A stretch of 64,000 nt of DNA. Source: Valencia hispanica. Lineage: Eukaryota; Chordata; Actinopteri; Cyprinodontiformes; Valenciidae. The stretch covers positions 50,386,286 through 50,450,285 of the forward strand of contig OY747702.1 of assembly GCA_963556495.2 (NCBI GenBank), in the 5' to 3' direction. This document shows, one piece after another, positions 1 to 64,000 of this stretch. The notes under the pieces were generated by a model. It ran no database searches. It worked only from the letters and a program-made list of their open reading frames with translations, and had not been told where the DNA came from. Every line of letters begins with the position of its first letter. Position 1 is the stretch's first letter. A program made the position numbers and the translations under genes.

Positions 1-3000
1 GCTTTTAAATGACACAAAACACTGAGAACTCAGCCAGTCCCAATACAGATATTTTATCCTTACAACTTAATTAGGAAAAATTTTTACAGGCTAAAAAACC
101 TCAAGTGAAAGATTTTAAGTGCATCTCTATTGCATGCTTATACAAGAAAAACAAAATTTGGCTTTCATACTTTGACTCATTTAAAATCAATTTATATGTA
201 CAAAAATAAACATACTTTACATGTATGCAAAGTATGTATATTTTGTAAATATCAATGATCAGAGATTTGTGAAAAATACCCTGACTTGTAGCTATGGATG
301 TAGCATGTGTCTCTATACTGGGACTAAAATGTCACTGTGGCTCAGGTGGAAAGGTGGAAAGGTTTAAGCCATGGACCTGAGGCTATAGCTTGCTCTGTCA
401 GTCAGGCTTCCAGTCAATCATGGCTTCCAGGTATAAAAGTCGCCACAGACTACCTAAACTGCTGCCTCCATGTCTTTCGTTCTCCACGAAAAAGCAGAAT
501 ATATATTCAGATGATGAATTGGAAGCTGGATTATTAATCTATGAGTGATGGAAGGCCACAATATAGAGCTAGGCTGCGTTATGAAAATTCAATCAAGTGC
601 CTCAATACACCCTTAGAGTTGTGAATACGGTAATGGAGAAGGCAGATGGAGAGGAGATCTCCAAACGACCTGTGAGTGCCAGAGGTCAGCAGCGGATACA
701 TGGGGAAAGAGCAATGAGCTGAAAACCTACATTTACAATCAATGTGATGCCTGTCTTTACTGCTCTAACAGGGTTGAATGAGTGCTGCATAATGTTCAGC
801 CTTGAGCTGTTCTCCAATTACCCTGCTAAACCCACAGCAGCATTATTAAAATAAACTTATGTACGATAAAAACATATCAAGTATTACGAGCTTGAAAAGA
901 GAATGAAATTGTCTAAGAAAAATGACCTTTGACCATCTTTAATATAAAAGTTACAGACAGAAAGATCGATGTGTGACTTTTTTTTTAGGTCTTGGAAATT
1001 ATACAACTCAAATACAACGTTGCCATCTGGTGGTTAAAAGAAAAAAACTAATATAAACGCAACATGTTCAGAAATAGCAGGGAATTTAAGTATGTGTATT
1101 TTAAAGTTTACAATTAGTCATCTGAATATTATATCTAATCTCAGTTTAACTTAGTATGAAATTAAAGCACAAATGAAATGAATAAACATTGTATTACAAA
1201 TCAGTTTTGCACAGACTAACAGAGCACCACCAGGGAGGGAAAAACAGCAAAGTGGAAATGATCTATTATTGGCTTTTTTACTTATTGCATTTAACTGCAT
1301 TTGAATTCAACTATATATTCAAAAGCACAGGCAGAATGCCTTTAAATACAACTTTGTTACTTTTGATGTTACAATAAGTATGGAGCATTTCTTTGCTTCA
1401 AAGCGATTTGTAAAATAAGGATCATATATATAATAGTCCATTTACATATGATAAAATAATATGGAAAGGTCCACCACTGTTCCAACAAATAAAAATCTGT
1501 AATGGAGCAACTGTTTCTTCATAGAATTGTACATTTAATATCACAACTTAATGTAGATATTTAAACTCAGCTGAATTTTAACTCATTTGTATTTTGTTGA
1601 TCATGAAAACGTTTTTAAAACAACTATTTTCCTTGCTTAGAAACAATTATTTTAAAGTATTGAATACACAACACTCTTCTCTTTACTCACTTTTTATTCC
1701 TTGTTTCTGATGAGTGGAGCTGCTTCAAGTTTCATTACAAATCTAGCTGACATGGCAGGAAAAAAAAGTTAAAATAAAAGATGCAGACATTATGAGCTTC
1801 AACATTCATTAATGCAACATTAAACCCTCCATTTAACCTCTGATATATTTAGCAGAAAGTTCATAATTAACACTGTAGAGGTCACTTAAAGAATTTACTG
1901 ATATGAATTTAGCATCGTTGACAGGGGACAATCACATAAAAACAAAGAAACAGTCCTCCAAGAAAAACCAGAAAAATGTGGGTCCAGTATGTGGCTTCAT
2001 AAGAGCTAATCTTCATTACAGTTTTAAATCAAAAGCAAATTTTTAAAACAGAATAATTCAAAGTGGTCTAAATCAATCTTTTTTTTTGCACTGATAGAGG
2101 TTTTGCAGAATTATAATCAAATCCAAATACTGATGCATTTCATTTCAATATAAGAAAATAAATCAGTAAATCAGTGCCAACACACAGTCATACATATTAA
2201 ATTAACGCAGATAGCTTCAAAGCACATACCCCCTTTAATTTTATATCCCTTAGTACATTAGGCAAACTAAAAATATCAATTAAGATTATTGTTTTTCATA
2301 TATGAAACTTTCAAAATAAAATGTTTAATTCACCAATTGTGTTTTCTTTCCGGATTATACACAAATTATTTTCAAAGATTTTCTAGATTCATTTGGCTAA
2401 AGTATTATTAGATGATGCTGTATTTCTTTCTGACGTTAATTTAAACCAAAAAGAAAGCAGAACAAAGAACTTCAGACCTTTCTAAAACAACATCCACGTT
2501 TTGATACTTTGAATGACTAAAGACGGGAAAAAAAGCAACAACACACAATCAGAACCCCAAACAGCCACTAAAGTGTGTTCTAACCCAGATACACATGAAA
2601 AAAAAAAAAAAACTTTAAAGAGGAAGATTCAGATATTCTGGTTGTCAGAATGAGAGCAGCAGTAAAACAAAAAACTAATGAATAAAACTTGTTCTTCTCA
2701 CCTTGTTTAGGGTCACAGGTCAAGTATTTTTTTTTACTACATTAATTCCTTTCTGCATTTTGAATTAGTAGGTTTTCTTGTCTGGTACAGGTATACTTTG
2801 TAAAAATAAGTATAAATGGTGGTAGAAAAAAGTAAATATCTAAATTATGATTTCAGCATTAACTATTGCAGCACAGACAGCTCAAAGGGGCTGGAGACAC
2901 CAGATTAGACAACAGGCTGGTGGTAATCTTTTACAGGCTGAAATCCATGTTTGACTCAACTTTGACCCTGGAATAATAGAACAAGGACACAAAAATCAGC

Positions 3001-3197
3001 ATTTAGGGTCACTGATGACATCACCACTTATCCCCCACCTTCTTACCAAGATTTACTCATAATGCAGTGCTTTAAAAGTTATAAACATTTGTACAATCTT
3101 CAGCAAAAAGTTCACATTGAATGTGCTCGTTCTGTTATCTGGGAACAGTCCATTCCAAAACAAAGCTCCGCCTCGGAGGAGAGGTTCAGCTTTCTGC
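1..3197. other. AT-rich non-coding DNA downstream of LMAN2, probably including its 3' UTR
   Basis: No exon, RNA gene or repeat family was recognised here. The part next to 3197 is expected to hold the LMAN2 3' UTR. A minus-strand AATAAA-type signal is readable near 1690 (plus-strand TTTTATT), but nothing shows that it is used. Open frames such as 337-537 and 1189-1377 are short, AT-rich and without recognisable motifs. Confidence 0.5.
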
Positions 3198-3358
3198 TCA
3201 GTAGAACCTCTTGTTTCTCTCCTGTCTCTTCTGGAAAACCACAGCTCCCACAACTGCGCACACGACAATTCCCAGCAGGGCACAGAGCAAGAGCAGGAAC
3301 ACCTTCCAACCTGTGAGGGGCGTACCACGGAAGTTTCCAGTTGGATCGTCAACGTTGT
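3198..3358 (-). CDS. lman2: LMAN2 coding exon 8: membrane anchor, KRFY tail and stop
   Basis: The acceptor is TCCACAG|ACAAC, phase 1. It encodes NVDDPTGNFRGTPLTGW, then a hydrophobic membrane helix containing FLLLLCALLGIVV and a short basic tail QKRQERNKRFY, with stop TGA at 3198-3200. Tails of this type carry ER exit and sorting signals in LMAN2-family receptors. Confidence 0.96.
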
Positions 3359-6300
3359 CTGTGGACCAAGAGGGGATATTATCAATTTCAACGCACCTTC
3401 TTAGTGCTGTCTTACTGTAAGTTTAAAACTCACTAATTTCATGCCATCACTGGTTTTACTTTTGTTTTTCATATTTTATCTATCGTTTTTGAGTTCACAC
3501 CAGAAATCCTTAACATGACAATTTTATTAAATTTTACTTTTAATTTCATTATCTGGATTGGTCTGGTCAGACGTTTCTATCCATAATGGTCATGAACATC
3601 ACTAATTTGGCTTTTAAACATTTAACAAAAGGTTTTTTATTTTAGGGTAAAGTGACTGTAGTAAATTCTATCTATTTTCAGCACGGTTAAGATCTGGGTT
3701 TTTGGAAAGCAGTTCTAGAACCTTAATGTCGGCCTGCTAATAAAAATGCTATACTAGAAGTCTATAATAAATACTGAAAGGGAGTGTTTGAGATCATTGT
3801 CATGTTTGAATGGCCAACTTTCAACCATCTGCACAGCTTTAAAGTGAAATTTAAGAATTTGGAACAAGTTTTCTTTAATTATATCATTTTGCGAGGTACC
3901 AATACTACATGTGACAATACTCAAATTTCCCTCAACATCAATACAAAGAAAAACACTTGTCATTTTCAATATCTCAGACAATTTTTGAAGCCATAGGGTT
4001 ATTTGTAAAAGATTATATTATTATATTGTTAATATCCGTTTAGTGTTATAAATATGGTTCTATATAAATGTGTAATAGGGAATTGAGCAGCCATTTAGTT
4101 CAAAACATAACTTAAGTGTTGCTTTCCTTTATAGCAAGGCAGTCAGAAGAGAGCACTTGCTAGAACTATTAATATCCTTGATTGAGGTATGTAACATTTA
4201 GTTGAACGGATCATTGGAAAACAGGTGTAAGCATTGATTTCTTTTTTTATTAAAACTGCTATGAAAGCTTTTTTCCCCCCTTTCTCGGAAATCCTAATCT
4301 ACCTTTGGGGGATTTGAAAAGGCTGACGCTAGGCTCAATTTTAGTCCAGTCTAAGTTCTCTTCTTCAGGGGTGTGGTCCACCATCAGCTGGTAGAGCTTC
4401 ATAGAGATGACATCATGGTTATCTAGAACAAATGAGTATGCATTGTTAAAGACTTTTTATAGCTCCAAAATATAAATACGCAATTTCAATCAAATGTATC
4501 CAGAATATAGTCATGGGAGTGCCACAACAATTTTTTGAAAGGTGAATTAAAGACTAATTTAAATCTTTGTTGCCATACTTCCCAGTTCTGACATTACCTG
4601 AGAGATCTCCAGTTGCTGCTGATGCACCAAAGAAATATCCAGTAGGGAGACGAACACCTCCAATGTCGATGCACTCTTTCCACTCATTTTTGTCGTCCAC
4701 GTCAACCATCACCTGCAGACAAACATGGGCTGTAAAATTAAATTACTATGGTATAAAAAAAAAAAATCAAAAAACAACCAAAGAAGTGGTTTTATGATTT
4801 TCCTCATGATGCAATGAGTACATTGGACACTTTTGGAACCCATAGAGATCAAAATGAAAAGCTGCTGTGGAGGATGTTTTAATGCAAGGAAACTGAGGCT
4901 CAGCTTGGGCATTAAACTATTATTCCCATGCGAGACTTTTACAAGTGCAAGGCTGCTTTCCGTGTTTAAAGAAAAGGTCATCATAAAATTATTCTGAAAA
5001 AAAAAATAATGTTTTCGTCTTATGAAACCGTTTGTTGACTTACAGTAAGAAACAGGCAAACTGCACAGTAATGACCTGGACACAATTAAGGACTCTGTAG
5101 AACTTGATTGTGTGCCGAGGAGGCATTCAGTCATTAGATTCGGGAGTGTTGGACCAGGGTCTGATCTAAAGTGGGAGTACATCTGTCTTTTAAGGACTGG
5201 AGTTGGAAGAATGGGTCATAATTCCTCCACGAGGATGAGAGAGAATTATATCAATCAATCAGATTTTATTTATAAAGCACTTTTCATACAAACATTGCAA
5301 CTCAAAGTGCTTTACAAATTAAAATCACCCCACATAAACCACATTCCCATGACTCCCCGACAGATTTAAAAGCATGATCACAATTATACCCTCCTTCCCC
5401 CAACCCAACTCCCAAGCACGCACACACTTAAGAGCAACAATAAAACGGACATTGTGCCGAGTACAGATGAGCCAGGTAAGGAAACGCCGTCAAAGAAGCC
5501 ATCTGCCCCAGCAGCAGCAGATCAACAGCAGCAGCTGAGGCACTGACACAGGGCGCCCAGAGGAGGCAAGGCAGAGACCCCAACCTCCACCAAGGTGCTA
5601 CCTGGAGAGCACCCAGGCAGCTATAGCCGACCGCCGCTCCCGAGACAGAGGGCTCCCTTAGAGGAAACACTGGAAGGAATATTAAAATAACAAGTTAGAA
5701 TATAAAAATAAACAGTGAATAACTATAAGATTAAGTAGTAAAACACTGATGAAGTTTAATCAGGTAAATATATACTCCTACAGAAGACAGTTAAGTATAT
5801 TAACTATCCAAGACTAAGTTATTTTTGTTGGCAAAATATCTCCTTCCCCTCCTGGTTAAGTTTAAGATCACTGTTGTGAAAACCAGAAGACTATTCCTGG
5901 AAAACCCTACAGAAACCCCCCACAGATTAAAGGCAGCCCAACAACCAAGCTACAATGCAAATGATCCAGCTTTGGGTAAAGAAAGCACAAGGTTTCACTA
6001 CTCACAGTCAGTCTTCCTCTGGAGTAGCGAATAGCGAGGTACGTGTCAAAGTCTCTGTTTCTGATGTCAGCTGAGCAGCCTCCCAGCTCTGACGAGCGAC
6101 CATCATTCCCATGATCATAATTCACTGTGCCATTGTTTACCATGGCCGAGATGTAAGGGAAGGACCGCTGGCGATTGGACAAATCGGGGAAAAAAACAAA
6201 AAAACAAAGAATCACTACAGCCAAAATAATTAAGAAAAATAAGAGACAAATAAATGCAAAATATGCATGTGTACATGAAAGAATCCAACATTCTAAGCAA

Positions 6301-9300
6301 CTATAAAACATGTTTTTGCAGCACTCAAAACTGATTTCAGCATGCAAAATCAAGCTAATGGTTTTAGATCCAATTACGTACCACATAGTCAAACCAAAAA
6401 GCAGCTGTTGCTTCAAATTAATCTTATTAGAAAAGCATTTCTTTATATAGTTTTTCATAGAGTTTGATAAAATTATATTAGCTAACTTTCAGTGCAAATT
6501 TACTTAGGTAAAATACACAATGAACTTATTGTGTATTTTAAATGCTGACATGCTCCAAAAATCTAACATGCTGTTTTACAATAAAGACACCAAACTCAGC
6601 ACTGAAACAAGACTAAGAGCATGCCGACAGCAACCACTCACATCCGTCGAATCATCATTAGAGTAAGTATCTATAAAAACTGCCAGCCCATGGAAGTGAG
6701 CATTGTTGGAAAACACAGGCCCTGCAAAGAAACAAGCAGATCAATCGACAGGAGCCACACACTGCACACTTACATCCATTCCATGGAGGTCGTTGCGGAA
6801 GGTGTCCAAAAAAATAGCCAGGCCATGAAACTGATCTTGGTTTCCAAACACAGGGCCTAGGATGGAGGTAGAGATGAGCCAAGACATGCGCAAACAACGA
6901 GAAACGATGTATGAACAGCAATTATGAGAAGAAGCTGAGACAATGGAAACAAACATCAGGATGTGATGGACTCACAATGGCAGCGAGAATGAGGCAATGA
7001 CATGATGGAAACAGACAGTTTGGATTTACATCTAAACTAATTATGTATCATTTATAGTCAAGTGTTTGTATTTTATCACAGTTGCAAACCCCAACTCTTT
7101 AATATTTAAGATTTTAGTTTCTACCTTCTCTATAACCCATTTTACTCACCCTAAACCATTTATGTTAGTAAAAAACACTTCAAGCTAAATTTTAACCCTT
7201 TAATTATGTTCCTAAAAACAAAGTTCAATCTAAACTGCTAAGATCAATATCTGCCTAATGACCGCTAGAGATAGGCTTTAGACCCTCATGGATTATGTAG
7301 CAACTCAACAGGTAAAAACAATAGCTGTGTTTCCACTAGACGAGTTCCTAGACATTTCTGGGAGGGGGGAATGTGACAGGAAAAACTGCACTGGCTCGGT
7401 CTTCTCAGCCGTTGTGTCTTCATACAAAATTGGCCCTGATCAGCGCCAAAAGGTGCCCACAGCAGCAGAGAATAACAAGAGATCGACAATGGAAGAAGCA
7501 GGGATGATTGCCGCGTTTCAGTTTGCTATGTTGGCATACACAACAATGATCTGTCCGCTTATCGTAGCTTTTCTTATTTTGTTTTCCTTCCATTCTGCTT
7601 CATCAGCAACTCTTCCAATTTCACAAATGTTTGGCAACCTCTGCTGATAACATGTCCCACTGAGTACAAACCAATCAGGGCCATTTCTGAGTACATACCC
7701 CAAGGCAGGTACGTATTTAGTTCTAGAAATGGCACAGAAAGTGGTGTTTTCTGGCCCGCTTCGCGAAATTGAGACACTCGCAAACCGAGAAGATTTCGTA
7801 AAATTCCACGGAAGCTCCATTAGTGGAAACGAGCCTAATGGATGGATGGATAAACACTTACTCTTTAACTATCCATGATAATTTATCATGCTCTAAATTA
7901 CAATTTAAAAGCCTTTTCTTAAGTTCTGAAAACGGTTTTTCCTACAATTTTAATGCTAATGCAAGTAATGCTATTAGGCATAAATAATTAGACTATGAAC
8001 TAAATGTATTACATGTAACCATAATTTTTTTTTCATGCTCAATGACTAATTTATTATTTCTAAAAGAAAAGTTAGCAGTCTGACAGTGTCAGTCCTACCA
8101 GACTTTCTTCTCCAAAACCACAACAGAAAAAAACAAACAATAAAAGCCACCAAATTGTATGTAATACGCAAAAATATGTTTGCACTTTGCAGGACAAAAA
8201 TAACTGTTGCTTTCTTAATTTCTTAGTTCATAAGAAAAACTGTGGATTTTGTGTACCGCTAAATCCAAACATGGTTACAACAAAGAAAAACAAAATAAAT
8301 AGCTTAACGGTGAGTTTCTTCTACAGGAGACCTCAACAGACACACCAAATGAGATTAAAAATGTACCTGGATGCAGTCTGTCCTTTGTGTACCAGATAGC
8401 AATACCGTCACCATGGAGATTCTTCTTTCCTGATCCGTGAACTTTAAACTGCACATGCATTTCCCAGTCCTTCAGGTAACAAGGCTGCAAGAAATTTATA
8501 TAAACACTGCACTGAGAACAAAAACTCAGATCTGACCATTCAATTACAATAAAATTGTTTTCACCAAGTTCCTTTAGAATACTCATGATAGACCTTTTAG
8601 TTTGAGCCAAAACCACCTCATGCTATGCAGACTGTGACCCCGACTGTTCAAAATATGAACATTTGAACTCATATTGTTATACACAAAGAATACGTTGTCT
8701 GAGTCTTTCAAATGTTAATCTTATTTTAGTCTTTTGCAAATTAAGATAGATTTTTAAAATAATCCATGACTATTTAACCTTAAATATACAGAATCTGTTA
8801 GACTCAAATTTAAATGTCTCTCTTATTGATCAGAGTCACATGGTAAAACAAATCATGCGAGTACTTAATTTCAGACAGCATCCATTAACATTTTTCTCAC
8901 CACAGTATTCCATATGGATCCCTGCTTGCTCTTCTCATCTGGAGTAAGTCGCACATATGAGCTCGTCACCAGCGTGCTTCCCCAGAAATCCCATTGATTG
9001 CCAACACCTTCAGAATAAATGTAGAAAACATAAATCAAAATAAGTCACTCCTGAAAGTTCACTCCAAAACAATAACATTTCTTTAGCCAGAAGCCAGAGC
9101 TTTTCAATTGACAAAGGTGTTTTTTAACCGGCTTGATTTTCAATGATATTACAGGCCGAACATAACTGCTTCCACAGCACTTTAATTTAAAGTTTTGACA
9201 ACATTTACGAATGAATCTAGATGGTTTTTAAACACAGACTTTACTTTGTATTCATGGAGTAATTTAACATCTACACTACTGACTTCAGTTTAACCTAAAA

Positions 9301-12300
9301 TGCTGAATTAGATCAATAAAACCTCCCTTGACAAATTAAACATGATTGTTACAGTAGCTTAGATGAGTTACAGAAAAAAAACCTACTTTTGTTTTTATTC
9401 AACTTGCACCAAACCTTGGTCAAGCTATAAAAAAGGAACAACACCACTTAAGCAATAATACCTTTGCCATACAGGACTGCAACAAATACAATACAAATAT
9501 TTTGTTTGATAAAAAAATAAAAATAAAATGACTGATTTAATAAATATTTAAAGTAGCAGATGTGATCAATTAAATATACAAACATGGGAAATATTTCTTG
9601 TCTAAAAAGCAATAAAAACAAAACAAAACAAATGATTTGGGTGTTATTCTATAACAGCACTTCTTTGTGCCTATAAAACAAACATTCTGTGTTTGAACTG
9701 CATTGTCTGACACGCATGCACACTAGATCCTTGCAGTGGCTTTATGCACCCACAGTAAATGACACAAGTCAGTTTTAAAGTTGCATTTAATGCTCAGCAA
9801 CCTCACTCTATAGGCTCCTGTTTCAAGTATATGCCAGAAATTCATCACAATCAGGATTAAACAAACAGATCTTCTCGATGGTAAAGTTACAAGCAGACAG
9901 TAAAGCATATTAAAGACAGAATTAGCATTGTTGTATTTTTATATCTATTTTTGTGTGATGTGGTTGTGTAATTCTTAGTTCACAATGTTTGTTTTGTTTT
10001 GTCGATGTTCCTTTTTCGTGTTTTGTTTTATTTTCCCCCCCTCTGTCTGCCGTTCTGTGGGTATGGAGGCAGACTTCAATGTCTTCCTGTGTTTTCTTTG
10101 TTCCCCTTCCTCTCGTATTTTCAACTCACCCTCTCTCTTGACTTTTTGTTTCCTACCTCTCTTCTTCATCTTCCTTCTTCTTAATTTTCCGTCTCCATAA
10201 CATCAGGAAATAAAAACCCCAACAATTCATTATAAAGATTATTCACACATATATCAAGTGGAGGACTATAGCAAAAGCTGTACTGCTCCGCTTGTGAAAG
10301 TAAATCTGTTGGGCTTCTACTTGGTACTCAGACACCAATTCTGAGCTCCACACTGCCAAACAGGACACGAAAAAAAAAAAAGACAGAATTAGCACAATAA
10401 AATACAAATATATGAAATATACATCAAAAGACGTTGTATATATCCCAACCTTTTTTAAATAAAAACAGCATTACAACAATAAATCATAAATGAATTACAA
10501 CTGGTCTGGTTTTTGGACAGATTTAGCTAACATACAGTAATTTGAAGTATAAAATAAAGATCTACAGATGTGCTAGTGTAGAGTCTCAGTCATCCAGGAT
10601 GTGACAATCCTGAGTGCTTCAGCAGAAGACAACTAGACTTCTTCTCCTGTTTGTTGACGAAGTTTGATCTAAAGACACCTTTTGTATAAGAGGTGAGATG
10701 TAAAAAAATAAAATAAAAAGTAGTCCACTTCCCTTCTTTTTAAGCACATAGGGTCCACACATGTACACAAGTAGGTAGGACTAAAAAGCTTAAAACTGTA
10801 TTGGGTGAAAACTTTAAATACATAGCTAATTTTCTTTTAGATATGTTTGAAGCTGAAGAAGGAGAAAAATGACTATCTTTAAATTCAAGTTTGAGTCAAC
10901 AGGACAATATACTTTGTTTTGGTCACCTTTTCTCTCATCATACACACCTGTGGCACAAAGATAAGGGGCCAGTCAAATCACAGTCTAGCTGCCAGCTTAG
11001 CTCAAATGATAAAGTTGACGGAATAAAATGCATTGATATTTTCAATTAAGTACTGTTCAGTATGAACAAATATTTTGTCGAGAAATATTCTGTTGGTGAA
11101 GAGAGAGCCGAGTCTTAGGGTGAAGCTCTTAATTTACCGGTCGATCTACGTTCCTACCCTCATCTATGGTCACGAACTCTGGGTGTTGATCGAAAGAACG
11201 AGATCACGGATACAAGCGGCTGAAATGAGTTTCCTCCGCAGGATGTCTGGGCTCTCCCTTAGACATAGGGTGAGAAGCTCAGTCATCCGGAGGGGGCTCA
11301 GAGTAGAGCCGCTGCTCCTCCACATCGAGAGGAGTCAGTTGAGGTGGCTCGGGCATCTGGTCAGGATGCCTCCTGGACGCCTCCCTGCTGAGGTGTTCAA
11401 GGCACCTCTAACTGGTAGGAGGCCCAGGGGAAGGCCCAGGACACGCTGGAGGCACTATGTTTCTCGGCTGGCCTGGGAACACCTTGGGAATCCCCCTGAG
11501 GAGCTGGAACAAGTGGCTGGGGAGAGGGAAGTCTGGGTCTCTTTGCTTAAGCTGCTGCCCCCGCGACCCGACCCCGGATAAGCGGAAGAAGATGGATGGA
11601 TGGATGGAATATTCTGTTGCGTCTCTTTGTTTTACAATATCTAGGCCAAAAAAACTGGCTATCGAGTAATTTTGTAGGTAGTTTTAGCATTATCCAGCAA
11701 CAACAACAACAAAAAATCACATAATAAAATGTGAACAAAAATGTGAGGTTTTTTTTTGGTACTCTAATCAAGAGAATTTTGTTTTTTTGGATTAAGACAA
11801 CATTTTGCTTTGGTAATCTTACACTATTTTGCCAACCTGTAGACCTCACAGGAGACTGTGCTTCAGACAAGCTGATAGAAAAAAAAAACATTGTATCCAA
11901 CAGCCATTACACACCATCCTATGACTATTATACGCCCTTTACCCGCACTACTTTTTAGATTAACCTTTGCATAACCACAGTATATGTCGTTATTTTCTCT
12001 TCAGGCTGCTGTATTTCTATCCATTTAAGCCGACATATGTGACTTTAAATCCTCTACATACCATCTGCCAGAAACAAGACTGCATTTCTACAGGGTCTGA
12101 CGTGCTATGATTTAAGTCTATGTCTAGTAAGTTCATTAAAAAGTAAAAAACTGTAAACCTGCTGAACATATTTGAATTGGGCTACATATAACACGAGTTT
12201 CTTCGTGTTGTGGTCTGCTGTTTCGTGTTTTGTTATTTTGACGTTTCTAAGTGTTTATCTTCTACCTTACAATTTGACACAGCCATGGTCGATGTAACAT

Positions 12301-12548
12301 GTTAGTACTGCCATAATAATGTCCATTTCGGCAATTGAGATAACTGGAAACCTTCTGAAACGCGGTGGGAGAAAGAAAAAGTCCTGCGATCTTCCGGTGG
12401 CTAGCTCCTTACCTTGGTAAGGCTTCGTCAGAGAATGCTCCCTTTTCAGATGTTCTGCGTTTCCGTCCGTGATATCGCAACCAACCAGGCAGCCCTCCAC
12501 CAGCAAGAGGAGAAATGTTGAGTTCAGAAATGTTTTAAATCCGCTCAT
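3198..12548 (-). CDS. lman2: LMAN2 (VIP36) L-type lectin cargo receptor, eight coding positions with exon 4 duplicated
   Basis: Type I membrane lectin of the ER, ERGIC and Golgi that binds high-mannose glycans on cargo glycoproteins. The coding sequence joins 12548-12413, 9007-8901, 8484-8367, one exon 4 (6856-6774 or 6721-6642), 6167-6006, 4712-4598, 4422-4303 and 3358-3198. Every junction is GT-AG and all phases agree. The product is about 333 residues with exon 4a or 332 with 4b; human LMAN2 is 356. A signal peptide covers about residues 1-24, then the mature start DITDGN, the lectin domain to about residue 270, a stalk, a membrane helix at about 300-322 and a cytoplasmic tail ending KRFY. 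From family knowledge, sugar and calcium contacts are visible: Ser in DEKSK, Asp in HGDG, DT(F/Y)xN in exon 4, YDH in exon 5 and TGDLSDNHD at the exon 6/7 join. The tail QERNKRFY and the DITDGN start favour LMAN2 over its paralogue LMAN2L. The transcript runs right to left and stands alone here. Confidence 0.95.
4303..4422 (-). CDS. lman2: LMAN2 coding exon 7: lectin end and stalk
   Basis: 120 bases, acceptor TTCTAG|AT and donor AAAG|GTAGAT, phase 1 at both ends. It encodes the remainder of DNHDVISMKLYQLMV, then DHTPEEENLDWTKIEPSV and FKSPK, matching the end of the lectin fold and the start of the lumenal stalk. Confidence 0.95.
4598..4712 (-). CDS. lman2: LMAN2 coding exon 6: end of lectin domain
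   Basis: 115 bases, acceptor CTGCAG|GTG and donor TCAG|GTAATG, phase 0 in and phase 1 out. It encodes VMVDVDDKNEWKECIDI, GGVRLPTGYFFGASAATGDLS. The Gly-Asp-Leu of TGDLS is part of the family carbohydrate pocket. Confidence 0.95.
5249..5770 (-). mobile_element. 5'-truncated LINE C 3' end in LMAN2 intron 5
   Basis: The block matches, in inverted orientation, the 3' untranslated end of LINE C at about 48610-49139. Shared parts include the GC-rich stretch around 5500-5660 and the 3' end AAGTGCTTTACAAAT. The tail in this copy is a short (ATTG)n-type run near 5252-5262. It lies in the sense direction of LMAN2 and has no coding capacity. Confidence 0.8.
6006..6167 (-). CDS. lman2: LMAN2 coding exon 5: lectin domain with YDH motif
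   Basis: 162 bases, exactly 54 codons, phase 0 at both ends. The acceptor is CGCCAG|CGG and the donor ACT|GTGAGT. It encodes RSFPYISAMVNNGTV, NYDHGNDGR, ELGGCSADIRNRDFDTYLAI and RYSRGRLT. The His of YDH is a family sugar contact and the nearby Asp of NDGR is the fourth calcium ligand. It accepts either exon 4 without changing frame. Confidence 0.95.
6642..6721 (-). CDS. lman2: LMAN2 exon 4b, second of two tandem alternative exons
   Basis: 80 bases. The acceptor is a strong CTTGTTTCTTTGCAG and the donor is GAT|GTGAGT, with the same phases as 4a. It encodes GPVFSNNAHFHGLAVF, then IDTYSND and DSTD, joining in frame to exon 5. The metal-binding pattern Asp-x-Tyr-x-Asn is intact, and DTYSNDDSTD resembles human DTYPNDETTE more than exon 4a does. 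It has no stop, no frameshift and clean splice sites, so it looks selected rather than a dead copy. Only 52 bases (6722-6773) separate it from exon 4a. Confidence 0.88.
6774..6856 (-). CDS. lman2: LMAN2 exon 4a, first of two tandem alternative exons
   Basis: 83 bases. The acceptor has a pyrimidine-rich tract ending ATCCTAG and the donor is GAT|GTAAGT, a full consensus. It encodes GPVFGNQDQFHGLAIF, then LDTFRND and LHGMD, joining in frame to RSFPYIS of exon 5. Asp138, Phe140 and Asn142 sit at the calcium-ligand positions known in mammalian VIP36 (Asp162, Tyr164, Asn166); the Asn also contacts mannose. The second half is one residue longer than human LMAN2 and quite different from exon 4b. Confidence 0.92.
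7322..7837. mobile_element. Non-autonomous inverted-repeat DNA transposon in LMAN2 intron 3
   Basis: The left end TAGCTGTGTTTCCACTA and the reverse complement of the right end TAGGCTCGTTTCCACTA match at 14 of 17 positions, about 515 bases apart. The interior is more GC-rich than the flanks and has an open stretch from 7490 with no recognised transposase motif. The ends recall fish PIF/Harbinger-type elements, but the target duplication is not clear, so the superfamily is left open. Confidence 0.6.
8367..8484 (-). CDS. lman2: LMAN2 coding exon 3: lectin core with GDG motif
   Basis: 118 bases, acceptor TTGCAG|CCTTG and donor CCAG|GTACAT, phase 0 in and phase 1 out. It encodes residues 82-120 and one base of Gly121. 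PCYLKDWEMHV, FKVHG, KKNLHGDGIAIWYTKDR and LHP are readable. The Asp of HGDG is a sugar-binding residue in the family. Because it ends in phase 1, the next exon must have a length of 2 modulo 3, which both exon 4 copies satisfy. Confidence 0.95.
8901..9007 (-). CDS. lman2: LMAN2 coding exon 2: start of lectin domain
   Basis: 107 bases, acceptor GAAG|GTGTT and donor GTG|GTGAGA, phase 1 in and phase 0 out. It encodes residues 46-81, including WDFWGST, SYVRLTPDEKSK and GSIWN. The serine of DEKSK corresponds to the sugar-contacting serine reported for mammalian VIP36. Confidence 0.93.
11096..11607 (+). mobile_element. Rex3/RTE-like LINE 3' fragment in LMAN2 intron 1
   Basis: A 5'-truncated LINE encoding the C-terminal part of a reverse-transcriptase protein, open at 11096-11581. 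Readable motifs are PTLIYGHELWV, RIQAAEMSFLRR, RSQLRWLGHL and LLPPRPDPG, then stop and a short GATG-repeat tail. A perfect 12-bp duplication AATATTCTGTTG flanks it at 11084-11095 and 11608-11619, proving insertion by target-primed reverse transcription. It lies antisense to LMAN2. Clade assignment rests on the GATG tail and protein motifs from memory. Confidence 0.85.
12413..12548 (-). CDS. lman2: LMAN2 coding exon 1: start codon and signal peptide
   Basis: Encodes residues 1-45 plus the first base of Gly46. The ATG at 12548-12546 opens MSGFK and a leucine-rich hydrophobic stretch typical of a signal peptide. The mature segment DITDGN and then EHLKREHSL and KPYQ follow, close to mammalian LMAN2. 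The donor is CAAG|GTAAGG, phase 1. No other ATG upstream gives a better signal peptide. The first ~100 bases upstream (12549-12650) are probably 5' UTR and promoter, but no TATA box or clear start site is visible. Confidence 0.93.
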
Positions 12549-13443
12549 TTTGTCAAAACACCATCAGGTGGAAGCTCTCACAACAACTTCGATATTCTAA
12601 ACTCCTTTCGCCTTTCTCCTCCGACAGGAAACGCAAACACCTCCGGGTTTATGAACCACTCCTCAGCTCCAAACACTCATGTTTTCAGTTCCTAATCGTT
12701 ACATTAAAACATGCTAAAGTACAACATATTATTGTGACCAAAAGTAGTTATTATTGTATCATATTTTACTTAAATAACGGCCCAAAACAGTTCAGTTTTA
12801 TTTGTTTCTGCACGGAAATTGTAAACTCGCAGTGTGCATTTAAGAGCCAATCAGAAAGAAGCACATCGGAAATTAGGCCAATCGGAGACAAGATGTTTTT
12901 TAATGTTTGTCCACCAGATGAAGACAAAGAATACAAAAAGAAAACCAGCAGCCGCTCAAGCATATGTAATACATCATTTGGCATTCAACTGACATTAAAA
13001 GCTCATTAAACTGAGAATTGATTTTGTTTGTGGACATATAACATGAGATAAGATTAGGTTATTATTAAAATGCCTGTGTTTTGTATTTAGATATGGTGGT
13101 CGACTAGGAAAAAGTCACATACTTGAAAATTGTTACCACCTCTAATTCGAGTAATAGAATATTTTTAATTTAAGAGTTTTAATAATTCTTTGCCAAGCTC
13201 TTATTGATGACAGTGGTTGACTTTTTTTTCTTTACTCTACTGTTAATACTTTCTCTTCCTTATCAAAATGAGAATATCTTTTTTAATTAGTCTTACTGGG
13301 TGACAGGTGTCTGTACTTTTGGTACCTGGGTTACATCAAGTTCTCGTGTTCACATTAAAATAAAAGTCAATTTACTGTTTAACCTATAGATATACTTTTG
13401 CACCTGTTCATTACACTTATTTACAAATGTTTCATCACAGAAA
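12549..13443. other. LMAN2 upstream region
   Basis: This holds the presumed 5' UTR and promoter next to 12548 and then about 800 bases of AT-rich DNA. The first ~100 bases are pyrimidine-rich on the plus strand. No TATA box, CpG island or other gene could be called by eye. Confidence 0.4.
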
Positions 13444-13634
<191 letters not shown>

Positions 13635-13635
<1 letters not shown>

Positions 13636-14133
13636 GCACAAAGAGGATCCAGGAGAGTCTGGTAAGGGCATACCCAGAGGAAAAAGGCAAAACAACACAT
13701 AAATCCTGATGACGCAGAGAATAAAGTTGGTTGAGACTAAAGTCAATTGATCGAGCAGGCCGACCTTAAAATTTCTCTATCTGGCTCTGTCTTCGTCTGA
13801 ACCATAAATGTCACTGCAGCTCCACCGTCATCTGTGAGTCACCAGGCTGCAGATAAACTGAGCGTTTAACAGCACTGTATTTTGATTTTGTTGGACAGAA
13901 CCATTTAGGACAGCAAATGTATGACGAGGACTTCAACATGTTTCTTTAAATGTTACAGGTTAAGTCTGGTATAAAGAGGCACCTTTTCCATCTGCATTAG
14001 TTTGAACGCAGGTGGCAGAATGGTTAATTCTATAAGCTCCGATGCTTGTGAAAGTTTGAAATGTGAAGGTTTTTCACATTTTGTCATATTACAACCAAAA
14101 CTTTAATATTTTAGTAATATTTTGTGTAATAGA
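13635..14133. other. Non-coding, nothing recognised
   Basis: Ordinary AT-rich sequence between the microsatellite and a SINE. No exon, repeat family or RNA gene was recognised. Confidence 0.4.
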
Positions 14134-14503
14134 CCAACATCCATCCATCTATTGTCTATACCCACTTGTCCATGCAGCGTAGCTTGGGAGGCTGGTGTCT
14201 ATCTCTAGCAGTAATTGGACGACAAGCGAGTTACACCCTGGACAGATGGTCACAAGTCCATCACAGGGCAACACAGAGACCTAAAGGCACAGGGCAAACA
14301 CTCAATTGGCTACTCATTTAGAGTAACCAGTTGACTTAGAAGCTATGTTTTACTGTTGTAGGAAACCAGAGTACGTGGAGAGAACCCCCACAGTCACTTG
14401 GAGGACATGGAAACCATATGCAGAAAGACCTAAGACCAGAATTTGAACCCCAAATCTTTTGTCTACAAGGCAACAGTGCTACCAATTGCTCCACAGTGAA
14501 ACC
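14134..14503 (-). mobile_element. tRNA-derived SINE, copy 1
   Basis: Read on the minus strand, the 5' end has a polymerase III A-box-like stretch (GAGCAATTGGTAGCACTG) and a B-box-like GGGTTCAAATTC about 40 bases later. The body and tail follow, containing CCAGGGTGTAA and a tail near CATCCATC. It aligns along its length with the copy at 32535-32903. Confidence 0.7.
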
Positions 14504-15539
14504 CAATATAGACCAACATAATGTTTGAATAATAATGAAGTGGAAGGAAAACAATACTTTTATTTTTTTAATTCAGTCTCAATATTTATTGTTTCAGCTT
14601 TTGTATGAGACCCTCGATGTTTGTTAGAGAACATTAGTGAACAAAGAGTATCATAAGAGTTCACAGAGAACAGAAGGCAGATCAGGTCAAGGTCTTGAGC
14701 ATCTCACGAAGCCCTGTCGAAATTATTCACTGAAAATGGAAACAGTAGGTCATAACTGCTAACTTACCAAAACATAGCAGTCAACCTAAACTGACCACTT
14801 TTTTGTTGTAAAATAACATATTATTTAAAAACTTCAAGGGGTATAAATACTTTTCAAAACATTGCATTTCCTAGCATATTGGAACTGATTCCTGTGTTTT
14901 CTAGTTTGACTCTTTTTTTCTATCAAAATGTGTGTCTTTAGCATCGTCTGACAGCCTTCAAATTTCACACACTTTGGGTTTTGGCAACATTCGTAGTATT
15001 AGAGAGGTAACATCACAGTTTATTTTGTTATATCAACATCACTACAGATTTTCTCATATAGCAATAATAACTTTCTTTTGTTTAGTTCTGCTTTATTTGT
15101 ACCACAATTCACAACAAAATGTCAAGGGCTTTAATTGAAAACCAGATAAGCTATTGCTTCTTCCTGCTCCATTTCCGAACCCTTTTGTTTGACTTGTAAA
15201 TTTTTTGTTCTAGTAAATCTTTGTTTTTTAATGTTTTCTTTTATTTTCCTGTTTTTGCTGTGTTGAAATTTTAATTGTTCAAAACGAAATAAAGAAAAAA
15301 AATGTATGCATTTTATGGAATTTAAATTAAACTCACTTGATGTAATCTATTCTATTCCAAAATAATTCAATTGCATCTCAGTCCAATTCATTTGTTTTAA
15401 TTTAATCTTTTCTAATACAATCCAATTACAACTAACTGCAAGTCAAATTCAGTTCCAAACAACATACGGTCCAATTCAATGCAACTGTTACTGAAGACAA
15501 ATTCACAGATTCACAAAATGCCAGTTATTAAAAACTCTC
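14504..15539. other. Non-coding, nothing recognised
   Basis: AT-rich sequence with runs of CAATTC-like words around 15340-15480. It has no gene, RNA or clear repeat boundary. Confidence 0.4.
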
Positions 15540-15712
15540 TATCATATTGACAAGCAGCACTGAGGGGATGCCTCAGAGCCCACTAAGGACATGCTGGAGA
15601 GAGTACATCTCATAGCTTCAAAATTATTTTATGTCCATCTATAAAAGCTGTTGGAAAGGGAAGTTGGTGAATCTTTGCTCAGACTAATACCCCCATGACC
15701 CAGCCCAGAATA
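15540..15712 (+). mobile_element. Degenerate Rex3-like LINE end
   Basis: The right part resembles a decayed version of the LLPPRPDPG end of the Rex3-like copy at 11096-11607, with stretches such as CTTTGCTCAGACTAATACCC and ATGACCCAGCCCAGAATAA. It has many substitutions and no open frame. An older relative of the intron-1 copy is inferred. Confidence 0.5.
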
Positions 15713-15820
15713 AATAAAGATCATTATGAATTTACTGTCAAGGTCTGTAGAGGGCAGCCTTTGAACAGCCTTTGTGGTATTTGCCTGCAAACACCACAAA
15801 CTGAAAGAAAGGAATGAACA

Positions 15821-15884
15821 GATGGATGGATGGATGGATGGATGGATGGATGGATGGATGGATGGATGGATGGATGGATGGATG
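15821..15884 (+). repeat. (GATG)n microsatellite
   Basis: Sixteen perfect GATG units in a row. It may descend from a Rex3-type LINE tail, since decayed Rex3-like pieces lie on both sides, but the connection is not proved. Confidence 0.95.
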
Positions 15885-15999
15885 CTCACAACAAAGGTTT
15901 TTGACTACAACTGCCACATTCACAATGTGCAATTATTATCTATGTTCGATGAAATCTTTTGTTGTGAGAAAATGGTTTGAATATATTTTTTATGAACTT

Positions 16000-16235
16000 G
16001 GATCCAGGGTCTCTGAGACAGAAGTGTCGCTAATTTCTGTCTCCTTAGCCACATCCCACTCTTCCAGATTGGCATTCCCAAGCCAGGCAATAGGATGTAA
16101 TTTCTCCAGTGAGTATGTGCTATGCCCTGAGGGCTCCTCTCAGTGGGATATATTTAAAACCCCTCCCATGAGAGTAATCTAAAAGGAATCCCTACCAGAT
16201 GCTGGAACCACCTCAACTGGCTGTCATTCGTCTGG
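16000..16235 (-). mobile_element. Degenerate Rex3-like LINE fragment, inverted
   Basis: On the minus strand this resembles the middle of the Rex3-like coding region (the RSQLRWLGHL and RMPPGRLP area), seen here as the plus-strand stretch CCACCTCAACTGGCTG near 16207-16222. It is heavily decayed and has no open frame. Confidence 0.5.
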
Positions 16236-19200
16236 GAAAATCCTGCTACTGTTTGGACAAAATCAATTTTTCGCCACTTGTATTTGTTATCCTGTTTGTT
16301 CAGCGATGAAAAATAGCTCATTACCATGTGAGGATTAAAACATAAATCAAACAGTAGCATGGCAGATCGTTTGTTTTGGCTTATTTTTCCTTTATTGATT
16401 CTGACTTATCTTTGTTGCAACATGGCAGGAACCTGGAGAACTCGGTAAATTCATACAATATCTGAAGTGACACTGTTAGTCCAAACTTCAGACAGCAAAC
16501 TAATTGTAAAGGTTTCCCAGCAGTAATGACAAAGATGTTTCTTTCACTTCAGAGGTGCATCTCATTGTACTCTCATTACGTTGATGGATGCAGTGACCTG
16601 GAATTCAAAGAATGCTGCTCGTATTTCTCCTGTTTCACTTAAACAATTTTGTAACTGTGTCTATGCTCATACTTTTCAAAAGCTATGTAATAGTCAGCAC
16701 AGTTTCAATATATTTTGGGTGCAATTCTGTAAACAAATGACCATTTATTGCAGAAGTTCAATTAATATTTTTCTTAATCCAGTTCTGCATTGTCTTTAAT
16801 ACTACAAAATAACTGATTAGTTGTATTTTTTTCAATGCAGCATGCAGATTTGGCATCATTTCAGAGAGAAGGAAAGCTCCCATCATAAATCTGTCAAGCT
16901 CCATATTTCCCTAATTTTTTTCCCACTGAATCTAGGAACCTTTGGTCTAGCCCTTGTAGTTATGCACTGCTATCTGTAGGCCTGTGGTCACTTTTGCCCG
17001 ATCTGTTTTTCCCATGAAATGACGCTGACTTGTTGTTCGGTTTTGCATCTGATTTGAACCCTGGTACATCTGTGTAAACAGATTGGTGCATTTTGACGTG
17101 GATCGTAGGGAACCAGATGGTTTTGTGGCTCAGTGAGCTTGCATGTTCAACATGCCCTTGTACGTATATTCAGTCTGGTAGAGGCAGAGGAGAGATTGGT
17201 GGCATACTCTCTCTAAACATCTGGTAAATGTATGGAAAACAAACTGACCAATCAACAAGTTTAATTTCATTTCACGCGAGCAAGATATGGCAGATGTGTC
17301 ACACTGAGGTTCTCGATCTAGTGCTGAATAACTGGTTACAGTATCAAAAACTCATAAAACACATTATGCATGGAAAACCCTAACAGAGACGTTTAAACAG
17401 CCTTAGAGCAAATTCATTTGTTTTGCAGTACGATTATTTCCCATCTGGTTTAATGTTAGAAATATTTAATGTGAACAATTATTTCCAGTCTTGCACTGAA
17501 AAATTTGCACAACCCCTTTTGCCAACATGGCAGAACTTAGTTTAATCCTATAACGTTTGACAGCTTTGGAGCTGCCTCAGTCATTCACCTGAGATGGCAC
17601 CGAGAAGATGGTTCCTCAGAAGTCGGATGACCAGTTTTGTTGTTGATTTGGCCTGTTCAATGACCCAAAGATGACACATTTACAGTTTACTGGGAGTCCT
17701 ACAGATTTAATCCAAATGTCATGGCATTTCATAATTCCATGCTCGACAGTGGGCATGAAGCGTTTTTCCACAAACCCATCCTTTATTTCTTACCAGACCC
17801 ACTTGGACAGTTTGTCATTGAAAATTTCAAACTTAGCCTTATTGGACTATACCATGTCGTTCCAGTTGAAATTCCAATTGAGTTTAGTTAGGCATGCTAA
17901 AACTATTGGCATGCAAATAGTGTCCGATAGGTGGGGACTTAGTGACCCTAACAGGTCACCCTTTGCTGCAGTTCTTCTAAGGTGAGCTTTGGACTTTTTT
18001 AACTGTGTTATTATCCTCCTCCAAGGGCTTAGGGTTAGCCACAAGTGGTCTGGCTGTAGATATGGACAAGTTTCGGCTAGAAACGTTCTTCTTTAATCTA
18101 TGCCTTGACTTATGAAGATCAACACATTTCTGCCTTCACTTTCCCATTTTGAAGAGTGGCTTCTTGTTTATCAAGAGTGAGAAAAGGCTGGAGAGCATGT
18201 GGCCTTAACTGGCTTACGAGTTTGAAAATGTTTTTGCAAGTGGAAGATTTTACCAACTGTGCTTCAATTATTAGGTGTGTAAATAAATATCTATAAGATT
18301 TTAACAAGACTTTGAGTCACATCCTTGTTTTAAAATTAACTCTATAAATAAACTTTCACTTAATTTGTCTTGATCATTTCTGTACAGTGTGAAATGAACC
18401 AGAGCTCATTTCCAAAGTAAAACAGTTTGTTTATCATTTTAATTTAAAGCTGCAGCACAGGCTGAGAGAGAAACTGCAATAAACCAAATAACTTAAAGGT
18501 ATTGCAGAAGGTTTGCAATAAGAAATTAAAAAAATTTGACTTGGTTGACTTTTGTTTCTCAAACCTCCCCAAGAATTAAGCACAAATGCCACATTGTTAT
18601 TGTTTGGCACATGACCAATAAATTAGTTAGCTTACTAAATGAAACATTATATAAGTTCTGTTCGTTGCTTCAAGAACTATCACATAAATATCCCACCAGG
18701 GTTAAAACCTTCATGTTCTACTGATGAAAAGGGCTTAAGGTTTGATTGATCAAACAAAAACCCCTGATTAAGCTTCACATTTAGTGCAGTGGCAGTCCCC
18801 AGATTACACCTGCATCACGCATATCTTTGTAATTTGGCTCTGGTAATGTGTGATTTGTGTGTATGAGGTGTCCATGTGAGTTTTTCATTCTCTCAGCCCT
18901 GAAGGCTCACAGAGCCATGGAAAATCTTTTCAGGCCACATCGATGCTCTGACCTAAGAGGGATAACTATTGATTGGGCCCCAGAGAATTAAAGATTGGTG
19001 TCAATTTGATGGGACTGCAGGGATTGTAATTCTGTGACTCGGCTGTTCAGGCTTCACTCCGTCTCCGTTCATGCCTGAATGAGTCAGCAATCATGCATCA
19101 CGATTGAGTCAATAAACAGTGAACAAGCAAAAATATATTTCTCTTTCTATATAAATTAAACAGTAAACTGGCAGGCTTTTTTCTAGCTGCTGGCGTCACT

Positions 19201-19821
19201 CTCTGTGACTTCGTCATGCTGGTGGTTTCATTTTAATGCTGTCGGTAATTTCTAAATCAGCAGACAACCCTTTGTGATGCAGTTGACATTTTTAGAGCAC
19301 TTCTTTTTGCAAGAAGAAAGATAATTGGATGTTTGATTATTACAGTCCATTTCAAGCTCATTAAGACACTCACTGCTACCTGTAGTCACTGTACTGGTCA
19401 TCAGCTAAGAGAACTCTTTGAGACTGTAAAAAAAAAAAGAAACTGGTGAGAAAAAGAGATAAATCCCATATATAATGGAATTTGTTTGTGAGCATATTTT
19501 GAGTTGGTGTGGGAGTTCTGAGGAGGTTGCTGTATGTTATTTTAAAACAGATTTAATTACTAAACGTTTTGCTCATTGCAGAAATGTGTCTTGGGATTCT
19601 TTTTTATTATTTCTGCCTGAGAGAGAAGAAAGCTACTGAAAGAAGAGAATGTACAACACAGAATGATAAAAAGTTGCTTGAAAATGAAGCCTGGTCTAAG
19701 TTGTGGTACATCCAGTATGAGCACTCAACTGCAGCTTTGTGGTAGTTTGCAAATTAATGATGCCTGGAGACTCTTGTCACTGTCTTAAAATGAGCTGAAA
19801 CAAAAAAATTCATGGAAACAT
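16236..19821. other. Gene-free stretch without recognised repeats
   Basis: No exon pattern, transposon end or RNA gene was recognised. The segment 18885-19110 is less AT-rich and has balanced complexity with several TAAT-type words; it is raised under findings as a possible conserved non-coding element. Open frames here are short and unconvincing. Confidence 0.4.
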
Positions 19822-19844
19822 TATATATATATATATATATATAT
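19822..19844. repeat. (TA)n microsatellite
   Basis: A perfect alternating TA run of about 23 bases. Confidence 0.95.
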
Positions 19845-21654
19845 TGTGTTAAATGTTTGGTGTTGCCCTCAATGAGAGGTTTAGTTAAATCAATTTCAAT
19901 TCAGCACTGGAAGCTCTGGGGGGGAAGGAGTGTCACAGGGCACTGTATATTAACCTGCCATGGACAACAGATAAAAAAATAACTATTTGCTAAATCACAG
20001 CTGTTTACTCATACATAATTAATAACTCTAAATAAAGCCTGTAATATTTTAACCTGACTTGAATATCAACACGAGAAGCACCTAAATATATATTTCTAAA
20101 TTCTACCAACATTTTCGAGATCTTCAGAAAATGGGGCAAAAGTCTTGACTGAATCTTGATTTCTTTAAAATTTGAACAATCTTCAAAGACGTTAGAAAAC
20201 TACTGTTTAAGACCACTTTGGAAGATAATGATAAATGTGTTTAAAGAAAAACTTTAAAAAGGATGAAACCTTTATGGGGTTTTTTTTTGTTCTATAAGTG
20301 TAAAGTCATTTCCATCCCATTGCTTTCTCCATTACTTGATTCTTACCTTTAATTTAACCTTGCGATTTTCATACTACTAGATTTAATATTAAATATTCAA
20401 ATGATATTAACTGCCTCTGCTTTCAGAAAACAAATATTGTGTGAGTTTGGGAGAAGCAGGCTCCACGGACTTAGTGCAGAGTAAATTTGATGGAAGCAAA
20501 AGCTGTTAAATTAGACTGATGGTCTAATTTCACCCATGGTGAGCCTGCTGGGGATTTACAGCCTCTGGAGTCAGTCTGATCTGAGTGTAGATGTTAAAGT
20601 CAAATTTCATTAAAGAAACAAGACCAGGATGGATGTGTCTGAGAACTGTACATGCAGACACGTCTTTTGAGGCAAAAGGATGATTGATTGGCTGTAGAAT
20701 TACAAAAGGAGGAGTTTGGGTAATGTTTCAGAAGGAATATGAGTCACATATTTTAAAAAGTGAACCTCTTTGTTCATTGTATTCTTTTATTTCTATTTTT
20801 ACCCCCTTTCTTCTCAGTGTGTGCAGCAAGAACTGAGTTCATCTGTAGCATGTCGATAATGATTATTTTGTGCATTGAATGAAGCAATTCCAAGCCGCTG
20901 ACCCTTCAGAGATGTGAGCACACTGTGAACCCAAGGCCAGCCTTCGTTCTCTAATGCCAGGCCCCTGCTGCATGAAGATAGGGCTCAATGTTAGCTGCTG
21001 GCGTTTGATAGATGGCTGCACACACGTAAACTGGAACAAAAGGTCGAATGGCAAGTGTGGCCATAAACAATGGTTAAATAAAGCTCATTGTCAATTATTC
21101 CAATTGCACTGGCTGTGGTGGTAGAAACGTACTTTGTGTCTCTGCTGTGCCGTCTTCTCTCTCAGCAGACATTCATTAGTTTCATGACCAAACACATCAA
21201 TCCAAACATTGATTATTTGCAAGGTTTCCTATGATCATTCATTGTTAAAAGAGAATGCACTATCTTTCAACTCTAGGTTTTAAGGGATCAGAACATAATA
21301 AAAATGACATTATCTTACCAAAAATTCCAGAAATACTGTAAATCTAACCTAAAGCAAACAAAAACACAACAGATTATACACTCTCCATTGTCAATATTTC
21401 AGTTCAGAAAGTCAAGGGATGACCTAAATTTGATTTTATACCATAAATAATTAAGCTAGAACTATACTATTGTAATCATACTTTTGGTATAGTTTTAGTT
21501 CTGATATTTAGTATCTGATAATTTAATGAAGTTTAATTCACTAATGTCTCGCTAGTGTTTGGAGCAGAATTAATTAAGGCTTAGTTAATAACAGATCTTA
21601 ATTATAAAACACCATATAAATTCGAAATGGTTGTTGAGTACATCAATAAACATA
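19845..21654. other. Gene-free stretch
   Basis: No gene or known repeat was recognised. The segment 20878-21125 is of higher complexity than its surroundings and is listed as a possible conserved non-coding element. Confidence 0.4.
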
Positions 21655-22630
21655 TATTCAATTGAAATCAGTTTATTTATATAGCGCCGATTCACAACAG
21701 ATGTCATTCCAAGGGCTTTTAGAAGAAAGTAATTTCAATACAAACATTCCAATCAGTTTCAAGTTTTAGCTAGTTTTCTATTTAAGGAATCCCAGCAGAT
21801 TGCATCGAGTCACTGACTGAAAGCAGGTTCTGCTGGAGGTTTCTTCCTGTTAAAGGAGACTTTTTCCTCTCCATTGTCACTATATGCTTACCCAGTATGA
21901 GGGATTGCTGTGGTTGGAATCTGCATCAAAGCAGAACCTGGCTCAGTACAAGCGGCCATCTGCCACGACCGTCTAGGGATTTGAGAAGACAGAGCAGAAA
22001 CACAAAGAACGAAGGAACTGATGTACTGTGAGTACTGTGGGAATTGCGATGCATGAAAGAAAAAGCGATTCCTCACGTTGACAAGCAGTGGTGTGTCATT
22101 TAATCTTTTTTCCTCTCACCAACAACAGAAGGTAAAACAACAACAACATAGCCAACATGGCGTAGCTCCACTCATCTCTCTAGCTGCTCAGGGGAAAAAC
22201 CTGTAGTTAAAGAAACAGTGTTTTAAGGCTCTCGAATACAGGCTGCATAACGGATTATGCAGCTACAAGGACTATGACTATGAAGTAACGCAAAAAAGCA
22301 AGAACACATAGCGCTAGTGCTGTCTGGTGAATTATGTCACTAAAGTCCACAACAGTACTTTCTATATTAAAGAAAGTAAAACGTTGATAACAGGACACGG
22401 GGATGCTCAGTTACTGGGATGCCCCCCTGTCTAACAGGGCATTGCAGCTAAGCAGGATACCAGACCAGGTGTAGCATCTATGGAGAGAAAAAAATCAGAA
22501 AAAACAAAGTTAACAGTCGAAATAACAGCAAATAATGCAACTGGAGAGTAGTACAAGAGAAAAGTAGAGAAAAGTGGTCAGTCTGTCCTCCAGCAGTCTA
22601 TACTGTCATTAAAAAAAATAAAAGTCCTAA
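21655..22630 (-). mobile_element. Rearranged LINE A 3'-end fragments
   Basis: From 21655 to about 21810, and from about 21925 to 22630, the sequence matches the LINE A 3' untranslated region in minus orientation, for example TTATATAGCGCCGATTCAC and CATCTGCCACGACCGTC. Between them (about 21820-21920) is the same region in plus orientation. At least two insertions, or an inversion, are needed. All are decayed relative to the copy at 34958-38537. Confidence 0.75.
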
Positions 22631-22949
22631 CTCTTGTACTGTTGGTAGTATGATGCATCTTTATCTGTATCCAAAACCTCCTGAAAACCGGGCAAGTGCA
22701 CAATGCTGCCAAATATATGTAATACACCAGTTAGACCCATGAATGTAGATCATGCAGCCCAAACTCAAAACAGTCACTTCATCATTTATACAGCTATCCT
22801 AATCATACAAATCCTACTTCAGACAGTAACTTTGACATATTAGTTTCAAAAACCAGCTGCTACACACAGTAGCAGGTAATATGTGACTGCTTTCTCATTA
22901 GTAATCAAAATAATACTAACCCTATTTTTATCATTAAACACAAATGTTT

Positions 22950-23230
22950 CCATCAGAGCACTTTACAATCAAACTTCTCTACTGTGGAACCAGCTCCCAG
23001 TTTTAAGATCAGGCTTAAAACTTTCATTTTTATAAAGCTCATAATTAGCTTGGCTTAATTTATCCTAATATATCTCTGTATTTAAGTTGTTCTAGGCTTA
23101 TGCTGATGGCGGAGATACTGCCAACCTTTTATCACTCTGCAGTTTTGTTTTACTACTCCCCAATTATTCATTGTTTTAAAATAATGCGCTAAAAACTGTA
23201 TCAGACTGAAAAATAAAGAATCCACCTCCC
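22950..23230 (+). mobile_element. LINE A 3' fragment
   Basis: Contains GTGGAACCAGCTCCCAG, CAGGCTTAAAACTTTCATTT and TTCTAGGCTTATGCTG, matching the end of the coding region and the 3' UTR of LINE A at 37740-37900 with many substitutions. Confidence 0.75.
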
Positions 23231-23467
23231 AAAATACAAGAACGGGAACTGAAGAACATGAATCTTAACAAATCCAAAAACAGAGATTACTAACATGGAG
23301 GGAAGCGGACTGAGCAGAATAAGGCAGAACTGAGCAGATAAACCAGCAGTGACTTAAGAACCAACGGAGAATACCTGTGACAACCGAAAAATGTGAGCAT
23401 CATGCAAATGTTCTTTATTTCAGTAATTCAATTTGAAAGGTAAAACTGATATATGATATAGACTTAT

Positions 23468-23890
23468 ACGGAAGCCCTGAAAGGAAGTGGAGGAAAAACA
23501 TGGGTTTTGGACAAAAGGAAAGTGAGGAAAAAAAGCGCTTTAAAAAAATTAGAGACTTTTTTTTCACATGCTTTTCAGGGCTGTAGCGAGAGAGAAAAAA
23601 AAAACTTTAAGTATGTTAACTTTTTTTTTATTGCACAATACTTTTGAAGTCCAAATAAAAAGACAAGTTGGTCAGACTTAGAAAAATGGGTCTTCAGACG
23701 AAAAAATAAATTTCTCCATTGCCTTTGAGGGCTGAAGTGAGACACTTTAAATATTTTACCTTTTTTTTCTGCTTTTTACTTGCAAATGACTTTTGAAGTC
23801 CAGAGAAAAATAAAAATTCGCCAGACTTAGAAAATGGGTCTTCAAAAAAAAAATGCTTGTCCTCCGTTGCCTTGTCTGGCTTCCGTAGAC
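23468..23890. mobile_element. Inverted-repeat element containing a divergent tandem repeat
   Basis: TACGGAAGCC at the left end is matched by GGCTTCCGTA at the right, and similarity continues inward for about 30 bases. The sequences immediately outside are GACTTA and GACTCA, a possible imperfect target duplication. Inside are two diverged copies of a unit of about 148 bases (near 23574-23721 and 23722-23872). Each carries ACTTTTGAAGTCCA, CAGACTTAGAAAA and ATGGGTCTTCA. There is no coding capacity. Confidence 0.6.
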
Positions 23891-23934
23891 TCATTACATG
23901 GAAAGCGAGATATTTCAAGCCTTTATTTGTCAGG

Positions 23935-24232
23935 TGAAGCTTCTATGGAGAGAAAAACAGAGATAAAATAAAGTCAACAGTTGAAATAACAGCAGGTAAT
24001 GCAATTGGAGAGTAGTAGAAGAGAAAAGTAGCATAGTGAACAAAAGTGGTCAGTCTGTCCTCCAGCAGTCTAAGCATATAGCAGCATAACTACAGTGATA
24101 GCTCAGGATGACCTAAGCCGCTCTAACTATAAGCTTTATCAAAAAGGAAAGTTTTAAGCCTGGCCTAAGCTAGTGCTCGATAACTCTGTAGTTTTCTCAA
24201 GGACCCAGATGCGCGAACCAAAAAATCTGAAT
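23935..24232 (-). mobile_element. LINE A 3' fragment
   Basis: The minus-strand match to the LINE A 3' UTR includes TATGGAGAGAAAAACAGAG, AACAGCAGGTAATGCAATTG and CTCAGGATGACCTAAGC. It stops near the start of the TTAA-flanked element at 24233. Confidence 0.75.
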
Positions 24233-24738
24233 TTAAAGGGGCTATATGGAATTTTCTGAAATTTCAACTCGCGACTAACATCTGTGGCCAAAAAACGGAA
24301 CTGCTCTTCCTTTCTGCTCGCTCCCGCAGCGTGCGCTCGTACGCCGGTCGCTCTTAATCTTCTATCTTTTTCGGGCACTTGTCAGGGGTTTAACTTTTTT
24401 AGTCTTATGTGGAGTTACTGTTGGTGTCAGAGTTGTCCTTGGTCTCTTCTGTGTATTCACACAATCCATTGAACTGCTTGCGAGTGGTGACTAGCGGTGG
24501 TGGCAGAGTGATCTGAAACATTTAACATGAACGCGCTTGACGTCACACCGCAGACAGCACGGGAAAATCCGACCCGACAGAAAATAGAAAAAAATTGGAT
24601 ACAGGCTTAAAGGTGCACCCACTGTGAGCTGACAAGGTGTGAGTATGCTCTTCAGGAGATGTTTGAGTCATAAATGGACAAATAAAAAGGCTATTGTTAC
24701 GTTTATTTTGGGGAAAAAGTTGCATATAGCCTCTTTAA
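24233..24738. mobile_element. TTAA-flanked non-autonomous DNA transposon, copy 1
   Basis: The left end TTAAAGGGGCTATATG and the reverse complement of the right end TTAAAGAGGCTATATG form inverted repeats with TTAA at both borders. That target site is typical of piggyBac or Kolobok elements. The interior is CpG-rich around 24270-24360 and has no transposase. Confidence 0.7.
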
Positions 24739-25039
24739 GAACTGAAACTGATAGTATTCGAGACTTGAATTTCCATTAGGATTCAGTACAGTTTAAAAGC
24801 AAAGCAATTCAGTTTCAAAATAATAAATTCAGTTTCAATTTAGTGACAATTATTTGCAAACTAATACAATGGATTTCAAATTACGCTAATTCAGATTCAG
24901 TTTTTAAAATATTTTTTTAAGTTGAGCACGTAAGATTCAATCTGAGCAAATGTAAATTTCAATAGAACCTATTTAAATTCGGTTTCTGATAGCACAAAGT
25001 TCTGCCCATAGAAACATAATTATATATTTTACAACAAGT

Positions 25040-25345
25040 TCAACACATGACCCCCGATTGGTTGTGGCAAATGGCTGCTCATACTGAGCCAGGTTTTGCT
25101 GCAGGTTTCTGCTCGTGACAAAGGTTTTTTCTCTCCTCTGCAAAGGCAATGACTGGAGTCAATTGGCTGGGCTCAGATAAATTATTAGATTTTTGCCAGT
25201 TACCATATAATAATTAAGAATTTCAACTAAACTGGATTCTACATAATTGTATAGAAATGGGATCTTGTTTGTCATGTCAAGTGTCTTGGAATGACACCTG
25301 TTGTTAATTGGTGGTCCATAAATAAACTCCATTGATTTATTTAAA
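25040..25345 (+). mobile_element. LINE A 3' fragment
   Basis: A decayed plus-strand copy of the LINE A terminal region: GGCAAATGGCTGCTCATACT, TGAGCCAGGTTTTGCTG and TGTCTTGGAATGACACCTG, ending near ATAAATAAACTCCATTGA. Confidence 0.75.
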
Positions 25346-25944
25346 AATATTTTTCACAATGTGTGATACTTTAAAAAACATGTACTATCAATTTATTGAT
25401 CTGACTGACATCATTTGGATAGAGAGTTAATAATTCCATAAAAGACAAGGTTTCTCCTTCACAAATGCGTGATCTCAGGCTAACCATTAGTCTGCATACT
25501 TTGAGAACCATAAGTGTTTGCAGGTTTTTCCTCTTTTTGAAATGAGTCTCATGCCCTTTATTCTTCATTATTAACTTGCCGGTTTGTTTGCCGGTAAAAA
25601 ATGACTCATGTGCACTCTCAGAGGACATCATAACCCTTCTTATCTTTCAGCCCTCCCTTTCTGCTCCTCTCAATGCAGGTTTATGTAATTTAAACACCCC
25701 ATGCAGATCCAATTTAAAGTCCAACCTCTGTAGTCATAGTGACAGACTCCTCAGTATACACTGAGCAGAGACTTTATAGGTAGTCCTTTTCAATAAAATA
25801 AAACAAAAAAGAATATTATTTATAACAATGCAAGTCATGGCCTCCAATGGCAGCTGTTCAGACCTGGAGCCTAAATTGAATTATTTCCTTTTTGTTCCAT
25901 GTTAACTCTTGTTTTATGTAATCAAATTGACAATTTAAATTGAA
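25346..25944. other. Non-coding, nothing recognised
   Basis: AT-rich spacer between a LINE fragment and a Tc1 remnant. The short open frames show no motif. Confidence 0.35.
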
Positions 25945-26405
25945 GATCGTTTACACCACAGCCTACCTGAGAATTGCTGCTGACCATGTCCATCTCTTTC
26001 CTACCACGGTGTACGTATCTGCCGATGTCTACTTCCAGCAGGTTAACGTTTCATATAATCCTTTCAAACAGGTTTCTTGAACAGAAATTGCTCTCTGTAC
26101 TCAAATGGCCTCTACAGTCACGAGATCTTAATCCAGTGGAGCACTTAAGGGCAGGGGTTAGCTGAATATTTTTTCATCTTTGACGGTTTAAAAAAAATAA
26201 AATGGTGACAGGAAAATCTGAAGGTTAAAAGTCAAAATGATGGACAACAAAAAGGTCCAGCACAACCTCTGTCTTATGATGTGATAGAACAGATTTGTGT
26301 CATGTATGTGCTGCCAAAAAATCTGTAGCAGCCGCATGATGTCATAATCTCAATATTAGACCAAAATGCCTGAGGAGAACACCTTGCCAGATCTAGGAAA
26401 CAAAG
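25945..26405 (+). pseudogene. Tc1-like transposase remnant
   Basis: Around 26100-26150 the sequence encodes WPLQSRDLNPVEHLR, matching the conserved Tc1 region SPDLNPIEHLW that surrounds the second catalytic Asp. Upstream, AYLRIAADHVHLF-like and STSSRL-like stretches fit the preceding part of such a transposase. The match resumes at about 26325-26400 (GAGGAGAACACCTTGCC) after some 160 unrelated bases. Frameshifts and missing segments make it non-functional. Confidence 0.75.
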
Positions 26406-26772
26406 CGATTAAGCAGATGGGAGGGCTACTAGCAAGCTGTATTGAATAAGGAGGCTGGTGGGTTTTACATTGAGCAGTGAATAATGCAATACAGTGCTTC
26501 AGTTAGATTTTTTTTAAATGAAAACTGGTGAAATTATTTTGGCACCAAATATATAAAATTTATTTTTTTACTTAATCTTCCACTACTTCTTCCCTTCCTT
26601 TTCTTCTTATTCTTCCTTTTCTTAACACCCAAAGTTAAATATTTGCTTTTACTATATTTTCTAATGTTGCCAATGCTGCAATAAAAGATTCATGTATTTT
26701 AAGACTTATTGCACATCTTCACCAAGGGTGCCAACAAGCAGGGAAAGTTCTGTACATCCTATCAAAAATAAT

Positions 26773-27219
26773 TAGGGCTGCACCGATCGATATTAGGATC
26801 TGATATCGGCCGCGATACTGACAAAATAGCTGGATCGGGGATCGGAAAAATGAACAGATCCACTGGCCATGCAGGTTTTTATTTTTGTCGGCTGTTTGCT
26901 ATGTCTGCAAAGTAAATGTTTTGAGGGGAGGTGGCTACCACTTTAATCAAGCACATCCAGAAACTATGCTAAAGAGCACACTGAATTCCTGCACCTCAGC
27001 AAAACAAAAGGAGCGGGGTTAAAAAGGAAAAAATAAGTCTTATTTATGTTTAGTTAGTAAAGTCTGGTACCTTTAGTCTCTTCGAGTAAGGTATAAGGTG
27101 GAGGGTATACAGTTTATTATTAATTCAACAATAGTATCGGATCGGTATCGGGTATCGACAGATACACAAAGCCCAGGCATCGGTATCGGGACTGAAAAAG
27201 TGGGATCGGTGCACCCTTA
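26773..27219. mobile_element. Non-autonomous hAT element with 8-bp target duplication
   Basis: The ends are TAGGGCTGCACCGATC and, reversed, TAAGGGTGCACCGATC. The flanks are an identical 8-bp AAAATAAT at 26765-26772 and 27220-27227, the hallmark of hAT insertion. The termini carry several ATCGG/GATCGG words that may be transposase-binding repeats. The 447-base body encodes nothing. Confidence 0.85.
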
Positions 27220-27227
27220 AAAATAAT

Positions 27228-28552
27228 TTCTCAGATCTTTAAATAGCCATTTTGTCCACAAGTTAAAGTTTATCACCCTTTTATTATTTCTTACATGATA
27301 CAGAACTGAAAAAGGACATCAGAAAATAATAAGGTTCACTAATCTGGAATAAAAAAAACAAAAAAAAAACATCACTACTAGACTAAGACATGCTAAGGCC
27401 TAGTCATATTTCAACTGAACCCCTTTGTCCTCAGACTTGGACCTACATTGATCTCCTGTAAGGTACAATTAAAATGCACTTTTATTTAGCTTTTACTGGG
27501 TCATCACATATGTAAACATTGTACATTTTACCTTGTGAGAGCCTAAAACACAATTCCATGCTTTACATCTAATCTCAATTTTATTGTTGTTTAACTGAAT
27601 AGCATAGCGTAGATTTTAGCATGTAAACTAAGGAGAAATATTTGTAAGTCAGTGAAGAAAGGCATTTTTACAACTTCCTTTCATACATAATAAACGGTTG
27701 TTATATCACCTAGAGACAACATTATTATCTTGAAGGCAAAGAGGAGAAGATAAAATAGAAACTTGCCAAAAAGAAGATTACATGAGAAGAGCTACATATT
27801 GAGATGATTGCACCATCGTTGCAAGTGATTATCCCATCTTCTCCCTGGACATGATAAATACTCACATATACCTTAGTCAATCTTTCGTGAAAAATCGGAC
27901 AAAAATTAAAGATGACTGGATTAGTGAGGATTTACACAACTAAAGACGAGCTTATTAAGCAGTGAATTTATGTCATATAGGTGCTAAGTAAAACTGAAAA
28001 AGAAAAGTTGAGGAAATGTATAACTGCAATGAGTCATCCAAGGACTATAAAGAAGGTTCTAGCAGTAGCATTTTTTTTCTTGAAATAAAGTTAACTAATT
28101 GTCCATGTGTCCTTGCTTACCTGGACATGTATACACTCTCCCAACTCTATATTTCTCCTTGTAACTAGAGAAAACAATAGCTTTGTTTAGACTCAAATGG
28201 CATGCCCTAATGTTGCCACAGTGCACAACTACCTAGCGAAATGAAGTCGGAGCTTACTTCAAACTGCTCCCTCCAAGATCATGATTATTGAGTGCTGCAA
28301 ACCTTTGCCCAAGAAGACCCAGACTGTGATGGATATTTCTATTTTTGTCAAACACACGTTAGGATTCTAGCAAGGTGTCTATCATTTATTCAAATTTCTA
28401 ACTACTCCCTATGCACAGACGCCCTCTACCCCTCTCCTTCTCTTTTAGAGTAGGACAAACCTCAGCAGGGAGAAGGAGAGTTAATGAGGTGTAACAGCAT
28501 TCGTTTCGTGAAAGGAAAAGAAAAAACAGCGGGAAACCTCAAACTCTTCATT
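27228..28552. other. Non-coding, nothing recognised
   Basis: AT-rich sequence without identifiable genes or repeat ends. Confidence 0.35.
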
Positions 28553-28593
28553 ATGTTGTAGGAGTCATAGATGATCTATGACTCCTACAACAT
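28553..28593. repeat. 41-bp near-perfect palindrome
   Basis: ATGTTGTAGGAGTCATAGAT (20 bases), a single G, then its exact reverse complement. It is followed 28 bases later by a GAT microsatellite. Confidence 0.97.
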
Positions 28594-28621
28594 CATCAAG
28601 CAAAGACAAAAAAAGTTCAGG

Positions 28622-28666
<45 letters not shown>
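28622..28666 (+). repeat. (GAT)n microsatellite
   Basis: Fourteen or more GAT units in an uninterrupted run. Confidence 0.97.
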
Positions 28667-31600
28667 GGCCCAGAAGATTTGAGGTGCCCATTGTTGCCGG
28701 CCTGCACCAGAATCAGTAGTCTATCTTCCAAGAAATTCAGGGGATTGTAATACAGATTTCAAGCAGAATGGAGACATGGTTTTCGTATGAGCTAGAAAGG
28801 GGATGAAATTTAAGTTTCACCTTGGTGTGGAGGAACTTTGCCACTTAGGAACTGCACGACTCACATTGGACAAAGCCTCGGCTGTCAGACATAGGGCCGT
28901 AAACAAGTGACTCCAGAATAAGTCGGTATGCAAAGGAGTTCATGATGAACTAAAAGACTTCAAGTTGCTCCAATTATGTGACTCCAAAACAAGCCTTAAT
29001 AATCACACCTCAACCACCATGCTTGATACTTGCTATGAAGTGTTTTACTAATATGATGTGACTGATTATCACCAAACATGGTGTTGTATATTATGGCCAG
29101 ATATCTCTACTTTGTCCTATAGAATAGACATCGTTCCAGAAGTCTTGTTTTTATTCAGTCAAAACTGCAAATCTAAGTTGTGCTGTAAATTCTGCTCCTA
29201 AATAGGTCTTACTTAAAGTGTAGCAATATCTTATCAATTGTTTTGGATTACGGTCTGTTTTTATTCATTGTATTTTACTGTTTTATATTTCCTAAAGATC
29301 CATGTCCAGGTGTCCATATGTATAGGTATTTTACACATTTTTATTTTCTTTTGGTTTTGGTGTTCTGTATGTATGGCTGTGTTGATTTCTATTTTATTTG
29401 TACATTTAAACAAATGCTGGTCTCTATTGTCCGTAAGACAAATATTCATAAGGGTATAGAAAAAACCCCTTTGCAGTACGGCTTTTTAATAGAACAGTGG
29501 CAGCTATTCCAAAACTTGTTCATTTCTGAATAGCCTTGGGCTTAATAATGCTTCCCACATTGGTGGGCAGAAACAATTGCTTTTATAGGTTCATTGATGT
29601 CTTTCCATCTTGGCACTGTATTGCCATATGTCTGTATGGTCCACACCAGCTAAACTACTTTTCTAGAAGTGGTCCCTTAGGATACATAAGGCTGGGGCTC
29701 TCTGATACGGAGCTCTGACAAATAAGCCAGGACTGCATCATGGGACACATCTGAAATAGTTCATTTTTATATGAGTTTAAATAATTTAAACAATGTATGT
29801 TAACAGCATAATAATTGGACTCCTTTTTCATGTTCTTTTCTGCACTAGAACACCAAGATATTGTAATCAAATATTTTTTTAATGATAAGCAGGTTTCCTG
29901 GTTCCTTTTTTTCCTTGTCCTCTTGCTTGAACAATGTGGAAGTTGGTTTCTGGATAGTGGCTTCACTAAAGGGCTATGCTGAGGATGCAAAAAGATTGAC
30001 ACCATGTGTAGTTCTTCAGAACTGTTGATATAACTAGAAGAGGTTTTTACCTGAACCATATAACTTTATGAAATTGATGCAAAAAGCACATTGATGTTAT
30101 GACTATGAAAAAAAGAGAGCAAAAAGGTTATGTGCTTTTTATAAAATAATTTCTTGCCACATTCTTCTAAACAGCAAAAAAACAGTCTTGATCAGTAACT
30201 CCCTGAAGGTGTCATACAGTGTTATTTTGATTTTTAAAATGGCATCTTGATCACATGCATATTATCTGAAAGTCATGTTGTTAAAATCATATATATTTGT
30301 GTTTGTCATTTGGTTTATCTATCTTTGGTGTAATTTTCTCCACCTTTATTGTCTCAAGCCCCACCTTCCCTGCTTTTGTCATTTTTCTTTGTCTCTTCCC
30401 AAATTCCTGACTTGGTTGCCTTAATAAAATGCGAATTGTTATCATAAACTGCTGACTAACTATGAAAGCATTGATCAGATTTAGACTGTTGCATTCAAAT
30501 CAGTATTTTGCTGAGAAATGCTTAGATCACTTTACTTTGCAGTTTTACACGGGGTTTGGTCAGCAGTACTATGTCAAATTATTCAGTAAACAGTCCAAAT
30601 GTGAACTAACTCAAAATCAGATTTAAACATTGATCTTATAACTGATGCATCCTACCAAATAGCTCAAAGAAAATAAAGTTCTCATAATTGTTGTTGTTCC
30701 TCAGCATCAGTGCATGAGAATAAATTGCAGAAAGAGTTTTAATTGATTTAAAGTTTATATCACAACAAATTAAACTTTTTTCAGCAAATAAAAAAAAGAG
30801 TATTATTAACTCTGGATGCTGCTGGAAAAAGACTCTGCAGTCTAGCTGCAAAATCCTATATTATTGCTTGTTATTGAAGGCCTACCAATTTAACAGATTT
30901 TAGGCAGCTAAAGTTGTCATATGGCTGGTAAAAATCGATATGTTGTCACAGTTTTTCCGGTAACAGGTTTCCCTTACCTTGTAATAACTGCGCTGTGGAT
31001 GCTTTTTAGTGAAAACTTGTCTGACAAACAGAATCAGCAGTGTTTAATTGACCCAATATTAAAAGAATCAACAGTGGTGGTTGGATTTATTTCAAATTAT
31101 GTAAAATATGTAGAAAAAAGCCCAAGGTTGCCCCTAATTATGTTTTAATATCTAGATTATTTGGCTCATTAGATTGTTTGGTTGATTTGGACTGGGATTT
31201 GGAGTCTATGCTAATGGCATTTTACAGTATAAGGCTGTGTTTCATCAGGGGATCTTTAATAACAGTGTTAATTATGTGTTTGGATAAGGGCATTATGTGG
31301 AGAAAATTGTATCTGGAACCTTTATGGTATCTGGGTTATGTTGTTTTGTTCAATGGAAAACAGCTGAAGTCAAAAACATATTATCTGTTTTATTACTTTA
31401 AATAATATTTTGAAATTGTGCATGCACAGACAAAAATATTTTACTTATTCATTCATTTTTAAAATACACAGGTTATGCACAAAAAACATATTGGATGTTT
31501 CTTTTTATCTTTGTGTATTTACTTCAATTTTTATCCAGTTGTTTCCCGTTTAAATGATACAATCCTCACAAAATTGGGGATGAATACATTCCTTTGGAAA

Positions 31601-31888
31601 ATTACTGGAACAATACAATTGATTTTCTTTTTTTTGTAATATAAAACATGGTGTTTACATAAGGATATGAGGTCAGCAGTTGCTTACATCCGTCATGTTA
31701 GAGGTAACTCTCATCCTCACTTAGGATCACCAAAATAATTTCTATTTGTTAAATGCCAGAATGATAAACAATATATATTTTTTAAATAATTTCTTGTTAC
31801 TTTCTATAAACACAAAAGTAAAAATACATTAAGAATACTATGTTTTTGAAAATGAACTCACCTTGACATTGAAACTGAAAGTAAACTG
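28667..31888. other. Non-coding, mostly unassigned
   Basis: No cellular gene was recognised. Parts such as 28940-29120 and 29535-29720 read like old dispersed repeats, but I could not assign a family. The open frames at 29238-29533, 30921-31148 and 31178-31405 have no recognisable domains and AT-driven composition. Confidence 0.35.
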
Positions 31889-31898
31889 ACCCCAAACG

Positions 31899-31962
31899 CG
31901 TAAGTGGCACATAACGTAAGTGGCGCGTAACGTCAGTGGCGCGTAACGTCAGTGGCGCGTAA
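31899..31962 (+). repeat. Four tandem 16-bp repeats
   Basis: Units CGTAAGTGGCACATAA, CGTAAGTGGCGCGTAA, and CGTCAGTGGCGCGTAA twice. They sit at one end of the inverted-repeat element and look like repeated transposase-binding sites. That role is inferred. Confidence 0.9.
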
Positions 31963-32152
31963 CGTAATAGTTACTCGCAAATTCAGTCCCTTCCCACCGG
32001 GTGTGTTTTAGACGTGTATCACTCGCAAAAGTGTTTCACCCAGCTGGTCCCTGGATATCACGAAATCACAGGAGAATTGCAATTGCATAACTTAAAGGGT
32101 AGTATGCAGGGGGGGAAATGTAATTCTATGTTAATAAGTATCAGGAACTCAC

Positions 32153-32256
32153 CATCCACCATGCCTTCTCCTTTTCATGTTCTCCTTGTAAAAATTATTA
32201 ATGGCATCATAAACTGGGTAATTCTCCACTTTAGGAATTAACGTCTCGTTGTCCAT
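32153..32256 (-). pseudogene. Possible first exon of a transposon-encoded MADF-like protein
   Basis: On the minus strand an ATG at 32256 opens MDNETLIPKVENYPVYDA and then INNFYKENMKRRRHGG, ending at a plausible donor ATG|GTGAGT. The pattern LI..V..YP..YD....FY resembles the start of MADF DNA-binding domains, which accompany some fish DNA transposons. No further exon was found inside the element, so this is probably a remnant. Confidence 0.4.
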
Positions 32257-32534
32257 GATTAAAACCAACAAATTAGATCCACAGACCAACTGACTTAAAC
32301 CCTGGTGTCACAGGTATTGACGTTTTGTTTTTCACGTCTTTAAGCTATCAGAAATCTGCACGTCTTTTATTTAGAAAGTTTCTTCTTTTTTTTTCACTGT
32401 TTCAGCTGCATATTACGCTTCGCAGACGTTACGTGTCGCTTACGCGTCTGGTGGAAAGCAGGTTTGAGGCTTGATTAATTTGACTGATTATTATTTGAAC
32501 TTTTATGGGCACCCATGGGGGATTTAAATTTTAT

Positions 32535-32903
32535 TCAGTCATCCATTATCTATACCCGCCATTTATACCTTCCCATCCTCTGTAGGGTGGCGGAGGACTG
32601 GTGCCTATCTCCAGCAGTCATTGGGCAAGAGGCGGAGTACACCCTAGACATGTCACCAGTCCATCGCAGAGCAACAAAGATACATAGAGAACAAACAACC
32701 ATCCAAACACACACTCACACCTAAGGGCAATTTAGAGATACCAATTAACCTAACAGTCATGTTTTTGGACTGTGGGAGGAATGAAGCTGGAGTACCCGGA
32801 CATAACCTATGCATGCACAGGGAGAACATGCAAACTCCATATAGAAAGACCTCAGGCCGGGCCTTCTTGCTGCAAGGCAGTGCTACTAACTGTGCAGCCC
32901 TAA
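32535..32903 (-). mobile_element. tRNA-derived SINE, copy 2
   Basis: Same family and orientation as 14134-14503 and better preserved. On the minus strand it starts with a tRNA-like head (TTAGTAGCACTGCCTTGCAG), continues with TTTGCATGTTCTCCCTGTGC and GGACTGGTGACATGTCTAGG, and ends near GATAATGGATGA. Confidence 0.75.
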
Positions 32904-33467
32904 ATTTCATTCACAGTCTGTTTATTTTTTTTAAATGAGAGAGGTGTGACATCATGGCAATCATATTGTACTCTTTCTTAAGCAGCATAGCACTTAATTC
33001 CAGACATTTGAGCCCAATTTCCAGGCACTATAATATTTCAAAGATCTGACAGGACTTGATAATCCACAGTCTCCTTTAATTCTTCATAGTTAGATCCAAC
33101 ACTTGTTTTTCAGTATGCCAGAAAACATAAGACCGGGAACATTGAAACTGGTAACCAAAGCTTATATGCCCATCTTTTTGCTCTTGCTTATTATAATTTT
33201 CAACTGAAATGTTTTTACTGCCATAATAAATAAAATAAAGTCTGTTCTTCTTCTTTGTGAGTTTTGGTGGAGACCATATTGTCCTTCATAAGGTACACTG
33301 TGCAATGTGGGGTATTTATTGTATTTATATGTGGGGGTTTTGAATTTAAAATACTCAGTGTTCAAAAGATATCATTACCCAGGTCTGGTTTTCTCATTTA
33401 TTCTTTAACATTTCTATGTTTACCTTCCCGACATATTTCTTGGTTTCAAATTTTGTGTCTAGAAACT

Positions 33468-33469
<2 letters not shown>
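32904..33469. other. Non-coding, nothing recognised
   Basis: AT-rich spacer with no recognised gene or repeat. Confidence 0.35.
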
Positions 33470-33507
<38 letters not shown>

Positions 33508-33517
33508 ACACACACAT
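33470..33517 (+). repeat. (CA)n microsatellite
   Basis: A CA tract of about 46 bases with one CATA interruption. Confidence 0.95.
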
Positions 33518-34230
33518 AATGGGTGTGAAATCTGTCTCTCGAGAATCACTTTAACATTCACACAAAATTGGCTATTTTGTTTTGTGCCAGAATTCTGTCT
33601 CAGGAGGTTCACCTTACAGACAATACATCTGAAAGTCTGTGCCTCATTTTTTCTGTAGTTTAAAAAGAAAGTCTCTGTGAAAAGTCAGAAGTTCAAAGGA
33701 ATGTCTACAAGAAATGGTTTGTGACATCTTATTTCAAAGATGCCCAGTCCTCTTTTGATGTTTAAGGTACTTTTACAGATGCACCTTTGTATCCATATGT
33801 GCATGTCTTACCAAACCACAATGAATAACAATAACTTTTAACTAATGCAGAACCAAGGCAGAACATCTCAATGGATCCCTGCAGTAATCGAATAGGACAT
33901 TGCCTCTGGCAATGAGGAAAAAGGTAGGTTAAATGCTGAGTTAATAAAAGTTTTCTTTAAGGAATGGTATCAAAATTAATATGAACCCACTTGAAAGAAA
34001 AGGAAAAACACAAAAAGAGTGATGAAACACAGATAAGAAGCATGTTTGATTGTAATAAATATACAGTCCCTTGCGAATGTCTTCAGTTTTTCTCCATTTC
34101 TTTTATTTTCTGTTAAAGAAGCAAGAGTTTTTTGTGAGGTTTTAAATGACTCCTGATCATTTTTTTCAATCAATAAACATGTGTTTCAGTGTTTGATATA
34201 GATTTAGTACAAACAAACCTTTAGCCAGGT
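33518..34230. other. Non-coding, nothing recognised
   Basis: AT-rich spacer with no supported feature. Confidence 0.35.
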
Positions 34231-34545
34231 TACAGTAAGAATGGCCTGCATTTGTAAAGGGCTTTTACGGTCACAGGAACATAAAGCGCTTTACAGTACA
34301 TTCAGTCATTCACACGCAGATGGTGGTGAGCTATGTTATAGCCACAGCTACCATGGATCACACTGACAGAAGCGAGGCTGCCATAAAAAAGCACCACTGA
34401 GCCCTCTGACCACCAACAGCAGACAAGGCAGATGAAGTGTCTTGCCCAAGGACACAACAACCGAGACTGACGGAGTAGGGTTTTGAACCTGCAACCCACC
34501 AGTTACAGGATGAACTCCTACCACATGGGCCACATTGGCCCTGAA
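34231..34545 (-). mobile_element. tRNA-derived SINE, V-SINE-like
   Basis: On the minus strand the head GGCCCATGTGGTAGGAGTTC and the B-box-like GCAGGTTCAAAACC mark a polymerase III promoter. The body has GTTGTGTCCTTGGGCAAGAC, and the 3' end AAAGCGCTTTA... TTTACAAATGCAGGCCATT is a LINE-like tail common in fish SINEs. It differs from the 14134/32535 family. Confidence 0.7.
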
Positions 34546-34619
34546 AGAGGACTGTTTTGTCTACTGCTGCTACATCCTTGACAAAAAGACAGTTGCATTC
34601 CATTTTTTAACACTACCCA

Positions 34620-34949
34620 CACATATGGTGGTGGGCACCTTCACAATGCTGATGTATTCCCTCACATCTGCCTGCAATAGGTGCATGAATGAATGTTATC
34701 ATAGGTCCTTCCTCCCAGCAGCTGTTAGACTCTATAACCTCAATGAATGTTTACACCTCTGCTGTATTTTGCACTGTTTTTATCAGTTCAAAAAACATTT
34801 CTGCTGCTATTTGCATATCTCTGGTTGCACAGTTTATATTTTTCTCTGCTTGTAAATAACATGTTTTTCCCTGACTAATAACTATGCCATATTCCCCAGA
34901 TTCCTTTACTAATAATTACTTAATTAATTGACATAACCTAAGATACCCT
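34620..34949 (+). mobile_element. 3' part of a Rex1/CR1-like LINE, left half
   Basis: Encodes RCMNECYHRSFLPAAVRLYN, a C-terminal motif of LINE proteins, followed by a T-rich 3' untranslated part. It is cut by LINE A at 34958 and appears to continue after 38545. The clade assignment is tentative. Confidence 0.55.
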
Positions 34950-34957
34950 AATAACCT

Positions 34958-37900
34958 AATAACATAAGATCTCTCTCCTCAAAGACTTTGTTAGTAAATG
35001 ACTTGATTTGTGATAATCACATTGATTTCCTTTGTCTCACAGAAACCTGGTTGCAGCAGGAGGATTATGTCAGTATAAATGAGTCAACTCCTTCCAGTCA
35101 TTTAAATTTTCACATTCCTAGAAATACTGGGCGAGGAGGAGGAGTTGCAACCATTTTCCATTCTGATTTACTAATTAGTCCCAGACCAATTGATAGCTAC
35201 AGTTCATTTGAACATCTAACCCTTAATTTTCCTCATCCAAGTTGCAAAACATTAAGACCATTTCTGTTTGTGGTTTTGTATCGTCCACCAAGCCCTTACT
35301 TTCAATTCTTGGATCAGATCTCACATTTTTTATCTGATTTAGTATTAAATACTGATAGGGTTATTATAGTGGGGGACTTTAATATTCATGTGGATACTGA
35401 AAGTGATAGCCTAAATGCAGCCTTTAGTGCTATTTTAGACTCAATTGGCTTTACTCAAAAAGTACAGGGATCGACCCACTCGGGCAAACACACTTTGGAC
35501 CTTGTACTGACATACAGTATTGAGTGTGAGGAAATAACAGTCCACCCACATAACCCGGTCCTGTCTGACCACTTCTTGATAACTTTTGAATTTACTTTAA
35601 CTGACCTTCTTAAATCTGAAAGAAAATTTCATTATAGTAGAAATTTATCAGACAATGCTGTAACAATTTTTAAAGAATCCGTACCATCCTTACTTTCCTC
35701 AGTGTCTCAGAGTAACACAGTGGATGGCAGCAATTCTATCTCTAACCCTTCAGAAATTGATGGTCTGGTTCACAGCGTTACGTCCTCATTGCGTTTGGCA
35801 TTAGATAGTGTAACCCCATTAAAAAAGAAAGTGGCTAGCCATAGGAGGCTGACTCCTTGGTTTAACGCAGAGTTGCGTACTTTAAAGCAGAATACTAGGA
35901 AGTTGGAGAGAAAATGGCGCTCTACACATCTAGAGGATTCCTATTTAACCTGGAATAACAGTCTACTGCTGTATAAAAAGACCCTTCGACAAGCTAGAAC
36001 AGCATATTTTTCATCATTAATAGAGGCGAATGAAAACAATCCTAGGTTTCTTTTTAGTACAGTTGCCAAACTTACACAGAGTCATAGCTCTGTTGAGCAA
36101 ACTATTCCCCCAGCTCTTAGCAGTGATGATTTTATGAGATTCTTCATAAATAAAATAAATTTTATTAAAAATAAAATCATTGGCACCCTCCCAAACATGA
36201 TTACTTCTTCCTCAGTAAATGAGTCAGTATCGGAAAGAACTGTAGAACCTCAGTATTGCTTAGGCTGTTTTGATTCAGTCGAGCTTTCAGAATAATCAAA
36301 AATATTAGCCTCATCTAAACCTTCAACTTGTATTTTGGACCCAATCTCAACCAAATTATTTAAAGAAGTGTTCCATTTGGTTCCTGGCCCCATTTTGGAT
36401 ATGATGAATCTATCCTTAGTAAACGGATACGTACCACAGGAATTTAAAATAGCTGTAATTAAACCTTTACTCAAGAAATCTTCCCTTGATCAAGATGACT
36501 TAGTGAATTACAGACCTATATCTAACCTTCCTTTCTTATCCAAAGTCCTTGAGAAAATAGTTGCTAATCAAGTCTGTGAACATCTAAACAGTAACGAGCT
36601 GTTTGAAGAGTTTCAGTCAGGTTTTAGAGCTCATCATAGCACTGAAACAGCACTGGTGAAGGTTACTAATGATATTCTCATGGCCTCAGATAATGGACTG
36701 GTGTCTGTTTTGGTTTTGTTAGATCTCAGTGCTGCTTTTGACACAGTCGATCATAATATTCTCTTAGAAAGGCTTGAACATGTTGCAGGGATCAAAGGAA
36801 AAGCACTAGGCTGGTTTAAATCATATTTGTCTGATAGATTCCAGTTTGTTCATCTAAATGATAAATCATCTTCACTCTCAATGGTTACTTGTGGAGTTCC
36901 ACAGGGTTCTGTCCTTGGACCAATTGTTTTCACCATATATTTGCTTTCAATTGGTAGAATCATTAGACAGCATGGGATAAATTTCCACAGCTATGCCGAT
37001 GATACACAACTATATTTATCCATAAATCCTGATGAACCCAGTCAGTTAGGTAGATTACAGGCATGTCTGGAAGACATAAAAGCATGGATGACCCTAAACT
37101 TTTTGCTTTTAAATTCTGACAAGACAGAAGTTGCTGTCTTTGGACCAGAAGTTCTTAAACAGAAACTGATTAGTCAATCACTTCATCTGGATGGCATTAA
37201 ATTGGCCCCCAGTAATAACGTAAAGAACCTCGGCGTTATTTTTGACCAAGACTTGACATTTAAATCCCATATTAAACAGGTTTCTAGGATTTCTTTCTTT
37301 CACCTCCGGAATATTGCTAAAATTAGAAACATCCTGTCCAGGAGTGATGCTGAGAAACTAGTCCATGCATTTGTTACCTCAAGGCTGGACTACTGTAATT
37401 CTTTACTATCAGGAAGTCCACAAAATGCCATTAAAAGCCTTCAGTTGATCCAAAATGCGGCAGCAAGAGTTCTGATGAATATTAAAAAGAGAGATCACAT
37501 TTCTCCTGTTTTCTAGCGTCCCTTCATTGGCTCCCTGTTAAATCCAGAATAGAATTTAAGATCCTTCTTCTTACATACAAAGCCCTTAATAATAAAGCTC
37601 CATCATACATCAGAGATCTAATTGTTCCATATGTTCCTAAAAGAGCACTTCGCTCTCAGACTGCAGGTTTACTTGTAGTTCCTAGGATCTCTAAAAGTAG
37701 AATGGGAGGCAGATCTTTTTGTTATCAGGCTCCTCTCCTGTGGAACCAGCTCCCAGCTTTAGTCCGTGAGGCAGACAGTCTGTTTACTTTTAAGGCCAGG
37801 CTTAAAACTTTCCTTTTTGATAAAGCTTATAGTTAGAGTGGCTTAGGTCATCCTGAGCTATCTCTGTAGTTATGCTGCTATAGGCTTAGACTGCTGGAGG

Positions 37901-38537
37901 ACAGACTTACCAATTTTCTTCACTCTGCTACTTCCTTTTCTCCTACGACTCTCCAGTTGTATTACAGTACATTCTGTTATTACGACTGTTAACTTTGTTT
38001 TCTCTCAGTGTTTTTCTCCCCATCGAAGATATACCTGGTCTGGTATCCTGCTTGGCTGCAATGCCCTGTTGGACGGGGGGCATCGACTGGGATGATCTTC
38101 TCAGTAACTGAACATCCACTGTGTCCTGTTATCAACTTTTTACTTTCTGTAACATAGAAAATTCTCTTATATCGGATCTTCTGTTCCTTCTGTGTTCTGC
38201 TCTGTCTTCTCAAACCCCCAGACGGTCGTGGCAGATGGCCGCTCCTACTGAGCCTGGTTCTGTTGGAGGTTTCTTCCTGTTAAAGAGGAGTTTTTCCTCT
38301 CCACTGTCGCTACATGCTTGCTCAGTATGAGGGATTGCTGAAGGATTGCTGTGGTTGGAAATCTGCCCAACCTCACGCCAATGACTGACGCAATCTGCTG
38401 GGATTCCTTAAATAGGAAACTTTTTAACTGATTGGAATGTTTGTATAATTGTATTGAAATGACTTCTTGTTAAGTGCCTTGAGATGACATCTGTTGTGAA
38501 TTGGCGCTATATAAATAAACTGAATTGAATTGAATTG
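34958..38537 (+). mobile_element. LINE A: nearly full coding L2-type LINE
   Basis: A 5'-truncated copy of an L2-clade non-LTR retrotransposon. It holds the endonuclease, linker, reverse transcriptase, C-terminal region and a 3' UTR ending ATATAAATAAACTGAATTGA with (AATTG)n. It is flanked by an 8-bp duplication AATAACCT at 34950-34957 and 38538-38545. Fragments of the same family lie at 21655-25345 and inverted at 46033-47818. Confidence 0.88.
34988..37822 (+). pseudogene. LINE A ORF2: AP endonuclease and reverse transcriptase, two lesions
   Basis: The protein nicks target DNA and copies the LINE RNA there. Endonuclease motifs are LCLTETWL, VVLYRPPSP, IIVGDFNIHVDT and VLSDHFLI. Reverse-transcriptase motifs are [67 protein letters not shown] and LNSDKTEV. 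An in-frame TAA at 36293-36295 lies in the linker. A 2-base insertion near 37513 shifts the frame before the C-terminal part (LHWLPVKSRIEFKILLLTYK). The first residues of the endonuclease are missing through 5' truncation. Few lesions mean a fairly recent insertion. Confidence 0.9.
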
Positions 38538-38545
38538 AATAACCT

Positions 38546-39145
38546 TGAGATATAGAAATATTTCTGTAACAATATTCTGTAAAATATTTTTTAATTATCC
38601 TGCCCAGTTGCACATCAAATCTGAGAATGCTATTTTTATTAACTGCACAGTACTTTAGTTTTGTAATTTTGTCCTAACTGTACATGTGGTACGTACTGTA
38701 CATTTGTATGGAGAACCAGGTGGACATTTTAAAAGCCGCCGGTGTTGTTTGCAGCACAGCCTGGGTGTGTTGTACTTGTCTCTGTGCAAATGTGACAGCA
38801 GCAACGGCAAAAGCGACTCTGCTGACCGTAGTATTTCCTGCTTTTTATTTTGTTCGTTATTGTTACGTTTAGTGTTGATGTTCATCGAGGATCAGTTCAA
38901 AACGGGATGCACCATTTACCTGCTGGTGAACTACTGAAACCTTCTTTTTGGGACAATGTCCTCCACCATTCCTTGCCATGACATATTTTGCAGTCAAGTC
39001 ATTTGCTCTTTTTTGTGGTTTGAGGAGAGTGAGGGCTCAGTGACGGAGCTGTGAATCTAAATCCTTCAATCACCTGTCACTTTGCTGCTGTTTCACCTGA
39101 ATTTCCCCTCTGAAGGACAATAAAGGGTTATTCTTTTCTATTCTA
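38546..39145 (+). mobile_element. 3' UTR of a Rex1/CR1-like LINE, right half
   Basis: Continues from 34949 across the LINE A insertion. It ends with TCCCCTCTGAAGGACAATAA and AGGGTTATTCTTTTCTATTC, a form typical of LINE 3' ends with short terminal repeats. No coding capacity. Confidence 0.5.
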
Positions 39146-40199
39146 AAAATCAATGTAAAGTAAATGCAATACTATAAAGTAAGGAGTTTAATCTTAATGT
39201 CATGTTGTATTAGGCACCACCCAGGCCACAACAATTATTTTTAAACTTGTTCAGCCATTTAACCTTCAATCATTTCTTTTGCTTCAAACGGGGGCTAATG
39301 ACTATTTAAAGAGGTTAAACAGTCAATAAAAATGATTTTCATTAACAGCTGAACTAAAATAGTGAAGAATGACATAGCCACAGTGTAATTACATGCATTC
39401 ATAGTGGTCTATAATCACTACAAGGGCATTTTGGACACTCAAATGACCAACTTATTTTGTTTAGTATGATTCTTAGTCTTCTTGTCACCAGAGACACAGC
39501 AGAGCCAATTCACATTGTGTCACATTGTTCCTTGAGGCTACTTGGCTTGTCTCCGAACAGCTGAAGTGATGTGTGTCATTTCTGAGCTGGAGCTTTTAAA
39601 GGTGACTCGCTGGAGCCGAAAGCAATGTTGATATGAAATAATCATCTGTCAGAGTTAATACTGAGGCCTGTCTGTTGTTTTCTGTTGTACAACTGCAGAC
39701 AGTAATGCTGATTTAAACATTCACTCACAGACCTGCACAGTGATTTGAAACTTGACAGCCATGTCACTTTCTTGAAGAGATAACACAGAATTTCAAAAGC
39801 TGATCTTATCTATGGTTTTGAGGTATGTTAGATTTTTTTCACAGTTTCATTGCTGCAGCAGAAAAACGGATTAAGCCCAAATTGTTCTTGCTTTTACTGG
39901 AGAAAAGATGCAAAATAAATTCAAAATCCTGTCTGACAACATGTGCAAATCACATACAAATAAAACTAATCTCAGCTAAGATACCAGACATTCCAGAGGT
40001 TACTTGTTCTGAAATTAGCAATAAAAAGCATGCGAGTGGACAAAACCTATAAAATAACAAGCTTCTATAAAATAACAAGCTTTCCACAGTCTGATGTATG
40101 ATGTGTTAAGGGTCCAGGCTGCGTGGTTATCAGCAATCAGAACTTTTCCCAGGACAAGCTGGGACCCTGTTCATTAGAAGGTTCAATCATTTCTGTACT
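39146..40199. other. Gene-free stretch
   Basis: No gene or repeat was recognised. A short direct duplication of CTTCTATAAAATAACAAG occurs at 40043-40079. The part 39290-39620 has higher complexity and is noted under findings. Confidence 0.4.
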
Positions 40200-40987
40200 T
40201 ATAAGTAACAGAAGGAATGTAGTTATGTCAAAACACAGAGCACTGCATTCTAAAAGGTTTTGAAGTAAAGTAAACATATGCTGGACACAGCCCGCCCCAA
40301 AACACAAGGGGCACAATAATACTCTTAAACCTGTTAAGATGCCCTTATTAAATGTCAGGCCTATAGTAGGGAAGACATTTTTAATCAATAATCTTATCAC
40401 TGACCACAGCCTTGATTTTATGTTTTTAACTGAGACTTGGTTAGATCAGAATAACAGTGTTTCTCTTATCAAATCAACCCCTCCCAACTTTAGTTTTGTC
40501 AACCAGGCCAGACAGAACAGGAGAGGTGGAGGAGTTGCTGTTTTATTTAATGAATCATTCCAGTGTAAGCAGTTATCTCTTGGAAGTTTTCCTTCTTTTG
40601 AATATGTTGCTGTACAGCTGAAGGCCTCATCTAGAGACATATTACTTAACATTTATCGGCCTCCAAATTACTGTGCTGACTTTAATGATGATTTCAGTGA
40701 ACTGCTGTCTATAATCTGTGTTGATTTTGACTGTATAATTATTGTTGGTGATTTTAACATCCATGTTGACAATCCCCAGAACAAAGGGTCTATAGACCTG
40801 AGTAACACTCTGGACAACTTTGGGCTGACTCAGCATATAACAGAGCCCACAAATAATAAGGGTCATGTTTTGGACTTACTGATCTCGAAGGGTCTGGGCA
40901 TTTCCAGGATTCATGTGCGTGATGTGGGCTTTTCTGACCATTGTGTGTTTTTTCTTTTAGAGTATAATTTCAGTTTACATAAATGTT
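40200..40987 (+). pseudogene. LINE B, part 1: endonuclease domain
   Basis: From 40339 an open frame gives MPLLNVRPIVGKTF, FLTETWLDQN, NIYRPPNY, IIIVGDFNIHVDNP and GFSDHCVFFLL, the apurinic endonuclease of an L2-type LINE distinct from LINE A. It breaks off in the linker where a TTAA element is inserted at 40988. The start of the element is uncertain because no ORF1 was seen upstream. Confidence 0.85.
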
Positions 40988-41884
40988 TTAAAGCTGCAGT
41001 AGGTAAGTCTGAGAGGAGAGCAGACTTAGCTTGAAAATGTAAACCCAAACAAGCTTCACATCACTCTCCCTCCCTCTCCGATGCACTCAAACCCTGCCTC
41101 TAATGCCCTCCTCCCTCCTTATGCTGCGCTACTGGCATAACAACTGCCAAAGATAATCAGGTGACGCGACTTAGAAAACAAATTTACGTGAATATTTCCT
41201 AACAGTAAACCACATATGACAACATTAGCTGTGAGTGCATGGATGATCGCACGCACTGCGGAGGTTTACTGTAATACCACCACCAAAGAAACAAAACAAA
41301 TATTAATCAAGCAAGGGTAATTACCTATCAAGCAGAAACATTGCCAACTCGGAATCGGTTTTAAACACTTTCAGGTCCCGTAGCTCCCTCCACCTCTCAA
41401 AGGCTACGCCAATATTTACCCTCGTTTTGTCTCGGTCTGGTCAAGTTCTTTCTTTCTAGCTTTTTTGTCCTCCTCGGCCATCTTCTTTTTTATTATCTTA
41501 GCTGGATATGCTGTTGTTGGCAGCGGCGGTAAGGGCAGTTTTTCTTTAGGTGACTGTTGCTCGGCCATAGCTAACTCCTAGCTTCTTGCAGAAGCGCAGC
41601 CAGTTGCGTAGCAGTTACGTAGCGGAGCCAGGGGCGGGTCGCAGCTTGTGTGTGAGGAGTGATAGACAGATGTCAGACACTCCTTCAGACGCTGCTCTGA
41701 CTCTTATTGGCTGTTTTCTACCGGGCGAGGTGGATTCTTGCAAATCGAAATAGGGGCTGTTGGCGTGACCAATTGAGCTGCTTTTTTTTTAACAAATCTC
41801 ATTTCCTACTTTCAGGACATATGGACAGTTTTAGGAAATATCACAAAAAGTTACTTTTGTTAAAGTTACCTACTGCAGCTTTAA
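40988..41884. mobile_element. TTAA-flanked non-autonomous DNA transposon, copy 2, inside LINE B
   Basis: Perfect 15-base inverted repeats AGCTGCAGTAGGTAA lie just inside TTAA at both borders (40988-40991 and 41881-41884). The 890-base interior has a GC-richer middle and no transposase. TTAA targets suggest piggyBac or Kolobok. The open frame beginning at 41707 is a chance fusion of this element with LINE B. Confidence 0.85.
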
Positions 41885-42329
41885 CAGATGTTATCACAAA
41901 ACGATGTATAACATGTATGGAGTCAGATCTGTTACAGATTGTGAACTCATCTTTAATGTCGGGTGTTTTCCCAGAGCCTCTGAAAACAGCTGTAATTAAA
42001 CCCCTGCTGAAAAGAGACAATCTGGACAAGACACAAATGAGCAACTACAGGCCCATTTCCAATCTTCCATTTTTAAGTAAGATCATTGAAAAGGCTGTTT
42101 TTCCTCAGCTAAATGACTTCTTAAGACAAAGCAACTGCTACGATGTATTTCAGTCAGGTTTTAGACAGCACCACAGCACTGAGACTGCTCTGACCAAAGA
42201 CATCAATGACATCTGTTTGAATACTGACAGTGGAAAAATGTCAGTGTTAGTTTTACTGGATCTCAGTGCTGCATTTGATACTGTTGACCACATTATGTTA
42301 CTCAAATGACTGGAGAACTGGGTGGGTCT
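41885..42329 (+). pseudogene. LINE B, part 2: start of reverse transcriptase
   Basis: Reads TAVIKPLLKRDNLDK, YRPISNLPFLSKIIEKAV, SGFRQHHSTETALTK and LLDLSAAFDTVDH, then is cut by LINE C at 42330. About 200 residues of linker expected between endonuclease and reverse transcriptase are missing, and the frame changes across the TTAA element. A deletion therefore preceded or accompanied that insertion. Confidence 0.88.
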
Positions 42330-42545
42330 TGTTTTAGATAGCTTTGGTTCCCATGATCCTGTCACATGATCATCTTTATCATTTGTGTGCATGCGTTAGC
42401 GTCTGTCAGCCCCGCCAAGACCGGCTCCCTATCAAGCACGGCATTTAACTGGTTTTAAACCTTTTTAAAGACTGGTTTTAACGGATTTGTAACACCACTG
42501 ACTTATTAATAATCTGGACGTTTTTTACCGGATCGTTTTAATTCG

Positions 42546-43830
42546 GTGGGAAGCGCTGACTACTTCTCCCCCACGATGCCTCCACTCACCTGCAGTCCTG
42601 GGTGTGATGGCTGCGCAAAACTTAGCCAGAGGGTTCTGGAGTTGGAGCAAAGGATCTCAACACTCCACCAAATCCAGGACCATGAGCGCTACGTGGACAT
42701 CATCTTCGGCAGGACTTTCGCCACCACCAGCAGTGCACAGCTGGCGGACACCATTCCCTGCCAGCCCGGCGAAGCTATGGAGGGAGGATCCACTGCTGAG
42801 CCTCCAGGTGGACTCGGGATGCCAAACGCCCGCGTAACATCTGCAGCAGAGGAGGACAGCTGATTCCAGCAGAGGGCTAAACCAAAAGCCCCCATCAGCT
42901 CCACTCCGGTGCTCCAGGGTGCCCGGTTAACGGTTTGGGCCCGGCCGTGGTGGAGGCGCTTGGAGCAGCCGCCACCGCTCTCCTCCAACCTGCCTGTCTC
43001 TATCAAACTGTTTCAGTGCCCTGGATGCAGATTTCCCTCCTCTGACAGCCCCTGGTCGCCGTAGCTCCGTAGAAGCACCGCCTAATCCCTCCCAGCAGCC
43101 AGAGCAACAGCCGGACTCCCGCAGCCCTCCACGTCACGCCAAACCCTGGGCTGCAGCCAGAACTCGCCAAGGAGTGCTCCACTTCACCCCGAACGGAACG
43201 AGCCCTCAGCGCTGATTAAACATCACTGCAGTCCTGGGGAAGCTTCTCCACCTGGCATACAGCAAGTCCTGGATGGTGAACGATCCTCTGCTCAGCGCAA
43301 ACATCCGCCTGCAGACCCACCGCCTACCACAATCATCATTGGGGACTCTATCATCAGAAACGTGAGGATGAGAGGAGCCCTCACACTGTGTTTCCCTGGA
43401 GCCACTGTCATGGTCATTACCGAACAGAACCTGCAGCTCATTGATCATCACAAATCTGTGAGTAAAGTTGTGATTCACGCTGGCACCAACAACATTTATA
43501 AACAGCAGTCTGAGCTCCTGAAGCGTGATTTTATTCACCTTTTTAAACTTTTAGAAAACACAAATGTCTCTGGGTTTTTTTTGGCCCCACTCCCACTGTC
43601 GGCAGAGGAATAGGCCGTTTTAGTAGACTTTTATCCCTTAATACTTGGCTCTCCTCCATCACCGCTGTGCACAATATTGGTTTTGTAGACAATTTTTACA
43701 TTTTTTGGGGCAGGAAGCACCTGTTTGGACCAGATGGGCTCCATCTAAATAGACAAGGCACTCGTACACTGACATTGAGCCTGGCATGTCCACGCCCCCC
43801 CCTGTCAACTACACTGGCCACAGCTGCCCC
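42546..43830 (+). pseudogene. LINE C ORF1: coiled-coil and SGNH-esterase-like protein, broken
   Basis: The N-terminal part reads CDGCAKLSQRVLELEQRIS, a short coiled coil after a cysteine pair. From about 43330 a GDSI block (TIIIGDSIIRNVRMRGA), FPGATV and VVIHAGTNNIYKQQSELLK match the SGNH-hydrolase (esterase) domain known in ORF1 proteins of L2/CR1-type LINEs. The normal GTND block reads GTNN here. The last part (HNIGFVDNF, FGPDGLHLNRQGTR) holds the expected Asp-x-x-His. Stops at 42861-42863 and 43611-43613 and frame changes break it. Confidence 0.75.
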
Positions 43831-44079
43831 TGCCCTCTCTGATTCCTCCGCCACATCCTGGTGTGCAGTTGGTCCCTGCTCCTATGAACTCACCCCTGAT
43901 TTTAACAGTAACTCACATACAGGACTTGGACCTTGTTCTTCCTCATTCATACCTGTTATTATCAGCAGAGAGCGGACTAAAAATAATAAACCGAACAAAT
44001 GCAATCCAAATAATCTCAAAAAGTTGCCAAAAGCCCCACTTTCAGTAAATCATACAGTCACTCCGTCTCCAATCACCAT

Positions 44080-46032
44080 TAATATGGCACTTTTTAATGT
44101 TCGCTCTCTGCTGAACAAAACTTTTACAATAAATGATCTGATTTTAGACCATAATCTTCATTGTTTATTTTTAACAGAAACTTGGCTGAGTGCAGATGCC
44201 CCTGTTGTTCTTACAGAGGCCTCTACACCTAATTTTAACTTCACTTATTCTACGAGGAGTAGCAAAAGGGGAGGGGGAACTGTTTTATAAGTTCATCAAC
44301 ACTTTCCGCCAAACATGTTTTATTTGATAACTACTTTACTTTCTAATATAATGCAACTATTTTTAGCACTCCTCAGATTTTATGTGTCACAATTTATAGG
44401 CCTCCTAAAGAGAGTGCACTTTTTATTCAAGAATTTTCAGAGTTTTTATCAATTTTGCCCAACTCCTTTGAAAGGATCATTTTAGCTGGTGATTTTAATC
44501 TACATATGGATAACCTTTTAGACCCTTTATCTTTTTAAACATATTTTAAACATTCTGACTTATATGGATTTTAGCCAACATGTCATGCAGCCGAATCACA
44601 ACAAAGGACACACCCTGGACTTAGTCATCACGAATGGCCTGTCCACCCGTGTGTCCTCTGTTGTTGACTTGGCTGTCTCTGACCACTACTGTGGGTTTTT
44701 TAACATCACCAGTTTTATTCGGCAGGAGACCTCTGTGAGAACTGTCAGGAAGCGTCATCTAACCCCTGAAGTGGCTGCATGTTTTCTGGAAATTTAAAAA
44801 AAGAATCCTCCTATTGTTTTACCTGCTGCCTGTGATTTTATTGTCAATGATTTTAACAGAAGGCTTCAGTCCACTCTTGACCGGCTTGCTCCACTACAAG
44901 TTAAAAGTTTAAAATCTAAAGCTGCACCGCCGTGGAAAAATAAAAACCTCAGAAAAATGAAGAGAAATTGTAGGGCGGCAGAGAGAAAATGGAGGAAAAA
45001 TAAAAACCACAATAAACCATCAAATATACACAGATCTTCTCAAATTAGACAACAATGCAGTAAAAAATTCAAGAAATTCATCTCGGAACATAAAAATAAT
45101 TCCAAAATCCTTTTTTCCACCATTGATAAACTTTTTAACAGAGCTACTACTGCATTTCCTAAAACCCGCTCAAAGACTCTTTGTGAGGCGTTTGCAATCC
45201 ACTGCAGAGGGAAGGTAGACACCATCAGATGTAATATTTTATCTTCTCAAAGTAACATGGTTTTATACAAATCTGAGCGTGTGTCTTTACCAGAGGAAAT
45301 GCTGGACAGTTTTGTCCTGGTAGAAGCTGGGACTCTTGATAAAGTTTTCTCCTCAGTGAGGCCCACGACATGTGTTTGGACCCGATTCCCGCTTCCTTTT
45401 TTAAGCAATTTTATGGATCTTTTAGAGATGAGATTTTAACCATGATTAATTGCTCCCTTCAGACGGGGTTCTTTCCTGCTGCCTTTTAAAGGGGCGGTAG
45501 TGAGGCCCCTGTTGAAAAAGTGCAATTTAGATTTTAATGATTTTAACAATTTTAGACCGGTATCTAACTTACTTTTTTAAGCAAAATGTTAGAATTTTTT
45601 TTTTTAATTCAACTTAATGATTTTATTAATGAGCAAAATGTCCTGGAGAAATTTCTGTCTGGTTTTAGGGTGAACCACAGCACAGAGACGGTCCTTCTGA
45701 AGATTTTAAATGATTTTAGATTAAACTATGATGCACAGAGGGTGACAGTGTTGGTTCTTCTGGATCTAAGCGCTGCCTTTGATACAGTAGACCACACTAT
45801 TCTTTTAACCCGTTTAAAACAGATTGGCCTCTCTGGTGCTGTTCACAAATGGTTTACATCCTATCTCTCAGACAGGACTTTTATGGTAAGTTTAGATACT
45901 TGCTCCTCTAGGGTCCATAGGATTACATGTGGTGTGCCCCAGGGTTCGATTTTAGGCCCAGTGCTTTTTAACCTGTTTATGCTCCCTCTTGGCAGCGCCA
46001 TCGGAAGACATGGAGTCAACTTTCACAGTTAT
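44080..46032 (+). pseudogene. LINE C ORF2, part 1: endonuclease and reverse transcriptase start
   Basis: Pieces include ALFNVRSLLNKTFTIND, CLFLTETWLSADAP, VTIYRPPKE-like, ILAGDFNLHMDN-like, HTLDLVITNGL and VSDHYCGFF for the endonuclease. For the reverse transcriptase: FLSGFRVNHSTETVLL, LLDLSAAFDTVDH, TCGVPQGSILGP and VNFHSY. At least four frame breaks and stops occur, and the copy is cut in the YADD catalytic codons by LINE A. Confidence 0.85.
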
Positions 46033-47818
46033 TCAATTCAATTCAGTTTATTTATATAGCGCCAATTCACAACAGATGTCATCTCAAGGCACTTAACAAG
46101 AAGTCATTTCAATACATTTATACAAACATTCCAATCAGTTAAAAAGTTTCCTATTTAAGGAATCCCAGCAGATTGCGTCAGTCATTGGCGTGAGATTGGT
46201 CAGACTTTCCAACCACAGCAATCCTTCAGCAATCCCTCATACTGAGCAAGCATGTAGCGACGGTGGAGAGGAAAAACTCCCCTTTAACAGGAAGAAACCT
46301 CCAACAGAACCAGGCTCAGTAGGAGCGGCCATCTGCCACGACCGTCTGGGGGTTTGAGAAGACAGAGCAAAGACACAGAAGGAACAGAAGATCTGATATA
46401 AGAGTACTTTCTATGTTACAGAAAGTAAAAAGTTGATAACAGGACACAGTGGATGTTCAGCCACTGGGAGCACCATTCCAGTTGATGCCCCCCGTCCAAC
46501 AGGGCATTCCAGCCAAGCAGGATACCAGACCAGGTATATCTCCTATGGAGAGAAAAACACTGAGAGAACACAAAGTTAACAGTCGAAATAGCAGAATGTA
46601 CTGTAATACAACTGGAGAGTAGTAGTAGAAAGGGAAGTAGTAGAGTGAAGAAAATGAGTAAGTCTTTCCTCCAGCAGTCTAAGCCTATAGCAGCATAACA
46701 ACAGTGCTAGCTCAGGATGACCTTAGCCACTCTAACTATAAACTTAATCAAAAAGGAAAATTTTAAGCCTGGCCTTAAAAGTAAAGAGAGTGTCTGCCTC
46801 ACGGACTAAAGCTGGGAGCTGGTTCCACAGGAGAGGAGCCTGATAACTAAAAGATCTGCCTCCCATTCTACTTTTAGAAATCCTAGGAACTACAAGTAAA
46901 CCTGCAGTCTGAGAGCGAAGTGCTCTGTTGGGAACATATGAAACAATTAGATCTCTGATGTATGATGGAGCTTGATTATTAAGGGCTTTGTTTGTAAGAA
47001 GGAGGATCTTAAATTCTATTCTGGATTTAACAGGAAGAAAATGAAGGGAAGCTAAAACAGGAGATCTGTGACTCTCTTTTTAATATTCATCAGAACTCTT
47101 GCTGCCGCATTTTGGATCAACTGAAGGCTTTTATTAGCATTTTGTGGACTACCTGATAGTAAAGAATTACAGTAGTCCAAGTTTGCGGTAACAAGTGCAT
47201 GGACTAGTTTCTCAGCATCACTCCTGGACAGGATGTTTCTAATTTTAGCAATATTCCGGAGGTGAAAGAAGGAAATCCTAGAAACCTGTTTAATATGGGA
47301 TTTAAATGTCAAGTCTTGGTCAAAAATAACGCCGAGGTTCTTTACGTTATTACTAGGGGCCAATTTAATGCCAACCAGATGAAGTGATTGATTAATCAGT
47401 TTCTGTTTTAGAACTTCTGTTCCAAAGACAGCAACTTCTGTCTTGTCAGAATTTAAAAGCAAAAAGTTTAGATTCATCCATGTTTTTATGTCTTCCAGAC
47501 ATGCCCGTAGTCTACCTAACTGACTGGGTTCATCAGGATTTATGGATAAATATAGTTGTGTATCATCAGCATAGCTGTGGAAATTTGTCCCATGCTGTCT
47601 AATGATTCTACCAATTGGAAGCATATGGTGAAAAGAATTGGTCCAAGCACAGAACACTGTGGAACTCCACAAGTAACCCTTGAGAGTGAAGAAGATTGAT
47701 CATTTAGATGAACAAACTGGAATCTGTCAGACAAATATGATTTAAACCAGCCTAGTGCTGTTCCTTTGATCCCTGCTACATGTTCAAGCCTTTCTAAGAG
47801 AATATTATGATCGACTAT
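46033..47818 (-). mobile_element. LINE A copy inserted inverted inside LINE C
   Basis: Covers the reverse-transcriptase middle to the 3' end in minus orientation: [41 protein letters not shown] and RNILSRSDAEKLV, then the 3' UTR to the terminal repeats at 46033. A 5-bp duplication GTTAT flanks it (46028-46032 and 47819-47823). Its 5' end is truncated in the AAFDTVDH region. Close similarity to 34958-38537 indicates a young insertion. Confidence 0.9.
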
Positions 47819-48570
47819 GTTATGCTGATGATACACAGCTGTACATCTCCATGTCTCCCGATGACACACGGCCAATGGATGCACTTTTTAACTGCATTTT
47901 AGACATCAAATCCTGGATGTAAGAAAACTTTCTCCAGCTCAACCAGGACAAAACTGAAGTTGTAGTCATCGGTCTGAGGCTCAGAGAGAAAAACTTTTAC
48001 CAAAACTACAAACACTGTCTTTTAATCCCTCTTTACAAGTAAAGATTTTTTACTCTGAGCTTACTTTTATTCCTCACGTAAAAAATATTACTAAAATAGG
48101 TTTTTATCAACTAAGATAAGAACATTGCCAGAGTCCGCCTCATTCTCTCTCGGGCCAAAAAGAGTATATCAGGTTTACAACTACTACAAAATTCAGCAGC
48201 ACGTGTTCTTACGAAGACCAGGAGGCGGGAGCATATTACACCGGTCTTAAAATCATTGCATTGGCTCCCCGTGCGTTTTAGGATCGATTTAAAGGTTATT
48301 TTAATGGTTTTTAAGTGTCTTAATGGTCTTGGGCCTTCTTATTTTTCTGAACTGCTTTTACCATATAAACCTTCGTGGTCTCTGCGCTCCTCTGGCAGCC
48401 GTCTCCTTGTCACCCCAAAAGTTAGGACACACACACATGGCGAGGCGTCTTTCCAGTTTTATGGCCCTCACCTCTGGAACAGGCTGCCAGAGGACCTCAA
48501 GGCCGTGGAGAACGTTCATGTTTTTAAGAGCAGGCTCAAGACTCTCCTTTTCAGCCTATCTTTTAACTGA
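47819..48570 (+). pseudogene. LINE C ORF2, part 2: reverse transcriptase end and C-terminal region
   Basis: Resumes at [10 protein letters not shown] degraded stretch of more than 300 bases follows, then an open end at 48256-48570 with HWLPVRFRIDLKVILMVF, LNGLGPSYFSELL, TPKVRTHTHGEASFQF and LWNRLPEDLKAVENVHVF. It ends at the stop at 48568-48570. Confidence 0.85.
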
Positions 48571-49139
48571 TTATTATTTATTACTGTTTGTTTATTTGCT
48601 CTGCATGTTTTATATGATTATATTCTTATCAGTGTTTTACTATTTAATCTTAGCACATCAATTTACTGTTTATTTTTATACTTTAATTTATCTTAATCCC
48701 CATTCCAGTGTTTCCTCTGTGGGAGCCCTCTGCCCCGGGAGCGGTGGTCAGCTGTGGCTGCCCGGGTGCTCTCCAGGTGGAGCTTGGGTGGAGGTGGGGA
48801 TCTTGGCCTTGCCTCCACTGGGGGCCCTGTGTCAGCGCCACGGCTGCTGCTGTTGATCTACCGCTGCCGGGGCAGATGGCTCCTCTGATGGCATTTCCTT
48901 GCATGGTTTATCTGCACTCGGCCCAATGTCCTTTTTTACTTTTGCTTTTCACTGTGTGTGTGCATGGGAATTGGGTTGGGGGGAGGGGGGTATAACTGTG
49001 ACCATGCATTTAAATCTGTTGGGGAGGGAAGGGAAGGGAAGATGGTTTTATATTGGGTCATTTTAATCTGTAAAGCACGTTGTGATGCAACTTCTTGTAT
49101 GAAAGTGCTTTATAAATAAAGTTTGATTTGATTTGATTT
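48571..49139 (+). mobile_element. LINE C 3' UTR
   Basis: A GC-rich patch (48710-48900) precedes the conserved end AAAGCACGTTGTGATGCAAC and ATAAATAAAGTTTGATTTGA. The same region occurs inverted at 5249-5770 and 52572-53150, which defines the family end. Confidence 0.85.
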
Positions 49140-50342
49140 GGTCTCTCAGGCACGGTACTAAACTGGTTCAAAACGTACTTAGAGAACAGGAAGTACTTTG
49201 TGTCAATAGGTAACTTTACATCTGAGCAGACAGGAATTACATGTGGGGTTCCCCAGGGTTCCATCCTAGGACCTTTTTTTTTTACATCTATATGCTCCCA
49301 CTGGCATAGGTAATAAATAACAACAATGCAAGTTACCATAGCTACACAGATGACACACAGATATATATTTGCATGTCACCAGAAGACCAAGGGCCTTGTA
49401 CAGGCTCTTTGCAAATGCATTGAGGAAATTAATGACTGGATGAGCCACAATTTTCTGCAGTTAAACAAAAACAAAACTGAGGTAATTGTCTTTGGAGCTA
49501 AAGAGAAAAGATTGAAGGTCACCACAGGGCTTCAGTCCATACATCTAAAAACCACCAACCACGTCAGAAATCTGGGTATAGTGATGGACTCAGACCTAAA
49601 CTTTGAAAAACACATTAAGGCAATCACAAAATCAGCCTACTATCACCTTAAGAATATCTCAAGGATAAAAGATCTGATGTCTCAGCAGGACCTGGAAAAA
49701 CTAGTCCATGCATTCATCTTTAGTCGGCTTGATTATTGTAACAGCCTCTTTACAGGTCTACCTAAAAAGTCAATTAGGAAACTGCAGTTCTTCCAGAACT
49801 CTCGAATTCTCACTAAGACCAAAAAAGTGGACCATAACAGTCCAGCTCTGAGGTCTTTACACTGGCTGACTGTCTGTCAGAGGATAGACTTCAAAGTTCT
49901 GCCCAGAATGGTTTAGAACCAAAATACATCAGTGATCTCCTGACCCAGTATGAACCTACTCGACCCCTCAGGTCATCTGGATCCAGTCTTTTATCAGTTC
50001 CCAGAGTCAGAACAAGACATGGAGAAGCTGCGTTCAGCTTCTATGCTCCATATGCTTGGAACAAACCCCCAGAAAGCCTCAGATCAGCTGAAACACTCAG
50101 TTTATTTAAATCCAGGTTAAAGACCCACCTGTTCTCAGCTGCTTTTGATTAGGTTTTTATACTAAGTTTTAAATCTGCACAGCTTCTTTTAAGATTCTCT
50201 TAAGATTTTTTTATTTTTTATTTTTTTTAAATCATACTTTTCATTCCTGTACTTTTGCTTTTTCTGCACCCTGCTGTATGTAAAGCACTTTGAATTGTCT
50301 TGTAACATGAATTGTGCTATATAAATAAACTTTCCTTGAATT
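49140..50342 (+). pseudogene. LINE B, part 3: reverse transcriptase end and 3' UTR
   Basis: Continues LINE B after the LINE C insertion: SGTVLNWFKTYLENRKYF, TCGVPQGSILGP, then TQIYICMSPED-like, NKNKTEVIVFGAKEKR, NLGIVMDSDLNFEKHI, SRLDYCNSLFTGLPKKS and LHWLTVCQRIDFKVL. It ends with GTGCTATATAAATAAACTTT. The YADD motif is altered (CYTDDT) and several frameshifts are present. Confidence 0.85.
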
Positions 50343-50530
50343 AATCCCTAATAAATACATATAAATACATGTATTTTTTACGATTGCTGACACACTAAAA
50401 TTAAAACTGGCCCACGGTTTGAAAAACCTAGGAGTCAAGAAGCAAAGCACCAGGCCAAATTTACACAACCATAAGCACATTAACAGGCTCACACTTCAAA
50501 ACAGTAAACACACTTACCATATATACCCAT
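50202..50530 (+). repeat. 329-bp tandem duplication, copy 1
   Basis: Begins AAGATTTTTTTATTT and ends ATACCCAT. It covers the 3' end of LINE B and about 190 bases of flanking sequence. It is identical by eye to the next 329 bases. Confidence 0.95.
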
Positions 50531-50859
50531 AAGATTTTTTTATTTTTTATTTTTTTTAAATCATACTTTTCATTCCTGTACTTTTGCTTTTTCTGCACCC
50601 TGCTGTATGTAAAGCACTTTGAATTGTCTTGTAACATGAATTGTGCTATATAAATAAACTTTCCTTGAATTAATCCCTAATAAATACATATAAATACATG
50701 TATTTTTTACGATTGCTGACACACTAAAATTAAAACTGGCCCACGGTTTGAAAAACCTAGGAGTCAAGAAGCAAAGCACCAGGCCAAATTTACACAACCA
50801 TAAGCACATTAACAGGCTCACACTTCAAAACAGTAAACACACTTACCATATATACCCAT
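50531..50859 (+). repeat. 329-bp tandem duplication, copy 2
   Basis: Direct head-to-tail repeat of 50202-50530 with no difference seen, including the homopolymer-rich start. The sequence then continues as unique DNA at GTCACTGAAA. Confidence 0.95.
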
Positions 50860-51474
<615 letters not shown>

Positions 51475-51565
51475 CCGCACTGTCAGACAGGGTATGTGGG
51501 AAAACAAACAACAAAAAGACAAAAATCACTGTGCCACTCATATCCCTTTTTGTGGTGTTTGATGG

Positions 51566-51620
51566 AAATTCACTGCGATGGACTGGCGACCTGTCCAGGG
51601 TGTACCCCGCCTCCTTTGTT
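51566..51620 (+). mobile_element. Fragment of the 14134/32535 SINE family
   Basis: The short stretch GATGGACTGGCGACCTGTCC followed by AGGGTGTACCCCGCCTC matches the body of the SINE copies at 14134-14503 and 32535-32903, in the opposite orientation. Confidence 0.6.
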
Positions 51621-51779
51621 TTCATTCTTTACCGTTTTAAACATGGGGATATGACACATCCTTTGACATGTGAAATTAACACATAATTAAAGAATGGCAT
51701 TGAATTACCAAAACCACCCAGGTGTATATAAAAAGAAGACCAATCTGTATCTGTGAAGACAGCATTTTCTTTTTTTAAG

Positions 51780-51920
51780 GTTTTGTGGCCACACAGTGGC
51801 CTTTATTTGAAAGTACGACGCTTGGCAAATATCCGTGGGGTGGAAGTGAACCCTGGAAGGCCGCATCCCTCTGAACATGGGGCGCCCGTCTCAACCACTG
51901 TGCTACGCGACACGGCTTTT
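51780..51920 (-). mobile_element. Possible tRNA-derived SINE head
   Basis: On the minus strand GTAGCACAGTGGTTGAGACG is a good A-box match, and GGGTTCACTTCC about 50 bases downstream is close to a B box. No full cloverleaf can be drawn, so a SINE is more likely than a tRNA gene. Confidence 0.45.
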
Positions 51921-52571
51921 ATCCTATTTTTTAACCATGTGCAGTGTAGTGAACCCCGCTGTCTTCAGAATAACAATGTTTATTAGTTAATTTGTAGTGA
52001 GATTAGTTCGATATCTGCGTCATCATCTGTTTAAATGCCCAAGGTAGATGCGCCAGGCACCCAAAGGGCAGTTTGTTTTTTACAGCTGACATTTTCAACC
52101 ACAAGGGGTTGCATACGGAATATAGGGTCGTTTTTTGCAGCCGTCACAATCGACTTATATGTTCGTTTTAATTTGCAGATCGACTGCATGGGGAATTGGT
52201 TCTCATGGATTTGAACTAAACATCAAACCTGCATAATTAAGTCCTGATTAAACCATCCATCTTGGTGCAGAGGAAAACACATGCTGACACGACACTACAA
52301 ACTTCTATTAAGAGAAAACTAAACATTAAACTTTAGGAAGCGACATATGGAGCTAAGCAAACCACCTGGGATATGTCAGTCTGTCATCTAGACAATTACC
52401 ATCACTGCTGAAATTAGCGGCAGAGCATATTAAACCTGGCTCCCTAAAATCTGTCGATCTCATCAGGTAAGCTTTAAAGACACTGTTGTTCTAAAACCTA
52501 AAGCCAGAATTAAAAATATTCATAGCATTTGTTTAAGTTTACAATACAACAAACAGATAGAATTTTTTTTT
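51921..52571. other. Non-coding, nothing recognised
   Basis: No gene or repeat recognised between the SINE-like piece and the LINE C copy. Confidence 0.35.
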
Positions 52572-54562
52572 CAAATCAAATCAAACTTTATTTATACAGC
52601 GCTTTTCAAACCACAACAAAGCTTCTCAAAATGCTTTACAGATTAAAAATGACCCACGACCCCCCCAAAACCCAAAAGTAAAAAACATCCCAACAGCTAT
52701 ACCCCAACCCCCCCATCTCCCATGCACGCACACACATAAAAGCAACAATAGACAAAAGCAAAAAAGGCTAAGTACAGATGAGCCAGGAAACGTCATCATG
52801 GGAGCCATCTACATCGGCAGCAGCAGATCAACGGCAGCAGTCAAGGCACTGACCCAGGGAGCCCAGAAGAAGGAGGGCTGAGACCCCCACCTCCACCCAA
52901 GCACTACTGGAGAGCACCAAGCCAGGCACAGCCGACCACCGCCCCCGAGGCAGAGGGCTCCCACAGAGGAAACACTGGAAGGAAGACTAAAATAAGTTAA
53001 AATATTAAAATTAAAACAATTATAAGATATGATCAAATAAAAATGCAAAGCAGATAAACAATAATTGATAAATAGCCAGCTAAAAGCTAAACTAAAAAGA
53101 ATTCAATAAAATAAAATATGCAGAGAAATTAAACAGATTTTAATAAATAATAATCAGTTAAAAGCTATGTAAAAAAGTTGAGTCTTGAGCCTGCTCTTAA
53201 AAACATGAACGTTCTCTGCGGCCCTGAGGTCCTCTGGCAGCCTGTTCCAGAGGTGAGGGCCATAATAATGGAAAGACACCTCACCATAAGTGTGTGTCCT
53301 GACTTTGGGGGTGACAAGGAGACAGCTGCCAGAGGAGCACAGAGACCGCAATGGTTCATACAGTAAAAGAAATTCTGAAAGATAAGAAGGCCCAAGACCA
53401 TTAAGACACTTAAAAATTATTAAAAGAATCTTAAAATCGATCCTAAAACATACGGGGAGCCAATGCAGTGATTCTAAGACTGGTGTACTGTGTTCCCGCC
53501 TCCTGGTCTTAGTCAGGACACGTGCTGCTGAATTTTGTAAAAGCTGTAAACTTGAGGTAGTCTTTTTGGGAAGACCAAAAAGCAGGGCATTACAGTAATC
53601 AATCCTACTGGTGATAAAAGCATGCATCAGCGTCTGTGTATTGGCCTGAGAGAGAATGGGGCGGACTCTGACGATGTTCTTTAAATGATAAAAACCTACT
53701 TTAGTAATATTTTTGATGTGAGGAATAAAAGTCAGCTCAGAGTAAAAAATTACCCCCAAGTTCTTCACTTGTAGAGAAGGATTAAAAGACAGTGATTTTA
53801 GTTTTGGTAAAAGCTTCTCTCTCTGAGCCTCAGAACCGATGACTAAATCTTCAGTTTTTTCCTGGTTGAGTTGGACAAAGTTTTGTGCCATCTAGGATTT
53901 AATGTCTAAAATGCTGTTAAAAAGGGCATTCATTGGCCGTGTTTCATTGGGAGACATGGAGATGTACAACTGTGTATCATCAGCATAACTGTAAAAGTTA
54001 ACTCCATGTTTTCTGATGACACTGCCAAGAGGGAGCATATAAAGGTTTAGGCACTGGGCCTAAAATCAAACCCTGGGGCACACCACATGTGATCTTGTGG
54101 ACCTTAGAGGAGCAGGTATCTAAACTTACCATAAAAGTCCTGTCTGTAAGATATGATGTGAACCATTTATGAACAGCACCAGCGAGGCCGATCTGTTTTA
54201 AACGAGTTAAAATAATAGTGTGGTCCAGCTGTCTCTGTGCTGTGGTTCACCCTTAAACCAGACTGAAATTTCTCTAGGACATTATGAGCGTTAATAAAAT
54301 CATTAGGTTGAATTAAAAAAAGTTTTTCTAAAACTTTGCTTAAAAATGGTAAGTTAGATACCGGTCAGAAGTTGTTTAAATCATTAAAAGCTAAATTGCT
54401 CTTCTTCAGCAGGGGCCTCACCACCGCCCCTTTAAAGGCGGCAGGAAAGACCCCCGTCTGAAGGGAGCAATTCATCATGGTTAAAATCTCATCCCTAAAA
54501 GATTCATAAAATTGCTTGAAAAATGAAGTGGGGACTGGGTCCAAAACACATGTGGTGGGCCT
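52572..54562 (-). mobile_element. LINE C copy 2, 3' half
   Basis: Minus-strand LINE C, from the CAAATCAAATCAAACTTTAT tail through the 3' UTR to the reverse transcriptase. The frame at 53154-53891 gives NQEKTEDLVIGSEAQREK, NLGVIFYSELTFIPHI, SRIDYCNALLFGLPKKT, LHWLPVCFRIDFKILL and LWNRLPEDLRAAENVHVF. Upstream, [11 protein letters not shown] and CGVPQG-coding stretches are readable but broken. It is cut at 54562 by a retrovirus and resumes at 61114. Confidence 0.88.
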
Positions 54563-54951
54563 TGTTAGGTAATTGTTGTGGTTTACCTAAAACGAGTCAC
54601 ACACAAAAGTCGGAGATAATATGGAGTCAATAAGCTCTGCAGAGGTAGATGTGGATAATCAGTTCTGCAGAGGGAGACCAGGAAAATACTACAAGGAATG
54701 AGCCAACCGTCTGTCTGTTATCAGCTCCTCGTCACTCGTCTCCCTCACTGATCTCATCACTGGTCTCAAAGGTTTTTCACCTCTGCAGGCTCTCTTTATT
54801 TAGTCACACTTCATTAACATATTAAAAGAACAGGATGTCATGCACAAGAGCATGTGACTGAAACCAAAATGACATTTAAAAAGTACATTAGAACTATGTG
54901 ATAAAAACACCCTAAGAAAATAATAATACACCATTATTATTTTCCCTAACA
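54563..54951 (-). repeat. ERV 3' LTR
   Basis: 389 bases, bounded by the TGTTAGG/CCTAACA inverted repeats. On the coding strand it contains AATAAA (plus-strand TTTATT near 54797), a possible poly(A) signal. It is nearly identical to 60726-61113. Confidence 0.93.
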
Positions 54952-54961
54952 TTTCCCCCCT
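54952..54961 (-). promoter_or_regulatory. ERV polypurine tract
   Basis: On the coding strand AGGGGGGAAA directly precedes the 3' LTR, as expected for the plus-strand DNA primer site. Confidence 0.8.
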
Positions 54962-55251
54962 GAAATGTGGTTTTTAAATGTGATCACGAACAACAAAAAG
55001 TTGTAAAATAGGTAACAACTCTAATAATATAAAAATATAAGAATCATAAAAACCAGACAACAAAAGGTTGCAAAATAAGTAGCATCCCAAATTCAAAAAA
55101 GGTAATAAGACATATAACAAAGAAATTGCAAAAGTAAGTAGCAATTTCAAAAAGGTATTTATGCGAGCTTCACCTAGACATCATCCAATTAATCGCTACC
55201 TGAACAGTAGTTTAGATTAATGGAATCATAAAAGGTTTTTACACATGTTAA

Positions 55252-56345
55252 TTACACTTCCTCTTCTTCTTTATTTCTATCTTCATCTTCAAGCCTCTGA
55301 TTAAGAAGAGAGTATTGGACCAATGTGTTAGTTATCATCTTATTCATCATTTGTTTTATACATGGAAGAACACAACTAACAAAAATGCAGAAAAGTATCA
55401 AAATTACAATGAATGGCATAGCTATTTTTCAAAGAACCTGATACCATCTGCCAGTTGTCAGCCAGGCCATGAGATCCCATTGTCCATTACTGCTTTCCTG
55501 TGATTCTAAAAAGTCAGTTAATCCCTGCACCCGGTCATGAATGAGAGTCCAATTATCATGTGTACTAGGAATGTACGTACAACAATGTTCACCAATTACA
55601 GTACAAAGTCCACCTTCAGAAGCAAAAAGAGTGTCCAGAGCTACCCGATGTTGCATCAGCATGGTCTTCATCGCCAGTTTTTCAGGATCGTTGGCCAGCA
55701 GGTTGGACATTTCAGCAAGGATGTCTGTGATGTTTTCCAAAGTCCACCAAACCTCGTTCATCCGTTTTGTCAGACTTGCAATTCCAACAGGTGGGAACAT
55801 GGTGTGGAAGATTCCTTTTGCATCACTGTAGAGAGGTTTTCGTCCACCATTGTCAGAGAACGGGTTGAACACTTGTGGAGGGTTGAATTCCCGTTTATTC
55901 AGCTCTGTAGGTTTAGAAGGTGCTCCATTTTCTGTTATGATGTATGAGGAGGGTTGCAGTCGAGCCAAACTACATGTGCCACACCAATGCTTAGGTAGGT
56001 AGAGGTAGAAAGTGTGACCACACTTCCAGATGTATCCGTCAGGCGTTCCCATGCCAAATTGGGATTATTTAAGGTGGTTGGGACAGCAGTCATCGATGAG
56101 ACTTCTTCAGAATGGTGTGGGATCCATGAACAGACATAACAGCTGGTATTGAAACCTAAACGTTTTGCAGTCAAATTAACTATTTGGTACCAGGTGTTCT
56201 TGAACGCATGGTGGGTTAGAATTTTAGCTCTTCTTTCCTTTGATGTCTGGGCGTCATCAGGTGTGAGGAAAAAGCAGTGGAATAGAGGCAGGCAAACTGC
56301 CAGACAGGAGGGGAGCCAAACTAGTTTCATGTTGGCCAGAGGCAA
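55252..56345 (-). pseudogene. env: ERV env, frameshifted and stopped before its membrane anchor
   Basis: The ORF from 56345 opens with a hydrophobic leader (KLVWLPSCLAVCLPLFHCFF) and a short surface region. Near 56040-56060 the frame must change to continue in the ORF 56052-55429, which holds the transmembrane-subunit ectodomain. That region has a heptad-like helix (LAEMSNLLANDPEKLAMKTM) followed by the CX6CC motif (LCTVIGEHCC), a mark of gammaretrovirus-type Env. An in-frame TGA at 55429-55431 ends it just before a hydrophobic segment that would be the membrane anchor (about 55350-55420). The original frame would end at TAA 55252-55254. The surface subunit is short compared with exogenous gammaretroviruses. 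As it stands no anchored Env can be made. Confidence 0.85.
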
Positions 56346-56747
56346 ATAAGAGGACTAGCCCTCCAAAACAGAGGTTTGACCACTAAGGGGACAGGGATGC
56401 TGTTCGGCTGGGTTTGAGACCAGAGGCCCTATTGGTCACTCTGTCCTTTGTAGCCCAGACTTCCCCACTGTCCCGTGTCTAGTCCCCTAATTGCCTTTGC
56501 AATTTGCAGTTTGAGATGTGTATCCACGAGGGTCTCTCAGCGATTTTCACAGCCGTGGGCGTGGTCAGCAGGACTTCAAAAGGTCCTTCCCAGCGGGGAC
56601 TCGTCCAGTTCTTGTTTTTAAATCACCTTGATGAAAACCCAGTCTCCAGGTTTGATTGGCTTTTCAGGATCCTGCAAAACAGAAGGAGAGATAGGCAGAT
56701 TGTGTGCGCTTTGCACTTCTTTGGCTAGGATAATTATCTTCATGTAA
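56346..56747 (-). other. ERV pol-env junction
   Basis: About 400 bases without a long frame between the pol remnant and env. It probably contains the end of the deleted integrase and the env splice acceptor. None of these could be placed with confidence. Confidence 0.4.
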
Positions 56748-57524
56748 TCAGCTAATGTGATTTCTTATACATGTTAGGCATGTTTTGAAGAAATTTTTTA
56801 AGTATGTTTCCAGGTTGTATGTTGTAAACTGTTGCTGTATTATTGATACCATCCCCCCTGTGGAGGCATGGCAAGGCCCATGGCTCACAAACGCAGCAGC
56901 TTTAAACAGTGATTTGGGTAGGATAGGTTTATTACGAACTTCATAAAGTCCATTTTCATTTAGAATGGCACCTGTTGTTAATAATTCCTCAATTACTGGT
57001 TGAATTCCTAACTCTGCTTCCACAGAGAGGGGATATTCTCTTACTCTGGGTCTAAAATGTGATTTAGCAGTTATTTGAACGGGAGCAATGGATGAGGGTA
57101 GGCCCACATCAGTGGGGCTTTTAGACCATAATGTGTCAGGGACTTCTTTGAGTTGCTTTTCTTCCTCTTCAGTCAATAAGATGGTTTCTGCTTCTGGTCA
57201 TTCTAATGTTGCAATTTTGGTGGTGCAGTGGAGTGGCATGATTAGGGGCAGTCTATATAAACCTGTGGATTCACTGTATTGCCAACTATCTTCTTTATTT
57301 TCTTGCAAAGTTTTAAAATCTTTGGTATTATTTGCTTTTCGCACCATATATCCCAAATCTTTCCAACGTGATGTACTGCTTTTTGTCAGGTATATATGCG
57401 GATCTGTAGGCAAATCAAAGAATGGTTTAAGGCTGGTAGACAGTGTTACTGAGGCAGCTGAATCAGATTTTCCATCAGTAATGATGTATGAGGTGAACAC
57501 TACAGCAGGTGAGAGTTGCATAAA
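56748..57524 (-). pseudogene. pol: ERV pol remnant with large internal deletion
   Basis: In the same frame as gag and protease. A protease-RT linker runs to a TGA at 57198-57200. The first part of reverse transcriptase follows (DVGLPSSIAPVQI, RPRVREYPLSVEAELGI, IEELLTTGAIL), and then abruptly the zinc-binding HHCC start of integrase (SHGPCHASTGGM, then CLTC), ending at a stop at 56748. The RT catalytic core, RNase H and integrase core are absent. Together with the TAG at 57525-57527, this leaves no polymerase or integrase activity. Confidence 0.85.
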
Positions 57525-58142
57525 CTAGTCTTGGAACTTGGGATCAGGTTCAGGCCTCAGAGCCATAGTCACATGTAACTGTGATGTAGGCATGATTTGT
57601 TTGTCGGGTCCAGGAACTACCTGCAAAACTGTGTCCATCATTGTTGTTGTATCTTTAAGGTTTTCTTTAGGTTCAACTCGTAAAGAGTAGTACAGACCGA
57701 GCCCCTGTGGTCTATGAATTGTATTTAGGTAAATGTCATAATTTCCTGTTCTCACAGCCCTCATGCCGTCTCCCACTGGGATAATTGAGATTTTTAGGGC
57801 TGACATTAAGTCTCTGCCTAACAAATTGAGTGGACATTGTGGTGAAATGACTATTGAGTTTTTAGAACTTAACCTAGTTTTTGGATCTGTTATTAACACT
57901 GGTTTAGATAAAAATGAGCGAGTAGTGGCACCATCTGCTGATTTTACCAAAATGCTTTCTTTAGATTCTGGCAGATTAACGCCAGAAGAGATCACCGTTC
58001 TGCAAGCTCCAGTATCACAAAGGAGCTCTACTGTTTGTTCATTAACTTTAAGTGTTATGTAAGGCTTCTCTTTCAGAACATTAAGTAATTCCCAGGTGCC
58101 ACAGCAGTCCACCACCTCATTAGAGGCGGTAAAAGTATCTAG
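57525..58142 (-). CDS. pro: ERV retroviral aspartic protease region
   Basis: An open frame of about 205 codons, in the same frame as gag and directly after its UGA stop. It has the catalytic motif LLCDTGACRTVIS, and further on NLLGRDLMSAL, which matches the LLGRDLL motif of gammaretroviral proteases. The frame ends with TAG at 57525-57527 where it should continue into reverse transcriptase. It would be made only by reading through the gag stop. The nine codons between that stop and the first GTG (58113-58115) are all open. Confidence 0.82.
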   Translation of the reverse strand, partial: LDTFTASNEVVDCCGTWELLNVLKEKPYITLKVNEQTVELLCDTGACRTVISSGVNLPESKESILVKSADGATTRSFLSKPVLITDPKTRLSSKNSIVISPQCPLNLLGRDLMSALKISIIPVGDGMRAVRTGNYDIYLNTIHRPQGLGLYYSLRVEPKENLKDTTTMMDTVLQVVPGPDKQIMPTSQLHVTMALRPEPDPKFQD

Positions 58143-59606
58143 TCATTGCTGTGTGAACCGCGAGTGATCTGGGGCAGTTGAACCCTGTGTATGGATCTGA
58201 TCTCGCCCTATGCCCCCTCCTCGGCCTTTGCCTCTGCTACATTGATGTGAAATGTGGCCTACTTTCCCGCAGATCCAACACGTGGGGGCAGTGTGACCAC
58301 CTTGATGTCTCCATGACCCCTGTGGTGTCTTATGATGTGTATTCCTTTGTGGTCTAAACCCCCTTCCTTTGTTGTGGTTATCACTTTGATAATAAACTTC
58401 CCCCTCATCGTCTTCAACCTGAGTGTGAAAGACCTGTGTGTCGGAGTCTGGAGGTTTTGGTTTCTTCCCCTTTCTTTCAATGACACCTTCTGCAAAACGT
58501 GCATTGGCCATAAGGGTAGTAAGGTTGCATGTTTCCCATGTCAGAAGGTGATTTTTAATCCAATTAGTGATAGTGGGGTGGAAACTATGTAGCAGACCAT
58601 TACAGAAATGCCGCATATATGGAGTTTCATCACCATTCTCTTTAGTTAGGCCACTATGGGTATCATGTTCCTTTTGGTATCTGTATTTAAAATCATCTAC
58701 AGTTTCCCCAGGCTTCTGTTTTATGGAGGCCATATGCCCATAATCTGGTTTCTTTTTAAACTGTGCACGAACTTTATCCGCTACTGCATCGAATTGTTGC
58801 TTTAGTGCCTCCTGGAAATCATTCTGAAATTGTAACACAACTCCGGCATCATCTCTTCCTGTGTAATTTCCGGCTACATGGTGCCAGTCTTTCCCCAGCG
58901 ATGCAGCCATAGCCTGTCCTAATTCATGACCGTTTAACCGGTAGGATTTGACCACATCAACCATATCCTCTGTCCATTTTTCTGGATCCTCCTTATGGCT
59001 AGTGATTTGTTCACTCTCATAAGATTTATCCTCAGATTTTTTTGGACCTGACTTCTTTGTAATTCTAAGTCTTTGTTTTATTGTGGTACCATTTGTTTTT
59101 TCTTCAATTGCAAATTGATCTCTTGGAACAGGAGGATATAGACCTTCCCTTAAAGCCCCCGGCTGGTCTGATGGGGGTGTTGGTGGAGGTGCATAAGGTT
59201 CTCCTCCAACAGCCCCAGGGGGGTCTGTCTGAGCTGTAGGTGGAGATGCATAAGGAGGAGGGCGCAGTGTGAGCTCGTCACCTAGCTTTTTCATAAGAAG
59301 AGCCTCATCTTTAGCACCTTTGCTCTCTTTTCTGTTTTTTATATTTTGCTTCCTTTTCTCTGTTTCATCAGCCCACACACGTGCTATTTTTAACTGTGTC
59401 TGTTTAAGTTTTTTCTTTTTACCTTTAGCGATAAGTGTTTTTGCTTCAAGAACACATACAAGTTCTCTCCATTGGCTTCCTTTAAGCTTCCCATCTACTT
59501 TATACTTTTTGCGCCATTTTGTTAGAAACTGAAGATTTTCGGGGTTCTTTTTATACATATATTTTGAATCTCCTTCTAATTTGTCGGTGGAAACATCGTT
59601 TCCCAT
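58143..59606 (-). CDS. gag: ERV Gag polyprotein, intact
   Basis: 487 residues in one open frame. It starts MGNDVS, a fit for N-terminal myristoylation that targets Gag to membranes. Residues of roughly 60-110 are very Lys-rich. A PPPY late-domain motif (RPPPYASPP) occurs at about residue 115, as used for budding. The capsid-like region contains KQKPGETVDDFKYRY, similar to gammaretroviral capsids. Near the C-terminus CWICGKVGHISHQC is a single CCHC zinc knuckle, followed by a Gly/Arg-rich stretch. It ends in UGA followed by CUA, a context known to favour stop readthrough. No break is seen, so this copy could still express Gag. Confidence 0.9.
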   Translation of the reverse strand: MGNDVSTDKLEGDSKYMYKKNPENLQFLTKWRKKYKVDGKLKGSQWRELVCVLEAKTLIAKGKKKKLKQTQLKIARVWADETEKRKQNIKNRKESKGAKDEALLMKKLGDELTLRPPPYASPPTAQTDPPGAVGGEPYAPPPTPPSDQPGALREGLYPPVPRDQFAIEEKTNGTTIKQRLRITKKSGPKKSEDKSYESEQITSHKEDPEKWTEDMVDVVKSYRLNGHELGQAMAASLGKDWHHVAGNYTGRDDAGVVLQFQNDFQEALKQQFDAVADKVRAQFKKKPDYGHMASIKQKPGETVDDFKYRYQKEHDTHSGLTKENGDETPYMRHFCNGLLHSFHPTITNWIKNHLLTWETCNLTTLMANARFAEGVIERKGKKPKPPDSDTQVFHTQVEDDEGEVYYQSDNHNKGRGFRPQRNTHHKTPQGSWRHQGGHTAPTCWICGKVGHISHQCSRGKGRGGGIGRDQIHTQGSTAPDHSRFTQQ

Positions 59607-60154
59607 CTTTGCGTTGTTTTTATATAACCCTTAATGGGTTCTATTAATTGGTCTGGTAAAGTCTGTTGTTAGAATACCAAATAGTTCTATGAGAATAACA
59701 ACAGTAATTAATATTAAGGTTAAGGTGAATGAAAAAGCAAGAACTATGAAATTAGTCTGCTGATGAGTTAAAGTTAGTGATTTATTCTTTATTTAATTAA
59801 AGTAATGTTTTTTTTTTTTGGGTCATTTATTTGAGATTTTTACTTGTACTCAATTTCTGCTAAAACTGGATCGTATAGTTTTTAGTCTAAGTGTCTCTCT
59901 TGTGCAACTAGATTGAGCCGTTTTATGGCTTTCCTAATCTAAGGATGTGTTGTGTAACCTATAAATCCACACAGAACGTCTCTTGTAGTGCCCGTTCAAA
60001 CCGTACGTTAACACCGTTAGGTTTCAGGTTGGACTGGCATACATAAAGATTATGTCCTGTGTCTAATCTTTCTTATACCCACTTAGGGTGCGGTATTTCG
60101 TTTTGATTCTGCTGTTTGTGTTTTTACTTCCATACACTGGCGTGCTTTATTTCC

Positions 60155-60400
60155 CAGCGAGGTGGATTGGTTCGCAAACCTAACCCGTAACAACCGTATA
60201 TTTTTCAAGGTGGTCAGGTTCGCAGACCTGTACCGTTACGCCCTTTTTTCAAGGTGGACCAGTTCGCAAACCAGGTCCGTTACACCCTTTTTTTTTTGTT
60301 CAAATTTTATTTTTGAAGGTGGTCAGGTTCGCAGACCTGTCCCGTTACACCTCTTTTTCAAGGTGGACCGGTTCGCAAACCAGGTCCGTTACACCCTTCT
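60155..60400 (-). repeat. Five imperfect hairpin repeats in the ERV leader
   Basis: Five units share a TTCGCA(A/G)ACC core (plus strand) with self-complementary arms, for example CAGGTTCGCAGACCTG and GGACCGGTTCGCAAACC followed by AGGTCC. They are separated by CCGTTAC and T-rich spacers. Two sub-types alternate. The structure suggests tandem RNA stem-loops in the genomic RNA. Confidence 0.8.
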
Positions 60401-60705
60401 TTTGTCACTAAACAGTTACGGATCAACACCTGATATTTTATCAGAGAGGCTAAAGCATTCTTTAGGCCCAAACAGCAGAATATACCCTGACTATCTTAGA
60501 ATTTGTTTTGTTAAATGTAAAGGTGCACAAAAAAGACGTACTCACAATGTCCGCCCTATGCGAGTGACTCAAACCGAATCGATCGCACGGGAGCACACGC
60601 AGGGGGTCCTCGTGGAAGTTATGCAGCCGGCCAGTGCAGCAATTCAGCGATCTGGATGTCAAAAACAGCCCTTCGACGGAAACCACCGGCGGGAGTGCTC
60701 CGTAC

Positions 60706-60722
60706 GTCGGGTCTCGGCACCA
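60706..60722 (-). promoter_or_regulatory. ERV primer-binding site
   Basis: On the coding strand TGGTGCCGAGACCCGAC lies three bases after the 5' LTR. It begins TGG as expected for pairing with a tRNA 3' CCA. From memory of tRNA ends, both tRNA-His and tRNA-Phe would pair with one mismatch in the first 15 bases, so the primer is not settled. Confidence 0.75.
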
Positions 60723-60725
60723 AGA

Positions 60726-61113
60726 TGTTAGGTAATTGTTGTGGTTTACCTAAAACGAGTCACACACAAAAGTCAGAGATAATATGGAGTCAATAAGCTC
60801 TGCAGAGGTAGATGTGGATAATCAGTTCTGCAGAGGGAGACCAGGAAAATACTATAAGGAATGAGCCAACCGTCTGTCTGTTATCAGCTCCTCGTCACTC
60901 GTCTCCCTCACTGATCTCATCACTGGTCTCAAAGGGTTTCACCTCTGCAGGCTCTCTTTATTTAGTCACACTTCATTAACATATTAAAAGAACAGGATGT
61001 CATGCACAAGAGCATGTGACTGAAACCAAAATGACATTTAAAAAGTACATTAGAACTATGTGATAAAAACACCCTAAGAAAATAATAATACACCATTATT
61101 ATTTTCCCTAACA
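60726..61113 (-). repeat. ERV 5' LTR
   Basis: 388 bases, nearly identical to the 3' LTR with about three substitutions and one 1-base indel (for example CAGAG against CGGAG near 60775). It carries the viral promoter; no TATA box could be chosen with certainty. Confidence 0.93.
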
Positions 61114-62840
61114 GGCCTCACTGAGGAGAAAACTTTATCAAGAGTCCCAGCTTCTACCAGGACAAAACTGTCCAGCATTTCCTCTGGTAAAGATACACGC
61201 TCAGATTTGTCTAAAACCCTGTTACTCTGAGAGGATAAAATATTACATCTGATGGTGTCTACCTTCCCTCTGAAGTGGTCTGTGAACTCCTCATAAATAG
61301 TGTTTGAGGGGGGTTTCTTATATGCATTAGCAGTATGGTTAAAAATGTTGTCGATAGTGGAAAACAGAATTTTGGGATTATTTTTATGTTGTGAGATGAT
61401 TCTGGAAAAGTATTTATTTCTGGAATTTCTTGCAGTGTTATTATATGCTTTGAAACATTCAATGTACATTTGATGATTTACTGTGATTTTATTTTTCTTC
61501 CATCTTCTCTCTGCCACCCTGCAGCTCCTTTTTTTTTCTTTTACGGTCTTCATTTCTCCATGGTGTTGTAAGTTTTGAGTATGTGTTTCCAACTTTAAAT
61601 GGAGCCAGCATGTCAAGAGCTGATTGAAGCCTACTGTTAAAATTATTGACAATAAAATCACAGGGGGCAGGTAAAACAATAGGAGGAGTCTTTTGAAAGA
61701 CTTCCAGTAAACCTGCAGCCACTTCAGGGGTTAGATGGTGTTTCCTGACAGTTCTCACAGAGGTCTCCTGCTGGATGAAACTGGTGATATTAAAAAACAC
61801 ACAGTAGTGGTCAGAGACAGCCAAGTATACAACAGAGGACACACTGGTGGACAGGCCATACTTGATGACCAAGTCCAGGGTGTGTCCTCTGTTGTGAGTC
61901 GGCTGCATGACATGTTGACTAAAATCCATATAATTCAAAATCTTAAAAAATTCTGTTGATAAAGGATCTAAAATGTTTTTTTAATGTAGATTAAAATCAC
62001 CAGCTAAAATTATTCTTTCATAAGAGTTGTGCAAAATTGATAAAAATGACAATTCTTGAATAAAAAGTGCACTCTTTTTAGGAGGCCCATAAACTGTGAC
62101 GCATAAAATCTGAGTGCTAAAAACAGTTGCAGTATATTCAAAAGTGCTAAAGTTATCAAATAAAACAGCATGAGCATGCCAGGATCATTGCCAGAGCACG
62201 GGTACCTTGTCTGTTCAGATGTAATCCATCCAGCCCAAACAATTGACTCCTGACCCGGAAAAATGTTAAAATTGTCTATAAAACCAATATTGTGCATCAT
62301 GGTGGCAGAGGAAGGCCAAGTGTTCAGAGGTAAAAGCCTGCTAAAACTATGAATTCCTCTGCTGACGGTAGGGGTGGGGCCAGAAATACAAACAGACACG
62401 TGTGCATTTTAAAAGATTAAACAAATGAATAAAATCCAGCTTCAGGAGCTCAGACTGCTGTTTACGAATGTCATTGGCTCCAGCGTGAATTATAACTCTA
62501 CTCACAGATGTGTGAAGTTGGATATAGTCCAGGATATGTTCAGCAATGTCCTTTACTGTGGCTCCAGGAAAACACAGAGTGAGGGCTCCTCTCATCCTTA
62601 TATTCCTCATAATAGAGTCTCCGATGATGAACGTGGTGGGCGGCTGGTCTGCAAGTTGAACTGGGCAGAGGATCTTTCACCGTCCAGGACCTGCTGGATG
62701 TTGGCCAGATTAGCTTCCCCAGGACTGCAGCAATGTGTAGTCGGCGCTGAGGGCTTGTTCCGTGGGTTCGGGGTGTAGTGGAGCTCTCCTTGGTGAGTCC
62801 TGGCTGCGGTCCTGGGTTTGGCGCGACGTGGAGGGCTGCA
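61114..62840 (-). mobile_element. LINE C copy 2, 5' half
   Basis: Continues the copy cut by the retrovirus. Minus-strand pieces include linker KSERVSLPEEMLDSFVLVEA, endonuclease end MDFSQHVMQPTHNRGHTLDL and VSDHYCVFFNI, then the ORF1 esterase region with FPGATVKDIAEH and VIIHAGANDIRKQQSELL, and the preceding Pro-rich part. The front of the endonuclease is missing: ORF1 joins the middle of ORF2 near 62170, an internal deletion. The match to copy 1 stops near 62840. Confidence 0.82.
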
Positions 62841-62989
62841 TGGTAAAGATGGTTAAAACTTTGGGGGAAAAATGCAAAGAGGTGCTCCAAATAGATGTGA
62901 CAAGACGAGAGCAGCAGGCCAGACAGAGACAGACACAGAAAGGAGGAGGGAGCAGATATGCGACTGTCCTTGCCAAGAGCAGGAAGAAG

Positions 62990-63425
62990 AAAAAATGAAG
63001 GTCCTGGAAAGACTCCTGTTGGCCCACCTGAGTAAGCAAACAAGCACATATCAGGACCCCCTGCAATGTACTCATCGCCATGGAGTTGGAGTTGAAGATA
63101 AATCACTACCTGAAAAACAGACCACAGTTTTTGACACTGGAGGATTATTAGTCAAACCAGGTGGTCAGCAGCACAGGAGCACCACAGGGGACTGTTCTCT
63201 CACCATTCCTTTTTACTCTGTAAATTTCAGACTTCCAGTATACAGTAAGTCAGACCTGTCACCTGCAGAAATACTCAGATGACTGTAGTTATTGGGTGGA
63301 TCAGAGATGGAAACTGAATACAGAGAGCTGGTGGGCCACTTTGTGGCATGGTGTGGTAACAATCATCTTACCTTGAATGTTAACAAAACACAGGAAATTG
63401 TAGTAGATTTCAGATTTCAGAAAAA
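62990..63425 (+). pseudogene. Degenerate Rex1/CR1-like reverse transcriptase fragment
   Basis: Plus-strand stretches KVLERLLLAHLSK, DPLQCTHRHGVGVED and, after missing sequence, RSTTGDCSLTIPF, YRELVGHFVAWCGNNHLTL and NVNKTQEIVVDFR follow the order of a LINE reverse transcriptase of the DPLQFAY/NKTKELVVDFR type. Several stops, frameshifts and a central deletion are visible. Confidence 0.65.
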
Positions 63426-64000
63426 ATAAAATAAAAACTAAAAGTCAGATTTTTTGCTACAGCTGTATAGAATAGTCAAATTTAAGCATTTTTTAAGTTA
63501 CATTTTTAAACTACGTACCCTAGTTTTAAGCACACTTATACAAAGTAACTCTAAGGAAGACGTACTATTTATTGAACCTCAGAACTCAGAAATATGCACA
63601 ATTATTTGTTATTATCTTTGACCAACACATTACATTAAACTGTGTTTCAGTTCTCAATAAAATGCAAGCAGCACAAGATTCCAGGCTGGAATTCAACTAT
63701 ATAATTATGCAAAAAGTGGAAAAATAATGATTATACAATACTCTACTTCAGACTGTTTGGATTAGAATGATATTACTGCAGCCCCAAGGATATTGCTGAG
63801 AATACTCCATAGCTGTTATAACCTTCCCCCTTGGGTTGTCACATTAGTTACTGTCATGGTTCCTAGGTGTTTTTCTTTTGTTGGTTATTTTCCTTATTTT
63901 CTTTCATTTTTCATGTTAGTTTATTCCTAGTGTCCTTCCCTGTGATTTCTGTACTTTCTGGTTTCCCTCTAGTCTTGTCTTTAATTAGTTCCTGAGATCA
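63426..64000. other. Non-coding, nothing recognised
   Basis: AT-rich sequence to the window edge with no recognised gene or repeat. Confidence 0.35.

Follow-up and report, generated by a model that had tools for sequence, protein, structure and literature searches.

What does a single gene do with two tandem versions of one exon, each of which completes the same reading frame? This question is raised by LMAN2 (VIP36) in the window, i.e., the whole 64-kb stretch of Valencia hispanica DNA that was analyzed. Running from 12548 to 3198 on the minus strand, the gene has coding exons at eight positions, and at one of these there are two copies. The VIP36 protein, a cargo receptor, recognizes the sugars of glycoproteins that travel through the secretory pathway, and we consider it likely, judging from sequence comparisons, that the two versions (4a and 4b) form a mutually exclusive pair that predates the split between sturgeons and teleosts and switches the glycan binding of the receptor. 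The coding exons are located as follows.

12413 to 12548, minus strand: LMAN2 exon 1, coding part
8901 to 9007, minus strand: LMAN2 exon 2
8367 to 8484, minus strand: LMAN2 exon 3, with HGDG and Asp131
6774 to 6856, minus strand: LMAN2 exon 4a, 83 nt, GPVFGNQDQFHGLAIFLDTFRNDLHGMD, the Phe version of Loop 1
6722 to 6773, minus strand: intron separating 4a from 4b, 52 nt
6642 to 6721, minus strand: LMAN2 exon 4b, 80 nt, GPVFSNNAHFHGLAVFIDTYSNDDSTD, the Tyr version of Loop 1
6006 to 6167, minus strand: LMAN2 exon 5
4598 to 4712, minus strand: LMAN2 exon 6, with GDLS and Asp261, common to both isoforms
4303 to 4422, minus strand: LMAN2 exon 7
3198 to 3358, minus strand: LMAN2 exon 8, coding part, with KRFY at its end

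The original prediction of two tandem versions of exon 4, 83 and 80 nt long, is borne out, and its outer boundaries, 6642 and 6856, are exact. As had also been claimed, both versions are flanked by AG/GT splice sites, with the donors GAT/GTAAGT (4a) and GAT/GTGAGT (4b) judged by consensus and unscored, and both join exon 3 to exon 5 in the same entry and exit phases; exon 3 ends one base into a codon, and exon 5 starts in phase 0. The frame is full both in isoform A (with 4a; 333 amino acids) and in isoform B (with 4b; 332 amino acids), while a stop comes after 164 amino acids when 4a and 4b are joined and after 137 when neither is used. The claim that the two peptides differ in about half of their residues was somewhat too high: 16 of the 27 aligned residues are identical, and together with a one-residue length difference this puts the divergence at about 40%. 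Among the 27 aligned codons, eight are identical, eight synonymous, and 11 changed. Furthermore, a degenerate pattern of the exon core has two matches in the 64-kb window, precisely 4a and 4b; shuffles gave a chance expectation of 0.00 for perfect matches and 0.06 when three mismatches were tolerated. The anatomy and the frame of the pair are thus matters of observation, and 4a/4b is, by sequence, a tandem duplicate with matching phases of which both copies are conserved.

Three protein searches gave 158 distinct proteins, one search supplying the best 120 of 1102 matches and the other two all of their matches (70 and 18); the main search was clustered at 90% identity, and isoforms of one species may share a cluster. 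The assignment of the gene to LMAN2 agrees with the top three matches, all of them fish VIP36 (95, 92, and 80% identity), the closest proteins among the best 120 of 1102 matches being those of Poecilia formosa (95%) and Girardinichthys (92%). The first 28 rows of this search (again the best 120 of 1102 matches) span 71–95% identity and, apart from hypothetical models and one nameless entry, are labeled VIP36 or “mannose-binding 2,” whereas LMAN2L-type proteins (YPNEEK) among the matches listed share 54–57% identity with the window protein. The solved lectin domain of VIP36 matches the window protein with an E value of 8.5e-137; isoform B scores 459 bits against this domain and 154 bits against ERGIC-53. 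Both isoforms contain the legume-like lectin domain PF03388 (297.6 and 294.2 bits; cut-off, 24), and exon 8 encodes a hydrophobic segment and then QERNKRFY, as in a type I membrane protein with a C-terminal KRFY-type signal; in the model of the Labrus protein, a helix is predicted at 301–332.

Two features elsewhere in the gene may be recorded here. Exon 2 starts with GVGNQWDF (8984–9007, minus strand), four residues shorter than in several fish VIP36 proteins such as P0003 (GVGSSPTSQWDF), and the exon 2 start of Gouania P0130 is likewise short (GVGSQWDF). In intron 1, the stretch at about 11100–11600 of the window resembles, by eye, what we take to be a fragment of a fish non-LTR retrotransposon.

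VIP36 numbering was fitted to a primate VIP36 of 356 amino acids, with Asp131, Asp162, His190, and Asp261 falling in the expected places; we take Asp162 to be a Ca2+ ligand, and Asp131 and His190 presumably have roles in the sugar site. Exon 4 corresponds to VIP36 residues 145–171, including Asp162, residue 164, and Asn166 (the equivalent of Asn156 in ERGIC-53), and encodes a core strand together with a stretch aligned to Loop 1 (155–161) of ERGIC-53. According to the available part of PMC3912170, Loop 1 (155–161) is the Ca2+-binding loop of the ERGIC-53 carbohydrate site, Asn156 of ERGIC-53 binds mannose, and Tyr164 of VIP36 hydrogen-bonds Man(4); the change from Tyr164 and Asp261 in VIP36 to Phe154 and Gly252 in ERGIC-53 explains the higher affinity of VIP36 (PMC3912170). 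This tyrosine is among the residues at which the two exons differ.

6798 to 6800, minus strand: codon TTC (Phe), VIP36 position 164 in exon 4a
6663 to 6665, minus strand: codon TAC (Tyr), VIP36 position 164 in exon 4b

By using the core pattern DT[Y/F]xN, 163 exon-4 segments were extracted from the 158 proteins, six of which gave none and 11 of which gave two, and the 4a type was called by the tail (x-G-M/V/T), independently of residue 164. Among the matches listed, 34 of the 163 segments were of the 4a type and 129 of another type; position 164 was Phe in 34/34 of the former and Tyr in 129/129 of the latter. When the pattern was relaxed to admit any residue at position 164, the 158 proteins gave 129 Tyr and 36 Phe and nothing besides, the two extra Phe being probably the shortened 4a segments of eels, which read DTFRP and DTFRS. 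In terms of Tyr164 as a sign of VIP36 membership, therefore, 4b carries the residue and 4a lacks it in every case; nonetheless, Asp131, Asp162, Asn166, His190, and Asp261 are aligned in both isoforms, and 4a is, as far as sequence can tell, a variant site with no loss of the gene's membership in the VIP36 family.

Since the swap alters the Ca2+/sugar loop, LMAN2 probably encodes two receptors that prefer different sugars. With 4b, which has Tyr164 as in mammalian VIP36, the product would be the classic high-affinity VIP36; with 4a, which has Phe as in ERGIC-53 at the D1-arm site and a loop (RNDLHGMD) one residue longer than that of 4b, glycan binding would be altered, probably toward weaker or broader, and a single gene would thereby acquire two cargo preferences. 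The resemblance of 4a to ERGIC-53 would be only half, because Asp261, the other key residue, is encoded in the shared exon 6. Fold models were built from stand-ins for the window proteins, Labrus P0005 for 4a (mean pLDDT, 75.7) and Girardinichthys P0002 for 4b (79.5). In a PDB search, the best match of the Labrus 4a model was the Ca2+/mannose-bound crystal of VIP36, 2dur (TM score of 0.88 by target length), and the 4a fold is considered to be kept on account of this match, the detail of the loop being beyond the model.

Alternatively, the pair might be exclusive while sugar binding is unchanged, with the swap tuning folding, stability, the response to Ca2+ or pH, or a partner of Loop 1; we regard this as unlikely, albeit as deserving attention. 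Indeed, Asp162 and Asn166 are kept in both 4a and 4b, and both versions should therefore, as judged from these residues, bind Ca2+ and mannose; in addition, the two exons differ across the strand and in the GNQDQ/SNNAH turn, away from position 164. The exceptionless split between Phe and Tyr falls, however, on a ligand contact as given in the available part of PMC3912170. A change in glycan binding by the exon swap, which we infer from this site, is hence the best-supported reading.

This reading also supposes that each transcript takes one of 4a and 4b, and mutual exclusion is likely, probably enforced through the short intron between the exons and through the reading frame. The relevant elements of the introns are the following.

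6740 to 6744, minus strand: TTGAT, the lone branch-point-like pentamer of the 52-nt intron (consensus match only)
6549 to 6624, minus strand: three GCATG (RBFOX-core-like), at +18, +71, and +89 downstream of the 4b donor
6341 to 6346, minus strand: TGCATG in the intron after 4b

The candidate branch-point A is nucleotide 33 from the donor and lies 19 nt from the intron end. A steric limit of <50 nt is given in the accessible parts of PMC7969005 and PMC5740500, and splicing of 4a to 4b would be hindered because the branch point is 33 nt from the donor, less than the approximately 50 nt for the U1 and U2 snRNPs. It would be hindered also because the use of both exons, or of neither, shifts the frame, as inferred from the sequence. 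Introns of about 52 nt can sometimes be spliced. Elsewhere, the implied length of the intervening intron is 52 nt in six contigs and 55 nt in Brachyistius, although the count for 52 nt is biased because open reading frames that read through show the intron length only when the frame is kept; our own count from the sequence of P0134 is about 66 nt. Translation of the intron ends gave similar residues across these six contigs, with LISASI before 4a in six of six and VS, further on Q/R-H-A-V, after 4b in five of six; as far as translations can show, this suggests conserved splicing signals.

The 474-nt intron 4 after 4b contains four GCATG against a shuffle mean of 0.86 (P = 0.011), but intron 2 also has an excess (two versus 0.30; P = 0.034), and the nominal P of 0.0005 in shuffles for three GCATG within 120 nt of the 4b donor applies to a distance chosen post hoc. 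Eight motifs were scanned in three introns, and GCATG alone was shuffle-tested, in seven introns. The enrichment is thus a speculative, post hoc lead and no result. RBFOX proteins favor an exon when bound downstream of it, and 4b would then, speculatively, be a regulated choice; through RBFOX-like sites after 4b, the selection of 4a or 4b may be tissue-specific.

Labels of database records also touch upon usage. Ten fish records of the 4b type are labeled X2 (P0001, P0002, P0006, P0007, P0011, P0012, P0017, P0022, P0090, and P0101) and two of the 4a type isoform X1 (P0013 and P0016), while P0003 (X1) has both exons and P0026 (Latimeria, X1) is of the 4b type. These labels are weak evidence of use because X2 is found also on tetrapod records without 4a, e.g., Hylobates P0036 and Apteryx P0074.

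Some gene models might be taken to mean that 4a and 4b are used jointly or as cassettes, a donor at +4 or retention of the intron giving a doubled segment. The models P0023, P0025, and P0072 join 4a to 4b in frame via one extra codon, and a donor 4 nt downstream would, by reading of the sequence, allow the same join in the window; the intron is translated as coding sequence in P0003 (Brachyistius, isoform X1), and in the eel models P0008 and P0010 a shortened 4a is fused to 4b. In the window, however, the retained intron has an in-frame TGA and the proper 4a–4b join shifts the frame, a protein with two copies of the strand and the Ca2+ loop would fold with difficulty, and such models look like the attempts of gene finders to fit both exons. 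Joint or cassette use is thus very unlikely, and the use of one exon per transcript is probable.

How old, then, is the pair? Species names are attached to 25 of the 34 records of the 4a type and represent 24 species, all of them ray-finned fishes including Amia calva, two sturgeons, and others up to percomorphs; the other nine are contigs. Among the matches listed, no 4a was present in the retrieved proteins of tetrapods, coelacanth, lungfish, sharks, lamprey, hagfish, or invertebrates, and this absence outside ray-finned fishes is to be read as absence from those matches because the sampling is limited to them. The bichir protein (P0022, labeled isoform X2) is of the 4b type, which is also the type of exon 4 in the retrieved LMAN2 proteins of tetrapods, coelacanth, and sharks. 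Both exons are present, in the order 4a–4b, in 11 records, which include Acipenser ruthenus, Brachyistius, Caranx, Menidia, and Danionella. The dating of the duplication across fishes and tetrapods, which the original prediction had proposed, was thus carried out on proteins and places the pair before teleosts: the record of A. ruthenus holds both exons, and the pair therefore predates the sturgeon–teleost split. That split is about 350 million years old or more. A tandem duplication of exon 4 would accordingly have occurred before sturgeons and teleosts diverged, and the pair is, from its sequences, real and ancient.

Conservation of both types is observed throughout this range. The sequence DTFRN is found in 24/24 of the named 4a species, and the tail GMD shows little variation, with Oreochromis P0037 (ending LDGTA) as the main exception. 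Neither exon shows an internal stop in these sequences, although protein records would not reveal one. Between the window and A. ruthenus, 4a is identical at 20 of 28 residues and 4b at 15 of 27, and 4a is thus not decaying. The expectation of the original prediction that close relatives would carry no disabling change also held at the protein level, with no difference from the window in the 4b of Poecilia formosa and Girardinichthys or in the 4a of Xenotaenia. With both exons intact and with consensus splice sites, their peptides unchanged in these livebearer and goodeid relatives, and both types conserved from sturgeon to percomorphs, it is scarcely credible that one of the exons is a silent relic left unspliced in Valencia hispanica.

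A date earlier than that of the sturgeon–teleost ancestor was examined with a tree of 28 columns and 48 exon-4 segments, chosen from those retrieved and including one read from L011. All 14 segments of the 4a type group together (ultrafast bootstrap of 94 on the separating branch), while topology tests rejected neither a duplication in ray-finned fishes (AU p = 0.313) nor one before jawed vertebrates (p = 0.406), and the age given above is a minimum only for this reason. Early 4a sequences share the 28-residue length and the FVGLG core with LMAN2L, which is a hint of a duplication older than all jawed vertebrates; the 27-residue length ties 4b to exon 4 of other jawed vertebrates. It had been proposed that each copy keeps different ancestral features, and this stands in part: 4b has the DTYxND..D end and the 27-residue length of other jawed-vertebrate LMAN2, and 4a has GPVFG and the 28-residue length of the LMAN2L, lamprey, and hagfish relatives. 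A more far-reaching version, which we find possible yet somewhat short of probable, is that in ray-finned fishes the splice choice toggles LMAN2 between a VIP36-type and an ERGIC-53-like site, a switch of about 350 million years that tetrapods have lost or never had.

The exon-4 sequences of lamprey and hagfish were considered as a second case of the duplication and dropped; the proteins differ all along their length and were taken as products of separate genes. The VIP36-like proteins of two lamprey species (P0091 and P0093) differ throughout, which suggests that lampreys have more than one VIP36-like gene. These two proteins and that of hagfish (P0099) all have Tyr at position 164.

Mutually exclusive duplicated exons are a well-known kind, and both versions of the present exon can already be found among the predicted VIP36 entries of protein databases. 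VIP36 of the channel catfish, likewise a fish VIP36, is said in the review PMC3509574 to have been cloned and described by Zhang et al. in 2012. In accord with the original prediction, no published duplicate exon of LMAN2/VIP36 was found in our literature search, most subscription papers being outside it. In the portions available, PMC9830730 mentions LMAN2 (expression in pig) and mutually exclusive exons (as a splicing category) without connecting them, and fish papers naming VIP36 (PMC3509574 and PMC12470603) treat its cloning, expression, or function and say nothing of versions of an exon; LMAN is absent from the main text, as far as available, of two large surveys of duplicated or mutually exclusive exons in human (one being PMC5740500). 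The LMAN2 case and the swap at its ligand site hence appear to be undescribed in the literature searched. If the exon choice alters the sugar site, fishes would offer a built-in experiment on Tyr164 and Loop 1, the two states having coexisted in a single gene since the sturgeon–teleost ancestor, and a comparison of the isoforms would directly test which cargo depends on residue 164. Mammals may not offer such a comparison because none of the retrieved tetrapod proteins has 4a.

Among known systems, the mutually exclusive exons of alpha-tropomyosin were reportedly shown by Smith and Nadal-Ginard in 1989 to owe their exclusion to the location of the lariat branch point. In that case the intron is longer, with its branch point remote from the acceptor; the protein is a different one, and the whole intron of LMAN2 is 52 nt. 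ERGIC-53 (LMAN1) shares with exon 4a a Phe where VIP36 has Tyr164, but is a separate gene that, in the available part of PMC3912170, has Gly in place of Asp261 and MCFD2 as a partner, while 4a proteins keep Asp261. On C20 of the same genome, a gene that by eye resembles LMAN1 encodes VFFDSFDND, likewise with Phe, and inspection of 1.4 kb there showed no second exon copy. The LMAN2L (VIPL) copy on C20 has a single exon 4 (GPVFGNMDNFTGLGVFVDTYPNEEKHIE) in the stretch read (L011). After a 112-nt gap, however, it has a 33-nt in-frame exon-like stretch with AG/GT sites (L011, 6161–6193; AQKKRYTPRTQ) at the same exon 4/5 boundary, by Loop 1, which would make an 11-residue insert and not an exchange. 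Human LMAN2L has an 11-residue insert of such a kind, and none was seen in the LMAN2L-type proteins examined. In a second LMAN2L-like copy (C6), exons 3 and 5 are about 11.6 kb apart, and a degenerate pattern allowing three mismatches at most detected no exon 4 in L009 or L010.

The closest parallel is OGDH, whose exons 4a and 4b are, in the available part of PMC7969005, ancient duplicated mutually exclusive exons, as those of LMAN2 probably are. There, the intron between the two exons has its branch point close to the donor, which enforces exclusion and for which LMAN2 has a like candidate, and the swap alters a Ca2+-binding stretch, as is proposed for LMAN2 (PMC7969005). OGDH is, by the same partial text, a mitochondrial enzyme with a Ca2+-insensitive 4a form and its pair is present in human, whereas both versions of LMAN2 keep the Ca2+ loop and 4a was retrieved, among the matches listed, from ray-finned fishes only. 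Unlike the OGDH pair, furthermore, 4a and 4b of LMAN2 differ at a residue that contacts sugar. If our reading is true, the known exon swaps by which Ca2+ sites are tuned, OGDH among them, would gain a case of glycan binding.
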